From NCBI RefSeq assembly GCF_000378505.1, contig NZ_KB899991.1, positions 182,824 to 246,823 on the forward strand: a DNA stretch of 64,000 nt, written 5' to 3'. Origin of the DNA: Modicisalibacter luteus DSM 23508 (GTDB lineage: Bacteria; Pseudomonadota; Gammaproteobacteria; Pseudomonadales; Halomonadaceae). Position numbers and translations under genes: made by a program. Position 1 is the stretch's first letter; each line of letters starts with the position of its first letter. Shown here piece by piece: positions 1 through 64,000 of the stretch. The notes under the pieces were generated by a model. That model saw only the letters and a program-made list of their open reading frames with translations, was not told the DNA's origin and did no database searches.

Positions 1-77
1 GCGGCGAAACCGATGCCGGCTACCATCAAGACAGAGCCGTAGCGAACGGCGCGAGATAGAGCGTTTATCGTTTTCAT
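1..77 (-). CDS. proX: Glycine betaine ABC transporter substrate-binding protein, N-terminal fragment
   Basis: Only about 25 codons lie in the window. Read leftward from an ATG at 77-75, they begin MKTINALSRAVRYGSVLMVA, a basic start followed by a hydrophobic run, as in a Sec signal peptide. It is the third gene of a co-directional set after an ATPase with CBS domains and a ProW-like permease, where the periplasmic betaine-binding component is expected. The ligand-binding domain is outside the window, so the ProX assignment rests on gene order. A purine-rich ribosome binding site (GGGAAAG) lies just upstream. Confidence 0.6.
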   Translation of the reverse strand, partial: MKTINALSRAVRYGSVLMVAGIGFA

Positions 78-142
78 CACTTTCCCCTTCTGGATGACAT
101 TGGTCGAGTCACCGGCCGACAGGCGACCGACACCCGCGTATA

Positions 143-162
143 CCGGCCTGAAAGCAGGCCGG
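143..162. other. Intercistronic perfect hairpin between proW and proX
   Basis: The 8-bp arms CCGGCCTG (143-150) and CAGGCCGG (155-162) flank an AAAG loop in the gap between proW and proX. No T-run follows on the transcribed strand, so it is not a classical terminator. Hairpins here in transporter operons often stabilise mRNA or set the excess of binding protein over permease; that role is inferred. Confidence 0.55.
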
Positions 163-179
163 GCCTGACAGGCGTTGTT

Positions 180-1022
180 TTATTTCGCCCTTTTGGTCTT
201 GCGTAGAGCCTGGGTCAGGCGGTCCAGGATCATGGCCAAGATCACTACTGCAATCCCGGCCTCGAAGCCATCACCCGGGCGCAGGCGCTGGATAGCTTTC
301 CAGACCTCGTTGCCGAGCCCGTCGGCACCGATCATGGCAGCTATGACGACCATTGACAGGGCCAGCATGATGGTCTGGTTGATGCCAGCCATGATGGTCG
401 GCAATGAGAGCGGCAGCTGAACCTTGATCAGCTTCTGGCTACGTGTCGAGCCAAAGGCATCCGCCGCTTCGACCAAATCCTTGGGAACCTGGCGAATGCC
501 CAGTGTCGTGAAACGTATTGCCGGCGGCATGGAAAAGATAACCGTGGCAAAAATGGCCGAGACGGAACCGATACCGAAAAAAGGAATCGCCGGGATCAGG
601 TAGACGAAGGCCGGCATGGTCTGCATGAAATCGAGTACCGGCATGATCAGGCTGTAGAACCGGTCGGACACTGCAGCGAGAATCCCGAGCGGTAACGCGA
701 TGACCACTGCGACGATCGTAGCGATCACGACCAGAGTCAGCGACTCGATCATCGGATCCCAAAGCCCCAGATTCCAGATCAGCAGCAGGCCGAGCACCGA
801 GCCGATGGCCAGGCGAGCGCCTGACAGCCTCCAGCATAACAGGGCGACCAGCGCCATGAGTGCCCATTCGGGCAACCACATTAGGGCATCGTTCAAGGCA
901 TTGATGCCAGTCTGAGTGAAACGTGAGATACCACGTGTCACTATCGAATATTCAGAGGTGAGAAAGTCGAGCCCGCCTTCGATCCAGTCGCCCAGCGGAA
1001 TACGAGGAATATCTATAGCCAT
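180..1022 (-). CDS. proW: Glycine betaine/proline ABC transporter permease
   Basis: A 280-residue inner-membrane permease of the ProW/OpuAB type. Several hydrophobic helices are visible from about residue 50 onward. A cytoplasmic coupling loop with the EAA pattern (LVEAADAFGSTRSQKLIKVQ) lies about two thirds of the way along. The N-terminal region (GDWIEGGLDFLT) resembles the soluble N-terminus of ProW, but the protein is shorter than the roughly 350-residue E. coli ProW. Its ATG overlaps the stop of the ATPase gene by one base, so the two are translationally coupled. Role: import of glycine betaine or related osmoprotectants. Exact substrate is not readable from sequence. Confidence 0.88.
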   Translation of the reverse strand: MAIDIPRIPLGDWIEGGLDFLTSEYSIVTRGISRFTQTGINALNDALMWLPEWALMALVALLCWRLSGARLAIGSVLGLLLIWNLGLWDPMIESLTLVVIATIVAVVIALPLGILAAVSDRFYSLIMPVLDFMQTMPAFVYLIPAIPFFGIGSVSAIFATVIFSMPPAIRFTTLGIRQVPKDLVEAADAFGSTRSQKLIKVQLPLSLPTIMAGINQTIMLALSMVVIAAMIGADGLGNEVWKAIQRLRPGDGFEAGIAVVILAMILDRLTQALRKTKRAK

Positions 1023-2227
1023 CAGTGTTCTCCTGCTTCAGCCAGTTCCGCCAGTACGGCACCCTTAACCACAACGCCGAGCAATCTCTGATCCTCATCG
1101 ACGACAGCGATCGGAAAGCTTTTCTCGGTGAACATAGCGAACAGGTTGTGTAGCGGCTCGTCCGGGCCGACGCGTGGGAAGTCGTCGCTGATCAGGCCCT
1201 CCATTGTATTCTTGCCTTCGCGCGCTGCGCGATTGGCGACCTCGGCTTCGATCAGGCCGACCAGTTTGCGCTCGCGACTTGTGACATAGATGGAATCAAG
1301 ACTGTTCTCGCTGAGCTTGTGCAGCACAGTCCTGGGGCCGTCATCGATCTTGGCCGTTGCCCGCACTGGGCGCATGGCATGAGCTGCGGTCAGCACGCGT
1401 GACATGTCAACGCCTTCGATGAAGCGTGCAACGTAGTCATCGGCGGGTTGGGTCAGGATCTCCTCAGGCGTACCGATCTGCACGATCTCGCCATCCTTGA
1501 GAAGGATGATGCGATCACCGATATTGAGCGCTTCATCCAGGTCATGCGTGATGAAAATGGTAGTCTTCTTCATGCGATGCTGGAGTTCGAGCAGCTCCTG
1601 CTGCATATCCTTGCGGATGAGTGGATCGAGTGCCGAAAATGCCTCGTCCATGAGCAGAACGGTCGAGTCATTGGCCAAGGCGCGAGCCAGGCCGACACGC
1701 TGCTGCATACCCCCCGAAAGCTGGCTGGGGTAAGCGTCTTCCCACCCATCCAGACCGACCTGCTTGAGTGCGGCAGCTGCCTTCTGAGCACGCTCGGCCT
1801 TGTCGACTCCCCGGATTTCCAGGCCATACTCGGCGTTTAGCTGTACGGTTCGGTGCGGGAACAACGCAAAATGCTGAAAGACCATCGAGAAGTGACGACG
1901 ACGACATTCAAGCAGTTCCTTGTCACTGAGCTTGGGAATGTTTTCGCCACCGATGATGATATCCCCTTCGGTCGGCTCGATAAGCCGGTTAAGGCAGCGG
2001 ATCAGGGTCGACTTGCCGGAGCCGGACAGGCCCATAATGACAAGTAACTCCCCTTCCTTGACGTCGAAACTGATATTGGAAAGGCCCAACGTCTGGCCGG
2101 TCTTTTCGAGAATCTCGGGGCGCTTGAGTCCTTGATCACGTAGCTCAAGCGCTTTCTTCGGCTGATTGCCAAAGACCTTGCTCAGGCCGCGCACCTGAAT
2201 CTTGGTCTGTTGCGTATTGTCGCTCAT
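1022..2227 (-). CDS. proV: Glycine betaine ABC transporter ATP-binding protein with CBS domains
   Basis: A 401-residue ABC ATPase. Walker A (GLSGSGKST) is at residues 66-74, the signature LSGGMQQR is mid-protein, and Walker B is LLMDEAFSALD. The N-terminal extension before the first ABC strand (KKALELRDQGLKRPEILEKT) is typical of ProV/OpuAA. The last 110 residues form a CBS-domain tail that in the family senses ionic strength. It is the first gene of the proVWX operon, which reads leftward; the 286-bp gap upstream should hold an osmotically controlled promoter, but I could not pick convincing -35/-10 boxes. Confidence 0.93.
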   Translation of the reverse strand: MSDNTQQTKIQVRGLSKVFGNQPKKALELRDQGLKRPEILEKTGQTLGLSNISFDVKEGELLVIMGLSGSGKSTLIRCLNRLIEPTEGDIIIGGENIPKLSDKELLECRRRHFSMVFQHFALFPHRTVQLNAEYGLEIRGVDKAERAQKAAAALKQVGLDGWEDAYPSQLSGGMQQRVGLARALANDSTVLLMDEAFSALDPLIRKDMQQELLELQHRMKKTTIFITHDLDEALNIGDRIILLKDGEIVQIGTPEEILTQPADDYVARFIEGVDMSRVLTAAHAMRPVRATAKIDDGPRTVLHKLSENSLDSIYVTSRERKLVGLIEAEVANRAAREGKNTMEGLISDDFPRVGPDEPLHNLFAMFTEKSFPIAVVDEDQRLLGVVVKGAVLAELAEAGEH

Positions 2228-2513
2228 CGGCTTGTCCGTATGTCGCCCATCGGTTCCTGTCGACGGCGTGCCCGGTTCGGGTCAATCGCTGAACCATAGC
2301 GCAGTGCGATGCTTTCACGCCGTGACAATAATAAATCGTTATAGGTTGGCAATCATACGTTTTTATTCAAGGCTGGGCAAATCAGCTATGCTGATGATTG
2401 ATCAACGGTTCAATAACCCATGCCGGTCACCATGGGCTTCAGGGGCCGTTTTGACGCACTCGATTCAAGGCGATGTGGCAGATTTTCGAGTTAACGACTG
2501 GCTCAGGCTATGT

Positions 2514-5261
2514 TCAGTACGCTTGATTTTCGAGGCGGTGCCGCTGCCATTCGCTGGTAGGTTCGTTAAGGCGCAGTACAGCATCCACGACCTGCTCTTC
2601 CATGTTGTAATGCAGGGTAAAGCCGAGATGTTTCATGAGTGCACGCATCGGATGGTTGTCCACCATGATCTTGCCGACCATTTCCAACGTACCGACACCC
2701 TTGCAATACCGGATCATCTTGTTCATGAGAGCACTTCCCAATCCTTCTCCCTGGAGATCGTCACGGATGATGATCGAGAATTCTGTGCGGATATTGTCTG
2801 GATCGTTCCAGACCCTGACGACCCCCAGCATTTCCTTGCTGCCATCGTCGCGAACGTGTTCAGCGATAAAGGCCATCTGTCGGTCATAATTGATCTGTGC
2901 CAGGATCGACAAGTCGCGCTTGGTCAGGTCGGCCTTGTTATGAAAATAGCGAAAGCGAATACTTTCTTCGGAGAGTTGGGAATGAAACCCGGTGATCAGC
3001 GGCGCATCCTCGCCCCGTATGGGACGGATTTCGACTTGCATTCCGTTTTTCAAGGTCAGCCACTCGCGCAGCTCCTCGGGGTACGGCATGATCGCGTGTC
3101 GAGCTGGCGTACCCAGGTCCATGGCAAAATCGACGGCAACCAGCCCATCACGATTGAGCAGCAGCGGGTTGATTTCGAGCCCCTTGAGTTCAGGTAGGTC
3201 GGAAGCGATCTGCGATAGCTTCACCAGTAACTGGCACACACGATCGATATCGCGTTGCGGGCTACGTGAGTGCTCCAGTATCAGTTTTGCGGCGTGCGTG
3301 TGAGATACCAGATCATTGGCGAGCGTCATGTTCAACGGTGGCAGCGCTACATGGCGATCGGCAAGCACATTAACCTTGTAACCACCAATGCCGAAGACGA
3401 TGATGGGTCCGAAAATCGGATCGCGAGTAATGCCGGCGCACAACTGCATGGAATGCTTGCCACGCTGCATGGCTTGCAAGCAATAACTGTAGATACGTAC
3501 GTCGGGAAACTTCTCACGTACCTTGTCGCCAAGTTGATGCACCCCCTCAGCGACCTGCTCGGGGGTGTGAAGATCCTGCAGCAATCCAGAAGACAACTTA
3601 TGAGGGTGCTTACGGTACCGGTAAGGCACGCAATTGTGTTCGTGGATCACTTTCAGGGCCATGCGCCCCTCGAACTCTCCCGCACGTGCCGCCCCCTCCT
3701 CAGGGGATGACACATAACAGCTCGGTGCGGTATGAATTCCGTACGCCTCGAGGACCTTCCCGGTTTCTTCATGGGTCAGCTGGTCTCGTCCGCGCTCCTT
3801 GGCGGCCTCGATCAGACGGTGGCACCGAGTCCGAATTTCTGGAGTCGTGGCGAAGGGCAAGCTGGGAGGCGTTTCCTGCAGCAAGGCCTGGACACGCTGG
3901 TAGTTCACCATGTGCATGAATGCCTTTACCGCTTTCTCAGGAGAGATATAGGTCGGTATGCCCGCCAGATTGCACTCATGACGCGCTGACAAGGCTTCCT
4001 CGAGTCCCATCCAGCTAGTCAACAGGTTGCGCTTGAAGCGCTTGCGGTTGGCGACCAGCGCTTCTGCCGTGGTTTTCGAAGGCGCCATGCGTGTCGGGGC
4101 ATGAACGACCAATACGCTATCGACGCCAGGGTCGTTAGCAACGATCTCCAAGGCCTCCACGAAGCGCTCCGGCCTTGCATTCCCGCCTAGATCGACCGGG
4201 TTGCGCCCGGGCAGGCTGACATCGAAATCCCCTTCAATCAGTGCCTGGCGAGTCTGTTCGGTAAATTCTGCCAGCTTCCCCCCCGCCGTGATGAGCTTGT
4301 CGATAGCCAGCAATGCCGGACCAAGCCCATTGGAGACGATGGCCAGACGATCCCCGCGCAGCGGCTTCATGCGCGAGAGTGTTTCCAGGGCATCGAAGAG
4401 TTCATCGGAATTATCGACACGCACCACCCCGGCACGAGCCAGTGCGGCATCGAAGATAACGTCGCGGTTGGCAACACCCGGTGTCGGGGGGGCATCGGAG
4501 AGTTCGGATTGTGGTGTGCGACCGCTCTTTATCGCCAGCACGAGCCGATTGCGTGACGCATCGCGTAACGCCGTCATGAAGTGCTGGGAGTCGAAGATGC
4601 GCTCCAGATGCAGAAGAATGGCCTGCGTAGGCGAGAATTGATTGATGTAATCGATGAGGTCGGGAAGCATCACATCGATACTGTCACCCAACGTGACCAG
4701 GTGCGAAAAGCCGATCCCACGGCCCGCTGCCCAATCGATCATGGCGTTGCCGAGCATTCCCGACTGGCCGAGGTAGGCGACGCGTCCTGGCTTGACCGGC
4801 TGGCTGGCATAAGTCGCATTGAGCTTGCGGCCAGGCACGATCAACCCAAGGCATTCAGGGCCCAGTACGCGGATCCCCGAACGCCGCGCAGCGGCCAGCA
4901 TCTGCTCCCGGATCGAAGTACCATCGGCGACCTGATCGTTCAGGTAGGAGCCCCCGGAAAGCACCATGGCAGCCCGGACGCCGAAACGACCCAATTGCTG
5001 TATCAACTCCGGTACCGTTGCCACCGGCGAGCATACGATAGCCAGGTCGGGAACTTCAGGCAGGTCGGTCACACGCTTGACGCACGTCCTTTCGAAGACC
5101 TTGTCATAGCCTTTGGGATTGACGGCCCAGATAGCGCCGGGAAACCCGCTATCCTCCAGGTTACGGATGACCAATCCGCCCATGGAGTGAGGTTTTTCGG
5201 AAGCCCCGATGACTGCGAGGGTTCTCGGTTCGAAGAAATGGCGTAGAAAACGCGTGCCCAC
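2514..5261 (-). CDS. patZ: PatZ/Pat-type protein lysine acetyltransferase (acyl-CoA synthetase-like plus GNAT)
   Basis: A 915-residue protein in three parts. An NDP-forming acyl-CoA synthetase-like CoA-binding and ligase region occupies roughly 1-460 (early motif GASEKPHSMGG, then LGQSGMLGNAMIDWA). An ATP-grasp region follows to about 720, and a C-terminal GNAT acetyltransferase domain lies at about 745-900 (acetyl-CoA loop GEGLGSALMNK). This is the architecture of Salmonella Pat and E. coli PatZ/YfiQ, which acetylate lysines of acyl-CoA synthetases and other enzymes. It starts at a GTG with AAGGAG seven bases upstream. It is divergent from a histone-deacetylase-family gene across about 106 bp. 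An active ADP-forming synthetase is less likely because of the GNAT fusion. Confidence 0.88.
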   Translation of the reverse strand: MGTRFLRHFFEPRTLAVIGASEKPHSMGGLVIRNLEDSGFPGAIWAVNPKGYDKVFERTCVKRVTDLPEVPDLAIVCSPVATVPELIQQLGRFGVRAAMVLSGGSYLNDQVADGTSIREQMLAAARRSGIRVLGPECLGLIVPGRKLNATYASQPVKPGRVAYLGQSGMLGNAMIDWAAGRGIGFSHLVTLGDSIDVMLPDLIDYINQFSPTQAILLHLERIFDSQHFMTALRDASRNRLVLAIKSGRTPQSELSDAPPTPGVANRDVIFDAALARAGVVRVDNSDELFDALETLSRMKPLRGDRLAIVSNGLGPALLAIDKLITAGGKLAEFTEQTRQALIEGDFDVSLPGRNPVDLGGNARPERFVEALEIVANDPGVDSVLVVHAPTRMAPSKTTAEALVANRKRFKRNLLTSWMGLEEALSARHECNLAGIPTYISPEKAVKAFMHMVNYQRVQALLQETPPSLPFATTPEIRTRCHRLIEAAKERGRDQLTHEETGKVLEAYGIHTAPSCYVSSPEEGAARAGEFEGRMALKVIHEHNCVPYRYRKHPHKLSSGLLQDLHTPEQVAEGVHQLGDKVREKFPDVRIYSYCLQAMQRGKHSMQLCAGITRDPIFGPIIVFGIGGYKVNVLADRHVALPPLNMTLANDLVSHTHAAKLILEHSRSPQRDIDRVCQLLVKLSQIASDLPELKGLEINPLLLNRDGLVAVDFAMDLGTPARHAIMPYPEELREWLTLKNGMQVEIRPIRGEDAPLITGFHSQLSEESIRFRYFHNKADLTKRDLSILAQINYDRQMAFIAEHVRDDGSKEMLGVVRVWNDPDNIRTEFSIIIRDDLQGEGLGSALMNKMIRYCKGVGTLEMVGKIMVDNHPMRALMKHLGFTLHYNMEEQVVDAVLRLNEPTSEWQRHRLENQAY

Positions 5262-5367
5262 AACCTGACTCCTTGCTCATCGTCATCCCTTGTGTACGAC
5301 TTATTGCCACTGTCATGCAAGCATCGGGCGCAATTAATGTCGCAGCTTATCGTTCCGGAGAGCCGCC

Positions 5368-6321
5368 ATGATCACTTCCTTTCTTACGCACCCCCATTGT
5401 GATCTGCACCATATGGGGCCGGAACATCCGGAAAGCCCTCTGCGCCTGCAAGCCATTCTCAAGCGCATGGCGCTTGCAGGCATCCTTCAGCAGACCATGC
5501 AATCTGAAGCACGTCCGGCTACCGACGACGCTCTGTCTCGCGTGCACCCGCAGCGTCATTTGACGTCTCTTGGCAAATGCGTTCCCGAACATGGCCTGAT
5601 CAACCTTGACAACGATACCTTCATGAACCCGCATAGTCTTGAAGTCGCTCGTCTGGCCGCAGGAGCCGTGGTGCGGGGTATCGATCAGGTCTACCGGCAC
5701 CAGGCCGACAATGTTTTCTGTGCAGTGCGCCCACCGGGGCACCATGCCGAAGCCACTGAAGCCATGGGGTTCTGTTTCTACAACAATGTGGCCGTCGGTG
5801 CCGCCCATGCACGCGCCAAGTATGGTGTGAAACGCTTGGCCATCCTCGACTTCGATGTACATCAGTGCAACGGTACGATCGATATTTTCTCCGACGACCC
5901 CGACGTACTGATCTGCACCAGTTACCAGTACCCTTTTTATCCTTGGCGCTACTTGCGCCCTGAGGCAGATAATGTGATCTGCACACCGCTGGATGCCGGT
6001 ACCGACAGTCTGGCCTTCCGGCGCAGGATCGAACGGGACTGGCTTCCTGCCCTGCAGGCCCATCGACCAGAGCTGATTCTCGTCTCGGCCGGCTTCGATG
6101 CCCATCGTGCCGATCCGATGGCCAATCTGTGCCTCGAAGACGAGGATTATCACTGGATCACCACGCTGATAATGGATATGGCACGCGTTTATGCCGGCAA
6201 TCGACTGGTCTCGGTACTGGAAGGAGGCTATGACCTGGACGCATTGGGCAGGAGCGCAACTGCCCATGTCCAGGCGCTGCTGGGGCTGCCCTATACCCAG
6301 GAAGAGAAAAAGGCCATTTGA
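5368..6321 (+). CDS. Histone deacetylase family protein (AcuC/HDAC-like)
   Basis: A 317-residue arginase/deacetylase-fold hydrolase. The tandem catalytic histidines are in RPPGHHAEA (H125, H126). Zinc ligands are in DFDVHQCNGT (D163, H165) and in SAGFDAHRADP. The transition-state tyrosine is in LEGGYDLDALG. The usual HHGNGT segment reads HQCNGT, leaving the metal ligands intact but altering the pocket edge. The family removes acetyl groups from lysines, polyamines or small molecules. Divergence from PatZ suggests protein-lysine deacetylation. The start has GGAG upstream and the length is normal. Acetylpolyamine hydrolase is the main alternative. Confidence 0.85.
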   Translation: MITSFLTHPHCDLHHMGPEHPESPLRLQAILKRMALAGILQQTMQSEARPATDDALSRVHPQRHLTSLGKCVPEHGLINLDNDTFMNPHSLEVARLAAGAVVRGIDQVYRHQADNVFCAVRPPGHHAEATEAMGFCFYNNVAVGAAHARAKYGVKRLAILDFDVHQCNGTIDIFSDDPDVLICTSYQYPFYPWRYLRPEADNVICTPLDAGTDSLAFRRRIERDWLPALQAHRPELILVSAGFDAHRADPMANLCLEDEDYHWITTLIMDMARVYAGNRLVSVLEGGYDLDALGRSATAHVQALLGLPYTQEEKKAI

Positions 6322-6416
6322 CACGGGAAGGCTTATCGTCCGTCCATGGCAAGGCCCCCTTGTCGCGAGCTGCTGTGATAGGATCGAGGAAAATTAATTT
6401 CCTATAGTGAACCGAC

Positions 6417-7049
6417 ATGTCAGCCAATACCGATCAAGAGGCGGCGCTTCGCATCGCCTCGGGTCGCAAGCCATTTGTAGAGCCACTGAGGCTGGGTGAA
6501 AGGCTCAAAGAAATACGCCTGGCCAATCAGTGGACGCTGGAGGATGTCAGCCAGCGTACCGGGCTGGCCCGCTCAACCTTGTCCAAGATCGAAAACGATC
6601 AGATTTCACCGACATTCACGGCGGTACAGAAATTGATCGGCGGGCTGGGCATCGACCTGCCCCAGTTACTCAGCCCGCCCAAGCCGCAGAGCCGAACCTT
6701 CGGGCGTCGAGACCTGACCCGGACCGGTGAAGGCCAGCAGCACCCTACTCCGACTTATGAACACGAGTTATTGTCCTGGCAACTAGCGCAAAAGCGCATG
6801 ATTCCTTTCAAAACCATAGTCAGGGCGCGGAGTTTTGAGGAGTTCTCCGAATGGGTGCGCCACGATGGAGAAGAGTTTCTCATCGTTCTCGAAGGCACCA
6901 TTCGGCTATATACCGAGTTCTACGAGCCACTGGAACTCGAACGGGGCGACAGCATCTACTTTGACAGTGACATGGGTCACGCCCTGGTATCCACGAGCGA
7001 CCACGATGCCGTCGTACTCTCTGTATGTACACGTGGCGATGCAAGCTAG
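6417..7049 (+). CDS. XRE-family transcriptional regulator with cupin sensor domain
   Basis: A 210-residue regulator. An N-terminal helix-turn-helix lies at about residues 24-80 (LGERLKEIRLANQWTLEDVS, then RSTLSKIENDQISPTF). A C-terminal cupin barrel lies at about 130-205 (HDGEEFLIVLEGTIRLY, LERGDSIYFDSDMGHAL). This HTH-cupin layout is common in regulators of amine and amino-acid catabolism. No obvious ligand can be read. It follows the deacetylase gene by 95 bp on the same strand and may have its own promoter. The start has only a weak ribosome binding site, but the HTH position fits it. Confidence 0.85.
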   Translation: MSANTDQEAALRIASGRKPFVEPLRLGERLKEIRLANQWTLEDVSQRTGLARSTLSKIENDQISPTFTAVQKLIGGLGIDLPQLLSPPKPQSRTFGRRDLTRTGEGQQHPTPTYEHELLSWQLAQKRMIPFKTIVRARSFEEFSEWVRHDGEEFLIVLEGTIRLYTEFYEPLELERGDSIYFDSDMGHALVSTSDHDAVVLSVCTRGDAS

Positions 7050-7099
7050 GCCGACCCGATTGTCATCTACACCCATCTCAATCAGGGAGCATTCTGCGC

Positions 7100-7414
7100 A
7101 TGCAGCAATTGGACGATGCGACACGCACCGAACTGGAAGCGGCTGCCTTTCGACGCCTGCTTCAGCATCTGGACGCCAACAAGGACGTTCAGAACATAGA
7201 TCTCATGATCCTGGCGGACTTCTGCCGTAACTGCCTTTCCAAATGGTTGGTTGCTGCCGCGCAGGAGCGTGGTACCGAACTCGACTATGAGTCGGCACGT
7301 GAGTATGTCTATGGTATGCCCTACAGCGAATGGAAGGACCACTACCAGCAGCCCGCAACACCGGAACAGCTCGCGGCGCTTGAAGCTCGTCAGAAAGCCA
7401 AGGAGCGTTCATGA
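7100..7414 (+). CDS. DUF1244 family protein
   Basis: A 104-residue soluble protein starting MQQLDDATRTELEAAAFRRL, with the DUF1244 signature NIDLMILADFCRNCLSKWL, then a conserved YGMPYSEWK segment. The paired cysteines in FCRNC stand out, but the family has no established function known to me. An upstream in-frame ATG at 7025 lies inside the preceding regulator; the start at 7100 has AGGGAG in front and matches the family start. Its stop overlaps the moaB start by four bases (ATGA), so it is probably translationally coupled to the molybdenum cofactor genes. Confidence 0.85.
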   Translation: MQQLDDATRTELEAAAFRRLLQHLDANKDVQNIDLMILADFCRNCLSKWLVAAAQERGTELDYESAREYVYGMPYSEWKDHYQQPATPEQLAALEARQKAKERS

Positions 7415-7941
7415 GTGATGATGGTAATGCTTTCGTCCCTCTGAATATTGCGGTATTGACGATTTCCGATACACGTACCGAAGACACCGATCGCTCGGGT
7501 CAGGCGTTGGCGGAGAGCCTGACGGCGGCAGGCCATCGTCTGGCCGAGAAGCGAATTGTCGTCGACGATGTGTATCGTATACGCGCTGTGGTTGCCGAGT
7601 GGATCGCAGACCCGGAAGTCCAGGCCGTGCTGACTACCGGCGGAACCGGTTTTACCGGACGGGATTCTACACCGGAAGCCATTAGCGTCCTGCTAGACAA
7701 GAAAATCGAAGGTTTCGGGGAGTTGTTTCGCCACCTTTCCTGGCAGGAAATTGGTAGCTCTACCATCCAGAGCCGCTGCCTGGGCGGGTTGGCCAATGCC
7801 ACGGTAGTCTTTTGCCTGCCTGGATCCACGGGCGCTTGCCGCACCGCCTGGAATGGCATCCTCCGTGAGCAACTGGATAGCCGCCATAAGCCCTGCAACT
7901 ATGCCAATCTGGTTATTCCCGGGCGAGGAACCCATGGCTAA
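7411..7941 (+). CDS. moaB: Molybdenum cofactor biosynthesis protein B
   Basis: A 176-residue MoaB/MogA-type protein. The molybdopterin-binding motif LTTGGTGFTGRDSTPEA is at about residues 70-86, and the substrate loop FCLPGSTGACRTAW at about 130-144. The family either adenylylates molybdopterin (MogA-like) or is the less understood MoaB. It overlaps DUF1244 by four bases and moeA by eight, and the pair with MoeA (molybdate insertion) indicates a late moco-assembly operon. Confidence 0.92.
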   Translation: MSDDGNAFVPLNIAVLTISDTRTEDTDRSGQALAESLTAAGHRLAEKRIVVDDVYRIRAVVAEWIADPEVQAVLTTGGTGFTGRDSTPEAISVLLDKKIEGFGELFRHLSWQEIGSSTIQSRCLGGLANATVVFCLPGSTGACRTAWNGILREQLDSRHKPCNYANLVIPGRGTHG

Positions 7942-9160
7942 GCAACAAGGCTCTGGCCTTCAAAGTGTGGAGGCGGCGCTCAACGCCCTGCTCGACGGCG
8001 TTGAAGCGCTTTCCAGCGAGACGGTTTCCGTCGAGCATGCCGGCAGCCGAGTATTGGCAGAAAGCGTGGCCGCAGAGCGGGATGTTCCTCCCGCCGACAA
8101 TAGCGCTATGGATGGCTATGCCCTGCGTCTTAGCGATGCCGGAAAGACACTGCCGGTCAGCCAGCGAGTGGCAGCCGGAACGCCTCCCGTGCCGCTGGCA
8201 CCAAGTAGTTGCGCTCGGATCTTTACCGGGAGCGAAATCCCTGCCGGCGCGGACTGCGTTGTCATGCAGGAAGCGATAGAAGAGACGCCGGAGGGTATCC
8301 GTTTCCCCGCGAGTATCCCTGAAGGCAACAACATTCGTAGGCGCGGATGCGATGTTGCGTCTGGCAGTACACTACTGAGCGCAGGCAGCCGCCTAGAGGC
8401 GGCTGCACTCGGCCATCTCGCCGGCCAGGGCATTACCGGTGTCAGTGTGCGTCGTCGTCCACGGGTCGCCCTGCTCTTTACCGGTGACGAACTCGTCGAT
8501 CCGGGCAAACCATTGATGCCAGGACAGATATACAACTCCAATCGTCCTATGCTGCAACGGTTGCTCGAGCGATTCGGTGCCGAGGTCGTCATGGCAGGGC
8601 CCGTACCCGACTGCTACGAAGCGACGTGCGACAGGCTGCGCCAAGCCGCCGAAGGGGCCGATGTGGTGGTCACGACTGGCGGCGTTAGCGTCGGAGAGGA
8701 AGATCACGTAAAGCATGCGCTCGACGCGCTTGGCACACTGGACTTGTGGCGCCTGGCAATGCGTCCGGGGAAGCCGCTGGCCCTGGGGCGCCTGCCTCGC
8801 GAAAAGGACAGTACACAGGTCCGGTTCGTGGGGTTGCCGGGTAACCCGGTATCAAGCTACGTGGGCGCGTGGCTGTTCCTCCGCCCCCTGATGGGACACC
8901 TGCTCGGTTGTCCTGTACTCCAGTCCCTGCCACGAGTCTATGCCAGTGCAGGTTTTGACGCGCACACCCAAGCTAGGCGGCATTACATGCGAGTCAGCTT
9001 GGAATTTGGTCAGGACAGAATCGTGGCTCATGCCTTTGCCGATCAGAGCTCCAATGTGCTCTCTTCGTGTATCGATGCCGATGCCCTGGCCATCGTGCCG
9101 CCGTTTTCAGACATTGCCGCAGGCGATAGGTTGGAATGTCTGTGGTTGATGGGACACTGA
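7934..9160 (+). CDS. moeA: Molybdopterin molybdenumtransferase MoeA
   Basis: A 408-residue MoeA that inserts molybdate into adenylylated molybdopterin. Visible motifs are DNSAMDGYAL near residue 55, FTGSEIPAGADCVVMQE near 100, the MogA-like domain TTGGVSVGEEDHVK near 245, and MRPGKPLALG near 275. The start at 7934 is chosen because it overlaps moaB by eight bases and matches the family N-terminus; a longer form from 7853 would sit inside moaB. The gene ends one base from the convergent acpH stop, with no room for a terminator. Confidence 0.93.
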   Translation: MAKQQGSGLQSVEAALNALLDGVEALSSETVSVEHAGSRVLAESVAAERDVPPADNSAMDGYALRLSDAGKTLPVSQRVAAGTPPVPLAPSSCARIFTGSEIPAGADCVVMQEAIEETPEGIRFPASIPEGNNIRRRGCDVASGSTLLSAGSRLEAAALGHLAGQGITGVSVRRRPRVALLFTGDELVDPGKPLMPGQIYNSNRPMLQRLLERFGAEVVMAGPVPDCYEATCDRLRQAAEGADVVVTTGGVSVGEEDHVKHALDALGTLDLWRLAMRPGKPLALGRLPREKDSTQVRFVGLPGNPVSSYVGAWLFLRPLMGHLLGCPVLQSLPRVYASAGFDAHTQARRHYMRVSLEFGQDRIVAHAFADQSSNVLSSCIDADALAIVPPFSDIAAGDRLECLWLMGH

Positions 9161-9161
9161 C

Positions 9162-9710
9162 TCAACGCATCAAGCGGGCGCTGATATCTGGCCACAGGCG
9201 ATGGAAATTCTCTTCCAGCGCAGCATAATCATCTTCCAGCCAAGGAATCAGTTCCGCCAATCGGTTGGGGCCGCTCAGTCGGCGGCCCAGCCCGGCCACA
9301 GCATTACATGTGAAATCGAAGTCGGCATAGCCACGCAGCCAGTCTTGAGCCAACATCACCGGTACCATGCCACTCAGGCGCGCCGGTGCCTGCCGTCTAC
9401 CTAGCACACGGTAAGAACGTTCAATGATGGTGTCGTCGCCGAGATCGCGGGAAAGAAAGTGATCCCAGACCATGTCCAGTGCCACCCCAGCAAAGCGCCT
9501 GCCATTACGCGGTGCCCTGGCGCGGGCAGTCAGCACCTCCGGGTGCATATCGACCGTGGCATCGACGCGTCGGTGATGTCGAATACCAAGGGCTATTTCA
9601 TCAGGCCAGGCACTCAGATCGCTTCCCTTAACGCCATCGGCGATCAGGTTGCCGAAGAGAAAGTCATCGCTGCCGCCCTTGGCGAGTAACGCATGCGCGA
9701 GGAAATTCAC
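9162..9710 (-). CDS. acpH: Acyl carrier protein phosphodiesterase
   Basis: A 182-residue AcpH (YajB) type hydrolase. The opening MNFLAHALLA and the segment FLFGNLIADGVKG are typical. GIRHHRRVDATVDMHPEV and MVWDHFLSRD supply the His/Asp residues of this HD-like metal enzyme. The family removes the 4'-phosphopantetheine arm from holo-ACP. It lies six bases downstream of tusE and probably ends the tus transcript. Biological impact is unclear even in E. coli. Confidence 0.85.
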   Translation of the reverse strand: MNFLAHALLAKGGSDDFLFGNLIADGVKGSDLSAWPDEIALGIRHHRRVDATVDMHPEVLTARARAPRNGRRFAGVALDMVWDHFLSRDLGDDTIIERSYRVLGRRQAPARLSGMVPVMLAQDWLRGYADFDFTCNAVAGLGRRLSGPNRLAELIPWLEDDYAALEENFHRLWPDISARLMR

Positions 9711-9716
9711 AAGCTC

Positions 9717-10070
9717 TCAGAGACAGTTGGTAGGTTTCGGCAGGCCGGCAATACGTGCGGCTACCTTGGCGGGACTCTCCGGGAAGAGTTTCATCAGGTG
9801 CAGGGACTTGCCTTTATCCGGTCCAAGCGCCTGCCCCACGGCCTTGACCAACGGGCGCATGGCCGGTGCCATTTCGTAACGCCTGTAGAAGTCTCGCAGT
9901 ACCTCAATGACCTCCCAGTGCTCCTCGGTTAGTACGCGCCCTTCCCTGACTGCCAGCGCATGTGCCACCTCTGGCGTCCAGTCCTCCAGGTCAGCCAGAT
10001 ATCCTTCGGGATCTAGCGCAATAACTCGGCCATCGACCGTGATGCCGTAACTGTTTGCCTGTGCCGTCAT
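9717..10070 (-). CDS. tusE: Sulfurtransferase TusE (DsrC family)
   Basis: A 117-residue DsrC-family protein. Its C-terminus ends GLPKPTNCL with the conserved penultimate cysteine that carries persulfide. The second cysteine, about ten residues earlier in true dissimilatory DsrC, is absent (the segment reads AKVAARIAG). That points to TusE of the tRNA 2-thiouridine relay rather than sulfur oxidation. The middle region has the usual LTEEHWEVIEVLRDFYRRY. The start overlaps the tusB stop by one base. Confidence 0.92.
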   Translation of the reverse strand: MTAQANSYGITVDGRVIALDPEGYLADLEDWTPEVAHALAVREGRVLTEEHWEVIEVLRDFYRRYEMAPAMRPLVKAVGQALGPDKGKSLHLMKLFPESPAKVAARIAGLPKPTNCL

Positions 10071-10375
10071 CAGTACCAGCTCACCGTTTGCGTTGCCTGC
10101 TCCGTTAGCGCCACGAAGCCATCCATATCGACAAGTTCGATCGTTGCGTCATGTCTATTCTCGAGCCCTCTCGAGACCAGGTCTTCTTTAAGGGCGAAGA
10201 CACGTCCTTGGATCGAAGTGAACTCATCGGCCAACGGACCCACCGCACCATATACTCCATCCTCGATAAGAAGCAGCCAGTCATTGTCGCCCATGGCACG
10301 CAGCGTATCGAGCGGAACCCGACTGGATGCCGGAGAACGATTGAGTATATGCAACAGCATGCCGTCCTTCCTCAC
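10070..10375 (-). CDS. tusB: Sulfur relay protein TusB (DsrH)
   Basis: A 101-residue DsrH/TusB homologue: it opens MLLHILNRSPASSR and later has DWLLLIEDGVYGAV, a family signature. TusB forms a TusBCD hexamer that receives persulfide sulfur (ultimately from IscS) and hands it to TusE for MnmA-dependent thiolation of wobble uridine. The start may be the second ATG, as MLLHI is the usual family start; the first adds four residues. It sits tightly between tusC and tusE. Confidence 0.88.
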   Translation of the reverse strand: MRKDGMLLHILNRSPASSRVPLDTLRAMGDNDWLLLIEDGVYGAVGPLADEFTSIQGRVFALKEDLVSRGLENRHDATIELVDMDGFVALTEQATQTVSWY

Positions 10376-10377
10376 GG

Positions 10378-10749
10378 TTAGAAGTTGTAGATCGATGAGT
10401 GCCGGGCAAAGATCTCGGGTAACGTGGCGTCATCGATCAGGCTGACAGGAAGCTGCAGATCGTCGGCAGTCAGCCCCCGCTGTGTCAGGGCCTTGCCATC
10501 GACAAGTATCATGTCGATATCGTACATCTCCAGCATATCCAAGGTAGGATGCGTTCCTTTCTGGCCGAGTGGCCCATGCTGTTGTCCGGTAGCCAGGGCT
10601 AACACACCATCCCCGAGAAAGAGCAGGTGAACTTTTTTGCCCAATGCGGCACCGACCAGGGCCACGTCCAACCCTTCTCGCAGCCAGCTACTGCCATGCG
10701 GGGCATGCCGCAGCACAACGAGCATGGAATTATCAGTCGTATCGCTCAT
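10378..10749 (-). CDS. tusC: Sulfur relay protein TusC (DsrF)
   Basis: A 123-residue DsrF/TusC homologue with the Rossmann-like DsrE fold: SMLVVLRHAPHGSSWLREGL at the start, then VHLLFLGDGVLALATGQ. It contains no cysteine, in line with its structural role in TusBCD. It lies 14 bp from tusD and 2 bp from tusB, so the four genes form one operon. Confidence 0.88.
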   Translation of the reverse strand: MSDTTDNSMLVVLRHAPHGSSWLREGLDVALVGAALGKKVHLLFLGDGVLALATGQQHGPLGQKGTHPTLDMLEMYDIDMILVDGKALTQRGLTADDLQLPVSLIDDATLPEIFARHSSIYNF

Positions 10750-10763
10750 GCCTGTTACTTCCG

Positions 10764-11156
10764 CTACGGAGAGAATGTGACCAGCCGATCATGATTGCTA
10801 TGAACATCTAGCAGTTGGCCGAGTCCAGTCAGTTCGAAAGGCGACTCGACGGCGTACCCTGCCTTGCCATGGCGTCGTGCCTCGCGTTCATCGATGATGC
10901 CTCGTCGCAATGCCGCTGCGATACACACCAGCAGTGATGTACCGTGGTCTTCATGCAACCGACGCCACGCCTCTACCAGATGGGGCTCGTCCTGTGGTGG
11001 TGTTGCCAGCCGCGACGCATTGTAGACACCATCATGGTAGAAGAAGATTGTACCCAGTGTATGCCCTCGGGCAATCAAGGCATGGGCAAACCGTAGGGCA
11101 GAGTGAGCGGCTTGCTGGCTATAGGGGGCTCCCTGTACCAGTAGCGCGTAGTTCAT
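10764..11156 (-). CDS. tusD: Sulfurtransferase TusD (DsrE)
   Basis: A 130-residue DsrE/TusD homologue: MNYALLVQGAPYSQQAAHSA at the start, FFYHDGVYNAS near residue 45, and the persulfide-carrying cysteine in SLLVCIAAALRRGI near residue 80. An in-frame codon at 11213 would extend it by 19 residues, but that extension runs through the terminator stem of the preceding gene. The start at 11156 also has a GGGAGAC ribosome binding site. It is the first gene of tusDCBE. Confidence 0.9.
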   Translation of the reverse strand: MNYALLVQGAPYSQQAAHSALRFAHALIARGHTLGTIFFYHDGVYNASRLATPPQDEPHLVEAWRRLHEDHGTSLLVCIAAALRRGIIDEREARRHGKAGYAVESPFELTGLGQLLDVHSNHDRLVTFSP

Positions 11157-11185
11157 TCTGTCTCCCTCTCGCCATTGTAAAAGAT

Positions 11186-11213
11186 ATGGCCCCGTCCATG
11201 CGGACGGGGCCAT
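11186..11213 (-). terminator. Rho-independent terminator after the BI-1 family gene
   Basis: Perfect 12-bp arms ATGGCCCCGTCC (11186-11197) and GGACGGGGCCAT (11202-11213) around a 4-base loop, followed on the minus strand by ATCTTTTAC. It separates the membrane-protein gene from tusD. Confidence 0.85.
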
Positions 11214-11239
11214 ATCAATAATAACCTGACTGTATCTGA

Positions 11240-11905
11240 TCAGTCGTCATTCATGATGCCGAGCAGAGACAACAGGCTGATAAACAGGTTGTAGATCGAT
11301 ACGTAGAGCGTAATCGTAGCCAGGATATAGTTTGTTTCACCTGCACGATGCACGATCTCGCTCGTCTGATAGAGGATGACTGCGGACGAGAACAACACGA
11401 ATCCGGCAGAGACCGCCAGAGCCAGTGCGGCAATGTCAAATATCATCGCTACGACCATGGCGAGAATCAGGACAATCGCGCCGGCCATCAGGAAGTTGCC
11501 CAGGAAGCTGAAATCCTTGCGTGTCAGCAAGGCAACGGCGGACAAGCCAACGAATGTCGCTCCCGTCATGGCCAGGGCAGTCATAACCAGTTGCGCGCCA
11601 TTGGGTATCGACAGGTACAGACTCAGGACTGGTCCTAGCGTAAAGCCCATGAAGCCGGTAAAAGCAAAAGCCGACAGTAGTCCGGCTGCCGAATTCGCCG
11701 TCTTGTGTACAAGGAACATCAAACCATAGGCACCGATGAAGAATACGAAGATGTTCATCTGGCCGACGCCCATGGCCATGGCTGCTCCAGCCGTCACCGC
11801 TGAGAACAGCAGTGTCATAGCCAGCAGCATATAAGTATTGCGCAATACCCTGTTGGTACTGACCGCGCTCGTCTGGCGTTCGGTCACCTGCGACTGATAG
11901 GCCAT
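11240..11905 (-). CDS. Bax inhibitor-1/YccA family membrane protein
   Basis: A 221-residue protein with seven hydrophobic segments, typical of the BI-1/TMBIM family. Conserved parts are NTYMLLAMTLLFSA, VHKTANSAAGLLSAFAFTGF and the C-terminal ETNYILATITLYVSIYNLF. In E. coli YccA interacts with the FtsH protease; eukaryotic relatives are Ca2+ leak channels. It lies upstream of the tus operon, as in several gammaproteobacteria, but a strong terminator separates them. The start has GGGGAG eight bases upstream. Confidence 0.9.
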   Translation of the reverse strand: MAYQSQVTERQTSAVSTNRVLRNTYMLLAMTLLFSAVTAGAAMAMGVGQMNIFVFFIGAYGLMFLVHKTANSAAGLLSAFAFTGFMGFTLGPVLSLYLSIPNGAQLVMTALAMTGATFVGLSAVALLTRKDFSFLGNFLMAGAIVLILAMVVAMIFDIAALALAVSAGFVLFSSAVILYQTSEIVHRAGETNYILATITLYVSIYNLFISLLSLLGIMNDD

Positions 11906-11997
11906 TGATTAGGCTCCCCTGTGTAGTTGCTACCGTTAGAGCAAGAATGCCGCCTTCTGGTTCCCTATGCAAGTTGCTGAAACACTGGCCATGCACA

Positions 11998-12033
11998 TAA
12001 AAATACGGGAGTCCCGTTATTCGTGGGACTCCC
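11998..12033 (-). terminator. Rho-independent terminator downstream of the small gene at 12058
   Basis: Arms GGGAGTCCC (12007-12015) and GGGACTCCC (12025-12033), followed on the minus strand by a T-rich tract (complement of AAAAATA at 11998-12004). Confidence 0.82.
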
Positions 12034-12057
12034 TTCGCAGGCTTATGAAAGAACAAG

Positions 12058-12360
12058 TCAGAATTGCTTGAAATGGTGGCCGCGCTGCTCAAAAGTCTCG
12101 AGTTGAGATAACGTTTGGACGGCGGAGCGCAAACATTCCGAATCGTTGGGGTCGTCGACTTCCACAAGCAACAGATTGGGTGCTCCCTCACTGTTGTGCG
12201 CATCGCTGGCGGGTGTCACTGGCAACTGCTGCAGGTCACTCATCAGTTCAACATAGCGATGATCGTCATCGTGTCGACCTACTGCGCCAATGATATGGAT
12301 ATTCGCCAACTGGAGCTCCTTGGCTTGCTCTATGGGCACCCGTACGGTACTTCCTGACAT
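12058..12360 (-). CDS. Hypothetical protein, 100 aa
   Basis: A 100-residue soluble acidic protein starting MSGSTVRVPIEQAKELQLAN. It contains HIIGAVGRHDDDHRYVELM and NLLLVEVDDPNDSECLRSAV. The alternating hydrophobic strands and two helices suggest a small alpha/beta fold. No signal peptide or transmembrane segment is seen and I do not recognise the family. It has AAGGAG upstream and its own terminator, so it is likely a real monocistronic gene between the BI-1 gene and a tRNA. Confidence 0.6.
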   Translation of the reverse strand: MSGSTVRVPIEQAKELQLANIHIIGAVGRHDDDHRYVELMSDLQQLPVTPASDAHNSEGAPNLLLVEVDDPNDSECLRSAVQTLSQLETFEQRGHHFKQF

Positions 12361-12528
12361 GAGCTTCTCCTTGGTTACTTAGGTGCCTCTACAGGCTGGC
12401 CCGACTAGCTCGTCTTCGCCACAATTTTTTGTCCTTCTCCCAGATCCGTTTCATTGGCATTAAGCCCATGATTGCCAACGGCCTCTTGACGAATTCTGAA
12501 AAGTTGGTAGTATGCAACGCCGTGAGCC

Positions 12529-12618
12529 GGAGGGATGGCAGAGCGGTTGAATGCACCGGTCTTGAAAACCGGCAAGGGTTAACGCCCTTCCAGGGTTCGA
12601 ATCCCTGTCCCTCCGCCA
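12529..12618 (+). tRNA. tRNA-Ser (anticodon UGA)
   Basis: A 90-base class II tRNA. The acceptor stem GGAGGGA pairs with TCCCTCC, and GCCA follows with CCA encoded. The anticodon loop CTTGAAA reads UGA, the stem is CCGG/CCGG, and a long variable arm (AGGGTTAACGCCCT) and T-arm GGTTCGAATCC follow. It decodes UCN serine codons. The genes just downstream are short and mostly unrecognised, consistent with a tRNA-flanked accessory spot, though no integrase or att duplication was found. Confidence 0.97.
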
Positions 12619-12630
12619 CTTGAATATCGA

Positions 12631-12669
12631 GCCCCGAGAATCAGTAGCCTACTGAACTCGGGGCTTTTT
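12631..12669 (+). terminator. Terminator of tRNA-Ser
   Basis: Arms GCCCCGAG (12631-12638) and CTCGGGGC (12657-12664) followed by TTTTT. It lies 12 bases after the mature tRNA end. Confidence 0.88.
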
Positions 12670-12958
12670 CTTGCCCGGCTTTCCCAATCAAGTGTTACAT
12701 TGGGAGGCTATGAAGACCGTCAAAGTTACTGTGTATCATCGTGGTACCAAGCACTACCACCGAGTCACCGTTTCCGAACGACATCAGGCCGACCTCCCCC
12801 AAAATTGAAGAAAGCCTCCCTTCGCACTTACGAATACCGGCGAGGCGTTTCGTCGTAGCCACGTGGCAGCAGTCTAAAGACGTTCACACCCATCAGCTTT
12901 GGCATCAGCAGTACATTCCCATCAAGAACTGACTGACTATTCTCGCATGCTGGGCTTG
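12670..12958 (+). other. Region with a possible decayed small gene
   Basis: Behind a good GGGAGG site an ATG at 12710 opens a 32-codon frame (MKTVKVTVYHRGTKHYHRVT), ending at 12808. A second, overlapping frame stays open from 12741 to 12932 and ends VHTHQLWHQQYIPIKN. The first frame has strand-like alternation and a plausible start; the second lacks a ribosome binding site. One small gene broken by an indel, or a genuine 32-residue peptide, are both possible. I assign no function. Confidence 0.3.
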
Positions 12959-13522
12959 CTATAGGCCCTGTTGCGCTAGATCCCGATGATGCTGCAGCTT
13001 GGGAATGGCCTGTTCGAGTAGCTGCGTGACTTCACGCTGTTCTGCATTCGGCAGCAACTGATTGCGCACCGTATCCAACGCCACGTTGTGTAACTCGACC
13101 TGCTTCTCAAGATAAGTTTGATTGAATTCCGGCCCGGAAAGCTCCGCCAACGTTTCGCGAATTTGCTCTGCCTGGAACTGTATGCCTTCGCTGAGTGATG
13201 TACCTTCAAGCCTCACCCCGAGCATTTGCGCAGCATTGGCAATGCGCTGGTCAGAGGCCGTGTGGTCTTCGATGATGGTCTGTGCTGTCTGTTGAACTTG
13301 GGGATTAGCTGACCTTTGTAATGCCAACTGAGCCTGATTGATTTCTCCCATATTGATAACGTGCAACACTTGCAGAATTTCGGCACTCGACAACGGCTCT
13401 GATACTTCTGCCGCGGCCGTGGTTACCGGCTTATTTGGAAAGCTACAGCCTGTAATACCTAGCGCGAATAGCCCGGCCAGTACTGCCCCACCCACACGTG
13501 TAGGCACGATGCGACTTTGCAT
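12959..13522 (-). CDS. DUF4142 domain lipoprotein
   Basis: A 187-residue predicted lipoprotein: a hydrophobic signal (AVLAGLFALGITGCS) with the lipobox cysteine near residue 26. A helical DUF4142-like domain follows, about residues 45-180 (SSAEILQVLHVINMGEINQA, DHTASDQRIANAAQMLGV). The family is a ferritin-like four-helix bundle often found among stress proteins; biochemical function is unknown. The start has GGAGG seven bases upstream. Membrane attachment is inferred from the lipobox; inner versus outer membrane is not determined. Confidence 0.82.
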   Translation of the reverse strand: MQSRIVPTRVGGAVLAGLFALGITGCSFPNKPVTTAAAEVSEPLSSAEILQVLHVINMGEINQAQLALQRSANPQVQQTAQTIIEDHTASDQRIANAAQMLGVRLEGTSLSEGIQFQAEQIRETLAELSGPEFNQTYLEKQVELHNVALDTVRNQLLPNAEQREVTQLLEQAIPKLQHHRDLAQQGL

Positions 13523-13950
13523 TATAACCTCCTTTGCTGAACCGACATCCTACTCGGGTGCCCCTGTCCCTTTTGCTTCAGTATCCTTAGTGCCTCATAT
13601 GGCTAACGCCAACTGAAGGGATAGTCCACTAAACACGTTCCCGCAAAGGCCACACGCACCCATAGAGGCAGGTGCTTTTATTTTGGAACTTCCAAACCGG
13701 GTCTGCCCAACCAAGGCGGCCTGGTTCCTAACGCAAGGAAACGATCATGCTAAAGAGGCTCCCTCGCCGCCTTCTTGGCCAAAGAGCGGATAGCATGACT
13801 TAAGCAGTATGGGTTGACGGTGAAAAGCCCTTTTCGCAAGCAGGGTGCTTTCCCATACCAAGGTTTGACTCAAGGTGATGGCTTTCGTGCCGATGTATAT
13901 AAAGCAGACCAATCAAAGACTTGGTACGGATTGTTAAGTACCGGTCAATC
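13523..13950. other. Intergenic region without a recognised gene
   Basis: About 430 bp between the divergent DUF4142 gene and a small coiled-coil gene. It should hold both promoters. One weak hairpin (GCACC...GGTGC then TTTTATTTT, about 13650-13675) could be a terminator. An 18-codon arginine-rich frame at 13747 is preceded by AAGGAAACGATC, close to the leader of the secreted peptide gene at 14265. I see no clear gene. Confidence 0.35.
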
Positions 13951-14145
13951 ATGAGTGACCAACGCAGGGTAACCTCTATGAACGGCATGTTTGATGAAAA
14001 ACACGAAAAGCTCATGTCCTTGAGATTCGAACGAGATGACTGGCGCCGTCGTGCAGAGACTGCTGAACGGCAGCTTCGCGAAGTACAGCGCCAACTTGAA
14101 GAAGCCAGCCAACAGCACTCGCAAGATAGGGTTACGGAAGCCTAA
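13951..14145 (+). CDS. Small coiled-coil protein, 64 aa
   Basis: A 64-residue highly charged protein. After MSDQRRVTSMNGMFDEKHEK its second half is a heptad-like helix rich in Arg, Glu and Gln (WRRRAETAERQLREVQRQLE). No membrane segment is visible. The start is uncertain: ATG at 13951 or at 13978, neither with a strong ribosome binding site. Function unknown; the pattern fits a short dimerising coiled coil. Confidence 0.5.
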   Translation: MSDQRRVTSMNGMFDEKHEKLMSLRFERDDWRRRAETAERQLREVQRQLEEASQQHSQDRVTEA

Positions 14146-14223
14146 AGATACCCACCAGAGGAATAGGTTTTACCTAACCTCTTGGTAGAACCATACGCTT
14201 TCCAAGTCGCTCTGCCTGACCTA

Positions 14224-14247
14224 TATTTATTAGCGAGCTAATAAATA
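14224..14247. promoter_or_regulatory. Perfect 24-bp inverted repeat, candidate operator
   Basis: Perfect 11-base arms, TATTTATTAGC (14224-14234) and GCTAATAAATA (14237-14247), separated by GA. It ends 17 bases before the ATG of a small secreted protein, with its ribosome binding site GGAAGG between. It is too AT-rich and lacks a T-run to be a good terminator. Its size and symmetry suit a homodimeric repressor or an AT-rich promoter-overlapping operator. Confidence 0.5.
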
Positions 14248-14264
14248 CTCGGAAGGTAACGATC

Positions 14265-14432
14265 ATGAAAACGCTCAATAGAATTCTCACGATGCTGGCC
14301 ACAATTGTTTTGTCCGCGCTTCCGCTGACGGCAAGCGCGGAAACCAGTCGAAAAGAACCGACCAGCAGCTACGAGGAAACTAATTGCTTGGAGCGAGAGT
14401 ACAGCTCACGCACCGTAGAGAAAAAACCTTGA
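14265..14432 (+). CDS. Tiny predicted exported protein, 55 aa
   Basis: A 55-residue frame with a clear Sec signal: MKTLNRILTMLATIVLSALP, then LTASA as a likely cleavage site near residue 29. The mature part is only about 26 residues, polar and charged, with one cysteine (ETNCLEREYSSRTVEKKP). GGAAGG lies nine bases before the ATG and a perfect palindrome precedes it. No family recognised. Exported peptide or periplasmic stress peptide is inferred. Confidence 0.55.
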   Translation: MKTLNRILTMLATIVLSALPLTASAETSRKEPTSSYEETNCLEREYSSRTVEKKP

Positions 14433-14500
14433 AGTAGCACTTTTTGGTCGCATTCCTGTCGCCCGATAATTCTTGACAGGTGATCGTAGTGAGCTCGGTT

Positions 14501-14532
14501 GCAGCGCACATCCGGGTCCGGACGTGCGCTGC
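14501..14532 (+). terminator. Hairpin, possible terminator
   Basis: Arms GCAGCGCAC (14501-14509) and GTGCGCTGC (14524-14532), followed by TCTTTG. The U-tract is short, so termination is only probable. It could end the transcript of the exported peptide gene 70 bp upstream. Confidence 0.5.
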
Positions 14533-14604
14533 TCTTTGCCTGAACACGCTAGTTGTAAGAAATTACATTTCTGATTCTAACGTATTGAGTATCTTGACTA
14601 CCTT

Positions 14605-14617
14605 GGTAACGGTTACC
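14605..14617. promoter_or_regulatory. Inverted repeat upstream of the 86-aa acidic protein gene
   Basis: GGTAAC and GTTACC flank a single G, 75 bp before the ATG at 14692 and just after a TTGACT hexamer at 14594. It could be an operator over a promoter, but the -10 is not convincing. Low confidence. Confidence 0.3.
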
Positions 14618-14691
14618 GTAAGCTACTGGCATCGGAAGCCAGTCATCTTCTGGTCTCATGCCTCGAGTCAGCAAGTTCCAAGGAGCCCACT

Positions 14692-14952
14692 ATGCCTACA
14701 TTTGTGATCCAGAAAGATTACGAAACCGGAGACACCAACGCCCCAGGCGGCACTTTCCAGGTCATTGCGCTTGAGGATGAAAACGGAAATGACCTGATGG
14801 ACGATTTCGGCATAGATCCCAGCACGCTCTACCCCATCGACACTGGTGACGCTGAAATCGTCAGTCAGATCGGTACTGTGCTAGAGCTTGACCCCGCCGA
14901 CATCGAGTTAGAAGAGTCGGGCCCTAGCACCCCCCTGTATCGCAGCGAGTAA
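14692..14952 (+). CDS. Hypothetical acidic protein, 86 aa
   Basis: An 86-residue, strongly acidic, cytosolic protein starting MPTFVIQKDYETGDTNAPGG, with later segments DLMDDFGIDPSTLYPIDTGD and LELDPADIELEESG. It has AAGGAGC seven bases before the ATG and a strong terminator after it. No family recognised. The D/E richness fits a halophile cytosolic protein. Confidence 0.6.
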   Translation: MPTFVIQKDYETGDTNAPGGTFQVIALEDENGNDLMDDFGIDPSTLYPIDTGDAEIVSQIGTVLELDPADIELEESGPSTPLYRSE

Positions 14953-14956
14953 TCGG

Positions 14957-14988
14957 CAAGGCCGAGTGCGAAAGTGCACTCGGCCTTG
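14957..14988. terminator. Strong hairpin terminator after the 86-aa gene
   Basis: Thirteen-base perfect arms CAAGGCCGAGTGC (14957-14969) and GCACTCGGCCTTG (14976-14988). Tails are only weakly T-rich (GCTTGTT on plus), so it may serve both the plus gene and the convergent minus gene ending at 15003. Confidence 0.75.
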
Positions 14989-15002
14989 GCTTGTTCAGTC
15001 AC

Positions 15003-15254
15003 TCATGGGGTGGAATCACGGTCAGTGAGATCTGAGCTGTCGTAGTCCTGATTGTCGTCCGGGTCAGACCCCGGCTCCGATGAGGTGCTTGCTTCGAATT
15101 GTCTTGCGGCCTCAATGGCTTCAGGTTCAGTCTCATGGCGTGAGACTTCTCGCGGGCTATCCGGCATAGTGACGTCAACGACTCGCCATCCTGAAATCAG
15201 ATAATGCTCTCCGCGATCCTCCTTGATCGGTTCAACTCGTGCGGTATGAGTCAT
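15003..15254 (-). CDS. Hypothetical protein, 83 aa
   Basis: An 83-residue acidic protein. The first half looks like a short beta domain (YLISGWRVVDVTMPDSPREV). The C-terminal 35 residues are low-complexity Ser/Asp/Glu (SEPGSDPDDNQDYDSSDLTD) and probably disordered. AAGGAGG precedes the ATG by seven bases. No family recognised; it may share a transcript with the 191-aa gene 40 bp upstream. Confidence 0.55.
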   Translation of the reverse strand: MTHTARVEPIKEDRGEHYLISGWRVVDVTMPDSPREVSRHETEPEAIEAARQFEASTSSEPGSDPDDNQDYDSSDLTDRDSTP

Positions 15255-15294
15255 GGAAAAACCTCCTTGTTGCCGGTGTGAATTCCTTTATCGT

Positions 15295-15870
15295 TCAGCT
15301 TGTGAAATCAGGCTCAGTGAAGCATGGCCGATGTAACAGCCCTTGCAAAGCACGACAACGTGCGGCCAAGTCAGCGTCACATGCCTGCTGATCCCTTCCT
15401 TGCCCCATCAGGAACAGGTCCATTATCCAGCCTTGCACATGTTCTTCTCGAAGAACAGCGCGCTGCAGTTCAAGCTGAGCCAGATCTTCATGAGCACAAA
15501 ATAGCGTATTGCCGTGCAAGGTTTCGAGTAGCTGCCCTGCAAACCTCAAGCATCGGTCAAAATCCTGAAACCACGCGCGATCGCGAAATATCAAGCCAAC
15601 AGCAACTACGTGGGCCATTTGCCCTTCATAGTCGTGGTAGCTCGTGTCTATCCTGACCGACTCGAATATGCCATCCGGTGCGTTGATGGTTTCAAGCAGC
15701 TTTCTCAAGGCGGGTTGGCCTTCGACCTCGGGAATCAAGCCTATCTGCTCTGGAGCCTGAACCAGCGAGCGGTATGGATGTATGGTGCCCTCGGCATACG
15801 CCTCTGTCCCGTAGGGTATTTGTAGCGTTTCATCGTCAAGTGTCAGTCTGATACATACTTTTCTTGGCAT
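15295..15870 (-). CDS. Hypothetical protein, 191 aa
   Basis: A 191-residue cytosolic protein starting MPRKVCIRLTLDDETLQIPY. It has a segment RIDTSYHDYEGQMAHVVAVG near the middle and a helical C-terminal half (FDRCLRFAGQLLETLHGN). An earlier in-frame ATG at 15894 exists, but the internal one at 15870 has GGAGAG just upstream and is preferred. No signal peptide or transmembrane span. I do not recognise the family. Confidence 0.55.
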   Translation of the reverse strand: MPRKVCIRLTLDDETLQIPYGTEAYAEGTIHPYRSLVQAPEQIGLIPEVEGQPALRKLLETINAPDGIFESVRIDTSYHDYEGQMAHVVAVGLIFRDRAWFQDFDRCLRFAGQLLETLHGNTLFCAHEDLAQLELQRAVLREEHVQGWIMDLFLMGQGRDQQACDADLAARCRALQGLLHRPCFTEPDFTS

Positions 15871-16066
15871 ACCCTCTCCTGGCATTTCGAACACACATAC
15901 TTAGCAATAATACTTCACATTGCGGCACACAATATTACTTGCCAGCTTGGCGTTCTCTGCCTGCACTTATGCCTAGTCAGGGCGAGAGTGATCGCTAGCC
16001 TATAAGCTCGTCCTGCTGGTTTCATCTATGATATCGAAAGGAAGCTGACAAGCTAGGGAGAGTGAC

Positions 16067-16576
16067 ATGAGAGTAATAGAAAAACATTTGATCGAGTGGC
16101 TCCGTGATGCTCACGCCATGGAGCAGCAAGCAGAACAGATGATGAAGGGGCAAAAAAGCCGGATCGAGAACTATCCTGAAGTAGTGATGCAGCTAGAAAA
16201 GCACATTCAGGAAACCCAGAACCAGGCCAAGCAGCTCGAGAGCTGCATGGCTCGCTACGATGAAGGCCCCTCAGCAGTAAAAGACATGTCTGGCAGGATG
16301 ACAGCCATGGGCCAAGCCATTAGTGGTTTGTTTACAGGCGATGAAATCGTCAAGGGTTGCCTGGCTTGGCATACCTTCGAGCAGTTCGAGATCTCTTCGT
16401 ACAATGTTCTCATCCAAACGGCAGAAGCAGCCGGTGACGTTGAAACAAAACGGATTTGTGAGGCGATCCTGAAGGAAGAAGAGGCAATGGCCGATTGGCT
16501 GAAAAATAATACACCGATGGTGGTTCAGCAGTATCTCCAGCGCGATGAAGCACCAGGTGTCGATGCCAAGCATTAA
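16067..16576 (+). CDS. DUF892/YciE-YciF-like ferritin-like protein
   Basis: A 169-residue four-helix protein. The N-terminal HLIEWLRDAHAMEQQAEQMM and the later CLAWHTFEQFEISSYNVLIQ plus KEEEAMADWLKNN supply the Glu/His spacing of the DUF892 (ferritin-like) family. Family members are stress-associated; iron binding is expected from the fold but unproven here. GGGAGAG precedes the ATG. It is convergent with the antiporter gene, sharing a terminator hairpin. Confidence 0.8.
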   Translation: MRVIEKHLIEWLRDAHAMEQQAEQMMKGQKSRIENYPEVVMQLEKHIQETQNQAKQLESCMARYDEGPSAVKDMSGRMTAMGQAISGLFTGDEIVKGCLAWHTFEQFEISSYNVLIQTAEAAGDVETKRICEAILKEEEAMADWLKNNTPMVVQQYLQRDEAPGVDAKH

Positions 16577-16586
16577 AGTCTGGCCA

Positions 16587-16615
16587 GTGCTACCGCTTGT
16601 ATTAAGCGGTAGCAC
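16587..16615. terminator. Bidirectional terminator between the DUF892 and antiporter genes
   Basis: Twelve-base arms GTGCTACCGCTT (16587-16598) and AAGCGGTAGCAC (16604-16615). The 3' arm ends two bases before the stop of the convergent gene at 16617. T-runs are short on both sides. Confidence 0.7.
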
Positions 16616-16616
16616 T

Positions 16617-18326
16617 TCAATGATACAGCCGTAACCCTACCTTTGTGACTCTATTGCCATCCATTTGGCTAATTACCCATTGGATGCCATGCCAGTCGAT
16701 ATCATCCCCTACCACTGGGTAGCCTCCTACACGCAACGATACGAACTCACCCAAAGTGATGTTTCGCTCGCTCGGGCTCAGCGTCAAGCCATAAGCACTA
16801 GCCACTTCAACCATCATGGCTTCCCCATCCAATGTAAACGTACCAAAGAACGCTCGCTCGCGCTTGAGTCTCGCATCGCCGTTGAACAGGCGGTTGAGCG
16901 CAGGCAGGTCCGCCGCGCGGCCAATGACGCACAGCAGGTCTCCTAACCGCAATCGCGTGCTTCCCTTGGGGTGAAGCATGGTGTGCCTACGGTACAGGGC
17001 GGAGATCAAGGCGCCGGAAGGAAACCTCAATAATCGAATCGGCACATCTTCCAACGCCTCGTTTTCAACACGGTAAACGAACATCTCGTAATCGTTATCG
17101 GGCAGGATACCCAACGGGCCGCGTCTATCGGGCTCTACTCGTGAGGGGACGGTCACGTGTAGCCGATTCGCAACCAGAGACAAGGTGGTGCCTTGTATCA
17201 TCAAAGACATCAGGACCACGAAGAAGGCGATATTGAAGTACAGGGCCGCGTTTTCGACGCCGCCAACGACGGGAAAGATCGCGAGTACGATAGGTACGGC
17301 GCCACGCAGGCCCACCCACGAGATGAACCCTACCTCTCTCCAGCGAAAACTGAAAAAGGGTTTGACCGCCAAGACCACTGCCAAAGGCCGCGCAACAAAA
17401 ATCAAAACGGCGGCGAGCAGCGCACCCGGCAACGCATAATCGATCATCTCTGTCGGCGTGACCAGCATGCCCAGAACGAGAAACAAGCCTATCTGGCTCA
17501 ACCAGGCCAAGCCGTCATGTACAGGAAGAATGAAATTGAGATGGCGTCCTGGCTGATTACCAATCATGAGCCCCGCCAGATAAATGGCCAGGAAGCCGCT
17601 ACCGCCCAGAGCACTGGTCAGCCCGAACACGCAAAACCCCAAGGCAAGAGCAAGCAACGAGTACAGGCCCGGGGCAAGGTCCAATGAGCGTAACATCTTG
17701 CCCGAGAGCCATCCTCCTCCAATACCGATAGCCAGGCCTAGCCCGAACTGTTGAGAGAAAAGCCATAGCGTATCGAATGGCCCACCCATCTCGCCGGTCA
17801 GGATCTCAACGAGCGTGATAGTAAGAAAAATGGCCATGGGATCGTTGGTGCCGGACTCGATTTCAAGTGTGGCACCGACACGTTCATTGAGGTTGACCCC
17901 TTGTCCTCGTAGCATCGAGAAAACAGCAGCGGCATCCGTGGAGCCGACGATAGCTCCCACGAGCAGACCCTGCACGAGCGTTAGTTCAAAGGCCCAGGTT
18001 GCAAATATCCCTACGATCCCACTAGTGAAGAAGACGCCCAGCGTCGCGAGGGAAAGCGCCGGTTTGAGACCTACCCGGAACGTCTTCAGCCGAGTGCGCA
18101 AGCCCCCATCAAGCAGGATCATCGCCAGGGCGAGGTGGCCAATGATAAAGGCCAGGCCATAACTGTCGAACTCGATTCCTAGGATGCCGTCTTCTCCTGC
18201 CAGCATTCCCAGTGCGAGAAAAATCACGAGCAAGGGGAGTCCAAACAGCGACGACAGCCGGCTCGCGATAACGCTCAGCGCAATCAGCGAGCCAGTTAGA
18301 ATAAAAAGGGTATTGATGCTATCCAT
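16617..18326 (-). CDS. nhaP2: Potassium/proton antiporter, CvrA/NhaP2 type
   Basis: A 569-residue CPA1-family antiporter. About twelve hydrophobic helices span residues 1-390, with GSTDAAAVFSML and the acidic cluster ESGTNDPMAIFL in the ion-binding core. A cytosolic RCK-C-like domain follows at about 400-480 (LRLGDLLCVIGRAADLPAL), then a CorC/HlyC-type tail. This matches E. coli CvrA/NhaP2, a K+(Na+)/H+ exchanger used in osmotic and cytosolic K+ control. The start codon lacks a strong ribosome binding site but family length is normal. Confidence 0.88.
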   Translation of the reverse strand: MDSINTLFILTGSLIALSVIASRLSSLFGLPLLVIFLALGMLAGEDGILGIEFDSYGLAFIIGHLALAMILLDGGLRTRLKTFRVGLKPALSLATLGVFFTSGIVGIFATWAFELTLVQGLLVGAIVGSTDAAAVFSMLRGQGVNLNERVGATLEIESGTNDPMAIFLTITLVEILTGEMGGPFDTLWLFSQQFGLGLAIGIGGGWLSGKMLRSLDLAPGLYSLLALALGFCVFGLTSALGGSGFLAIYLAGLMIGNQPGRHLNFILPVHDGLAWLSQIGLFLVLGMLVTPTEMIDYALPGALLAAVLIFVARPLAVVLAVKPFFSFRWREVGFISWVGLRGAVPIVLAIFPVVGGVENAALYFNIAFFVVLMSLMIQGTTLSLVANRLHVTVPSRVEPDRRGPLGILPDNDYEMFVYRVENEALEDVPIRLLRFPSGALISALYRRHTMLHPKGSTRLRLGDLLCVIGRAADLPALNRLFNGDARLKRERAFFGTFTLDGEAMMVEVASAYGLTLSPSERNITLGEFVSLRVGGYPVVGDDIDWHGIQWVISQMDGNRVTKVGLRLYH

Positions 18327-18519
18327 AGCGGGGCCGTTAACGTATCAGCAAGTAGTATGCCACAACGCCGAAGCGCTCACGAAGTAGCGTGTCCGCACAT
18401 CAACCCAGATACCCCGTTGAAGCCGCACTGGGAGCCATTTTGATACAATACTGGCCACTGTCTTTCGACAAACGCTAGACTATGCGGCCGCCTGGTTGCA
18501 GCGCCATTAAGAGGTAGGC

Positions 18520-19650
18520 ATGAGATACGGGATATATCGGGCTCTGCCCGTGGCGTTGGCATTCTTTCTGGGTATGACCGGGCTGGCCCCTGCCGTAGGG
18601 CTTGGTGCAGAGAAATCCCTGAATGAGGTGGCGCTCCAGGCGGCCAAGGAAGTAGCCGGCCAGCCGCTCGCTGGTGAGGCTGACGTTAGTGACATAGACG
18701 CCATCTCGGACTCAAGCCCGTTGGTCATTAGCGGCGATCCCGAGCCTATCGTGCCTCCGCCGGAACATCCTGTGCGCGTTGCATTGGACTGGTACCTGAC
18801 GCCTTATCATGCAGCTCTTGTCGTAGCCCGTGAGCGCGACCTGTTCAAGCGTGAAGGCCTTGAGGTCACTCTGATCCAGCCTGCTGATCCTACCGTACCA
18901 CCCAAGCTTGTCGCGGCCCAGCACGTCGAGCTTGCCTTGACCTCACAGCCTCGTCTGCACCTGCTGGAAGATCAGGGACTCCCCTTGATCCGCGTAGGTA
19001 CCTTGGTGCCAGCCCCTCTGGCGACGCTGCTGGTGCGTCAGGATGCCGGCCTCGAGTCCCTGGCACAAATCAAGGGTAAGACGGTGGGGTATGTCTTCGA
19101 GACGCCTGCAAGGTTGCTGCTTGACGGTCTTCTGGAGAAACATGCGTTGAGTGCCGAAGACCTGAACCTTCGGCAGACCGACTTCGGACTCAATACGACC
19201 CTTGCCGAGGGCGATGTTGATGCCGTCATCGGGGCGCTAAGACACGTCTCACGGCGCCAATTGGAAGAGACCGGCGTCAGGGTCAAGGAATTTCCCTTGG
19301 GTGAAACGGATATTCCCGTGTATGACGAATTGATACTGGTTGCCAATCACGATGTCCTGCAGCAGAATCGTCGCGATATTCAGCAATTTCTCGATGCGCT
19401 CGAGCATGCCACACTCTGGATAATCAACCATCCCGAGGAAGCTTGGGAATTAGTGAGAACTGCCGAGCCTGGCTTGGACACTGAAGCCAACGCACTTGCT
19501 TGGCCCGATGCCATACGTTACCTCGCCTTGCGTCCGGCTGCCGTTCAAGCACAACGGTACCAACAGCTTGAAACCTATCTTCTACAGCAGGGTCTGATTG
19601 AACATCGGACGCCAGCCAACCGACTAACCACCGACGTTACTCGGCCATAA
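18520..19650 (+). CDS. ThiY-like ABC transporter substrate-binding protein (orphan)
   Basis: A 376-residue periplasmic binding protein of the NMT1/THI5 family. It begins with a signal peptide (LPVALAFFLGMTGLAPAVG). Residues about 35-82 are an unusual acidic, low-complexity insert. The binding domain then starts VRVALDWYLTPYHAALVVAR with PADPTVPPKLVAAQHVELAL, the pattern of the pyrimidine-precursor binder ThiY. No permease or ATPase lies nearby, so it is an orphan component. Other NMT1-like ligands cannot be excluded. AGAGGTAGG precedes the ATG. Confidence 0.72.
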   Translation: MRYGIYRALPVALAFFLGMTGLAPAVGLGAEKSLNEVALQAAKEVAGQPLAGEADVSDIDAISDSSPLVISGDPEPIVPPPEHPVRVALDWYLTPYHAALVVARERDLFKREGLEVTLIQPADPTVPPKLVAAQHVELALTSQPRLHLLEDQGLPLIRVGTLVPAPLATLLVRQDAGLESLAQIKGKTVGYVFETPARLLLDGLLEKHALSAEDLNLRQTDFGLNTTLAEGDVDAVIGALRHVSRRQLEETGVRVKEFPLGETDIPVYDELILVANHDVLQQNRRDIQQFLDALEHATLWIINHPEEAWELVRTAEPGLDTEANALAWPDAIRYLALRPAAVQAQRYQQLETYLLQQGLIEHRTPANRLTTDVTRP

Positions 19651-19747
19651 CAGAGCCAGAGTCCGGCCAGGTCGTATCGGTTGGCCTGTGATTTTCCCTC
19701 GCACTTATTCTTGTAATGCATCTCGCAAATAATGCCCTCAAGGCAAT

Positions 19748-21133
19748 ATGAACGATCAACCATTAGTTTTTCTCGACCTTGAAACCACTGGTACACGCAC
19801 GACACGGGACCGAATCACGGAAATTGCGGCACTGCGTGTCGTTGATGGCGAGGTGACCGATCGATATGTCACGCTGGTCAATCCCCAGCTCAGCATACCC
19901 CCACATATCCAGCAACTGACAGGGATCAACGATGCCATGGTCAGCGATGCTCAACCGTTCGAAGCTTTGGCCAACGAATTCTTTGCCTGGTTGGGCAAGG
20001 ATACAGTGGTGGCCCACAATGCTCGTTTCGATTACGGTTTTCTACGCAACGAGTTTGCCAGGGCCGGATTGGACTATACGGCTCGGACACTTTGCACGTT
20101 GAGGCTCTCTCGCCGGCTGGCACCAGAACATGCCCACCATAATCTTGATGCCCTGCTGTCTCGCCATGGCTTGTCGAACTACACGCGGCATCGTGCCGAG
20201 GGCGATGCCCGCGCGCTGATCGCTCTCTGGCAATGTTGGCATGAACGGCATCAAGAAGCGACGATCCGGGAGCTGGCACAGGCACAAATGCGCCGGGCTA
20301 GCCTGCCTGCCCACCTGGACCCAGCGCGTCTCGTCGACTTGCCGGAACGCCCAGGCGTCTATCTCTTCTATGGCGAGAATCGTGCTGTGCTGTACGTTGG
20401 CAAAAGCGTCAACCTACGCTCCAGAGTGCACAGTCACTTCAGCAATGACCTGCGCAATGACAAGGAGATGCGCCTGGTCCAGCAGATACATGATGTCGAA
20501 TGGCGAGAAACCGCTGGTGATCTCGGGGCACAATTACTGGAAGCTCATCTGATCAAGCAGCTGATGCCGGTACACAACCGTATGCTGCGTCGCCGCAGCC
20601 GGCTGTCCAGCTGGAGCTGGCCAGAAGGAGACCCCTCGCCTACGCTCGTGGATCAGCAATGCCTGTCTTCCTCCGAACAGGCGATATATGGCCTGTTCCG
20701 CTCAAGGCATGACGCTACCAATGCCTTGAAGAAGATTGCTGTAGAGCACCGTTTGTGCGCACAAACGTTGGGGCTGGTTCGTGGTAAAGGGCGTTGCTTC
20801 GATCACCAGCTGCGGCGCTGCCTGGGAGCCTGCTGTGGTGAGGAGGCGCTGGCCTCGCATACAGAACGGGCACGCGAGGCAATGGAGCGGTTACGTGTTC
20901 ATCAATGGCCCTGGCCGGGCCGGGTGGCATTCGGTGAGCTAAGTCATGACGGTGATCGAACCTGGCATATCGTCGATCACTGGTGTTATCTGGGCTCAGT
21001 TGAGTCGCTCGATACCGCTGAATTGGCAACCTTGGAAAAGCAAGCGCCCAGATTCGATGTGGATACCTACAAGATCCTCAACCGCTTTCTCGCCAGGCAG
21101 GACGATACGCTCGACATCCACCCCTTGAAATAA
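19748..21133 (+). CDS. DnaQ-type exonuclease fused to a UvrC-like GIY-YIG nuclease
   Basis: A 461-residue fusion. Residues 1-170 are a DEDDh 3'-5' exonuclease: D10 and E12 in FLDLETTGT, D95 in NARFDYGF, and H148/D153 in HRAEGDA. Residues 199-280 are a GIY-YIG domain (RPGVYLFYGENRAVLYVGKS) with E265 in LLEAHLIK, like UvrC N-terminus and Cho. The C-terminal part has CFDHQLRRCLGACCGEE, similar to the UvrC cysteine-rich stretch. It is likely a DNA-repair nuclease related to Cho with an attached proofreading-type exonuclease. It stands alone with its own promoter region. Confidence 0.85.
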   Translation: MNDQPLVFLDLETTGTRTTRDRITEIAALRVVDGEVTDRYVTLVNPQLSIPPHIQQLTGINDAMVSDAQPFEALANEFFAWLGKDTVVAHNARFDYGFLRNEFARAGLDYTARTLCTLRLSRRLAPEHAHHNLDALLSRHGLSNYTRHRAEGDARALIALWQCWHERHQEATIRELAQAQMRRASLPAHLDPARLVDLPERPGVYLFYGENRAVLYVGKSVNLRSRVHSHFSNDLRNDKEMRLVQQIHDVEWRETAGDLGAQLLEAHLIKQLMPVHNRMLRRRSRLSSWSWPEGDPSPTLVDQQCLSSSEQAIYGLFRSRHDATNALKKIAVEHRLCAQTLGLVRGKGRCFDHQLRRCLGACCGEEALASHTERAREAMERLRVHQWPWPGRVAFGELSHDGDRTWHIVDHWCYLGSVESLDTAELATLEKQAPRFDVDTYKILNRFLARQDDTLDIHPLK

Positions 21134-21139
21134 CGGAAC

Positions 21140-21928
21140 TTAGCTTGGACGCTGGGCCAGAAACCCGTTGACTGCTGACTGGAACGCCTCCGGCGTTTCG
21201 GAATGCAGCCAATGACCTGCTTCCAGTGTCACTACCTCTGCTTTCGGGAGTACCTGTCGCAAATAGGGTAGCAAGTCGTCGGTCACATAATCGGAACGGG
21301 AACCTCGCAGGACCAGCGTCGGACCACCGAACGCCCCCTCGCCTGCCGGCTCGGCAACGATGTCGGAATACGCGTTCTCGATTTCATCGAGCCCGACACG
21401 CCAGTGCATTACTCCTTCCTCGCCTCGCACCAGATTAGTAGCAAGGAACATTCGTGTCGCCGGTGTTTCTACATGCTCAGCCATCAGGCTATCCGCCTCC
21501 TTGCGTGAGCCTGGTCGCCCTTCTTCGACACGGCGCATGGCAGCGAAAATGCTGTCATGGCCGTGCCGATAAGCCACCGGCGCAATGTCGGCAACAACCA
21601 GAGACGCCAACCGTTCGGGGGCAAAGCGTGCGACACTAATCGCTACCTTGCCGCCCATCGAGTGGCCCAAAAGATCGCAACGTCCGATCCTCAGGGAATC
21701 CAGCAAGGCAATGACATCTTCGGCCATCGAGGCATAATCCATGGCAGATGCGTGGGGAGACCGGCCATGATTACGCAGATCCACGGCGATGACTCGCCGC
21801 TGTTCCTGCCATTGCTTGACATGCGAACGCCAGTTATCGGCACTGCCAAACAGGCCGTGGAGTACGACCAGCGGTAGAGTGTCGTCAGGCCCATTATCCT
21901 GATAGTGCAATGCGAGGGCTTTACTCAT
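21140..21928 (-). CDS. ybfF: Alpha/beta hydrolase, YbfF family esterase
   Basis: A 262-residue alpha/beta hydrolase. The oxyanion region is VVLHGLFGSADNW, the nucleophile elbow is LLGHSMGGKVAI (Ser about 98), and the catalytic His is in LEAGHWLHSETPEAF. This is the YbfF pattern, a thioesterase/esterase of uncertain physiological substrate. CAAGGAGTC precedes the ATG. It follows yhhQ by 12 bp and is likely co-transcribed, hence under the same riboswitch if that blocks transcription. Confidence 0.85.
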   Translation of the reverse strand: MSKALALHYQDNGPDDTLPLVVLHGLFGSADNWRSHVKQWQEQRRVIAVDLRNHGRSPHASAMDYASMAEDVIALLDSLRIGRCDLLGHSMGGKVAISVARFAPERLASLVVADIAPVAYRHGHDSIFAAMRRVEEGRPGSRKEADSLMAEHVETPATRMFLATNLVRGEEGVMHWRVGLDEIENAYSDIVAEPAGEGAFGGPTLVLRGSRSDYVTDDLLPYLRQVLPKAEVVTLEAGHWLHSETPEAFQSAVNGFLAQRPS

Positions 21929-21940
21929 GTCGACTCCTTG

Positions 21941-22606
21941 TCAGATTCCTTCGGGTGATGGCCTGGCGCCCCAGTTCAGCAGGCGGCGAATCAACCAGCC
22001 CAACAATAACCCGTACATAGGCAAGAACAGTAGCAGGGATACCGTCAACTTGATGGCGTAGTCCACCCAGGCAATTTCTACCCAGTGGGTAGCCATGAAG
22101 GCGTCAGGCCCCTGATGGAAGGCAATCGCAAAGAAAGCAAAGGTATCGGCCAGGTTTCCAAATACGGTGGAAACCGCAGGCGCGACCCACCAGTGGGCGT
22201 TGCGGCGGAGGCGATCGAAGACCTGGATATCGAGCAATTGACCGATCACATACGCCATGAAACTGGCCAGCGCGATACGTGCCACGAACAGGTTGAACTC
22301 ACCCAGCGCTGCCAGGCTGCGAAACTCGCCTTTTTCGAACAGTACCGAGACAACATAGGAAATTACCAAGGCAGGCAACATGACCCGAGCGATGATAATG
22401 CGTGCCGACCCCTTGCCGAACAGGCGTACGGTCAAATCAGTGGCCAGGAAGATGAACGGAAAGCTGAACGCTCCCCAGGTAGTGTGCATTCCGAACAGGG
22501 TGAACGGCAGTTGCACCAAGTAGTTACTGGCAGTAATCACCAAGATATGGAACGCTACCAAGGCCATCAGGCAGCGACGATATTGGGTATCGGTCAGCGT
22601 GAGCAT
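21941..22606 (-). CDS. yhhQ: Queuosine precursor transporter YhhQ
   Basis: A 221-residue six-helix membrane protein of the YhhQ/COG1738 family: it starts MLTLTDTQYRRCLMALVAFH, then NYLVQLPFTLFGMHTTWGAF and RIALASFMAYVIGQLLDIQV. Homologues import queuosine precursors preQ0/preQ1. The start at 22606 gives the family's usual length; an in-frame extension to 22720 would translate the leader, which folds as a preQ1-I riboswitch. The ATG is five bases from the GGA of that element. A downstream ybfF gene follows by 12 bp. Confidence 0.9.
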   Translation of the reverse strand: MLTLTDTQYRRCLMALVAFHILVITASNYLVQLPFTLFGMHTTWGAFSFPFIFLATDLTVRLFGKGSARIIIARVMLPALVISYVVSVLFEKGEFRSLAALGEFNLFVARIALASFMAYVIGQLLDIQVFDRLRRNAHWWVAPAVSTVFGNLADTFAFFAIAFHQGPDAFMATHWVEIAWVDYAIKLTVSLLLFLPMYGLLLGWLIRRLLNWGARPSPEGI

Positions 22607-22611
22607 GTGAG

Positions 22612-22647
22612 TCCTTTTTTGGCTTGCGAGGGGTGAGGGAACCCTCG
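22612..22647 (-). promoter_or_regulatory. PreQ1-I riboswitch in the yhhQ leader
   Basis: Read on the minus strand, CGAGGG (22647-22642) pairs perfectly with CCCTCG (22632-22627). The loop is TTCCCTCAC, beginning TTC and ending CAC like known preQ1-I aptamers, with the C at 22633 in the place of the ligand-pairing cytosine. Twelve bases after the stem (CAAGCCAAAAAA) comes GGA, which can pair with TCC of the loop to close an H-type pseudoknot. That spacing matches the B. subtilis and T. tengcongensis aptamers. GGA is also the ribosome binding site, five bases from the yhhQ ATG, so preQ1 binding should block translation. The gene downstream fits. Confidence 0.82.
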
Positions 22648-22718
22648 TGGGATCAAGGAGCTGAAGCGGCGCCGTAGTGTACAGGAAAGCCGGTGCCCCT
22701 GCCCAATCGAGAAATGCC

Positions 22719-22753
22719 AAGGCCCACCAGGATTAAAGCTCATGGTGGGCCTT
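22719..22753 (-). terminator. Terminator downstream of prpE
   Basis: Arms AAGGCCCACCA (22719-22729) and TGGTGGGCCTT (22743-22753), followed on the minus strand by GGCATTTCTC. The stem is strong and the tail weak. It lies between the prpE stop and the yhhQ leader. Confidence 0.68.
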
Positions 22754-22781
22754 CAGTAACGCTCTGGGGACTTCTGTTTGA

Positions 22782-24692
22782 TTAACTTAGGCGAGCCTTA
22801 TGCGCATCGCCGACGTTTCGGTGGACCATGGTTTCTTGTACGTCTTGCAAGCTGGCCGGGTCGTCGATTGTCGAGGGCATGGCAAACTCTTCCCCATCGG
22901 CAATCGTCCGCAATAGCTTGCGCAAGATCTTGCCCGAGCGGGTCTTGGGCAGGCGTGAAACCACCAGCACCTGCTTGAAGGAGGCAACCGCGCCGATCTT
23001 GTCACGAACCAAAGAGACGAGCTCGCGTTCAAGCATGTCGATGTCACCGTCAAAGCCATCCTTGGGGATCACCAGGCCCAGCGGCACTTGCCCCCTCAGA
23101 TCGTCATGGATACCAATGACAGCACACTCGGCAACGGCCGTATGAGAGCCGACGACCTCTTCCATCTCTCCTGTAGAGAGCCGGTGACCAGCAACGTTGA
23201 TAACGTCATCGGTACGTCCCATCACGAACAGATAACCGTCCTGGTCGATATAGCCAGCGTCTCCTGTCAGATAATAGCCGGGAAACGCTGCCATGTAGGC
23301 GCCGTGGAAGCGTTTCGGGGCACGCCAGATCCCTGCCAGGCAGCCCGGTGGCATGGGCTCTTGTATAACTACACTCCCCTGCTCGCCGGGAGCGGCAGGC
23401 TCGCCACTCCTGTCCAGGATCTGGACGTCGAAGCCAGGCACAGGAACAGTTGCCGATCCTGCCTTGACGGGCATGGGATCGAGTCCCTGGAGATTGGCGG
23501 CGATAGGCCATCCCGTCTCTGTCTGCCACCAGTGGTCGATGACTGGCACCTTCAACAGATCATCAAGCCAATGGAAGGTAGGCGGATCGAGACGCTCTCC
23601 GGCCAGGAACAAGGTTCTAAGACAGGAAATATCATAGTTCTTCAACAGTACGCCGTCGGGGTCTTCTTTCTTGATGGCGCGAAAGGCTGTCGGAGCCGTA
23701 AAGAAGGCTTTGACTCGATACTCTGAAATCAGCCGCCAAAAGCTGCCGGCATCCGGTGTCTTTACGGGTTTCCCTTCGTAGATAACTGTGGTGCAGCCAT
23801 ATATCAAAGGGGCATAAACGATATAGGAATGCCCGACGACCCACCCCACGTCCGAGGCAGAGAAAAATACCTCTCCCGGTTTCATGCCATAGATGCGATC
23901 CATGGAGTAGTGCAAGGCAACGGCATGGCCGCCATTGTCACGAACGACCCCTTTGGGTTTGCCGGTAGTACCTGAGGTGTAAAGGATATAAAGCGGGTCG
24001 GTTCCCCGGACGGAAACACAGTCTACCATCTCGGCGGAGCTAACCAGGCCCTGCCAGTCATGATCCCTGTCCCCGAGCTCTGCCCTAGCCTGATCACGCT
24101 GCAGGATGATACACGCCGTCGGCTGATGATGGCTTTGGGCCAGTGCCTGATCCAGGATCGGCTTGTAAGGAAGAATACGGTCGACCTCGATCCCACAAGA
24201 GGCGGCGATCACGACGCGAGGCTCGGCATCATCGATGCGTACTGCCAGTTCATGAGCGGCGAACCCTCCGAAAACCACCGAATGCACGGCTCCCAGTCGA
24301 GCGCAGGCATACATGGCGATCAACGCTTCCGGGACCATGGGCATATAGATGACCACGCGGTCGCCCTTGCCCACACCCAAACTGGCCAGTGCACCGGCAA
24401 ACCTGGCCACGTCGTCGCGCATTTCGCGGTACGTCAGGGTACGACGTTGTCCGGCTACCGGAGAATCCCAGTGAATCGCAGGCTGTTCGCCACGCCCACT
24501 TTCCACATGATGATCCAGCGCCACGTAACATGTATTCATTTCACCGTCGTCGTACCAGCGGGCGTGGTTCTGTTCATCATGGCTAAGTATGGTCTCTGGC
24601 AGCCTAAACCAAGGAATACGCTTAGCCTGCTCTTTCCAGAAAGCGTTAGGTTGCTCGATGGAGCGCTGGTGCTCGGCATGGTACGCGCGCAT
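22782..24692 (-). CDS. prpE: Propionyl-CoA synthetase
   Basis: A 636-residue AMP-forming acyl-CoA synthetase. The AMP-binding P-loop is YILYTSGTTGKPKGVV near residue 240, the substrate/AMP motif is DHWWQTETGWPI near 390, and LTGDAGYIDQDGY follows. The C-terminal LPKTRSGKILRKLL carries the catalytic lysine at about 588. WWQTETG and the overall sequence favour PrpE over acetate-specific Acs. It activates propionate for the methylcitrate cycle. That lysine is the classical target of Pat-type acetyltransferases, one of which is encoded at 2.5-5.3 kb. No prpBCD genes are adjacent. Confidence 0.88.
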   Translation of the reverse strand: MRAYHAEHQRSIEQPNAFWKEQAKRIPWFRLPETILSHDEQNHARWYDDGEMNTCYVALDHHVESGRGEQPAIHWDSPVAGQRRTLTYREMRDDVARFAGALASLGVGKGDRVVIYMPMVPEALIAMYACARLGAVHSVVFGGFAAHELAVRIDDAEPRVVIAASCGIEVDRILPYKPILDQALAQSHHQPTACIILQRDQARAELGDRDHDWQGLVSSAEMVDCVSVRGTDPLYILYTSGTTGKPKGVVRDNGGHAVALHYSMDRIYGMKPGEVFFSASDVGWVVGHSYIVYAPLIYGCTTVIYEGKPVKTPDAGSFWRLISEYRVKAFFTAPTAFRAIKKEDPDGVLLKNYDISCLRTLFLAGERLDPPTFHWLDDLLKVPVIDHWWQTETGWPIAANLQGLDPMPVKAGSATVPVPGFDVQILDRSGEPAAPGEQGSVVIQEPMPPGCLAGIWRAPKRFHGAYMAAFPGYYLTGDAGYIDQDGYLFVMGRTDDVINVAGHRLSTGEMEEVVGSHTAVAECAVIGIHDDLRGQVPLGLVIPKDGFDGDIDMLERELVSLVRDKIGAVASFKQVLVVSRLPKTRSGKILRKLLRTIADGEEFAMPSTIDDPASLQDVQETMVHRNVGDAHKARLS

Positions 24693-25121
24693 GGTTTTCC
24701 TACGTAATTATGATTGTCGGCGGAATGGGCTCACTAACTGAGCGGAGAACTATTGTTGACACTTTAGTGGAAAGCACGACATTTTCCGCTATACCAAAGG
24801 CTAAATATGACGAAAAGCCTTATGTAAGGAGAGCCTGTGAACCTTGGCGGGAACGAAATTGTCGACAATGCATGTAACGTTTCGTTTATTTAGCAGCAAA
24901 AAGTTATGTATTAGCGTTTAGCGCTTTACTGGCAAGGATTGGCGAAGTGCTTGAAGGTTCGCTAAATCAGAAGAGAGAGAAGGTTAGATTTCAAAGACCA
25001 CATAAAGGGTACTTCCGATAGCTGCCATGAGGCATTGTTCTCCTCTTCGCCGTCGAGTCACGATGATGGTTAGCAAGCAGTCAACGTTGCGTGGAGTATC
25101 GTTACCCTTAGGAGACGTAAC
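24693..25121. other. Long divergent control region between prpE and the ArsR gene
   Basis: About 430 bp, more AT-rich than its surroundings, serving leftward prpE and rightward ArsR. It holds the palindrome at 24858-24869 and a TTGACA hexamer at 24754 without a clear -10. No coding frame with a believable start was seen on either strand. Confidence 0.5.
24858..24869. promoter_or_regulatory. 12-bp palindrome, candidate GntR-type operator
   Basis: ATTGTCGACAAT is a perfect palindrome 166 bp upstream of prpE and 253 bp upstream of the ArsR gene. Its TTGTCGACAA core has the GT...AC symmetry common to FadR-type GntR operators. No GntR gene is in the window, so the binding protein is unknown. Confidence 0.35.
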
Positions 25122-25439
25122 ATGAGCACCCGTCAGCCCGCCACACAACTCCTGGATAAAGGCGACGGCGCTATTACGCATGCCACCAACCTCCTCAAGG
25201 CCATGGCCAACGAGAACCGCTTGCGTATTCTGTGCCTGCTCGACGATTCGGAATTATCTGTCTCTGAACTGAATGCCAGGTTGGCTCTGAGTCAGTCAGC
25301 TCTTTCGCAGCATCTAGCCATCTTGCGCCGCGAAGGATTGGTAGCGACGCGCCGCTCATCCCAAACGATCTATTACTCATTACAAGGCAAGGAATCCCGT
25401 GCTGTGATCGAGATCCTTGCCGATCTTTACGCTCTGTGA
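25122..25439 (+). CDS. ArsR-family winged-helix regulator
   Basis: A 105-residue ArsR/SmtB protein. The core is NLLKAMANENRLRILCLLDD, then LSQSALSQHLAILRREGLV as recognition helix and TRRSSQTIYYSLQGKES as wing. It resembles BigR/YgaV sulfide sensors, but only one cysteine (C38) is present; the second redox cysteine near the C-terminus is missing, so it cannot form the usual intramolecular disulfide or tetrasulfide. No CxC metal site. GGAGACGTAAC precedes the ATG. Targets unknown; no partner gene follows. Confidence 0.85.
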   Translation: MSTRQPATQLLDKGDGAITHATNLLKAMANENRLRILCLLDDSELSVSELNARLALSQSALSQHLAILRREGLVATRRSSQTIYYSLQGKESRAVIEILADLYAL

Positions 25440-25518
25440 GCTGCTTTGCTGCAACACGACATTAGCTTGGCTTTGTTCGCGAGGGCCAAGGTATGGACAA
25501 GCCCATTACAAGCGAATC

Positions 25519-26553
25519 CTAGCGGCGCTGCCAGCGGCTGGCATCCACTACCTCGACCAACCGCTGCACACCGCGCTCTATGCCTAGCGAAACTGCTTTG
25601 CCCAAGCGCTCGGATAATCCTCGGCGCTTTTCCAGAGACAACAGGATTACTCGCGCCTGCTTCATGCGCTCAAGTAAATAGGCTTCACTGGTGCCTACCT
25701 CATCTACGAGTCCGTTCTCCACGGCTTCACTGCCATACCAGATCTCGCCGGTGGAAACAGCCTCAATATCAAGGTGAGGCCGGCGCTGGCCCACGAAGCG
25801 CTTGAAGAGCTGGTGCGTATTTTCCAGATCTTCCAGAAACTTCTCACGGCCCTCATCGGTGTTTTCACCCAGCACCGTCAGCGTGCGCTTGTACCGACCT
25901 GCCGTCAGCAGTTCGACATCGATATCATGCTTCTTCAAAAGGCGATGCACATTGGGTAGTTGGGCGACAACGCCGATCGAACCAATGACCGCAAAAGGTG
26001 CGGCCCGTAATCTGTCGCCACAGCAGGCCATCAGATAGCCTCCACTGGCAGCGACCTTGTCGATACATACGGTAGTGGTCACCCCCGCATCACGCAGCCG
26101 GTCGAGCTCAGCAGCGGCCAAGCCATACGCATGAACCAGGCCACCTGGTGACTCAAGGCGAATGACGACTTCGTCGCCCTGTTCCACTACGCCCAGCAAT
26201 GCGGAGACTTCCTGAGAAAGCCGTGAGGTTGCAGATGCCTTGATATCGCCGTGAAAATCAATGACCCAAACAGATGCAGGACCTTTACCTTCGGCGTCCC
26301 TGGCCTGTGCTTCTTTCTTGTCGTCTTTCCTGAACCCTTTCAGCGCCGCCTTGCGCTGTTTTTTGCCCATGCGCGCCAAGCGGAGACGGCGCTGCCTGGA
26401 CCGGTAGCGATCATTGAGTTCTTCGATACGAAGCTTGCTGCGCTCCACATTGCCTTTTGATCGCGTCATCGCCACGATGAACAGTCCCGCTACGATGACG
26501 AACGTAGCTACCTGGGCCAGAAACATGCCGTAATCGGCAAACCAGTCGTTCAC
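25519..26553 (-). CDS. sohB: Inner-membrane peptidase SohB (S49 family)
   Basis: A 344-residue membrane-anchored serine protease. One N-terminal helix (FLAQVATFVIVAGLFIVAMT) is followed by a very basic linker (about residues 45-85). The S49 domain has VIRLESPGGLVHAYGLAAAE, catalytic Ser in KVAASGGYLMAC and the catalytic Lys in LTAGRYKRTLTVLGE. Family members are SppA-like signal-peptide or membrane-protein peptidases. It starts with GTG, five bases after GGAGG. Divergent from the SCP2 gene. Confidence 0.9.
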   Translation of the reverse strand: MNDWFADYGMFLAQVATFVIVAGLFIVAMTRSKGNVERSKLRIEELNDRYRSRQRRLRLARMGKKQRKAALKGFRKDDKKEAQARDAEGKGPASVWVIDFHGDIKASATSRLSQEVSALLGVVEQGDEVVIRLESPGGLVHAYGLAAAELDRLRDAGVTTTVCIDKVAASGGYLMACCGDRLRAAPFAVIGSIGVVAQLPNVHRLLKKHDIDVELLTAGRYKRTLTVLGENTDEGREKFLEDLENTHQLFKRFVGQRRPHLDIEAVSTGEIWYGSEAVENGLVDEVGTSEAYLLERMKQARVILLSLEKRRGLSERLGKAVSLGIERGVQRLVEVVDASRWQRR

Positions 26554-26678
26554 ACTTCCCTCCGTTTTCCTGTCGTCCTGATCAAAATTATTTCGATACC
26601 GCTGGGCAGGCTTGATTCAAACGGTTGTTTTAAATACTCTCGCACATGAACTACCTAACAGAATCAAAGGGCACCTCA

Positions 26679-26996
26679 ATGGCCGATAGCGCTACCGTCA
26701 TCGAAAGTCTCAAGTCTCGGTTCGATCCTGATGCCGCACAAGGCATGGATGACATATTCCAATTCAACATCAGCGATGCCGAGAACTATTACCTAGTCGT
26801 GCAGGACGGCACCATGGATGTTCACCAAGGTGAGCACGACGACCCCTCCGTGACCCTGTCTACTGACTCCAGCACACTCAAAGGGGTCATGAATGGTGAC
26901 ATCAACGGTATGCAGGCCTTCATGTCAGGAAAACTGAAAGCTAGCGGAAACCTCATGCTTGCTACCAAGCTGACCAACCTCTTTCCGAGCAGATAA
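26679..26996 (+). CDS. SCP2 sterol-binding domain protein
   Basis: A 105-residue stand-alone SCP2-like domain starting MADSATVIESLKSRFDPDAA. It has VQDGTMDVHQGEHDDPSVTL and a C-terminal helix rich in Met and Gly (GDINGMQAFMSGKLKASGNL), the standard pattern. It probably binds lipids or acyl-CoA, but bacterial single-domain versions have no assigned role. The ATG at 26679 fits the family start; an upstream ATG at 26646 adds eleven residues. It is convergent with nudC across 33 bp. Confidence 0.85.
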   Translation: MADSATVIESLKSRFDPDAAQGMDDIFQFNISDAENYYLVVQDGTMDVHQGEHDDPSVTLSTDSSTLKGVMNGDINGMQAFMSGKLKASGNLMLATKLTNLFPSR

Positions 26997-27029
26997 CCGC
27001 AACGGTGCGAGGTGCGACGATAGCAGGGC

Positions 27030-27806
27030 TCAGCGGACGCCAACCGACTTGAGATGGGTCTCGATCAAATCCCGCGATATCGAATACAGAGGCGGCAACT
27101 GGGGCAGATGGCGGGGAGAGAACCAGGCAGCATCGGCAATCTCGATGCCATCGATCGCAATGCGCCGGCTCGCCGCTTCCGCGAAATACCCCAACATCAA
27201 AGAATGCGGAAACGGCCAGGACTGACTTCGATAATAGGCAACCCGGCCGACATGCACTCCCACCTCCTCGAACACTTCACGTCGCACGGCATCCTCTGCG
27301 CTTTCTCCTGGCTCGATGAATCCCGCCAATGTCGAATAACGACCAGGGGGAAACCGTGGACTACGCGCCAGTAGCAAGTCTTCTCCGTAGGTCACCAAGG
27401 TGATGATGCATGGAGATATGCGCGGATAGTTACGAAGGCCACAGGCTGGGCATTGCACCGCGAATTCGGTCTCGATGCGCTGCATCAACGTACTGCAACG
27501 GCCACAGAACCGGTGATCGCGCTGCCAGGTAGCCACCTGCAAGGCGGTCGATATCAATACGGACTGTGAACCAGGCAATTGGGCGAGCCATTCTCTAGCC
27601 GGCAACCAATTGGCCTCACCTTCCTCGACGTTCAGAGCAACGGGCTCATCGTTCCAGAAGCCGAGAGGCTGTGCGTGATCTGGCCAGCGCGCTACGCTTG
27701 ACAATATTCCCGGCTCATCGCCCGGCGCGATGGTACCCTGATTCCCAATCCGGACAAGCAAGCCTCCGGAGTAATCTTCTAACGAGGGAAGTTCGCGGCG
27801 AAACAT
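27030..27806 (-). CDS. nudC: NADH pyrophosphatase / RNA NAD-decapping enzyme NudC
   Basis: A 258-residue Nudix hydrolase. A zinc ribbon (HRFCGRCSTLMQ, then CPACGLRNYPRI) is followed by the Nudix box GFIEPGESAEDAVRREVFEE. The NudC-specific SQSWPFPHSLMLGY comes after it. NudC cleaves NADH and removes NAD caps from RNA. Start at 27806 is chosen because its ATG shares a base with the dnaQ stop (TGATG); the longer in-frame form would overlap dnaQ. Final gene of the yafS-rnhA-dnaQ-nudC series. Confidence 0.92.
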   Translation of the reverse strand: MFRRELPSLEDYSGGLLVRIGNQGTIAPGDEPGILSSVARWPDHAQPLGFWNDEPVALNVEEGEANWLPAREWLAQLPGSQSVLISTALQVATWQRDHRFCGRCSTLMQRIETEFAVQCPACGLRNYPRISPCIITLVTYGEDLLLARSPRFPPGRYSTLAGFIEPGESAEDAVRREVFEEVGVHVGRVAYYRSQSWPFPHSLMLGYFAEAASRRIAIDGIEIADAAWFSPRHLPQLPPLYSISRDLIETHLKSVGVR

Positions 27807-28573
27807 CAGTGCACTGCCTGCCCAGCTTCTTCCTGCTGCCAGCCAGCCAACTTGTCCCACTGGCACTGACCGCTTTTCTCACGAATCTTGGCCAGTTTGG
27901 CGTGATGTGCCGCAAGCTCAGCCTCGCTGAGTCGCGTTACGGCCAGGGTCGGCCGGTCCACGGCCAAACGCCGAATGCCACTGGTCGTCCCGTTCTCGGT
28001 ACCTGCATCCCGCGCTTCCGCATCGAGTAGCAGAGCCGTCTGCCCCCCGGTCATGGCGAGATAGACATCGGCCAAAATCTCGGCGTCCAACAATGCACCG
28101 TGCAGCACCCGGTGGCCGTTATCGATTTCGTAGCGCTTACACAGGGCATCCAGGCTGTTGCGTTGCCCCGGGTGCTTGTCGCGAGCAAGCTTCAGCGTAT
28201 CGAGGACACCACAGTGGCTGGCAACCGGCCCCAGGCGGGGATCGCCACGCTTCGCATGCAGCATCTTGAACTCGTGATCGATGAAGCCTACGTCGAATGC
28301 CGCGTTATGAATGACCAACTCGGCGCCGCGAATGAAATCCCAGAACGCATCGGCAATTTCGGCGAAACGTGGCTCATTGGCAACACGCTCATTGGTGATG
28401 CCGTGAATCCCGATGGCTTCCGCTTCGATCTCCCGCTCGGGGTTGATGTACTGATGATAGGTGCGCCCCGTCAGACGTCGATTGATGACCTCGACAGCCC
28501 CGATTTCGATGAGACGATGGCCTTCCTTTGGGTCGATGCCCGTAGTCTCGGTATCCAGAACAATTTGGCGCAT
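27806..28573 (-). CDS. dnaQ: DNA polymerase III epsilon subunit (proofreading exonuclease)
   Basis: A 255-residue DEDDh exonuclease: IVLDTETTGIDPKEGHRLIE at the start, HNAAFDVGFIDHEF mid-protein, and HGALLDAEILADVY near residue 160. The C-terminal Gln/Ala-rich region would bind the alpha subunit. It proofreads chromosomal replication. It is 21 bp downstream of rnhA, the conserved rnhA-dnaQ neighbourhood known from enterobacteria, though co-directional here rather than divergent. Distinct from the GIY-YIG fused exonuclease at 19.7 kb. Confidence 0.95.
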   Translation of the reverse strand: MRQIVLDTETTGIDPKEGHRLIEIGAVEVINRRLTGRTYHQYINPEREIEAEAIGIHGITNERVANEPRFAEIADAFWDFIRGAELVIHNAAFDVGFIDHEFKMLHAKRGDPRLGPVASHCGVLDTLKLARDKHPGQRNSLDALCKRYEIDNGHRVLHGALLDAEILADVYLAMTGGQTALLLDAEARDAGTENGTTSGIRRLAVDRPTLAVTRLSEAELAAHHAKLAKIREKSGQCQWDKLAGWQQEEAGQAVH

Positions 28574-28594
28574 GCTGTAATCCGTAGAATCCTG

Positions 28595-29056
28595 TTAATT
28601 CTGGGCGACCTTGGCGGCATCTATGGCCTCATTGGCCAACGTGTCGGCGCGTTCATTGCCGGGATGGCCGCTATGGCCTTTCACCCAATGCCAGTTCAAT
28701 TCGTGCTTACGGGTCTCTTCGAGTAGCTCCCGCCATAACTCAGCATTTTTTACCGGCTGTTTTGCTGCAGTTTTCCAGCCCCGCTTCTGCCAGCCGTGAA
28801 TCCATTCGGTGATGCCTTTGCGCACGTATTGGGAGTCGGTGTACAACTCGACCCGGCAAGGCCGCTTGAGCTCGCGTAGTGCCATGATGGCCGCCATCAA
28901 CTCCATGCGGTTGTTGGTGGTCATGGGCTCGAAACCGTTGAGCGTCTTTTCGTGTTGCCCGGAACTCAATATGGCCCCCCACCCTCCTGGACCCGGGTTT
29001 CCCCGACAGGCGCCGTCGGTATAAATAATCACGTCGGGGAGCGTCTTGTCATTCAA
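28595..29056 (-). CDS. rnhA: Ribonuclease HI
   Basis: A 153-residue RNase HI. Catalytic residues are in [17 protein letters not shown] (Asp), [16 protein letters not shown] (Glu), [15 protein letters not shown] (Asp) and the C-terminal [12 protein letters not shown] (Asp). It removes RNA from RNA-DNA hybrids. The best start in this frame is a TTG at 29056, overlapping the methyltransferase stop by eight bases; a GTG at residue 9 is possible but would shorten the first strand. Confidence 0.95.
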
Positions 29057-29855
29057 CCTCTGTCAACCTCTCGCGTTCATGCTCGGTCACGATGCGTGGA
29101 GAGTTGCCTAGCAGCGAACGCCCAACGGCCGTAGCCGGCAGCCGCGGCCTGACTACCCTGGCCCATTGGACCCGGCGTCGTGCGCGTATCATGTATGTAT
29201 CGCCCAATGGCAGGTTGTGGCGTCGCCCGAAAGACTCGAGCGAAGCATTGCGGGGCAAACTGCCAGGCATCCTGAAGCCGCAGTAGTCTACCCTTTCGAT
29301 CTCGAAGTCGACAAACGCCAACCAGTCCTTGAGACGCCCAGGCGTTCGCCAACGACCCCGCCATGGCAGGGTATCCCGTGGCTTCAGCCAAGGCCGATTC
29401 AGGCCCTCCACACCCAGGGGCGACCAACCGAAGATAATGACGTAACCGTCATCGGCGACGACGCGAGTCGCTTCCTGTAATAACCGATGAGGCTCCGGCA
29501 CGATTTCAAGAAGATGATGAATGACAACCAGAGACAGACAGTCATCGGGAAGTGCCAAGCGGTCGGTTGGGCAGACCAGGCAGGAAGAGTCTTCTGCCAA
29601 TTCTCGAGTCGGCGCCCAGCACAGCGAATGCCGGATCGGGCACATATCGGTCAGACGAGGTGCCATTCCCATATGCAGGCTGTGAGCACCGAACAACCGC
29701 TCGCATACGGGTCCAAGGCATGCCCGTTCAGCTTGCCAGTGGGCTCGTCCGGTCGGTGATGACCAGTAACGGCGTCCTTCCTCGACCAACTGAGGCAGCG
29801 ATTGGATAATATTCGAATTTGACACAGCGCTTCGATCCCCCCAAGGTTGTGCCAT
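29049..29855 (-). CDS. YafS-like class I SAM-dependent methyltransferase
   Basis: A 268-residue predicted methyltransferase. The second half of the Rossmann core is clear: [20 protein letters not shown], then [20 protein letters not shown]. The glycine-rich SAM motif I, expected near [13 protein letters not shown], is degenerate. The C-terminal third resembles the YafS family ([12 protein letters not shown]). YafS sits between gloB and rnhA in E. coli, as here. Substrate unknown. Divergent from gloB across 88 bp. Confidence 0.78.
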
Positions 29856-29943
29856 TTGCCCAGCCTGGGTTCAGGCCGATTCCACTATACTACGGCATGT
29901 AGCGTCCTGGCTGGCGATAACCGCGCTGAGGAATTATCGATCC

Positions 29944-30711
29944 ATGATGAGCGTGATACCGATTCCCGCTTTCAATGATAACTATATCTGGCTATTACTA
30001 CAGGACAACTCCCATGAGGTAGCTGTCGTCGATCCCGGCGATGCACGTCCGGTCATCGATTATCTGGAGCGCGAGGGTCTGCAGCTTACTACGGTGTTGG
30101 TAACACATCATCATCATGACCACACTGGCGGCTTGGCGGAACTCGCAAAACGCTACTCTCTTCGTATCATCGGTCCGGATAATCCACAGATCAAGGAGAT
30201 CGATGAACACGTTGGGGAAGGCGATTCATGCCGTGTCCTGGGGCGCCGCTTCGAGGTGATGGCCGTGCCCGGACACACGCTCGATCACATTGCCTTTTTT
30301 GCTGCGGGTACACCTTCATTATTGTTTTGTGGCGATACGCTGTTCTGTGGTGGATGTGGACGTCTTTTCGAAGGCTCACCGGAGCAGATGTATCATTCAC
30401 TGACACGCCTGACCAAGCTGCCCGAGGATACGATGGTGTTCGCGGCGCATGAATATACCTTGGCCAATTTGCGCTTCGCTCAAGCCGCCGATCCCGACAA
30501 TCCGGCACGCGACAGGCATCTTCAGGAATGTCAGAGGGCGCGTGAATCGAACCGAGCGACCCTGCCCAGCACTATCGGTCGTGAGCTGCAGATCAACCCG
30601 TTCTTGCGTGTCGACGACAAGCGCGTCCAGGCGACAGCGGCAGCCCAGGGTCAAAGTGATACCCCCCTTGCCACGTTCACGACATTGCGAGCCTGGAAAG
30701 ACAATTTCTAG
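29944..30711 (+). CDS. gloB: Hydroxyacylglutathione hydrolase (glyoxalase II)
   Basis: A 255-residue metallo-beta-lactamase-fold enzyme. The metal motif THHHHDHTGG is at 54-63, with further ligands in AVPGHTLDHIAFF, LFCGDTLFCGGCGRLFEG and AAHEYTLANLRFA. The C-terminal segment NPFLRVDDKRVQA belongs to the glutathione-binding domain. It converts S-D-lactoylglutathione to lactate in methylglyoxal detoxification. The first two codons are both ATG; either could start. Confidence 0.95.
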   Translation: MMSVIPIPAFNDNYIWLLLQDNSHEVAVVDPGDARPVIDYLEREGLQLTTVLVTHHHHDHTGGLAELAKRYSLRIIGPDNPQIKEIDEHVGEGDSCRVLGRRFEVMAVPGHTLDHIAFFAAGTPSLLFCGDTLFCGGCGRLFEGSPEQMYHSLTRLTKLPEDTMVFAAHEYTLANLRFAQAADPDNPARDRHLQECQRARESNRATLPSTIGRELQINPFLRVDDKRVQATAAAQGQSDTPLATFTTLRAWKDNF

Positions 30712-30750
30712 CTTCGAACAATCCAACCTTCGCTCACAAGGAATCGTCCT

Positions 30751-32055
30751 ATGAGTGACCGATCGACCCGCCGCCAGGCCATAAGCCTGGCGAGCGGTTT
30801 CATATTGTCCCTGACGACACTGGCCAATACAGCGCAGGCACAGCCTGAGCCCCCCACCGCTCCCTTCTGGGATGCCCTGTTACTGGAAACTGCCACGCAA
30901 GGCGATATCTGGCAGCGTTTACGCGACAATTTCCAGTGGCAGGTTGATACTCAGGAGCCTCGGGTTCAGGAATGGATCGACTATTACCGTCAACGTCCGG
31001 GTAACGTTACGGCAATCGCCGAACAGGCCCGCCCTTGGCTTTACTGGGTAATCAGTGAGCTGGAAAGACGTAATATGCCAGCTGAACTCGCCCTGCTGCC
31101 CTTCATTGAAAGCGCTTATGATCCGGCTGCGCGTCACCCCGGCGGAGCAACGGGCATGTGGCAACTGATGCCAGGCACCGGCGATGCGCTCGGATTACGA
31201 CGGGACTGGTGGTATGACGGCCGCCTCGATGTTATCGCCTCGACCAAGGCAGCCCTCGATTATCTTCAGCAGCAGGCGGACCGTTGGTACGACGGTGATC
31301 TGGAACTTGCCCTGGCGGCCTACAATGCCGGACCGGGAAGGGTGAATCAGGCGAGACGCGAGGCCGTGGCACGGGGCAAACCTGGTGACTACTGGCACCT
31401 GCACCTACCCAACCAGACCATGGATTATGTTCCCAAACTGCTGGCCTTATCCCGCCTGATTGCCAAGCCGAGCCGCTACGGCATTGCCTTGCCTAGCATC
31501 CCCAACCAGGCGGTATTCGCACGCGTTTCCATAGACGGGCAGTTCGACCTGGCCCAAGTGGCTGATTTGGCGGATGTCAGTCTTACACGTCTCAAGGCGC
31601 TCAATCCTGGGCTCCTCCGTGGCAGTACCCTTCCCGAGGATTCTCCAGACCTACTGATACCGCGAGCCGCCAAAGAGACTGTCACAGAGGCCTTGCTAGA
31701 GCAAAGCCAGGTCACAACGCGCTGGGCACAGTATCGCGTACGCCGCGGCGACACGCTGTCAGTTCTGGCATCGCGTTATTCCGTTTCGGTACCGGAATTG
31801 CGTAGACATAACAACCTGCGTAGCGACGTGATCCGTGTTGGGCAGGTATTGCGCATTCCCGACGAGGCGAGTGACAGCGCGCTGGCATCGGCCACAAATG
31901 GCGAGCAACGAGTCGTGCAGGTTCGTGCCGGAGATAGCCTTTCGCGTATTGCGGCAAGGCATGACGTCACAACAGCCGACCTCATCCGGTGGAACCAATT
32001 GGATACCGATCAGTATTTACAACCCGGCCAGCTGCTGACACTTTATTCTCAGTAA
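30751..32055 (+). CDS. mltD: Membrane-bound lytic transglycosylase D with two LysM domains
   Basis: A 434-residue periplasmic muramidase. The signal peptide ends LANTAQA near residue 30. The lysozyme-like domain has catalytic Glu120 in LLPFIESAYDP, then GGATGMWQLMPGTGDALGL and LALAAYNAGPGRVNQA. Two LysM domains follow (VRRGDTLSVLASRYSVSVPE and VRAGDSLSRIAARHDV), binding peptidoglycan. E. coli MltD is a lipoprotein, but no lipobox cysteine is seen here, so this one may be soluble periplasmic. It precedes yejA by 37 bp. Confidence 0.92.
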   Translation: MSDRSTRRQAISLASGFILSLTTLANTAQAQPEPPTAPFWDALLLETATQGDIWQRLRDNFQWQVDTQEPRVQEWIDYYRQRPGNVTAIAEQARPWLYWVISELERRNMPAELALLPFIESAYDPAARHPGGATGMWQLMPGTGDALGLRRDWWYDGRLDVIASTKAALDYLQQQADRWYDGDLELALAAYNAGPGRVNQARREAVARGKPGDYWHLHLPNQTMDYVPKLLALSRLIAKPSRYGIALPSIPNQAVFARVSIDGQFDLAQVADLADVSLTRLKALNPGLLRGSTLPEDSPDLLIPRAAKETVTEALLEQSQVTTRWAQYRVRRGDTLSVLASRYSVSVPELRRHNNLRSDVIRVGQVLRIPDEASDSALASATNGEQRVVQVRAGDSLSRIAARHDVTTADLIRWNQLDTDQYLQPGQLLTLYSQ

Positions 32056-32092
32056 ATCAGCTCGTTCGAGCCGGACTGTAAAAGGAAGTGTC

Positions 32093-33925
32093 ATGTCGCG
32101 TATCGTTAAGGCTGCCCTGACGGCAGTGATCTTGTCATTGCCGGGTGTCACGCTGGCAGCCATGGCTCAGGAGACTCCTACCGTACACGCCCTCGCCATG
32201 TACGATGAGCCTGAGTTACCTGCGGGCTTTGATCACTTCGCCTATGTTAACCCTGAGGCTCCGGTAGGCGGGGAACTGGTGCGTGCAGCCACTGGCAGCT
32301 TCGACTCGACCAATCCTTTCATCGTCAAGGGAACCCCCGCCAGTGGGCTCATGGAGATTTATGACACCCTGATGGTGCAGAACCCGGACGAGCCATTCAC
32401 CATGTATGGCCTGCTTGCTGAAGGCGTACGCCTGGATCCGGACCGCCGCTGGATGGAGTTCGACCTGCACCCCGAGGCGCGGTTCCACGACGAGACGCCA
32501 GTACGCGCCTCGGACGTTGTCTTCAGCTTCCGCCTACTGCGCGATGAAGGCGCTCCCTTCTATGCTGCTTATTACGCTGATGTGACGTCTGCACAGGCCA
32601 TCGATGAAGATACTGTCCGCTTCGATTTTGCAGAGGATAATTCACGCGAGCTGCCACTGATCCTCGGTCAACTGCCTATCCTTCCGGAGCACTACTGGAA
32701 AGGCCGCGACTTCGCGACACCTACCCTCGACCCGCTGCTGAGCTCAGGCCCCTATCGTATCGCCGAGGTCGACCCAGGACGACGCATCGTCTATGAGCGC
32801 GTCGGCGACTACTGGGGCAAGGATCTGCCAGTAAACCGTGGGCGTCACAACATCAAGCGCTTGATCTTCGACTATTATCGCGACCAGACGGTGGCACTGG
32901 AGGCATTCAAGGCAGGTAATCTGGACATGCGTGTCGAATCCAGTGCGCGCAATTGGGCCACGGCGTATGACTTTCCAGCCGTCGAGCAGGGACATGTCAA
33001 AAAACTGCTGATTCCCGATGGGCAACCTGCGGGTATGCAAGCCTTCGTCATGAACTTGCGCCGTGACAAGTTCAAGGATGCCCGCGTTCGGGAAGCGTTT
33101 AACCTGGCTTTCGATTTCCCTTGGCTGAACGACAACCTGTTTTACGGCGCCTACGAACGAACGCACAGCTACTTCGAAAACTCCCCCATGGCGGCAGAAG
33201 GCCTGCCCAGCGACGGCGAGCTGGCCCTGCTCGAGCCCTACCGTGACCAGTTGCCCGAAAACGTCTTCAAAAAATCGCTCCCGATTGAACACCCGCAAGA
33301 CCTGCGTCCGCGTCTGCGTGAGGCGCTGGGCTTGCTGAGGAACGCCGGCTATGAAGTGCATAACGGCGAGCTGGTCAACCGCAAGACCGGGGAGCCCTTC
33401 ACGCTTGAAATCTTACTCTACGATGCGCAGTTCGAGCGCATCGTACAGCCATTGCTGACCAACCTCGAGCGAATCGGAGTACAAGGCAAGATCCGTATCG
33501 TCGACGTCAACCAGTACTTGAATAGGCTGCGTAATTTCGATTACGACATGATCGTGGGAAGTTTTCCGCAGTCAGCCAATCCCGGTAACGAGCAGCGCGA
33601 ATACTGGACCACGCCGTATGCCGACCAACCCCAGAGCCGCAACCTCATTGGTTTGAAAAACCCGGTGATCGATGCGCTCGTGGAGCAGCTCATTCGTGCC
33701 CATACCCGTGAGGAACTGGATACAGCTGCGCAAGCACTCGATCGGGTATTGCGCTGGGGGTTCTATGTGATCCCGCAATACCACCTTGCAGCAACGCGTG
33801 TGGCCATCTGGGACAAGTACGGCTACGCCGACCCCTTCCCCGAGTATAACCTGGACCTGTCGGCCTGGTGGGTCGACCCCGAGCGCGCCAAGGTCATTAA
33901 TCAACGCCAGCATGGCGGCCGCTGA
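32093..33925 (+). CDS. yejA: YejA-type oligopeptide / microcin C ABC transporter binding protein
   Basis: A 610-residue family-5 extracellular solute-binding protein. A signal peptide ([19 protein letters not shown]) is followed by [20 protein letters not shown], a YejA hallmark, then [16 protein letters not shown]. Later segments include [20 protein letters not shown]. It delivers peptides, and in E. coli microcin C, to the YejBEF importer. AAAGGAAG precedes the ATG. First gene of yejABEF. Confidence 0.92.
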
Positions 33926-33939
33926 ACCGGAGATTCGTC

Positions 33940-35013
33940 ATGGCTGCCTATGTTCTACGTCGCCTGCTGCTGATGATTCCCACCCTGCTGGGGATCATGT
34001 TGTTGAATTTTGTGATCGTGCAGGCAGCCCCTGGCGGCCCCATAGACCAGATCCTGGCGCGCTACCAGGGGTTGGATAGTGCCGCCAGTACACGGATGAG
34101 CGGTGGCGGTGGCGATACAACGGGCGGGGCTGAGTCACGTGGGTCACGAGGTGTCGACCCACGTTTCATCGCAGCACTCGAGGAGCAGTTTGGCTTTGAT
34201 GAGCCGGCACATGTCCGATTCATGAATATGATTGCCGATTACGTAACCTTCGATTTCGGCACCAGTTTTTTTCGGGATCGCCCCGTCATCGATCTGATGA
34301 TCGAACGACTTCCCGTTTCGATTTCGCTCGGGCTATGGACGACCCTGCTGGTCTACTTAATCTCGATCCCGCTGGGGATCCGCAAGGCGCTGCATCACGG
34401 CTCGAAATTCGATGTCTGGACGTCGGGGTTGGTCATTGTCGGTTATGCCATCCCCGGTTTTCTATTCGCGATTTTGCTCATTGTCCTCTTTGCCGGTGGC
34501 AGCTACTGGGATGTTTTCCCGCTACGCGGCCTGACCTCGCCCTACTTCGATGAATTGAGCCTGATAGGTAAAATCGGTGATTACTTCTGGCACATTACGC
34601 TGCCGGTAGTGGCCGCGGCCATTGGCAGTTTTGCGACGCTAACCATGCTGACCAAGAACAGCTTTCTCGACGAGATCCACAAGCAATACGTGCTCACTGC
34701 TCGGGCCAAGGGAGCCAGCGATAGCAAGGTGCTTTATGGGCACGTCTTCCGCAACGCAATGCTAATCATCATTGCCGGACTGCCTTCGGCCCTGGTGGGA
34801 ATCTTCTTTACCGGTGCGCTGCTGATTGAGGTCATTTTCTCGCTCGACGGGCTAGGCCTGCTCGGCTTCGAAGCCGTCATGCAACGCGATTATCCGGTCA
34901 TTTTCGGAACGCTGTATCTCTATACGCTGATCGGGCTGATACTCAAGCTTATTTCCGACTTGACCTATGTATGGGTCGATCCACGTATCGACTTCGAAAC
35001 GAGGGACTCCTGA
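33940..35013 (+). CDS. yejB: Microcin C / oligopeptide ABC transporter permease
   Basis: A 357-residue permease of the DppB/OppB class. TM1 is [20 protein letters not shown], and an unusual Gly-rich periplasmic stretch ([15 protein letters not shown]) follows near residue 58. The coupling loop region contains [20 protein letters not shown]. Five to six transmembrane helices. It follows yejA by 14 bp. Confidence 0.93.
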
Positions 35014-35016
35014 TCC

Positions 35017-36123
35017 ATGCTATCGCGTTTTCAGTCAGGCCTATCTCCGATCACCAGGCGACGTATCGCAGTCTTTCGAGGCAACCGCCGGGCGCGATGG
35101 TCGCTCTGGCTCTTCGTGCTTTTTTTCGCGATCAGCCTAGGCGCAGAACTCATCGCTAACGACAAGCCTATTCTCTTGCAATATCAGGATCGTTGGTACA
35201 CACCGCTGTTCGTCGATTATCCAGAGACCGAATTTGGGGGGTTTCTGCCCACCAAGGCTGATTACCGGGATGAGTTCGTCTATGACGAGATTGCCGCTAA
35301 TGGATGGATGCTCTGGCCACCCATTCCTTTCAGCTATGATACGCTGGATCGCAACCTTTCCCACCCTGCCCCCTCGCCGCCAACCTGGCGGCATTGGCTG
35401 GGTACCGACGATCAGGGCCGCGACGTCTTGGCCAGGGTCATCTATGGTTTTCGGCTCTCGGTCATCTTCGCACTGGTATTGACCGCCGGGTCGCTGGTAC
35501 TTGGTGTACTCGTTGGGGGCATTCAGGGGTACTTCGGTGGCAAGATCGACCTGATCGGCCAGCGCTTTACGGAAATCTGGGCCGGATTACCCGTGCTTTT
35601 CCTGCTGATCATTCTGGCAAGCCTGGTCGAACCCAATCTTTGGTGGCTACTGGGCATCATGCTGCTCTTCTCATGGCTGGGGCTCGTGGATATCGTACGA
35701 GCGGAATTTTTACGGGCACGCAATCTGGAGTACGTACGCGCCGCTCGCGCGCTAGGATTGCCGTCCTATCTGATCATGTGGCGACACGTCTTGCCCAATG
35801 CCATGGTCGCTACCTTGACCTTCGTTCCCTTCCTGTTCACGGGCGCGATCACTACCTTGACCGCGTTGGATTTCCTGGGCTTCGGCTTGCCGCCCGGCTC
35901 TCCCTCGCTGGGTGAGTTGGTCGCCCAAGGTAAGAATAATCTTCAGGCTCCCTGGCTGGGGATTACTGCCTTCATCACCCTGAGTCTGATGCTGTCTCTG
36001 CTGGTGTTCATCGGCGAAGGCTTACGCGATGCCTTCGATCCACGGCATATCCTCGCCCCCATGCAACCGGATACCGAAACGTCCATGGCGCCGCTCACCA
36101 AGGAGCCTGCCGATGAGCGCTGA
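35017..36123 (+). CDS. yejE: Microcin C / oligopeptide ABC transporter permease
   Basis: A 368-residue DppC/OppC-class permease. It has an N-terminal basic region and TM1, a long periplasmic loop typical of YejE (LQYQDRWYTPLFVDYPETEF), WLGTDDQGRDVLARVIYGFR, and the coupling loop EYVRAARALGLPSYLIMWRH. The start lies three bases after the yejB stop, and the 3' end overlaps yejF. Confidence 0.93.
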   Translation: MLSRFQSGLSPITRRRIAVFRGNRRARWSLWLFVLFFAISLGAELIANDKPILLQYQDRWYTPLFVDYPETEFGGFLPTKADYRDEFVYDEIAANGWMLWPPIPFSYDTLDRNLSHPAPSPPTWRHWLGTDDQGRDVLARVIYGFRLSVIFALVLTAGSLVLGVLVGGIQGYFGGKIDLIGQRFTEIWAGLPVLFLLIILASLVEPNLWWLLGIMLLFSWLGLVDIVRAEFLRARNLEYVRAARALGLPSYLIMWRHVLPNAMVATLTFVPFLFTGAITTLTALDFLGFGLPPGSPSLGELVAQGKNNLQAPWLGITAFITLSLMLSLLVFIGEGLRDAFDPRHILAPMQPDTETSMAPLTKEPADER

Positions 36124-37699
36124 CACCGTATTCTCATTGAATCGCTTTAGCATCGCCTTCGGAAACATGACCGTGGTCGAGGACCTTTCTCTTGAAATTC
36201 GTCGTGGCGAAACATTGGCGCTGGTAGGCGAGTCCGGTTCCGGCAAGTCGGTCAGTGCCTTGGGCGCCATGGGACTGTTGCCAGAGAGTGCGCGTGTGAC
36301 CGGTGAGCGTCGACTTTCAGATGTCGATCTTTCACAGCTCAGTGCGAAGGACTGGCAGCGGGTACGCGGCAATCAGGTCGGCTTCATTTTCCAGGAGCCA
36401 ATGACCTCGCTGAATCCCCTGCACACCATTGCCAAACAGATTGGCGAAACGCTACGTCTTCACCAAGGGCTAACTAGCCGCGGAGCTCGCGAGCGCGTCC
36501 GTGAGCTGCTTGTGCAGGTAAAGTTGCCCAGGCCGGATGAATTACTCGATGCCTGGCCTCATCAACTCTCCGGGGGGCAGCGTCAGCGCGTCATGATCGC
36601 CATGGCTATTGCCAACCGCCCCAGACTGTTGATCGCGGACGAGCCAACAACGGCACTTGATGTGACGGTGCAGCAAGACATTTTGGCCCTACTGGCCGAA
36701 CTCCGCGAGTTGCATGGTATGGCCCTGTTGTTCATCACCCATGATCTAAACCTAGTTCGTCGCCACGCCGACCGTGTCTGTGTTCTCTACCGTGGCCAGG
36801 TGCAGGAAAGCGGATCTGTCGAAGAGGTCTTCCAGCGGCCCAAGAGCGCATATACGCGCGCGCTGCTGGATGCCGAGCCGGAAGGGCGCCCCGTCGAGCT
36901 TCCCGATACGGCCTCCCCCTTACTCGAAGCCCGCGAACTGGAAGTGTCCTACGCGAGGCCCAAGCGCCTTTTTGCGCGGGGACGCGCTCCATTTATGGCT
37001 GTACAGCCGCTTAATCTACATGTGCAGCGTGGTGAGACTCTCGGCATCGTTGGCGAATCCGGCTCGGGCAAGACCACCTTGGCCATGGCGCTGCTACGTC
37101 TGACAGGCTCGACAGGCCAGATCGCCTTCGATGGGGAACGTATCGATAACCTCAAGGGCAATGAGTTGCGTAAGCGGCGTGGTAACTTCCAAGTCGTTTT
37201 TCAGGACCCATTTGGCTCGCTGTCGCCACGCATGCCTGTCGCCGATATTGTCAGCGAGGGACTGCGCTTCCATTACCCCGATCTGGACGATAACGAAGTC
37301 AGCCAACGTGTCACGAGAGCGCTTCATGAAGTCGGGCTGCCTGCCGATTGTACCGCTCGATATCCGCATGAGTTCTCGGGAGGCCAACGTCAACGTATCG
37401 CGGTCGCACGAGCTATTATTCTGGAACCGCAGCTGCTGGTTCTCGATGAGCCCACGTCGGCTCTTGATCGGACTGTTCAGAAGCAATTGATCGAGTTACT
37501 GCGTGACCTCCAAGCCCGGCGAGGCTTGAGCTACCTCTTCATCAGTCACGACTTGGCAGTAGTCCGTGCCATGGCGCATCGTGTCATTGTTCTCAAGGAT
37601 GGCGCTGTTATCGAACAAGGTAGTTGCGAGCAAGTGCTGCATGCCCCTCGCAGTGAATATACACAAGCGTTGGTCGATGCAGCGGGTCTGACCATTTAG
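36113..37699 (+). CDS. yejF: Microcin C / oligopeptide ABC transporter, fused double ATPase
   Basis: A 528-residue protein with two ABC ATPase domains. The first has Walker A GESGSGKSV and signature LSGGQRQRVMIAM; the second has GESGSGKTTLAM and FSGGQRQRIAVAR. Each has a Walker B and an oligopeptide-transporter C-terminal segment. E. coli YejF has the same fusion. The ATG at 36113 overlaps yejE by eleven bases, and the frame further upstream only traverses yejE. Last gene of the operon. Confidence 0.93.
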   Translation: MSADTVFSLNRFSIAFGNMTVVEDLSLEIRRGETLALVGESGSGKSVSALGAMGLLPESARVTGERRLSDVDLSQLSAKDWQRVRGNQVGFIFQEPMTSLNPLHTIAKQIGETLRLHQGLTSRGARERVRELLVQVKLPRPDELLDAWPHQLSGGQRQRVMIAMAIANRPRLLIADEPTTALDVTVQQDILALLAELRELHGMALLFITHDLNLVRRHADRVCVLYRGQVQESGSVEEVFQRPKSAYTRALLDAEPEGRPVELPDTASPLLEARELEVSYARPKRLFARGRAPFMAVQPLNLHVQRGETLGIVGESGSGKTTLAMALLRLTGSTGQIAFDGERIDNLKGNELRKRRGNFQVVFQDPFGSLSPRMPVADIVSEGLRFHYPDLDDNEVSQRVTRALHEVGLPADCTARYPHEFSGGQRQRIAVARAIILEPQLLVLDEPTSALDRTVQKQLIELLRDLQARRGLSYLFISHDLAVVRAMAHRVIVLKDGAVIEQGSCEQVLHAPRSEYTQALVDAAGLTI

Positions 37700-37781
37700 T
37701 TCGAATTACAGAAACTTGCTTACTACCTACTGAAGAATTCATCCTTTCTTTTTGTGTTCAAATAATAGATAACGGTATAAA

Positions 37782-38483
37782 TCAAAAGGCATCAATCTCT
37801 TCCTGCCTCAGCATCCGGCACTCGCCAGGTTCAAGATCGGGGTCCAGAGCCAAAGGGCCAATCGATTCCCGATTCAGCGTTTCGACTCGGTTCCCTATCG
37901 CGGCAAACATCCGCCGGACCTGATGGTATTTGCCTTCCGTAATGCTGACTCGAACCTCATAGGGCCCAAGAATATTCAAGACCGCAGGCTGTGTCGGCTT
38001 ATCCTCCCCATCCAGCAAGATGCCTTCTGCAAACGCTGTCACGGCTCTCTCGGCCGCCTCCCCCTGAAGTGGCTCAGCCAACCTCGCCAAATAGACCTTA
38101 TCGCACTTCGCTCGGGGCGACGTGACTCGGTGTGACCACTTGCCGTCGTCAGTCAGCAGTACCAGGCCGGTCGTATCCACATCTAGCCGCCCTACTGGGT
38201 GAAGGCGTTCCACCTTGGGCACATCGATCAGCTCAAGGACAGTCGGGTAAATACCTGGGCGCGTGGTGCACTCCACGCCCAGCGGCTTGTTCATCATGAG
38301 ATAACGAAAGCCGACCAATTCGAGCCGCTCTCCTAGCCACCGAACATCGTTAGTTGCATCGACCTGTGTGGCTGGATTCTTGACGATCTCACCATCGACG
38401 GTCACTTCTTCACGATGAAGCGCTTTCTTGGCCAGGCTACGTGTCAGCTCTGTGGTTTCGCTAAGTAACTTATCCAGGCGCAT
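37782..38483 (-). CDS. rsuA: 16S rRNA pseudouridine-516 synthase
   Basis: A 233-residue RsuA-family enzyme. An N-terminal S4 domain (MRLDKLLSETTELTRSLAKK) precedes the catalytic domain, whose Asp is in LHPVGRLDVDTTGLVLLTDD; KYHQVRRMFAAIGNRVETL closes it. The start at 38483 overlaps the nitrilase stop (TGATG). It forms a pair with the upstream nitrilase gene. Confidence 0.9.
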   Translation of the reverse strand: MRLDKLLSETTELTRSLAKKALHREEVTVDGEIVKNPATQVDATNDVRWLGERLELVGFRYLMMNKPLGVECTTRPGIYPTVLELIDVPKVERLHPVGRLDVDTTGLVLLTDDGKWSHRVTSPRAKCDKVYLARLAEPLQGEAAERAVTAFAEGILLDGEDKPTQPAVLNILGPYEVRVSITEGKYHQVRRMFAAIGNRVETLNRESIGPLALDPDLEPGECRMLRQEEIDAF

Positions 38484-39286
38484 CAGCATTCCACCGTGAA
38501 ACGATCGGCATCCATCCAGGCCGGGAACTTTTCTCGGAACTGGTTCAGGGCCACAAGATCAAGCTCACCAGTCCGCATGAAAGGCATATCGCGCTGTTCA
38601 TCGATCAGCGTCTCGCCCTTGAAATCGACCAACATGGAATCGCCTGCATAGGCCAACTTTTTGGCATCCTCACCGACCCGATTGACGCCGACCACATAAC
38701 AAAGATTTTCGACGGCGCGTGCCTGCAACAGCGTTCGCCAGGGCTGCCGCCGCGGGGCCGGCCAATTGGCGACACACACCAAGGCATCGTACTCAAAATG
38801 TTCATCTACGCCAGGCTGCTGCCGCAGCCAGACCGGAAAGCGCAGGTCGTAGCAGACCGAGAGCAATAGGCGGAAGCCTTTGAGTTCCACGATAACGCGC
38901 TGATGGCCCATCCCGTAGCGTTCGTGTTCACCAGCCATACGGAACAGATGGCGCTTATCGTAATGGGTCACTTGTCCGTCTGGCGTTGCCCAGATCATGC
39001 GGTTGTAGTACTCGCCGCCATCAAACACTGCCACGCTTCCCGTAACGACACACTGGCGCTGTGCCGCTTGGTCACGCATCCATGCCACACTCTGGCTACG
39101 CTCCATGGGCTCGGCCATTTCACGCGAGTTCATGGTAAACCCGGTAGCGAACATCTCCGGTAATACGATCAGATCGGTCTCGTTACTGCTTATGTCTCCC
39201 AACTGCGCCTCGAGCTGACGGCAGTTCGTAGTCGGATCTTCCCAGTGCAAATCGGGCTGCACCAGCGTGACACGCAACTTGCTCAT
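38483..39286 (-). CDS. Nitrilase-superfamily amidohydrolase (omega-amidase/YafV-like)
   Basis: A 267-residue C-N hydrolase. The Glu-Lys-Cys triad is in VLPEMFATGF, YDKRHLFRM and LSVCYDLRFPVWLR. Close resemblance to E. coli YafV (omega-amidase hydrolysing alpha-ketoglutaramate) is inferred from the segments around the triad. GGAGATGAA precedes the ATG. It is coupled to rsuA by a one-base overlap, with no obvious functional link. Confidence 0.85.
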   Translation of the reverse strand: MSKLRVTLVQPDLHWEDPTTNCRQLEAQLGDISSNETDLIVLPEMFATGFTMNSREMAEPMERSQSVAWMRDQAAQRQCVVTGSVAVFDGGEYYNRMIWATPDGQVTHYDKRHLFRMAGEHERYGMGHQRVIVELKGFRLLLSVCYDLRFPVWLRQQPGVDEHFEYDALVCVANWPAPRRQPWRTLLQARAVENLCYVVGVNRVGEDAKKLAYAGDSMLVDFKGETLIDEQRDMPFMRTGELDLVALNQFREKFPAWMDADRFTVEC

Positions 39287-39416
39287 TTCATCTCCTAGCC
39301 GTGGGTAACCACGGGCTTATGCCTTTACCGACAAGCCTAACCGATGGCGGCCTCTCCCTGCAGCTAGAGGTAGGAAATGATGTTACATTAGCTGCCGATC
39401 TTCTCTGGAAGCCGCC

Positions 39417-40337
39417 ATGAGTGAACCTGCATCACCGGACAAGCAAGCCACACAAGGCGTTATCTTCGGGCTCACCGCTTACGTGATGTGGGGCTGTTTT
39501 CCCCTGTTTTTTGCTATGTTCGAGGGCATTCCCGCCTGGGAAGTTCTAATACACCGCATACTCTGGTCATGTGTTTTTCTGGCTGGCCTGATTAGCTTAT
39601 TGCGACGCTGGTCTCCCGTGAATGACGCGCTTGCCCACCCAGGGCGACTAGGGCGCGTTCTCGCCTGTGCCTTGCTGATCGGGTTCAATTGGGGCGTATA
39701 TATCTATGCCGTTGAAACACGCCATGTGTTCCAGGCCAGCCTGGGGTACTTCCTCACGCCGCTGATCAATGTTCTGCTGGGCATGGTCGTGCTCAAGGAG
39801 CGCATGGAGAAGCTGCAGGGCATCGCTGTTGGCTTGGCTACGGTAGCCATAGCCATTCAGTTGGTGCTGCTGGGGGAGTTGCCGTGGATCACCCTGACAC
39901 TGGCAATCTCTTTCGGTACCTATGGGCTGCTTCGCAAGCAGGTACCGCTGGATGGTCTGTCGGGCCTGTTCGTCGAGACGCTATTGCTATTGCCGCTCGG
40001 CTTGGTGGCTATCACCTGGTTGACCGCTGTCGGGGGTTCTCATTTCCTGGCCGATAATAGCCAGGCCACGCTATTGCTGATTGCCAGTGGCGTCATTACC
40101 GCTCTTCCCCTGATGGCTTTTGCCGGTGCGGCTCGCCGGCTGCGGCTCGCCACGGTTGGCTTTCTGATGTACATCAACCCTACCTTGCAGTTTTTCATCG
40201 CACTGCTGGTATTCCGTGAGCCACTGACACCTACGCAACTCGCTTCCTTCATCTTGATCTGGATCGGCCTGGCGCTATATTCCTACTCGGCCTGGCAAAG
40301 CCGACCCCGTGTGGGATCGGCGCCAAAATCGGCCTGA
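39417..40337 (+). CDS. rarD: EamA-family transporter RarD
   Basis: A 306-residue integral membrane protein with ten hydrophobic segments. It starts with GVIFGLTAYVMWGCFPLFFA, then WEVLIHRILWSCVFL, the RarD pattern, and ends in FREPLTPTQLASFILIWIGL. RarD was named for a chloramphenicol-sensitivity effect; its substrate is unknown. GGAAGCC precedes the ATG. Convergent with the HTH-type gene at 40351 with only 13 bp between stops. Confidence 0.88.
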   Translation: MSEPASPDKQATQGVIFGLTAYVMWGCFPLFFAMFEGIPAWEVLIHRILWSCVFLAGLISLLRRWSPVNDALAHPGRLGRVLACALLIGFNWGVYIYAVETRHVFQASLGYFLTPLINVLLGMVVLKERMEKLQGIAVGLATVAIAIQLVLLGELPWITLTLAISFGTYGLLRKQVPLDGLSGLFVETLLLLPLGLVAITWLTAVGGSHFLADNSQATLLLIASGVITALPLMAFAGAARRLRLATVGFLMYINPTLQFFIALLVFREPLTPTQLASFILIWIGLALYSYSAWQSRPRVGSAPKSA

Positions 40338-40350
40338 CACCGCCCTCGTG

Positions 40351-41382
40351 TCAACTGCCGCACGCATCCACCGGAGTCATTTCTACCTCCCCGACGCATG
40401 CCAACCTGTCGATCAACGACGCCAGGACACGTAGTGTGGGCGCCTGACACTGCCACAGCGATTCATCGGGGCCCAGCAGCAGCGCTTCACGATGCATTTC
40501 GGCCGCCGGGTCGTCACTGCGGTCTTCCAGACGCTCAAGCCCCAGCCCCTGCATATCATCTATCTCGATGCCAGGAAGCAGCAACACACAATTGCGCACA
40601 CCTTCGGCATTCAGCGCGATCCGCCGGCTATTAGACGGAATCCGCCACATCGAGAGTCTCAAGCGACTTATATAACGCTCGGCGATGACTTCGGGACATT
40701 TCGCTAGCCAGTCGGACGCGAGCCGGCCGTTGATCCTGCGGTCCTGACATGCTGCATTGGCGTGCGAATACAAAAAGCCGCTGCGCTGAACCATCCAGTC
40801 GAGGGCCTCATCCAGTGGCACTCCGTCTTCCCGGGTATGCACCATTTCGCGGCGGGATACGGCATTTCTGACTGTCGTCAGTTTTAGGCCACACACGGCG
40901 GCAATCTCGACGACACTCAACCCGTCGGTCGAATGTAGAATCGGTAGGTCGATGGACGGCGACAACCCGACATGACGCTCCAGGCGCGCTCGCACCATGG
41001 CCAATCCAAGCAGGTGCAACAACCGGCCAGGAACAGGCGCGCCCTGAGCCTCTGCCAAGCTACGCGCCATGGCCACGAAGTTGATGAAGTCTTCCAGCGA
41101 TGCCGATTCAAGGTGGTGATGAATACTCAAATCGTCAGCCAACGCCCAACTGTGCAGAACATTGAGCGGTCCTCTCATGCGCCAAGCCAGGCTGGTCGCG
41201 CTCAAGGAGATTTCCTGCTCATTGTCGATGCCATTACATAATCGCAACAGCGGTGCTGCCATCGCCACGCTGGCCTGTTCGACCTCGGCTAACAGCGCAC
41301 CGATCGCCAGCACGTCGCTTACTGCTTCGCCCAGAAACGGCTCTTGCAGCAAGACCAAGGGCTTCGATGTCCCTTTGTGCAT
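40351..41382 (-). CDS. Unrecognised HTH protein, paralogue A (343 aa)
   Basis: A 343-residue cytosolic protein of no family I can name. Residues 1-120 are helical and variable. HLLGLAMVRARLE (123-135) is a helical signature. Residues 155-200 look like a helix-turn-helix with wing: LSVVEIAAVCGLKLTTVRNA, then GVPLDEALDWM. DRRINGRLASDWLA, ISRLRLSMWRI and NAEGVRNCVLLLPGIE follow. All these blocks recur in order in the protein at 54664-55716, so the pair is a real family. DNA binding is inferred. Possible regulator or replication-type DNA-binding protein. GGGGAG precedes the ATG. Confidence 0.7.
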   Translation of the reverse strand: MHKGTSKPLVLLQEPFLGEAVSDVLAIGALLAEVEQASVAMAAPLLRLCNGIDNEQEISLSATSLAWRMRGPLNVLHSWALADDLSIHHHLESASLEDFINFVAMARSLAEAQGAPVPGRLLHLLGLAMVRARLERHVGLSPSIDLPILHSTDGLSVVEIAAVCGLKLTTVRNAVSRREMVHTREDGVPLDEALDWMVQRSGFLYSHANAACQDRRINGRLASDWLAKCPEVIAERYISRLRLSMWRIPSNSRRIALNAEGVRNCVLLLPGIEIDDMQGLGLERLEDRSDDPAAEMHREALLLGPDESLWQCQAPTLRVLASLIDRLACVGEVEMTPVDACGS

Positions 41383-41807
41383 GCTTGTGTACTCCCCTTG
41401 CGTATGCGCCGATGGCAGTCACTTAGGGCCGGACAAGCCGGGCTTGCCACCCTTGTGCTTATGTCGCCGTGATTGGCGAGCATCGGCTTTATAATCACGA
41501 ATCTAAATGTTACCGAACTTAACGGCACGAAACAGGAAATCTTGAGGATGGGACCGGAAAAGCTCGTGCTATCTGGCTGACAGCGCGTCGGGAGAAGTTA
41601 CGTGACCACCTTTTTAAGGCTTGGAGAAGGTAACCGACTCGTAAACCTCCCCATGCCTATTATTAGGTGGGGTTGATGAAAATGCGGTAGCCCGACGATT
41701 TAAGTAACTAGACTTTGGCAGGGCCAGTTCATGCACTAGGGCGACGGTTGAAGAATAAATTGTTATAATCTTATGCCTTTACCCTCATTCCGTCGTACGA
41801 GAGCTGG
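41383..41807. other. Long divergent intergenic region
   Basis: About 425 bp between the HTH-like gene (minus) and the SulP gene (plus). It contains an interrupted hairpin, CCCCA-TG-CCTA against TAGG-TGGGG, at 41649-41672, not followed by a T-run, and an unconvincing 24-codon GTG frame at 41601. It probably holds promoters for both genes; no gene is called. Confidence 0.4.
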
Positions 41808-43571
41808 ATGCTGAAGCGCTACTTCCCTATCCTTGAATGGCTGCCCGTCTATGATCGCCAGACGTTGAGCAGCGACTTGATTGCCGCTCTCATCGTCACC
41901 CTGATGGTGATTCCCCAGGCACTCGCCTATGCCCTGCTTGCGGGACTGCCCGCCATCGTCGGCCTGTACGCCAGTATCTTGCCTTTGTTCGCCTATGCCG
42001 TGTTCGGTACAAGCCGGACCCTGGCCATTGGCCCCATGGCCCTGGTATCGCTGATGACCGGCGCCGCCCTGATCGAAGTCGCGGCGCCAGGTAGCACCGT
42101 CTACCTAGAAGCCGCCATTACGCTTGCCTTTCTCACCGGAGTGATCCTTACCCTGATGGGGCTGTTTCGGCTGGGATTTTTCGCCAACTTTCTCAGCCAT
42201 CCAGTGGTATCGGGCTTGCTCAGTGCATCAGGGGTGCTGATTGCTGCCAGCCAGCTGGCCGGATTGGCAGGGCTCGACGCTTCCGGGTTCACCCTGATTA
42301 CGCAGTTGAGCAACTTGTTCAGTCATCTCGACGGGATTCATTGGCCAACGCTGGCCATAGGGCTGGTGTCTGTAACGCTACTACAGCTGTTTCGTCGCTC
42401 GCGTCCCCGTCTGAAGTCCTGGGGGATGAATGCACGATACGCCGATTTCCTGGTCAAGCTGGGCCCGCTGTTCGTCGTAGCGCTGACGACGGCGATCTGC
42501 TGGGCAGCGAACCTACCGGCCTTCGGTGTCGCTGTAGTCGGTGAAGTTCCGAGCCACCTGCCTCCCCTTGGCGTACCGTCATCCGACCTCGGCGTATGGC
42601 GTGACCTGCTCGTACCGGCACTGTTGATCGGCATCGTCGGCTTCATCGAGTCGGTCGCCCTCGCCCAGATGTTGGCAGCCAGGCGTCGGCAACGGATCTC
42701 CCCCGATCAGGAACTGATCGGTCTGGGGGTTTCTAATATTGCCTCCGCCGTGTCATCCGGCTTACCGGTAGTCGGTAGCTTGTCACGCACCGTCGTCAAC
42801 TTCGATGCCGGCGCGCAGACCCCGGCGGCAGGAGCCTTCGCAGCCATCGGGGTCGCCTTCGTCACGCTTTACCTGACGCCACTGATTCGGTTTCTGCCCA
42901 TCGCAACGCTGGCAGCGATCATCATCGTCTCGGCCTTGACGTTGATCGATATAAAGACATTGAAGCGGACCTGGCGCTATTCCTATGGCGATGCCGCCGC
43001 CATGCTGGCCACCATCGCGCTGACTCTGGTCCAAGGAGTCGAGGCCGGTGTCATTGCTGGCGTCGGTCTGTCGGTCGGTCTGTACCTCTACCGCACCAGC
43101 CGACCTCATAGCGCCCTGGTCGGGCGTGTTCCCGGTACCGAACACTTCCGCAACATTCAGCGCCATCAGGTCGAAAGCAGCGAGCGGGTTGCCCTGTTGC
43201 GAATCGACGAAAGCTTGTACTTCGCCAACGCGCGCTACCTGGAAGATACCGTTTATGGTCTGGTAGCCGAGCATCCGGAGGTCGACCATATGGTATTGAT
43301 CTGCTCGGCGGTTAACCTCATCGATGCCTCAGCGCTAGAAAGCCTCGAAGCCATCAACCTAAGGCTCAAGGATTCTCAGGTCACCCTGCACCTGGCCGAG
43401 GTCAAGGGGCCAGTCATGGACCGGCTCAAGCATTCGGATTTTCTTCAACACCTGACCGGACAGGTATTCCTCAGCACTTACGCGGCATGGAGCGGACTTC
43501 GGCATGGCCATAGCCCTTCCTCTGGTTCCCGCGATCAAGGCCGTACTCCAGCGAAAAAGGACGCTGGGTGA
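41808..43571 (+). CDS. SulP-family anion transporter with STAS domain
   Basis: A 587-residue SLC26/SulP transporter. It starts YFPILEWLPVYDRQTLSSDL, with PQALAYALLAGLPAIVGLYA as the conserved first-helix signature and GSLSRTVVNFDAGAQTPAAG in TM8. Twelve or more membrane segments reach to about residue 425, then a cytosolic STAS domain (LLRIDESLYFANARYLEDTV). Members carry sulfate, bicarbonate or dicarboxylates; the ion cannot be read off. Its 3' end overlaps the convergent AraC-type gene by 101 bp. Confidence 0.88.
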   Translation: MLKRYFPILEWLPVYDRQTLSSDLIAALIVTLMVIPQALAYALLAGLPAIVGLYASILPLFAYAVFGTSRTLAIGPMALVSLMTGAALIEVAAPGSTVYLEAAITLAFLTGVILTLMGLFRLGFFANFLSHPVVSGLLSASGVLIAASQLAGLAGLDASGFTLITQLSNLFSHLDGIHWPTLAIGLVSVTLLQLFRRSRPRLKSWGMNARYADFLVKLGPLFVVALTTAICWAANLPAFGVAVVGEVPSHLPPLGVPSSDLGVWRDLLVPALLIGIVGFIESVALAQMLAARRRQRISPDQELIGLGVSNIASAVSSGLPVVGSLSRTVVNFDAGAQTPAAGAFAAIGVAFVTLYLTPLIRFLPIATLAAIIIVSALTLIDIKTLKRTWRYSYGDAAAMLATIALTLVQGVEAGVIAGVGLSVGLYLYRTSRPHSALVGRVPGTEHFRNIQRHQVESSERVALLRIDESLYFANARYLEDTVYGLVAEHPEVDHMVLICSAVNLIDASALESLEAINLRLKDSQVTLHLAEVKGPVMDRLKHSDFLQHLTGQVFLSTYAAWSGLRHGHSPSSGSRDQGRTPAKKDAG

Positions 43572-44451
43572 CAGTGGACGCTTCACTACGATAGCAACCG
43601 CCCGCGAGGAAGCCTCGACGATAATCACGCGGCGTCATACCGCGACGCTGGCGAAAGCATCGGTTGAAGTTCGACAGGTTCAAGAAGCCGGCCTGCTCGG
43701 CAATCACATAGACCGGCCAGTCCGATTCGACCAGCAGAATGCACGCTTCGCGCAGACGCAGTTCCACTAAATAGTCGCGAACGCCAATACCCATGTGCCG
43801 CGTGAACAGGCGATGCAGTGAGCGGGGCGAAAGATTCGCAACCTCACTCAACGTATCGATAGAGATTGGCTCCCGATATCTTTCGGCCAGAATATCGAGG
43901 ATGCGTCGCAAGCGCTTCGGCGCGGTGTCCTGGGCAACCAGTCTCTCCCGCCCTCCCAAGACGCTGTACGACGAGTGCGCCAGCTCGGCCAGTACGGCTA
44001 ACGTGGCCGACAGGCGTCTAAGAGAATCGTCCGAGAGCAGGTCCGCTTTATGCGCAAGCATGCTACGCACCCCATCGGCATTGAACAGCAACCCGCTCGT
44101 AGCGCAGGCCAGCAGGCGAACCAGCGGGGCGTATTCAGGGCATAGTACAGCCAAGTTCTCCACCCAGTCGCGACCGAACCAGATCACGACCGCCTCGTGG
44201 GGTTGGTCCATCGCTTTTCTGCCGGACGAACACCAACTGTGTGGCAGGTCAGGAGGGACCAGTACCAGATCCTGATCGTCGTATTCGCCGATATGGTCGC
44301 CCACGAAACGCTGCCCTCGGCTATTACAGGTCAGCGTCAGTTCGTACTCGGGGTGACGATGCCACTCGAAAGGAATCCGCTCGAGCCGGCGGTGAAAAAC
44401 CCGAATGGAGCATCCCCGGTCAATCCCCACATGCTCGTATTGTGGCTTCAT
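43471..44451 (-). CDS. AraC-family transcriptional regulator with cupin domain
   Basis: A 326-residue regulator. The N-terminal cupin has FEWHRHPEYELTLTC and LVLVPPDLPHSWCS; the C-terminal AraC domain (about 195-300) has IDTLSEVANLSPRSLHRLFT and GFLNLSNFNRCFRQRRGMTP. The start MKPQYEHVGIDRG at 44451 is preferred over a longer form to 44508. Divergent from the DUF1479 gene across 160 bp, so it probably controls that gene or the sugar locus. The C-terminal 35 residues extend past the normal AraC end and overlap sulP. Confidence 0.85.
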   Translation of the reverse strand: MKPQYEHVGIDRGCSIRVFHRRLERIPFEWHRHPEYELTLTCNSRGQRFVGDHIGEYDDQDLVLVPPDLPHSWCSSGRKAMDQPHEAVVIWFGRDWVENLAVLCPEYAPLVRLLACATSGLLFNADGVRSMLAHKADLLSDDSLRRLSATLAVLAELAHSSYSVLGGRERLVAQDTAPKRLRRILDILAERYREPISIDTLSEVANLSPRSLHRLFTRHMGIGVRDYLVELRLREACILLVESDWPVYVIAEQAGFLNLSNFNRCFRQRRGMTPRDYRRGFLAGGCYRSEASTVTQRPFSLEYGLDRGNQRKGYGHAEVRSMPRKC

Positions 44452-44611
44452 ACAGTTTGCCTCCTGCGCCTGTCCGAAAAGTACCGGAATCCGACCGGGA
44501 AATACCATGTTGCCGCATAGCGGCTTGCTAGGCTCTGTGTAACATTGCCTGCCGGTATAGCCATGCGGCAGGAACAGACAGCGTGATAGTCAGACAATAA
44601 AAGGAAGCGCC

Positions 44612-45856
44612 ATGCCCCCCTTGACGATAGATGACCTGCCGACTGCCATCGTTCGAATCAAGCGCCAGTTGCGCGAGGCGCTACCCGACTACCGGCAGGT
44701 CTTTGCCGAGGTCGAGGCCGACATTCTCCGTCAGGTTGCCGACATACGAGACGCCCAAAGCCAGGGATACTCGGCCATCCCTCGCCTGCACGCTCGAGAG
44801 ATACTCGATGGGGCCGTCGTCGCCGATGACCGCCTCGCAGACATCCGGCGCCGCGGAGCGTGTGCCATACATGGCGTCTTCGATCGTCAACAGGCGAGCC
44901 ACTGGAATGACGAGATCGGTAGCTACCTGGTACGCAATCGCTTCGAGGAGCGCCTGGCCAATGCCGCGGAAGATAGCTATTTCGGAAGCCTGACCGACGC
45001 CAAGCCGCAGATCTTCGGTATCTACTGGTCAGCGCCACAGATGCAGGCACGCCAAGACCCGCATATGCACGAGGTACAGCGCTTTCTCAACCGGCTGTGG
45101 CGGGATCACCACAATGACGAGCAAGTCATCGACACCGACCGTGTGGCCATCTATGCCGACCGCTTGCGACGTCGCCCGCCCGGAGCCGCGTCCCTTGGCC
45201 TTTCACCCCATGTCGATGGAGGCTCCGTTGAGCGCTGGCTGGACGACAACTTCCGCCAGGTCTACCGGCATGTCTTTTCCGGCGACTGGCGCCGTTTCGA
45301 TCCCTTCGATGCCGCCTGGCGTCCACAGGCGCGAGAAATTCCCTCGCCGAGCGTGTGTTCCATGTTTCGCACCTTCCAGGGCTGGACAGCGCTTACGCCG
45401 CAGCGCGCCGGTGCCGGTACCCTGCAATTGATACCCGTTGCCAATGTCATGGCCTACCTGCTACTGCGTGCGCTGCAGGACGATGTTCCCGAAGACGATC
45501 TGTGCGGTGCGGCTCCCGGGCGGGCCTTGTCGATTACCGAGCGCTGGCACGCGCCCCTGCTCGATGCCTTGGTTCCCATCCCCGATCTCGAACCCGGCGA
45601 CACCATCTGGTGGCATTGCGACGTTATACATGCCGTGGAAAACGAGCATCGAGGCCAGTTCGACAGCAACGTCATGTACATCGCCGCGGCTCCGGGCTGC
45701 GACAAGAATGATGCCTATCTTAAGCGCCAGTTCGAGGCATTCCGCCACGGACGGACCCCCCCGGACTTCGCCCCCGATCACTTCGAGGTAGATTTCCCCG
45801 ACCGGGTCCGGGAACATGAATTGACGGCGCAGGGTCGAGAGGCGCTGGGTGCCTGA
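44612..45856 (+). CDS. DUF1479 / YbiU-family protein
   Basis: A 414-residue protein matching the YbiU/DUF1479 family, a putative Fe(II)/2-oxoglutarate-type oxygenase fold. Candidate metal ligands are [13 protein letters not shown] (His and Asp) and [14 protein letters not shown] (His). AAGGAAG precedes the ATG. The substrate is unknown; adjacency to an AraC regulator and a hexose transporter hints at sugar or polyol oxidation, which is inference. Convergent with the ATPase gene at 45917. Confidence 0.82.
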
Positions 45857-45873
45857 ACCCGTCAGGTTCACGT

Positions 45874-45897
45874 GGCAGGTAAACACCCGTACCTGCC
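45874..45897. terminator. Hairpin between convergent DUF1479 and sugar ATPase genes
   Basis: Perfect arms GGCAGGTA (45874-45881) and TACCTGCC (45890-45897) with an 8-base loop. Neither side has a T-run, so it may act as a weak bidirectional or Rho-assisted terminator. Confidence 0.45.
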
Positions 45898-45916
45898 CCG
45901 GCTCGCTATCCAGCCC

Positions 45917-47038
45917 TTACGCCAGTCGCTGCTCGCTATCCGGCATGAACAGCACCGCCCGGCTCATGTCCACGCGCAGATCGACCCGATCCCCCGCCTT
46001 GACCTTTATCTTGGGTCCAACCCGAGCGGTAACCTCACCTTCTCCCAACGGCAGACGCAGCAGAATATCGGCCCCAGTGGGTTCGGACACGGTAACCGGA
46101 GCCGTCAGCAATGTTCCTTCCGCCTGGTCGGTTAACCGAATGTCCTCTTCGGAAAAATGCTCCGGCCGCAACCCCAGCACCACTCGGCGACCAATCTGTT
46201 CCTTCATGGCTGAGGTATCCCGGTGCGCTGGCCAGGGTAGCGTCAGCCGTGGCGCATCGGGCGTCTCGATCACGAGCCGGTAGGCGCCGGCATCGCCCTC
46301 CAGCGTGGCATTGATGAAGTTCATAGACGGCGAGCCCATGAAGCCGGCCACGAACATGTCGGCCGGATCGTTATATACCTCATCCGGCGTTCCCAGCTGG
46401 CGGATATGGCCGTCACGCATCACGGCGATACGATCGGCCAGCGTCATGGCCTCTATCTGATCGTGGGTCACGTAGACGATAGTGGTACCCAAGCGCAGGT
46501 GCAGCTTCTTGATTTCGGTGCGCATTTCTACACGCAGCTTGGCATCCAGGTTGGAAAGCGGCTCATCGAAGAGATAGATCTTCGGCTCGCGTGCCAGCGC
46601 CCGCCCCATGGCCACTCGCTGGCGCTGGCCCCCGGAGAGTTGCGAGGGCTTGCGGTCGAGCAGCGGAGTTATCTGAAGCAGATCAGCAACCCTGTCGACA
46701 GCCTCTTCACGTTCGGCCTTGGGCACCTTTCGCATCTCCAGGCCGAAGGCAATGTTCTGTCTCACCGTCATGCTCGGATAGAGCGCGTAAGACTGGAAGA
46801 CCATGGCGATATCACGCTCGGCCGGCGTGCACCAGGTCACATCTTCCTCACCAATCAGGATCTGCCCGGACGTGACCGGTTCCAAGCCGGCTATGGAATT
46901 CATCAACGTCGATTTGCCACAGCCCGATGGTCCGACCAGAATCAGGAACTCTCCCGAATCGATAGACAGGCTGACATCCTTGAGCACGCGAGTAGCGCCG
47001 AAATCCTTGCGGACCTGGCGAATTTCCAAAGCAGACAT
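45917..47038 (-). CDS. Sugar ABC transporter ATP-binding protein (UgpC/MsmX/GtsD type)
   Basis: A 373-residue CUT1-type ATPase. Walker A GPSGCGKST is at 36-44, then MVFQSYALYPSMTVRQNIAF as Q-loop region, the signature LSGGQRQRVAMGR, Walker B IYLFDEPLSNLDA, and a C-terminal TOBE domain ending in VGPKIKVKAGDRVDLR. GAGGTG lies six bases before the ATG at 47038; a GTG at 47047 is an alternative. It is last in the gts-like operon and powers hexose uptake. Confidence 0.9.
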   Translation of the reverse strand: MSALEIRQVRKDFGATRVLKDVSLSIDSGEFLILVGPSGCGKSTLMNSIAGLEPVTSGQILIGEEDVTWCTPAERDIAMVFQSYALYPSMTVRQNIAFGLEMRKVPKAEREEAVDRVADLLQITPLLDRKPSQLSGGQRQRVAMGRALAREPKIYLFDEPLSNLDAKLRVEMRTEIKKLHLRLGTTIVYVTHDQIEAMTLADRIAVMRDGHIRQLGTPDEVYNDPADMFVAGFMGSPSMNFINATLEGDAGAYRLVIETPDAPRLTLPWPAHRDTSAMKEQIGRRVVLGLRPEHFSEEDIRLTDQAEGTLLTAPVTVSEPTGADILLRLPLGEGEVTARVGPKIKVKAGDRVDLRVDMSRAVLFMPDSEQRLA

Positions 47039-47088
47039 AGCAATCACCTCAACTCTTGTTATTCCCGTCGCCGCCGGCGACGTTCTCT

Positions 47089-47967
47089 TCAGCCCTTCAC
47101 CGAACCGGCCGTCAGCCCGCGTACGAAATACTTGCCCGCCAGGACATAGACCACCAACGTGGGCAAGGCAGCGATCATTGCAGCCGCCATGTCGACGTTG
47201 TACTCCTTGACCCCTGTGGACGTGTTGACCATGTTGTTCAGCGCCACCGTGACGGGCTGGGTCTCGAATGCCGAGAAAGCGACCCCGAAAAGGAAGTCGT
47301 TCCAGATTTGGGTGAACTGCCAGATCACCGAGACCACGAAGATCGGCGCAGAGACCGGAAGCAGGATCCGCCAGAAGATACGGAAGAATCCGGCGCCATC
47401 CAGCTTCGCCGCCGAAACCAGCTCGTTGGGGATGGCAACATAAAAGTTACGGAAGAACAGCGTGGTAAAGGCAATCCCGAACACCACATGGACCAATACC
47501 AGACCCGCCGTGGAATTGGACAGTCCCAGCCACCCCAGGGTGCGAGCCATTGGCAGCAACACGACCTGGAACGGGATGAAACAGCCGAACAACATCAAAG
47601 CGAAGATCAAATCGGCGCCACGAAATCGCCACTTGGTCAGTGCATACCCATTGAGCGCTCCCAGGAACGTTGAGATCGCTACTGCCGGTATGACAATCCG
47701 GAACGAATTCCAGAAGTAGCCGCCCACGCCTTCACAACGCATCCCAGTGCAGGCCTCGCTCCAGGCTTTGACCCAAGGTGCCAGCGTGGGCGCCTGGGGT
47801 AGCGCCAGCAGCGAACCGGCCCGGATCTCTTCGAGCGGCTTGACCGAGGTCAACAGCATGACCACCAGCGGGAGCAGATAAAACAAGGCCATGCCCACCA
47901 GCACGGCGTAAACGGCCCAGCGAGCCAGGCGTGCGCCGAGCGTGCGCCGTCGGATCACGTTATCCAT
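47089..47967 (-). CDS. Sugar ABC transporter permease (GtsC/MalG-like)
   Basis: A 292-residue CUT1 permease with six hydrophobic helices. The cytoplasmic coupling loop is NELVSAAKLDGAGFFRIFWR. The N-terminus MDNVIRRRTLGARLARWAVY is basic. It overlaps the companion permease by eight bases and the ATPase follows 50 bp later. Pseudomonas GtsC is the nearest named relative by neighbourhood. Confidence 0.88.
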   Translation of the reverse strand: MDNVIRRRTLGARLARWAVYAVLVGMALFYLLPLVVMLLTSVKPLEEIRAGSLLALPQAPTLAPWVKAWSEACTGMRCEGVGGYFWNSFRIVIPAVAISTFLGALNGYALTKWRFRGADLIFALMLFGCFIPFQVVLLPMARTLGWLGLSNSTAGLVLVHVVFGIAFTTLFFRNFYVAIPNELVSAAKLDGAGFFRIFWRILLPVSAPIFVVSVIWQFTQIWNDFLFGVAFSAFETQPVTVALNNMVNTSTGVKEYNVDMAAAMIAALPTLVVYVLAGKYFVRGLTAGSVKG

Positions 47968-48889
47968 GCTTGCGCCCTCTCAGTTCGGAAAACAGGTAAG
48001 GCACCAGAATTGCCAGCACGGCGCCGAGCATGAGCATGGCGCTGGCCGAGCCGAGGCCGATCTGGGCGCGCGTAAACGCATGCGCATACATGAACGTTGC
48101 CGGCAGGTCGGTAGCGTAGCCAGGCCCTCCGCCGGTCAACGCCATCACCAGGTCGAAGCTCTTGATCGCGATATGCGAAAGGATCATGACCGCACTGAAT
48201 ACGACCGGGCGTAGGCACGGCATGACGACGCGCCAGTAGACGCGAGGCAGACTGGCGCCATCCAGTTGTGCGGCCTTGAGGATGTTGTCGTCGATGCCCC
48301 GCAGCCCAGCCAGAAACAGCGCCATGACGAAGCCCGATGCCTGCCAGACGGCAGCCAGCACCAACGTATAGATGGCCATGTCCGAATCGACCAGCCAGTC
48401 GAACTGGAAGGACTCGAAGCCCCAGCCACGCACCATCGACTCGATACCCAACGAGGGGTTGAGCAGCCACTTCCAGACCACCCCGGTAACGATGAGCGAC
48501 AAGGCCATTGGATAGAGATAGACAGTCCGGAGAACGCCTTCCTGGCGAATCCGCTGATCGAGCAGGATAGCCAGCCCCGCCCCGATCACCAGACAGATGA
48601 CGACGAAAAGTCCCCCGAAGATGACCAGGTTGGTGGAGGCCACCCACCAGCGTTCGTTCACCATGAGCCGGGCATACTGGGCAAAGCCGACGAAGTCGTA
48701 TTGCGGCAGCATGCGTGAGTTGGTCAACGACAAGATGAACGTCCAGATCATGAAGCCGTAGACGAAGAACAACGAGACAGCGAAGGACGGGGCCACGACC
48801 AGCCGCGGCAACCAGTCCTGCAGTCGCGCAGCAGGGGTACGTCGCGCGGCGTTGGTGCCGACGCCCCTGGCAAGCGAGGTAGTAGACAT
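47960..48889 (-). CDS. Sugar ABC transporter permease (GtsB/MalF-like)
   Basis: A 309-residue CUT1 permease. The coupling loop is NILKAAQLDGASLPRVYWRV, and six membrane helices begin at VAPSFAVSLFFVYGFMIWTF. It follows the binding protein by 83 bp. A 331-codon antisense frame covers the same DNA but shows no family features. Confidence 0.88.
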   Translation of the reverse strand: MSTTSLARGVGTNAARRTPAARLQDWLPRLVVAPSFAVSLFFVYGFMIWTFILSLTNSRMLPQYDFVGFAQYARLMVNERWWVASTNLVIFGGLFVVICLVIGAGLAILLDQRIRQEGVLRTVYLYPMALSLIVTGVVWKWLLNPSLGIESMVRGWGFESFQFDWLVDSDMAIYTLVLAAVWQASGFVMALFLAGLRGIDDNILKAAQLDGASLPRVYWRVVMPCLRPVVFSAVMILSHIAIKSFDLVMALTGGGPGYATDLPATFMYAHAFTRAQIGLGSASAMLMLGAVLAILVPYLFSELRGRKHG

Positions 48890-48972
48890 GGCGATTACCT
48901 TTGGATGCGGGAACTCGTGAGGGTGCCCAGCCGGACACCCCCAAGGTCAACGGAACAACGTTGGCGCGTGTC

Positions 48973-50241
48973 CTACATCGCGGCGTTTGCGGTATTGACC
49001 AGGCGCTCGGCGGCCTGCTCTGCTGTCATGTCGGAAGAGTTGAAGTAATTGGTGATGACATCGAAGATTGCCCCTTGCACGTCACTCTTGAGCGCCATGC
49101 GATGAGCCATGCTCGGCAGCAGAGTGTCCTCCTGGCGACTTTCCTTGAAGTCTTCCATGGATTGCTGGCCGCATTTATCGAACTCGCTCATATCGACGTC
49201 GGGACGCGCTGGGATCGACCCCTTGACCTTGTTGAACGCTTCCTGGAACTCAGGTTCGAGTATCAGGCGCGCAAGGTCTTGCTGAGCGGCACGTGCGTCC
49301 TCGTCGCTGACCCGAAACATCGCAAAGCTGTCGGTATTGAAGACAAAGGCATTTTCTGTGCCGGGTGCCGGGGCGCATAGGTAGTCTTCGCCGGCGGTCA
49401 TGTCAGCTGCAGCGAACTCACCCTTGGCCCAGTCCCCCATCAGTTGCATGGCGGCATCGCCATTGATGACCATGGAGGTGGCCATGTTCCAGTCTCGTCC
49501 GGACATGCCGTCATCCATCAGCTCGCGCAGACGCTTGAAGGTCTCGAGCGACTGGATCATGGTGTCGCTCTTCAGCGCTTCAGGGTCTAGCTCCACCAAC
49601 GCCTTGCGGTAGAATTCGGGGCCGCCGGTACCCAGGACGACTGTCTCGAAGACCGTTGCATCCTGCCAAGGCTGGCCACCATGGGCCAGCGGGGTATAGC
49701 CCGCCTCGCGAATCTTCTTGCCGGCAGCGAACATTTCCTCCCAGGTCGTGGGCATTTCGACGCCAGCCTCTTTCAGGACCTTTGGGTTGGCCCATAGCCA
49801 GTTGACCCGGTGAACGTTGACCGGCACCGCCACGTAATGGCCATCATATTTCATCATGTTGGAAAGTACTCCGGGCAGGAGTACATCCCAGTTGCCCTGC
49901 TCGGCGACGCTATCGAGCTGGCCCAGCAGCCCGAGTTCACCCCATTCCTGAATTTCCGGTCCGTTGATCTGGGCGGCGGTAGGCGGATTGCCCGATACCG
50001 CACGCGACTTGAGCACGGTCATGGCGCTGTCACCCGCCCCACCAGCCACGGCGAAGTCCTTCCAGCTGTGGCCTTCCTTTTCCATCAACTCCTTGAGCAT
50101 GCCTACGGCACGCGCTTCACCGCCGGAAGTCCACCAGTGCAAGACTTCGACTTCGCCGGCGTGCGCCGTGCCTCCCAACGACGCTGCAATGGCCAGGCCA
50201 CCGATGGCTTTTTTCAACAGGGAAGGTTTGAGTACGTTCAT
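48973..50241 (-). CDS. Sugar ABC transporter substrate-binding protein (GtsA-like)
   Basis: A 422-residue periplasmic binding protein. A signal peptide (MNVLKPSLLKKAIGGLAIAA) ends at AHA near residue 28, and the mature part begins GEVEVLHWWTSGGEARAV, the classical glucose/mannose-binding GtsA start. MATSMVINGDAAMQLMGDWA is the conserved ligand-lobe segment. The start is the ATG at 50241, not the upstream in-frame codon at 50343, because of the signal peptide. First gene of the transport operon. Confidence 0.9.
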   Translation of the reverse strand: MNVLKPSLLKKAIGGLAIAASLGGTAHAGEVEVLHWWTSGGEARAVGMLKELMEKEGHSWKDFAVAGGAGDSAMTVLKSRAVSGNPPTAAQINGPEIQEWGELGLLGQLDSVAEQGNWDVLLPGVLSNMMKYDGHYVAVPVNVHRVNWLWANPKVLKEAGVEMPTTWEEMFAAGKKIREAGYTPLAHGGQPWQDATVFETVVLGTGGPEFYRKALVELDPEALKSDTMIQSLETFKRLRELMDDGMSGRDWNMATSMVINGDAAMQLMGDWAKGEFAAADMTAGEDYLCAPAPGTENAFVFNTDSFAMFRVSDEDARAAQQDLARLILEPEFQEAFNKVKGSIPARPDVDMSEFDKCGQQSMEDFKESRQEDTLLPSMAHRMALKSDVQGAIFDVITNYFNSSDMTAEQAAERLVNTANAAM

Positions 50242-50468
50242 GTGCGTGTCTCCAAACTTGTTATTGTCCCGTTCCTGTCTGGAAAGTGTTTGCGCACGGC
50301 CATACGGCGTTGTCCGGCCGTTGCGGGTCGACTTTTCAGACACGACCTAATGCCTTGCATCCATGACAGATGGATAAAGACACGCTAGCGGATAACCGAA
50401 GACATTGTTACTTACCGTTTACTGAATAGTGTTTGGGTTTTATTACAACCCTGAAATAAATGACGCCT

Positions 50469-51650
50469 TCATGGCTTCGGGCACACTGCGGCTATCATGT
50501 CGTAGCAGGCACCCATGGTGTGGTAGTCCACCTTGCCCGCGGGGCTCTTAAGGTCCGTATAGCGGTGATTGTCGGGCGAGAGAATTCGGTACCAGCCACC
50601 GTAACGATGATCGATCATGTGCCGCTGGCTGAAGTCCCAGATCCGTTCATACCAACTCCAGAAGCGGCGATCGCCTGTTCGCTGCCCCAACATGGCCGCC
50701 GCTGCCAAGGTCTCGGCCTGCACCCAAAAGTACTTATCGCCATCGCAGATGTGACCTTCAAGATCGAGACCGTAGACCAAGCCCCCGTGCTCCCGGTCCC
50801 ACCCCTTGGCCACACTGGACAAAAACAGCTCGCACGCCTTTGGCAACAGCCAGCCCACGTCCGGACGGTGGCGCTCAAGCATGACCAATAGCTTCGCCCA
50901 CTCTGTCTGGTGCCCGACCTGATAGCCCCAAGGGCGAAACAGATGCTTGGGATCGTCGCGGTGATAATCGAGATCGATGCGCCACTGGCTGTCGTAATGT
51001 TCCCATATCCAGCCCCCGCCCTGCCTGGCCTGACGCCGGCAGATGGCGTCGGCAACCTGCAGGGCACGATCGATGAACTGCAGATCGCCGGTGGCCTCGT
51101 AGGCAGCAATCAGCGCTTCGCAGCTGTGCATGTTGGCGTTCTGGCCCCGATAGCCGCTGACTCGCCAGTGCCTGTCGGCCTCATCGGCATAGAGCTGCCA
51201 CTGTGGCTCCCACAGATGCCGGGTCTGGAGCCGATGCACGCGATACAGTCCTTCCCGAGCCTCTCCGATGCCTGCCTTGAGCGCAGTAGCGTAAGCCAGC
51301 ATGACGAAGGCCAAACCGTAGCAATGATTGGTGTCGTCCTCGACGATCCCGTCCTGTAGCGACCAGGCGTACCCTTGGTATGATGTCTGGAAGTGGCGTG
51401 TCTCGAGATATTTCAGGCCGTGGCGTGCCCAGTGCAGATGTTCCGATTCCCCGAAATAGCTGGCATAGCGAGCATAGGTAAAAACGTAGCGGGTACTTGA
51501 CACCAGATGACGATGACTCTTGTCGTCGATCTGACCGTCATCGCGCAGGTAGTGAAAGAACCCCCCCTGGGGATCAATGCAGCGCGGATGATAAAAGGCC
51601 ATCGTCTTGCGGATATGAGCTTCCAGGTGGGACGGGGCATAAATGTCCAT
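50469..51650 (-). CDS. AGE-family sugar isomerase/epimerase (mannose isomerase-like)
   Basis: A 393-residue (alpha/alpha)6-barrel enzyme of the N-acylglucosamine 2-epimerase family. Active-site histidine segments are RHLVSSTRYVFTYARYA, NANMHSCEALIAAYEA, WGYQVGHQTEWAKLL and KVDYHTMGACYDMI. The overall pattern resembles mannose isomerase/YihS, interconverting mannose (or related hexoses) and fructose. Setting between a hexose importer and its regulator supports a free-sugar isomerase. GGAGACCGCC precedes the ATG. Confidence 0.8.
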   Translation of the reverse strand: MDIYAPSHLEAHIRKTMAFYHPRCIDPQGGFFHYLRDDGQIDDKSHRHLVSSTRYVFTYARYASYFGESEHLHWARHGLKYLETRHFQTSYQGYAWSLQDGIVEDDTNHCYGLAFVMLAYATALKAGIGEAREGLYRVHRLQTRHLWEPQWQLYADEADRHWRVSGYRGQNANMHSCEALIAAYEATGDLQFIDRALQVADAICRRQARQGGGWIWEHYDSQWRIDLDYHRDDPKHLFRPWGYQVGHQTEWAKLLVMLERHRPDVGWLLPKACELFLSSVAKGWDREHGGLVYGLDLEGHICDGDKYFWVQAETLAAAAMLGQRTGDRRFWSWYERIWDFSQRHMIDHRYGGWYRILSPDNHRYTDLKSPAGKVDYHTMGACYDMIAAVCPKP

Positions 51651-51717
51651 GATGGCGGTCTCCGATGGTTTAGTTTCGAGACTACCCGAATGCGCACCCG
51701 GAAGTTATTTCAAATTA

Positions 51718-53217
51718 TTACACCTCAAGCGCAACCCCGAGGAACCGCAGCGTCACGACCAGCCCGCCCGCCGGATGGTTGGCCAGGATCAGCTCTGCCC
51801 CATGGGCATTGGCAATGTGCCGCGCAATACTCAGGCCCAGACCACTCCCACCGGTATCTCGGCTACGTGAGGGTTCCAGTCTTACGAAGGGGGCAAAGAC
51901 GCGTTCGAACTGATTCTCGGGAATGCCTGGTCCATGATCGCGAATCACGATGAGCAGCGCCTTGTTCTCCCGTCGAACCGTCACTTCTGCGCGTTCTCCA
52001 TGGAAAATGGCGTTTTCCAGAAGGTTGGCCAGGCAACGTTTGATGGATAGCGGCTTGACCCGGAGTGGCGAGGCAGCGCCATATATGACGACTTCGCCCC
52101 CCTGCACCTTAAGCTCTTCCGCTAGCGAGACAAGCAGCTGATATACATCGACGGTTTCCAGTGTCTCGTCCAGGTCAAGGCCCCGCACGGAAGCCAGCGC
52201 CCCTTTGACCAGGGTGTCCAGCTCATCGAGCGATGCGCAGAAACGCTCGCGCTGAATGGCGTCATCCAGCATTTCGGCTCGCAGACGCAGTCGCGTTATG
52301 GGTGTCTTGAGATCGTGGGATATGGCCGAAAAAAGGCGCTCGCGCTCCTTGATCTGGTTATGGATTCGCTCCTGCATGCGATTGAACGCGCGGGCAGAGG
52401 CCGCTACTTCACGAGGCCCACGTTCGGACAACGGCGCGACCTGGAGACTATCGCCCAGTTCACGGGCTGCACGCGCCAGGCGCGCCAGGGGGTGGGTCAC
52501 ACTGCGAATGATCCAGAACGACAATCCCAGCACGGTGACCAGGACCATCATCAGTACGAATAAACGATCCTCCGATAGCCAGCTACGTTCGTCGATGGCC
52601 ATCGGCAGTATGGTTGCCACGTAGAGCCACGCATCGTCTTCGAGTGGCATCTGGATGACCAGGATTGGCGGCGACATGGGCCCCATCAGTAACGTGTGCC
52701 GCCCCCATCGCGGCGGCAGATCCTGCAATAGAACCTCGTTGTTGAACACGCGCAGCGTTTCCGGGCTGGAAAATTCTACCAGCGCATCCTCGATGCCCAG
52801 CTCGTGCCGCAGCACAGAGCGCACCCGACCTACGACCAGTGACTTGCGCTTCCCCTGACCGATGTCGTCCACAGGAATACGATGCTCATTGACGCTGACG
52901 AAAAACCGCGTGCCGCCCATGTCACGTAGCTGTTCCAGCACGATGTGACGGTATTCGTAAGGAAGGGACCGGAAGAATCGGACAGTCGATGAGATGCTGT
53001 ACGCCAGATTGCTCGCCATGTCGTCGAGCTGCCCCTGCTGGGCCGAACGTGCCTGGGCGGACCAGAGCGCATAGCTGGCCAACTGGGCACTGAGCACACC
53101 GACGATCATGATCAGCACGAATCGTCCGCGCAACGTTCCCGGCATGTAACGGGCCAGCCAGCGGCGGCCGCGTCGCCTGAGGCTCAGCCGTTCTTCGCTC
53201 GGTCTCACTGCACGCAT
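51718..53217 (-). CDS. gtrS: Sensor histidine kinase (GtrS-like)
   Basis: A 499-residue inner-membrane kinase. TM1 lies at about 33-53 and TM2 at about 218-238, with a periplasmic sensor domain of roughly 165 residues between. A HAMP domain follows, then the H-box FSAISHDLKTPITRLR (His301). ATP-binding motifs are NLLENAIFHGERAEV, RDHGPGIPENQFERVF and DTGGSGLGLSIARHIA. In Pseudomonas GtrS senses 2-ketogluconate/6-phosphogluconate and controls glucose transport via GltR. Overlaps the regulator gene by 13 bases. Confidence 0.85.
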   Translation of the reverse strand: MRAVRPSEERLSLRRRGRRWLARYMPGTLRGRFVLIMIVGVLSAQLASYALWSAQARSAQQGQLDDMASNLAYSISSTVRFFRSLPYEYRHIVLEQLRDMGGTRFFVSVNEHRIPVDDIGQGKRKSLVVGRVRSVLRHELGIEDALVEFSSPETLRVFNNEVLLQDLPPRWGRHTLLMGPMSPPILVIQMPLEDDAWLYVATILPMAIDERSWLSEDRLFVLMMVLVTVLGLSFWIIRSVTHPLARLARAARELGDSLQVAPLSERGPREVAASARAFNRMQERIHNQIKERERLFSAISHDLKTPITRLRLRAEMLDDAIQRERFCASLDELDTLVKGALASVRGLDLDETLETVDVYQLLVSLAEELKVQGGEVVIYGAASPLRVKPLSIKRCLANLLENAIFHGERAEVTVRRENKALLIVIRDHGPGIPENQFERVFAPFVRLEPSRSRDTGGSGLGLSIARHIANAHGAELILANHPAGGLVVTLRFLGVALEV

Positions 53218-53921
53218 TCCACCTGCGCAGTCAGGACATAGCCTGCTCCACGGACGGTGCGTATCAGTTGGGAATGCTGCGCATCCTCGCCGAGACGCTG
53301 GCGTAGACGGCAGACATGTACGTCGATCGAACGATCTAGCGGAGGCGCGGGCCGCCCCCGACTGAGGTCGAACAGTGCCTCACGGGACAGCACCTGCTCA
53401 GGATGATCGAGAAAGACCTGCAGCAATTGATAATCGGCCCCCGACAAGGCACTTCGTTGGCCCTTATCGTCGATCAACTCACGAGTAACGCGATCCAGTT
53501 GCCATGACCCGAAGCGCAGCAGGCGGGAATGCTCTGGATGGGTTCTTGCACGGGTGCGACGCAATACCGCCTTGATGCGCGCCAGCAGTTCCCGGGGATT
53601 GAAGGGTTTACCCAAATAATCGTCAGCGCCCAATTCCAGCCCCAGAATACGGTCAGTATCGTCGGAACTGGCGGTGAGCATGATGATGGGTATGTCGCTG
53701 CTTCGCCTCAAATCGCGACAGATGGTAAAGCCATCTTCGCCGGGCAGCATGATATCCACGATCAGTAGGTCGGGCATTTCTTCGGCCAATAGCCGGCGCA
53801 ACGCGTCGGCATCTTCGGCCACAAGGGCACGGAATCCATGCCGCCCGAGATAATCGGCCAAGAGTTCCCGAATCTCGATGTCGTCATCGACAACGATCAA
53901 TGTCGCTGGTGTCATCGTCAT
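53205..53921 (-). CDS. gltR: Response regulator, OmpR family (GltR-like)
   Basis: A 238-residue response regulator. The phosphoacceptor is Asp56 in LLIVDIMLPGEDGF; other receiver residues are VVDDDIEIRELLA and LGKPFNPRELLARI. The C-terminal winged helix ends SIDVHVCRLRQRLGED. It is the partner of the overlapping GtrS kinase and probably activates the gts-like operon and the isomerase gene. The start is uncertain between 53921, 53915 and 53969. Confidence 0.87.
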   Translation of the reverse strand: MTMTPATLIVVDDDIEIRELLADYLGRHGFRALVAEDADALRRLLAEEMPDLLIVDIMLPGEDGFTICRDLRRSSDIPIIMLTASSDDTDRILGLELGADDYLGKPFNPRELLARIKAVLRRTRARTHPEHSRLLRFGSWQLDRVTRELIDDKGQRSALSGADYQLLQVFLDHPEQVLSREALFDLSRGRPAPPLDRSIDVHVCRLRQRLGEDAQHSQLIRTVRGAGYVLTAQVECVQ

Positions 53922-54064
53922 GCTCAGGCCCGCCGGCGTTCCCTGGCACAGGGTTGTGCCATGATTCATTACCTTTGCTGCTGTCGAAGCCAGTGACGAT
54001 GAGGATACTCTCTGGAGGCCAGGCCGCGAACGCGACCAAGGTGTTACATTGTATCTAAAAGCGG

Positions 54065-54466
54065 TCAGATGGAAAGATGAGGCGAGGTCAGCAAACCCTC
54101 CAGTTCGTGGCGTTCCTCCTCGCTGTCCACGACGCGAACGGTGGTGGGGTCGATACCGCAGGCTTTGGCAACGCGTAGCACTTCCGCCTGATGTTCCTGT
54201 AGGGCGATCTTTCGCAGATGCCTACGGCTAGGTGTCATGCATTTCAGCAACAACCACAGCAGGCAGGCCACACCAGTCAGCCATAAGCCGTACCGAGCGA
54301 GAAAGCCCCACAGAGTGAGGCCGCTAGCAACCCAGCACGTCATTCCCAGCATCGCCGTGGCGACGCCACTCCAAACCGGATTCGCCAGGCCCAGGAATCG
54401 GTTGGCACTGATCAACGTCCTCTCGTAATACCGTTGCGAGTAAACCACTGGAAATTTGGAAAGCAT
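54065..54466 (-). CDS. Small membrane protein of unknown function
   Basis: A 133-residue protein starting MLSKFPVVYSQRYYERTLIS. Two transmembrane helices (VATAMLGMTCWVASGLTLWG and LWLTGVACLLWLLLKCM) precede a basic cytosolic tail with KACGIDPTTVRVVDSEEER. The start is uncertain; an ATG at 54541 would add 25 residues without a ribosome binding site. The two-helix plus short-tail layout resembles PgaD of exopolysaccharide synthesis, but no pgaC neighbour exists, so I leave the function open. Confidence 0.5.
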   Translation of the reverse strand: MLSKFPVVYSQRYYERTLISANRFLGLANPVWSGVATAMLGMTCWVASGLTLWGFLARYGLWLTGVACLLWLLLKCMTPSRRHLRKIALQEHQAEVLRVAKACGIDPTTVRVVDSEEERHELEGLLTSPHLSI

Positions 54467-54663
54467 GATCGGTCCGTCGAACGGCGCTAAGGAGCAACAG
54501 TTTGCCTCGCTTCTCCTCACCACGATCTGACGAACAGCCATGGTTTACGCAATCTATTGATAGACGTGATGCAAAGCATTCACCTCTACTTACCGTTTCT
54601 ATACCATATAATCACAAACGTAATACAGTTCTGACTGCGTTACCTTGCGTTGCTATCGCCCAC

Positions 54664-55716
54664 CTATAGCCATTGCGAGACGAAAGACTCGAACGCTTCT
54701 CTCCCCTTCAGGCGTATCTGCCATATCGGTGCCGACCCCGGAACTCCCAAGCCTTTTCTCAACAGATCCGCCGCCTTGTCATGGCTTCGATCAGTGATGA
54801 GTACGTCATGGCTATCGATAGCCGGCGGAACGAAAGGAAGCGTAAGAATACACTGACGGACACCGGTATTGACGGCAATTAGCGTACCCTGCTCGCCAAG
54901 CCGCCACAGCTTGAGGCGCAGCCGTGAAATGGTTTTCACCTCACTGGCGGTTGGCTGGCGCTCCAGCCACAACGACGCCATCTTTCCATTGATTTGCCGT
55001 GACGGGAGGTTGCGTGCCAGTTTCAAAAAAAGGCAGCGCTGGCGTGTCAACATCCAATCCAGTGCCTGAGGGATCGGCACAAGCCCAGCTTCACTCTGGG
55101 ACAACTCGCCACGGGATACGGCATTCCTGAGGCTTGTCAGCTTCAGTTCACAGGCGGCGGCAATTTCGTCGTGAGATAGAAAGCCCGCATCGTTGGGTTC
55201 CTGGTCCACCTCCTCCTGCCAGTATGATTCGATCTTGTAGCGCACCATTGCCAACCCCAGCAAATGCGGCAAGAGGACGGGTTCGGCGAATCCTTGCAGT
55301 CGGCAGGCCGTTTGCGCCATGGCTGAAAAATGGCTGAAATCCCTTAGAACACCGCACACTTCCTCGAGGCCCGTATGAAGAAGCCCGGGTATGTCAGACT
55401 GCCCCAGTGCATACTGCCTGAGCTGCATGGCAGCAGTTTCCATGCATCGATCGAAACCATGCTTATGCTGCGCTCTACCTTGCTGCGCTTGTGGCTCGAA
55501 CAGGTTCAATGTGTTCAGCATGGCCTTGTTGATCAGACGCATCTCTTCCTTGAGCCGCCCAGTGGTCAATACACGATGTGTTGGCTGACCCAGCAGACAA
55601 GGCTGTACCCGCCCTCTGGCCCCCTCCTGAGCCATTGAATTGGCAGTCCGTAAGACTTCAAATTGTCGAGACTGTGACACGGAAGGCATTACATCGGCTT
55701 TATCTAGCATATTCAT
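54664..55716 (-). CDS. Unrecognised HTH protein, paralogue B (350 aa)
   Basis: A 350-residue cytosolic protein sharing five colinear blocks with the one at 40351-41382: HLLGLAMVRYKIE (151-163), HDEIAAACELKLTSLRNAVS (HTH, 182-201), VPIPQALDWML, ROQ-like RQINGKMASLWLE, and ISRLRLKLWR followed by NTGVRQCILTLPFVPP. The first 110 residues are unrelated to paralogue A and rich in Gln, Arg and His. A helix-turn-helix followed by a short wing suggests a DNA-binding role. No catalytic motif is visible. It lies alone, with small genes around it. Confidence 0.7.
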   Translation of the reverse strand: MNMLDKADVMPSVSQSRQFEVLRTANSMAQEGARGRVQPCLLGQPTHRVLTTGRLKEEMRLINKAMLNTLNLFEPQAQQGRAQHKHGFDRCMETAAMQLRQYALGQSDIPGLLHTGLEEVCGVLRDFSHFSAMAQTACRLQGFAEPVLLPHLLGLAMVRYKIESYWQEEVDQEPNDAGFLSHDEIAAACELKLTSLRNAVSRGELSQSEAGLVPIPQALDWMLTRQRCLFLKLARNLPSRQINGKMASLWLERQPTASEVKTISRLRLKLWRLGEQGTLIAVNTGVRQCILTLPFVPPAIDSHDVLITDRSHDKAADLLRKGLGVPGSAPIWQIRLKGREAFESFVSQWL

Positions 55717-55919
55717 TCCCTGAAGATGCGAAGTTAGGTTTCAGATGGCACGTTTCGTGATCACCGCTATGGTAGCCAGAGGCCAAGGCGACGAGCAGGT
55801 GACATGAAGAGGCTATTGTAGCGAAGCGTAAGCAGAGTATCTGTAGGAAATCATCCCTTCAGCCCCGGGCCGGGCTTACGCAACCGAGAGGCTGCTTGAT
55901 GAAGAAACCGTCGTAACAC

Positions 55920-55946
55920 AAAAAGGCCCGGCACATCGGCCAGGCC
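55920..55946 (-). terminator. Rho-independent terminator after the DUF2795 gene
   Basis: On the minus strand GGCCTGGC and GCCGGGCC form an 8-bp stem with one G-U pair, followed by TTTTTG. Plus-strand arms are at 55925-55932 and 55939-55946, the T-tract at 55920-55924. Confidence 0.8.
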
Positions 55947-55973
55947 ATCTTCGTCACGTCATTCTTCAGGAGG

Positions 55974-56180
55974 TCACTCTACCTGCCCGACCCCCTTCGT
56001 CACATCAGCCATGCTTTCGTACTGCTCATCGGGGAGTGCACGAATGACTTCCATGACATCGCCTTCAGCATTGTTTTGCTCGGCGCACTTCTCAAGGTCA
56101 GACTTGCTCGCAGGAAAATCCACACCCTTGAGATAATGCGTGATGTTGGCCGGTGATTTGCCTCCCAACCCTCGGGTCAT
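55974..56180 (-). CDS. DUF2795 family protein
   Basis: A 68-residue protein starting MTRGLGGKSPANITHYLKGV, with DFPASKSDLEKCAEQNNAEG and EVIRALPDEQYESMADVTKG, the DUF2795 pattern. The family is small, soluble and often found with stress genes; function unknown. The ATG at 56180 has GGGAG seven bases upstream and is preferred over the longer frame to 56246. It has its own terminator. Confidence 0.8.
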   Translation of the reverse strand: MTRGLGGKSPANITHYLKGVDFPASKSDLEKCAEQNNAEGDVMEVIRALPDEQYESMADVTKGVGQVE

Positions 56181-56295
56181 GACGTATCTCCCTATCTCGT
56201 AGTGGTCAAGACACACAAGCTTCGTGTTCACGATCAAGGTAGGCAACTCTTCGGGGCCCGCCCACCTTTCTCACAGAACGTTACGCCTGACATCT

Positions 56296-57531
56296 TTAAT
56301 AATCATGTCCGCTATCGGCGATGCGCCCATAACGCTTGGCTAAAGGTGCTGCGGTAACGCCATGCATAATGATCGAAGCAAACACGACGAGACTGGACAC
56401 AATCCAGATATCATGATTGCCCGTGTGCCTTGACGAGAGCGCGGCATAAAACAGCGCCGATACACCAATCGGGCCGAACCACCCCATCATCAGAGCGATA
56501 CGCCACTCCCTTACCGGTTCGAGCATGGGCCTTAGCAGCAAGATGACTGGCAGACGACGTAACAACAGGATCAACGTGATCAATGCCAACCCTGGCCAGC
56601 CCAAGGCCAGCCACTCGGCCCAGGGAGCAATCAAACCGAACAGCACGAACACAGGAATGGTAAAGAACATATTGACCGCTTCCTGAACATTATTCTCCTC
56701 GGAGCGCTCCTTGCCTCCTACGACCTGGTCGAAGAACAGCCCTGCCGCGAACACAGCCAGTATGCTGTCGGTACCAAACAGTTTGCCCACACCGAGCACG
56801 AGAATCGTCAGTGATAGCGTTACCGAGAGGAAAGAAGGCTGATCCACGTACTGCCTGGCCTCGGCCCACTTCAGAGCCCGGCCACTGAGCCAGCCAAGTA
56901 GCGCACCGATAACAATACTGCCTCCTACCTCCCACAGCCAGACCTTGAGCACCCATTCTCCCCAGACATTACCCGTAGTGGTAGACAACAGGAGTATCGG
57001 CAGGAAAACCAAAGGATAGGCTAGCCCATCATTGGCTCCCGACTCGCTGGAGAGCAAATGACGAAACCCACCCGGAAGGTTCTTCTTGGCTACCCCGCCC
57101 GTGACGATCGAAGAGGCAATGACCGGATCGGTCGCACAGACGCTGGCACCCACGAGCAGAGCGACAAGCAAAGGCAGTGGCATTACCCAAAAACTGAGCA
57201 GTCCACTGATCAGCCACATGGCCGGCATGCCAATCCCCAACAGAATGACTAACGCCTTCCACTGTCTGACGGGGTACTTGGGGGGCAGCCTGAGCGCAAT
57301 CCCCATCAGGCTGATCCCTAGTGTAAGGCGGGCAGTTTCCTCCAAGAGAAGCTCAGGGTTTCCCCAGGACGAGGGCGCAAGCCAAGCGAAGCCTTCGGGA
57401 CCAAGCATGACACCTAAAATGAAAGCCAACAGCGGTGGCGAGAGCCATGACCTATCGATGGGACTCGATAACAGCCCCAAGATAAAAATGAGCCCGCCCA
57501 AACTGGCCAGTACGATATTTAAATGCTGCAC
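56296..57531 (-). CDS. Cation:proton antiporter (CPA family)
   Basis: A 411-residue Na+/H+-exchanger-type protein with eleven or twelve hydrophobic helices. GASVCATDPVIASSIVTGG and SSESGANDGLAYPLVFLPIL are the ion-binding helices, with the paired acidic residues of CPA1 exchangers. It ends shortly after VVFASIIMHGVTAAPLAKRY, without a large cytosolic domain. The GTG start at 57531 follows GGGAGG and matches the family N-terminus; an ATG at 57555 or a TTG at 57585 are alternatives. A second antiporter gene lies at 16.6 kb. Confidence 0.85.
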   Translation of the reverse strand: MQHLNIVLASLGGLIFILGLLSSPIDRSWLSPPLLAFILGVMLGPEGFAWLAPSSWGNPELLLEETARLTLGISLMGIALRLPPKYPVRQWKALVILLGIGMPAMWLISGLLSFWVMPLPLLVALLVGASVCATDPVIASSIVTGGVAKKNLPGGFRHLLSSESGANDGLAYPLVFLPILLLSTTTGNVWGEWVLKVWLWEVGGSIVIGALLGWLSGRALKWAEARQYVDQPSFLSVTLSLTILVLGVGKLFGTDSILAVFAAGLFFDQVVGGKERSEENNVQEAVNMFFTIPVFVLFGLIAPWAEWLALGWPGLALITLILLLRRLPVILLLRPMLEPVREWRIALMMGWFGPIGVSALFYAALSSRHTGNHDIWIVSSLVVFASIIMHGVTAAPLAKRYGRIADSGHDY

Positions 57532-57754
57532 GTTCGTTAGCCCTCCCTGGCCCATTCCATCTGGATTGCTACTAAGCGTAGCCAAAAAAGCGCCAGGCCA
57601 AGCGGCCTCGAGCCCTATCGGGCCGGCGCATCAAATATCACGCAAATAGACAGCGACGGGGTAGAAGGGTTGCTGTACCAGACTCGGGCAGCTAGACCTG
57701 AACTAGGCAATTCAATCGCTGTTGTGGCGTAGAACGAAACGGAGGATTACCGAC

Positions 57755-58090
57755 ATGGAATTGGACAGACTGAGCGCATGTATCAAAGCGTGTCATACAT
57801 GCGCTACGCATTGCGAACATTGTGCCGTTGCCTGTCTTAAGGAAGACAACATCCAGGCAAGGCAAGAGTGCATTCGTCTCAATCGACAATGCGCTGAACT
57901 GTGTCGCATCGCCGTGTCCTTCATGGCTCAGGGAAGCAAGCAGATGCGGGATATCTGCAAGCGTTGCGCCAAGCTTTGTCAGCGTTGTGCCGAAGCGTGC
58001 GGAAAATTCTCAGAAGCCCATTGCCAGCAATGTGCCGAGGCCTGTTACCACTGTGCCGATCAATGCGACCACATGGCCGCCACGGTTTGA
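57755..58090 (+). CDS. csp: Four-helix-bundle copper-storage protein (Csp, DUF326)
   Basis: A 111-residue protein with 19 cysteines, mostly in CxxC or CxxxC spacing along four helices (CIKACHTCATHCEHCAVAC, CKRCAKLCQRCAEAC, CQQCAEACYHCADQC). This is the Csp family, which stores many Cu(I) ions inside the bundle. No Tat or Sec signal is visible, so it is cytosolic like Csp3. The ATG has GGAGG nine bases upstream; the frame's upstream extension is basic and not Csp-like. Confidence 0.9.
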   Translation: MELDRLSACIKACHTCATHCEHCAVACLKEDNIQARQECIRLNRQCAELCRIAVSFMAQGSKQMRDICKRCAKLCQRCAEACGKFSEAHCQQCAEACYHCADQCDHMAATV

Positions 58091-58159
58091 ATCATTTGCC
58101 TTCATGGGGCGTGGCCCGCCCTGTGTGGGCGGACCTATACTGAGAACGACTCACCTCCC

Positions 58160-58990
58160 TCAGAAAGGCGTTTTTGGCAATTGGCGCTTGTGCTCGGTCC
58201 GGCGGTAAGTGTCGACGATGATTTTATAGGCGTCGTCTCCTATTGACTGGCCAGTCAGGAAACGATCGATCTGCTCATAGGTAACGCCCAAGGCGTCCTC
58301 ATCGGTGCGTTGCGGCCGTAGCGACTCCAGATCTGCCGTGGGCACCTTTTCGACCAGATGCGAAGGCGCCTCCAAGGCGCGACCAATCTCTCTTACCTGC
58401 CCTTTGGTCAATCCTGCCAAGGGAGCCAGATCGCACGCGCCGTCGCCATATTTCGTAAAGAAGCCCATCAATGCCTCGGCGGCCTGGTCGGTGCCGACCA
58501 CCAGGCCAGCACGAGCCCCCGCCACGGCGTATTGAGCGATCATGCGTTGGCGCGCTTTGACATTGCCCATCACGAAGTCGCGTTGCCCGTCACTCTCGAA
58601 CACCAAGCCTCCCTCCTCGAGGGAATCCAGCATGCTATCCCCGGCTGGCTTCACATTGGTTACCAGTACCTCGTCGGGCTGGATAAAACGAATCGCCTGT
58701 TGTGCCTCGTCTTCATCCTTCTGCTCACCGTAAGGCAAGCGCATAGCATAGAAACGCGCTTCGACGCCGCGCTCCCGCGCTTTCTCGACCGCGAGCTGGC
58801 ACAGGCGACCGGCAATCGTGGAGTCGACTCCGCCACTGATACCCAGTACCAGTGCATGCTGGCCGGTCTCGACAAGCTGGTCGCATAAAAAACCGACCCG
58901 CCGTTCGATTTCCTGTTGCGGATCGATGGAGGCCTGTACGGCTAACGCCTTCATGATTTCCTGCTGATCGCTGCTGACTTCAGTTGCCAT
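58160..58990 (-). CDS. nadE: NH3-dependent NAD+ synthetase
   Basis: A 276-residue PP-loop amidating enzyme. The ATP motif is LGISGGVDST (SGGVDS 52-57). Later segments are VVGTDQAAEALMGFFTKYGD and PTADLESLRPQRTDEDALGV. It converts nicotinate adenine dinucleotide to NAD+ using ammonia, and there is no glutaminase domain. AGGAGG lies seven bases before the ATG at 58990. It follows pncC by 67 bp on the same strand, probably one transcript. Confidence 0.93.
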   Translation of the reverse strand: MATEVSSDQQEIMKALAVQASIDPQQEIERRVGFLCDQLVETGQHALVLGISGGVDSTIAGRLCQLAVEKARERGVEARFYAMRLPYGEQKDEDEAQQAIRFIQPDEVLVTNVKPAGDSMLDSLEEGGLVFESDGQRDFVMGNVKARQRMIAQYAVAGARAGLVVGTDQAAEALMGFFTKYGDGACDLAPLAGLTKGQVREIGRALEAPSHLVEKVPTADLESLRPQRTDEDALGVTYEQIDRFLTGQSIGDDAYKIIVDTYRRTEHKRQLPKTPF

Positions 58991-59057
58991 CAAGCTGCCT
59001 CCTTGCAAGCAAATTCGTGTTCAGGTTTACGCTCAAGGCCCCTCAAGGCCGAAATGA

Positions 59058-59564
59058 TCAGGCCGGCGGCGCTTTGCCCTCCAATACCTCACGGTGTAGT
59101 TTCGGTACCTGCTCCAAGGCATGGTGTGCCGCAGCAAGCCGTACCTCATTGCGCTCGCCGGAAAAGAGACGAGTTCGGGTATATAGGTACAACTGCCCTT
59201 CGTGTCTGAAGGCCCAGGCAAAGCAGACTGTGCCAACGGGAATATCATCCGGGGCTCCCGGCCCAGCGACTCCGGTATTGGCAATCGCGACATTGGCGCC
59301 ATTGTTGTCTATGGCACCCAACACCATCGCGCGTGAAGTTTCCTCGCTGGTCAGTCCATAGCGCTCGATAGTATCGAAGCTTACCGACAGGTAGCGATTC
59401 TTGGCCTCGGGCGAATATACCGCCAGTCCGCAGTCGATGGATTGACCACTCCCCGGCACTCGAGCCAACTCGGAAACGATAAGCCCCGCCGTACAGGATT
59501 CGGCGGTGGCCAGTATCAGCTCATTGTCGTTCAGATAACGGGTAACTGTTTCCAGCAGGTCCAT
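59058..59564 (-). CDS. pncC: Nicotinamide-nucleotide amidohydrolase (CinA C-terminal domain)
   Basis: A 168-residue stand-alone CinA_C enzyme: LATAESCTAGLIVSELARVP near residue 18, then VYSPEAKNRYLSVSF and NTGVAGPGAPDDIPVGTVCF. PncC deamidates NMN to nicotinate mononucleotide, which NadD and NadE turn back into NAD+. The neighbouring downstream nadE gene supports this role over a competence function. GGAGACGAAGC precedes the ATG. Confidence 0.92.
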   Translation of the reverse strand: MDLLETVTRYLNDNELILATAESCTAGLIVSELARVPGSGQSIDCGLAVYSPEAKNRYLSVSFDTIERYGLTSEETSRAMVLGAIDNNGANVAIANTGVAGPGAPDDIPVGTVCFAWAFRHEGQLYLYTRTRLFSGERNEVRLAAAHHALEQVPKLHREVLEGKAPPA

Positions 59565-59708
59565 TGCTTCGTCTCCATGTGTTCATTTTCACACTCAAGG
59601 CTTAGCCTATGACCAGCATAGCCACCCAGTGCGGGAAACGTATATTCCCGTTACCACCCTGCCGATGGATAGCCTACGCTGCAACCAACAGGCAAGGAGG
59701 CGGATCAC

Positions 59709-59957
59709 ATGCTCTATCAGGAAAGGAAACCGCCGTTAGGAGATGCCAGAGCGCTCCAGGTAGGACAGAGAGTCGAAGTCGGCGCTGCGATAGGACACCG
59801 TATTATCGTACTAGAAGTAACGAACGTGCTACGTGAGGGTCACTACCAAGGTGATCAGGTTGCCCCGGATCCGTTGGATCATCGGCCACTCAATGATGAT
59901 AGCAGGTTGAAGGATCAAACTTTCAGTTGGCGAAATGTTTTGAGAATACTTACATAG
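59709..59957 (+). CDS. Hypothetical protein, 82 aa
   Basis: An 82-residue frame starting MLYQERKPPLGDARALQVGQ. The first half has strand-like segments (RVEVGAAIGHRIIVLEVTNV), while the rest is polar (HYQGDQVAPDPLDHRPLNDD). A near-ideal AAGGAGG lies nine bases before the ATG, which is the main reason to call it. No family recognised; it stands alone upstream of an AT-rich region. Confidence 0.5.
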   Translation: MLYQERKPPLGDARALQVGQRVEVGAAIGHRIIVLEVTNVLREGHYQGDQVAPDPLDHRPLNDDSRLKDQTFSWRNVLRILT

Positions 59958-60049
59958 CTGTAAGCTTAAATAATTTTTCAAGCTAATCATTTGCCTGATT
60001 TATAATTGATACAATGAAGCAGGGTTTATCGCTTGTTATGCGATTTGCT

Positions 60050-60076
60050 TCAATAAAATTATGAAATTGCCGATAT
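60050..60076 (+). promoter_or_regulatory. Sigma-28 (FliA) promoter of the chemoreceptor gene
   Basis: TCAA at 60050-60053, exactly 15 bases, then GCCGATAT at 60069-60076. That matches the flagellar sigma-28 pattern (TMAA, 15 bases, GCCGATAA) in all but the last base. It lies about 150 bp upstream of the chemoreceptor ATG in an AT-rich gap and points to control by the flagellar regulon. Confidence 0.75.
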
Positions 60077-60228
60077 AAACACCAAGCCCTTGTATAGGGT
60101 GGTCGTGTCTCAAGAAGACTTAAAAACTAGCACCTGGGCAAAGACTTCCATCGGTCCATAAGGAAGCGGCACTAGACCTGCCAGCCTGCGCGTACCTTTC
60201 TACAAGGTACTTGAGGAGTTCTCGGAGA

Positions 60229-61934
60229 ATGATCCATCACCTGCGTAACCTTTCCGTCAAGGCCAGCCTGACTCTCGTTCTGGCAGTCTTTTCGATCTTC
60301 CTTATAACCATCGCCTGGCTGGGATATGCTTCCAGTAGCAAGGTGAGAAAGCCTTGGCAGTATTGCATCAAATAAATGTTCAGCAGCTCAACGCCATCAA
60401 CCTGACTCGGGCGCATCTTACCGACGTGCAGTTGAACTACGAGCTCTTTGTAGATGCGACCCACCAAGGCAAAAAAGAGCAAGCCAGTGCTCACCTGACC
60501 GAATCGCAGGCGGCCATGCAGCGCGCCGAGACCAGATTTGCTCAGTATCGGGACGCCCCGAAGACCGAGCGTGGTAAGCCCTTCGCTGACGCTATTGGCG
60601 CTGCATACAGTCAACTAATCAACAATATACTGCTACCACAGCAGCAAGCGCTAGAAAGCAATGATTTAACCGCCTTCCGAGCGCTACAGGATGAAGCTAT
60701 GGCAGGCATGGAGGAATTCAAACGCGTCAGCCAGGAATTCATCGATTATGCCGACGCTCGTGGCGAGTCACTGATTGCCGACTTCGATGCCCAAACTGAG
60801 CGCTTTGAAATCATTGAAATCGTCGTGCTCCTGTTAACGCTCGCCATTGTCGTACTGGTGCGTATGGGCATGGTGCGTTCCGTCATCCGCCCGCTCGAAG
60901 AAGCCGTCCAGCACTTCGAGTATATCGCCCAGGGCGACCTGTCGAAGCAAATCGCCGATCACGGCAGCAACGAAATCGGCAGGCTGTTCGCGGCCATGCA
61001 GCGCATGCAGTCCGGCCTGACCCGTACCGTATTCACCGTTCGCGATGGCAGCAGCTCTATTCATGGCGGGGCACGTGAGATAGCTAGCGGCAATAGTGAT
61101 CTTTCTTCACGCACCGAGCAGCAGGCTGCATCCTTGGAAGAAACGGCCGCCAGCATGGAACAGCTAACTGCGACGGTACGCCAGAATGCGGACAACGCCC
61201 GCCAGGGCAGCTCATTGGCTAGCGATGCCTCAGTCACGGCAGGCCGGGGCGGCGAGGTAGTCGAACAAGTCATTACGACCATGCATGGTATCTCCGAGAG
61301 CTCGAGGAAAGTCGTCGATATCATTTCAGTCATCGACTCTATCGCTTTCCAGACCAACATTCTGGCACTGAATGCTTCCGTCGAAGCAGCCCGTGCCGGC
61401 GAGCAAGGACGTGGCTTCGCTGTCGTTGCAGGCGAGGTGCGCAATCTAGCTAGCCGTAGTGCCGATGCCACCAAGGAAATCAAGGCGTTAATCGAGGCCT
61501 CATCCACGCAGATTGTCAAGGGCTCGACCCTGGTCGAGAGCGCCGGTGCCACCATGCAGGAAGTCGTTGCCTCAGTACGCCGGGTTACCGATATCATGGA
61601 CGAAATTTCCGCCGCGTCTCAGGAGCAGAGCACCGGAATTGAGCAGGTCAACCTGGCCATATCGCAAATGGATCAAGTCACCCAGCAGAACGCGGCATTG
61701 GTTCAACAGGCCTCGGCCGCCACTGCTGCCCTGGAGGAGCAGGCCGAGCAGTTGGAGGCCGCCGTCTCCCAGTTCCGCCTTGACGACAGTGCAAAGGACG
61801 CTCAAACGGCTCTGCCCTCTGCCAGCCGTGTGCGTACCGCCATTCCGAACAAGGATGCCCCCCAAGCGATGAAACCTTCGGGAATACATCCAGCTCCGCG
61901 CAAACACGCCGAACACGAGTGGGAAGAATTCTAA
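60229..61934 (+). pseudogene. Methyl-accepting chemotaxis protein gene with a frameshift
   Basis: An ATG at 60229 (GGAGA just before) opens a frame with a basic start and TM1 (SLTLVLAVFSIFLITIAWLG), ending at 60375 after 48 codons. The rest of the receptor is in another frame from about 60339 (QGEKALAVLHQIN) to 61934. It has a four-helix sensor domain, TM2 (IEIVVLLLTLAIVVLVRMGM), HAMP, and the methylation/signalling region with the hairpin tip IAFQTNILALNASVEAARAG. It ends EWEEF, like the CheR/CheB tether pentapeptide. Inserting one base near 60336-60340 would join the two frames. It is a recent inactivation, a sequencing error or, less likely, a programmed -1 shift. Confidence 0.85.
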
Positions 61935-61946
61935 TCCACCAACAAT

Positions 61947-61975
61947 AAAGGGCCAGGGTAAAACCTGGCCTTTTT
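61947..61975 (+). terminator. Terminator of the chemoreceptor gene
   Basis: Arms GGCCAGG (61951-61957) and CCTGGCC (61964-61970) followed by TTTTT; an AAA on the 5' side allows use in both directions. Confidence 0.88.
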
Positions 61976-62203
61976 GTCATCCCCTACTCCGTCATCATTA
62001 CCTACCTGACCCAATATGATTTCTCTCGCAATTCCTTGAATTAGGTATACCCCTCTGAGACGTTCTACACGGCAAAAGATCATTGACAGACCTGTTACGG
62101 GAACTATTTTTCGGAATGAAGCGGATAAAAACACGCACTGTTTAGTCCCTCAGGAAGCAATTTCCGCTACGTTATTTAACGTTATGAAACATGGAGGTGT
62201 CAT

Positions 62204-62722
62204 ATGATCAACCCGGAAACCCGCGCTAACCCAAGCTTACCTGTTAATGACAACGGGCCTGCTGGAGGTAGCGGTTCTGCGGCGTCTGGAAGTGGATCGT
62301 CGCAACGTGACGATTTCAAGCAGCGTGGGCGTGAAACAGCGCAAGAGATCAAGGGCGCAGCGCGTCAACAAGCTGAAGGCCTATTCAGCCAGCAGCGGGA
62401 TGCGGCGGCTGAGCAGGCGGAAAAGATTTCATCGGCATTTCGCAAGATGGCAGATGAGTTTGATGAGCAGGAACAGCCCCTCTTTTCTGGCTACGCTAAA
62501 AATGTGGCGAGCTGCACCGACGATATTTCCCATCGGCTGCGCGAAAAGGACCTGGGCGGGCTGATCGAGCAGGCTCAGGACTATAGCCGCCGCCAACCTG
62601 GCCTATACTTCGGTGGCGCAGTAGCTGCTGGCTTCCTGTTGGCGCGTTTCCTGCGCAGCTCGAACGAGCGGCAGACGCAACAGCAACAGCAACCTCGCCC
62701 CCAGGAGCCGACTCCCTACTGA
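62204..62722 (+). CDS. ElaB/YqjD-like membrane-anchored protein
   Basis: A 172-residue protein. The N-terminal 40 residues are low-complexity Gly/Ser. A helical charged stretch (RETAQEIKGAARQQAEGLFS) leads to a single C-terminal membrane helix (RRQPGLYFGGAVAAGFLLAR) and a Gln-rich tail. This layout resembles the ElaB/YqjD/DUF883 tail-anchored proteins, associated with stress and ribosome inactivation in E. coli. GGAGGTG precedes the ATG. First of a three-gene cluster. Confidence 0.65.
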   Translation: MINPETRANPSLPVNDNGPAGGSGSAASGSGSSQRDDFKQRGRETAQEIKGAARQQAEGLFSQQRDAAAEQAEKISSAFRKMADEFDEQEQPLFSGYAKNVASCTDDISHRLREKDLGGLIEQAQDYSRRQPGLYFGGAVAAGFLLARFLRSSNERQTQQQQQPRPQEPTPY

Positions 62723-62814
62723 CCATGCCAGCCCGTCACGGCTTGGCACGGTAATTTGCCTGAATTTTTATCGCTTCAGGCCCTTTTCACTGCATTCTTA
62801 GGGAGACTGCTATC

Positions 62815-63249
62815 ATGGACGAAGAAAACAGAAACAGAACGGGAAGTGCTTCGTTGGGCTCGCTCCTGTCGAGCCTGACCCATGAAGTCACCTCCCTCGT
62901 CCGGAAGGAAATCGAGCTAGCCAAGGCAGAAATGGGCGAGAAAGGCTCACAAGCCGCAAGCGGTGTCGGCTCCATAGCCGCTGCCGGCGCTATCCTGCTC
63001 AGCGGTTTCCTGGTTCTGCTCGCAGCTGCTGTCTTCGGTTTGAATACCGTTCTGCCACCAGAAACCACCCCGTGGCTGTCCGCCCTTATCGTAGGCGGTG
63101 TGGTGGTCATCATCGGCTTTATCATGCTGCAGAGTGGGCGCAAGAAGCTGAAAGCGCAGAATCTCATGCCCAACAGAACCATGGCCAGCTTCCGCAACGA
63201 TAAAGAGCTCGCCAACCAGCATGAGCAACGGGCCAAGGAGCAAGTGTAA
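62815..63249 (+). CDS. Phage-holin-superfamily III / YqjE-like membrane protein (DUF1469)
   Basis: A 144-residue protein: an amphipathic N-terminus (SLLSSLTHEVTSLVRKEIEL), then two membrane helices (AAGAILLSGFLVLLAAAVFG and WLSALIVGGVVVIIGFIMLQ). This is the YqjE/actinobacterial Holin-X type family; lysis activity is not implied. Its stop overlaps the next ATG (TAATG). The partner of the YqjD-like gene upstream. Confidence 0.82.
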   Translation: MDEENRNRTGSASLGSLLSSLTHEVTSLVRKEIELAKAEMGEKGSQAASGVGSIAAAGAILLSGFLVLLAAAVFGLNTVLPPETTPWLSALIVGGVVVIIGFIMLQSGRKKLKAQNLMPNRTMASFRNDKELANQHEQRAKEQV

Positions 63250-64000
63250 TGAGCGAGCACACCCCACGTCGCAGTCCCGAAGAGATCGAAACGGATATCT
63301 ACGAAACCCGGGCGCGACTCGACGATACGTTACATGAACTGGAAGCGCGGCTATCTCCACAACGTTTGGTGGATACTGCCTTCGATTATGTGCGCCAAGG
63401 AGGCGCCAACGACGTCATGGCCCGTGTCGGAAGGGTGGTAAAGCGCAACCCGTACCCAGTCGTACTGACTGGCATCGGCTTGGGCTGGCTAGCCGTGTCG
63501 CAGTACAACGCTCAACGAAAGACGGAGCAAGCCCACACCAATCTGCCTGTACGCCAGTCCGACGCGAATCTGCCTGTTGCGCAGCCATCCATGCCGGTAA
63601 CTGACGAGCCTCCTCGGCGTAGCGTTGGTGCGAGTGCCACTGGTCCTGAAACAACGGGAGCCGGCACAACATCGACAGGAAAGGATCCGGCCTCGGTTGG
63701 CGCTTCGGCCACTTACTCTTCGGCCACCCCTCCGGTGGGTGAGGCCCCTCCGGATATTGACGACTCCAGCCGCAGGAATGCTGGCAAGGAGAAAGCACGA
63801 CATATGACGGACAATGTGAAAGGGAGAGCACAGTCTATGAATAATTCGTTTCGCGAACGCGCTTCCAGCGTGCGTAATGGTTCTCAATCAGCCATGCGAA
63901 ATGCCGGTGCCAGAGCTCAGGGCGCCGGAACACAGTCATTGAACTTCATTCAGGAGCATCCCATCGTAGCAGGTGCCATTGGCGTCGCTATCGGTGCCGC
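63249..64000 (+). CDS. DUF3618 family protein, 3' truncated by window end
   Basis: Open from the ATG at 63249 to the end of the window, about 250 residues. The N-terminus has the DUF3618 signature (RSPEEIETDIYETRARLDDT, then LEARLSPQRLVDTAFDYVRQ), and YPVVLTGIGLGWLAVSQYN gives a membrane helix. A Ser/Thr/Gly/Pro-rich linker follows (about 120-180), and a second hydrophobic segment starts at the edge (HPIVAGAIGVAIGA). The gene is overlapped by the YqjE-like gene and belongs to the same envelope cluster. Function unknown. Confidence 0.82.
   Translation, partial: MSEHTPRRSPEEIETDIYETRARLDDTLHELEARLSPQRLVDTAFDYVRQGGANDVMARVGRVVKRNPYPVVLTGIGLGWLAVSQYNAQRKTEQAHTNLPVRQSDANLPVAQPSMPVTDEPPRRSVGASATGPETTGAGTTSTGKDPASVGASATYSSATPPVGEAPPDIDDSSRRNAGKEKARHMTDNVKGRAQSMNNSFRERASSVRNGSQSAMRNAGARAQGAGTQSLNFIQEHPIVAGAIGVAIGA

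Follow-up and report, generated by a model that had tools for sequence, protein, structure and literature searches.

A class I type III preQ1 riboswitch very probably lies in the yhhQ leader of a halomonad genome

Our analyses indicate that the 5' leader of yhhQ in the window, the whole 64,000-nucleotide stretch of DNA analyzed, very probably holds a class I type III preQ1 riboswitch, in which preQ1 would repress translation by burying the Shine-Dalgarno sequence. The aptamer is located on the minus strand, a point left unstated in the original prediction, and the leader reads CCCA-CGAGGG-TTCCCTCAC-CCCTCG-CAAGCC-AAAAAA-GGA-CTCAC-ATG. It covers 36 bases (22647-22612), and its GGA is followed by five bases and then by the ATG of yhhQ. 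The 6-bp stem, TTC...CAC loop, 12-base A-rich linker, GGA and five-base spacing described earlier were all present at exactly the coordinates given for them. The P1 stem consists of the 5' strand CGAGGG (22642..22647) paired with the 3' strand CCCUCG (22627..22632), and both strands show compensatory changes in relatives. They enclose the pyrimidine-rich loop UUCCCUCAC (22633..22641), which corresponds to U6 to C14 of E. coli and has the same nine bases as the E. coli leader L044. L3 (22615..22626) is composed of the linker CAAGCC (22626-22621) and a run of six As (22620-22615). The AGG at 22613..22615 is predicted to serve both as the 3' strand of the P2 pseudoknot and as the Shine-Dalgarno core, in the register of the accessible text of PMC10622847; its GG (22614-22613) is followed by A 22612 and sits six bases 5' of the start codon (22606-22604).

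The closest known counterpart is the type III preQ1-I element of E. coli yhhQ, which has been solved by crystal structure and, according to the accessible text of the source, has a KD of 58 nM and confers 6.1-fold repression by preQ1 (PMC10622847). The same text names U6, U7, C8, C9, C10, U11, C12, A13, C14, and C15, gives P2 as U11-A28, C10-G29, and C9-G30, and describes A27 as touching preQ1; for crystallization, a 30-mer was used that had an altered linker and a P1 shorter by one pair (PMC10622847). In our data, the E. coli leader (L044, drawn from a 4.9-Mb E. coli record filed among plasmids) reads ATTGGG-TTCCCTCAC-CCCAAT-GGTTAATC-AAAAAGG, and its linker and 36-nt length agree with the accessible part of the published description (PMC10622847). 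The window element shares with it an identical loop, the three top G-C pairs of P1, the run of As before GG, the Shine-Dalgarno sequence doubling as the predicted P2 strand, and yhhQ as the downstream gene. The two differ in the length from P1 to GG (35 nt in the window, 36 nt in E. coli), in the lower P1 pairs (CGA/TCG versus ATT/AAT), in the linker (CAAGCC versus GGTTAATC), in the number of As (six versus five), and in the base after GG (A versus T). By analogy, the loop would hold U6-U7, the anti-Shine-Dalgarno bases C9-C10-U11, A13, and the specificity base C14, and the last A of the L3 run would pair with U11, following the register in PMC10622847.

Several typical traits of type III were found in the window. 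Its P1 of about 5-6 bp with three top G-C pairs is seen in CGAGGG/CCCTCG, and in TTCCCTCAC the 5' strand is followed by UU and the 3' strand preceded by AC, which the accessible text of PMC11625349 names as a feature of the loop. The four to five conserved As directly 5' of P2, preceded by a variable linker, appear as CAAGCC-AAAAAA-GG, and the element stands before yhhQ with the Shine-Dalgarno sequence as its predicted P2 strand. As far as the accessible texts go, types I and II (Can, Tte, Bsu) have in common with it the H-type pseudoknot, P1, an A-rich L3, and a specificity C adjoining P1, whereas their pseudoknot loops are longer and type I has UC, not AC, before the P1 3' strand (PMC10622847; PMC11625349). 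Type I was rejected for the window copy, which has AC and a 9-nt loop. By comparison, the preQ1-I riboswitch proposed in the original prediction was supported and could be assigned specifically to subtype III, its aptamer core being equal to that of E. coli in the accessible description (PMC10622847).

We infer that the element in the window behaves as its E. coli counterpart does, for which preQ1 binding, structure, and repression have been measured. Transcription would start at a promoter just upstream, and the leader would fold P1. When preQ1 is plentiful, the ligand would sit between P1 and P2, the latter formed by loop CCU and Shine-Dalgarno AGG; with P2 closed, ribosomes could not load and no YhhQ would be made. 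When preQ1 is scarce, the pseudoknot would open and the preQ0/preQ1 importer would be translated. Such repression of yhhQ translation by preQ1 would place the importer under preQ1 feedback. Closure of the ribosome binding site by the ligand, as suggested earlier, is favored by comparison with E. coli type III. A preQ1-I riboswitch acting mainly on transcription, through termination or pausing, would resemble the B. subtilis type II element, which regulates transcription and belongs to a family whose members can induce pausing, according to the accessible text (PMC11625349). However, the five bases between aptamer and ATG leave no room for a terminator and the Shine-Dalgarno GG is itself part of the P2 strand, so translational repression is the best reading, as in E. 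coli, and a mainly transcriptional mode is extremely improbable.

The gene yhhQ (21941..22606, minus strand) codes for a 7-cyano/7-aminomethyl-7-deazaguanine transporter of 221 aa that matched the NCBIfam equivalog NF008406 at 347.7 bits (cut-off 252, E 2.5e-104), TIGR00697 (E 2.3e-57), and Pfam Vut_1, which bears out the target named in the original prediction. A search against solved structures gave no match at E 0.001. The closest named relatives of the protein come from Halomonas sp. McH1-25, Modicisalibacter xianhensis, and others, in line with the earlier description of the genome as halomonad-like. The longest open frame opens at TTG 22720; since homology to NF008406 begins at residue 2 when the ATG is taken as the start, the aptamer is most likely part of the untranslated leader of yhhQ. 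In addition, the genome contains queF, queC, and tgt above their cut-offs (only these three queuosine genes were searched), so that preQ1 is plausibly made and used by the organism.

A ybfF-like alpha/beta hydrolase gene (21140..21928, minus strand; PRK10673 at 1e-56, below its cut-off) lies 12 bases 3' of yhhQ and is possibly co-transcribed with it. The order yhhQ then ybfF was kept in 28 of 30 halomonad loci, and the gap was larger elsewhere (about 180 bases in L006), so coupling is possible in the window and yet is no conserved feature. The earlier caution that ybfF would be affected only if coupled was therefore fair. Upstream of yhhQ lies an acyl-CoA ligase gene on the same strand, and a strong hairpin, AAGGCCCACC...GGTGGGCCTT (22719..22753, minus strand), stands between the two. 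It has no long U run and was not reported by the terminator scan; perhaps it is the terminator of the acyl-CoA ligase gene. A putative -10 box, TACACT (22676..22681, minus strand) within TGTACACT, was found by pattern match, starts 34 bases before the aptamer, and was not reported by the consensus promoter scan. Of 34 leaders, 21 had a box of the form TA[TC]A[ACT]T in the 110 bases upstream, a count taken without a chance control. From these sequences, we infer a promoter just upstream of the aptamer, with a predicted transcription start near 22670.

The match in the window is unlikely to have arisen by chance. The 15-mer GGGTTCCCTCACCCC, allowing up to 2 mismatches, occurred once in the window, as an exact copy; 100 shuffles gave 0.10 occurrences on average, and 10 of the shuffled versions contained one or more. 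A stricter pattern including the A-rich tail was found once in the whole genome, and its reversed form was not found. The covariance model R1, built from 29 leaders judged by record title to lie outside Halomonadaceae, including E. coli and a member (XeTr1) named only as Oceanospirillales, recovered the aptamer as its sole match in the 64 kb, at 28.2 bits and a rough E-value of 1.8e-6. Thermodynamic folding was given no weight because its z-scores were unexceptional (-0.91 for a 55-nt leader, which folds into P1, and +0.48 for an 88-nt leader). In the 88-nt fold, CUCCUU (22655-22660, minus strand), 5' of P1, can pair with AAGGA of the ribosome binding site, and the fold model raises a possible ligand-independent block. 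By eye, this CUCCUU was absent from the nearest relatives, L002 and L003.

The Rfam PreQ1 model, which had been proposed as a check, did not match anywhere in the window when the gathering score was applied, nor in 22400-22800 at E up to 10. It also gave no match, at E up to 10, in nine yhhQ-leader loci used as a control, among them E. coli, Enterobacter, and Aeromonas. The negative result is uninformative because the positive control, the E. coli leader, was missed as well. Rfam RF00522 is listed among the sources for class I consensus models in the accessible text of PMC11625349. The model thus missed every type III leader tried, in the window and at the nine loci, and genomes annotated by Rfam may for this reason seem to be without such leaders.

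Comparison with relatives showed that the aptamer is widely conserved. In a sample of 58 genomes, the source genome included, full-length YhhQ was found in 38 (E at most 6.6e-64), and 34 of these carried the aptamer, including all 14 genus members. Loss of the stem or pseudoknot, which would have spoken against the original prediction, was not seen in the genus. When R1 was run on 45 loci, it matched 35 leaders, namely those of the 34 genomes and that of an uncultured Vibrio isolate (L124); L020 and L026 were matched weakly (E 0.003 and 0.03) and by the stem-loop part only. Four loci with full-length YhhQ (L027, L029, L032, and L037) had no R1 match, and by eye the motif was absent from them. 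A total of 125 loci had a YhhQ match; 11 fell outside the search pattern, and the remainder made up 82 distinct leaders. Among the 11 were four distant COG1738 proteins (L039-L042) and also L124, where the aptamer is otherwise intact and GA replaces GG in the ribosome binding site. Several leaders (L015, L017, L018, L021, L023, and L024) have a strong hairpin within about 45 bases before the aptamer, absent from the window; in several sister-genus leaders it reads GCCACG...CGTGGC or close to it. Four genomes (G005, G013, G015, and G026, with loci L006, L009, L031, and L023) have queF, yhhQ, and the aptamer and no queC above the cut-off. From these sequences, mostly of draft genomes, it may be suggested that genomes lacking queC rely on preQ0 salvage rather than de novo synthesis and that they sense the preQ1 derived from this preQ0. 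In one more genome without queC (G038, 75% complete), yhhQ was not matched.

The pattern of variation within the element was that expected of an aptamer: the lower P1 stem varied and the loop hardly did, although the loop counts are conditional on a search pattern in which TTCCC[CT] was obligatory. Among the 63 leaders whose loop has nine bases, P1 pair 4 occurred as A-T in 28, T-A in 27, C-G in 4, and G-C in 1 and did not pair in 3; pair 2 was G-C in 57 and A-T in 6. In A1, an alignment of 54 sequences, four of the six P1 pairs showed two-sided changes, and the P1 covariation score was 0.206 against a shuffled mean of 0.078, reached by none of 500 shuffles; it was at most 0.089 at every slide. 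Two of five whole-structure measures were not above the shuffles (two-sided pairs, 176 of 500; further pair types, 240 of 500). The four As directly 5' of GG were invariant in A1. The loop CCU and the AGG are complementary, and 98.1% of P2 cells were paired in A1, in which the A-rich tail of L003, L017, and L022 is misplaced by one base, giving three unpaired P2 cells and one G-U. Alignments A3 and A4 were left out because MAFFT misplaced the A-rich tail. P2 was nearly invariant and without covariation; the case for the pseudoknot therefore comes from its conservation and from the E. coli structure. The base after GG was T in 50, A in 27, and C in 5 of the 82 distinct leaders. Being mostly not A, it leaves the third pair of a GGA register not generally kept. 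The pairing of GGA with the loop proposed in the original prediction therefore stood in part: AGG/CCU is widely kept, and the A of GGA, present in 14 of 14 genus leaders, is found in only 27 of 82 overall. Judged from these leaders, the widely conserved register is C9-C10-U11 with A28-G29-G30, as in the accessible description of the E. coli crystal structure (PMC10622847).

These results also bear on whether the leader switches at all. The hairpin and A-rich Shine-Dalgarno sequence could be kept for translation efficiency or mRNA stability with no ligand involved; the A-rich GG run would by itself make a good ribosome binding site, and preQ1 binding at the window copy is argued by analogy. However, within the limits set by the search pattern, the leaders preserve the entire ligand pocket and not the stem alone, and the variable stem and near-constant loop are what an aptamer would be expected to show. 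In all 71 match loci fetched for this check (class scan, 8; family, 29; phylum, 34; some of the genomes having been seen earlier), yhhQ was the next gene, and the matches read one by one that did not precede yhhQ (L139, L140, L262, and L266) each lacked part of the aptamer. A non-switching leader is therefore highly improbable, and a preQ1-sensing riboswitch is the reading we retain. The aptamer pattern fitted 70 of the 71 loci, the remaining one (L231) being cut by the search stretch. Of seven further match loci, five preceded yhhQ, including one located at a contig end, and L262 and L266 did not. Among the matches read, which are a subset of the total, no target gene other than yhhQ was seen.

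Wider scans were performed with R2, a covariance model built from A1 with the window included, on samples of 369 class, 250 family, and 398 phylum genomes. In the class, R2 gave 11 matches at E 0.01, nine of which (E 5.5e-6 or better) were directly before yhhQ; the two weak ones (E 0.0086 and 0.0087) had no aptamer tail and were rejected as aptamers. Equivalog YhhQ was present in 14 of the 369 genomes, and nine of the 14 had the aptamer directly before yhhQ. The other 355 genomes had no R2 match better than E 0.0085. The five YhhQ genomes without an aptamer were G206, G317, G028, G258, and G098. In the first two (loci L143 and L146), yhhQ stands directly 3' of a gene that reads by eye as queF, and its control may have been lost or moved on joining the queF-like gene. 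At E 0.01, 225 of the 250 family genomes matched, including G499, whose match is not counted as an aptamer. That match (L262, G499:C7:195878-195941, E 9.1e-6) has no P1 3' strand, no yhhQ was found in the genome search, and it is read as a relic or chance. Two second matches were likewise set aside: L266 in G633 (E 0.0075) has a stem-loop but no A-rich GG tail, and L265 in G598, at a contig end, repeats that genome's own yhhQ leader and is apparently an assembly duplicate. In the phylum, 50 of 398 genomes matched at E 0.001, all from the same class or nearer.

Some aptamers were missed by R2 and were present when the leaders were read; these had long linkers and belonged to genus g4 (G016, G425, G451, G501, and G516) and genus g20 (G540). 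The 28 halomonad leaders fetched are a non-random sample, nearly all having been taken because R2 missed them or scored them weakly. In g4 (L026, L243, L247, L250, L254, L255, L257, and L258) and g20 (L020, L234-L242, L245, L246, L249, L251, and L253), both sister halomonad genera, the linker from P1 to the polyA strand was 16 to 50 bases long (about 100 in L256) and often able to form a hairpin, compared with 6 bases for the short linker of the window copy. When 24 linkers, related in sequence, were folded alone, fewer than half of 200 mononucleotide shuffles folded as well in 23 cases (range 0 to 127), L254 being the exception. In g4, a seven-pair helix was 94.4% paired in 8 of 11 sequences, with two pairs changing on both sides; its covariation score was reached by 14 of 500 shuffles and its number of two-sided pairs by 72 of 500. 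In g20, RNAalifold on a MAFFT alignment of 14 of the 16 sequences gave no consensus hairpin, which counts against a structured-L3 variant. That the g4 and g20 inserts form a structured-L3 variant of type III, tuning affinity or adding a control layer, is a tentative idea to which we give somewhat less than an even chance. The earlier paper on type III preQ1-I is reportedly that of McCown and co-workers from 2014. It lay outside our literature search, which returned no paper pairing a hairpin insertion with type III preQ1 riboswitches. In the accessible text of the E. coli work, the linker is variable in length and sequence, and the question is raised of how L3 length tunes affinity (PMC10622847); the natural linker variants bear on this question.

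The type, target, and mechanism of the element have already been published for gammaproteobacteria, as the accessible texts indicate (PMC10622847; PMC11625349), and the literature search returned no paper joining a preQ1 riboswitch with Halomonas. The window element looks like an ordinary, well-conserved member of a known riboswitch type. Taken together, our results support feedback control of queuosine-precursor import in Halomonadaceae.
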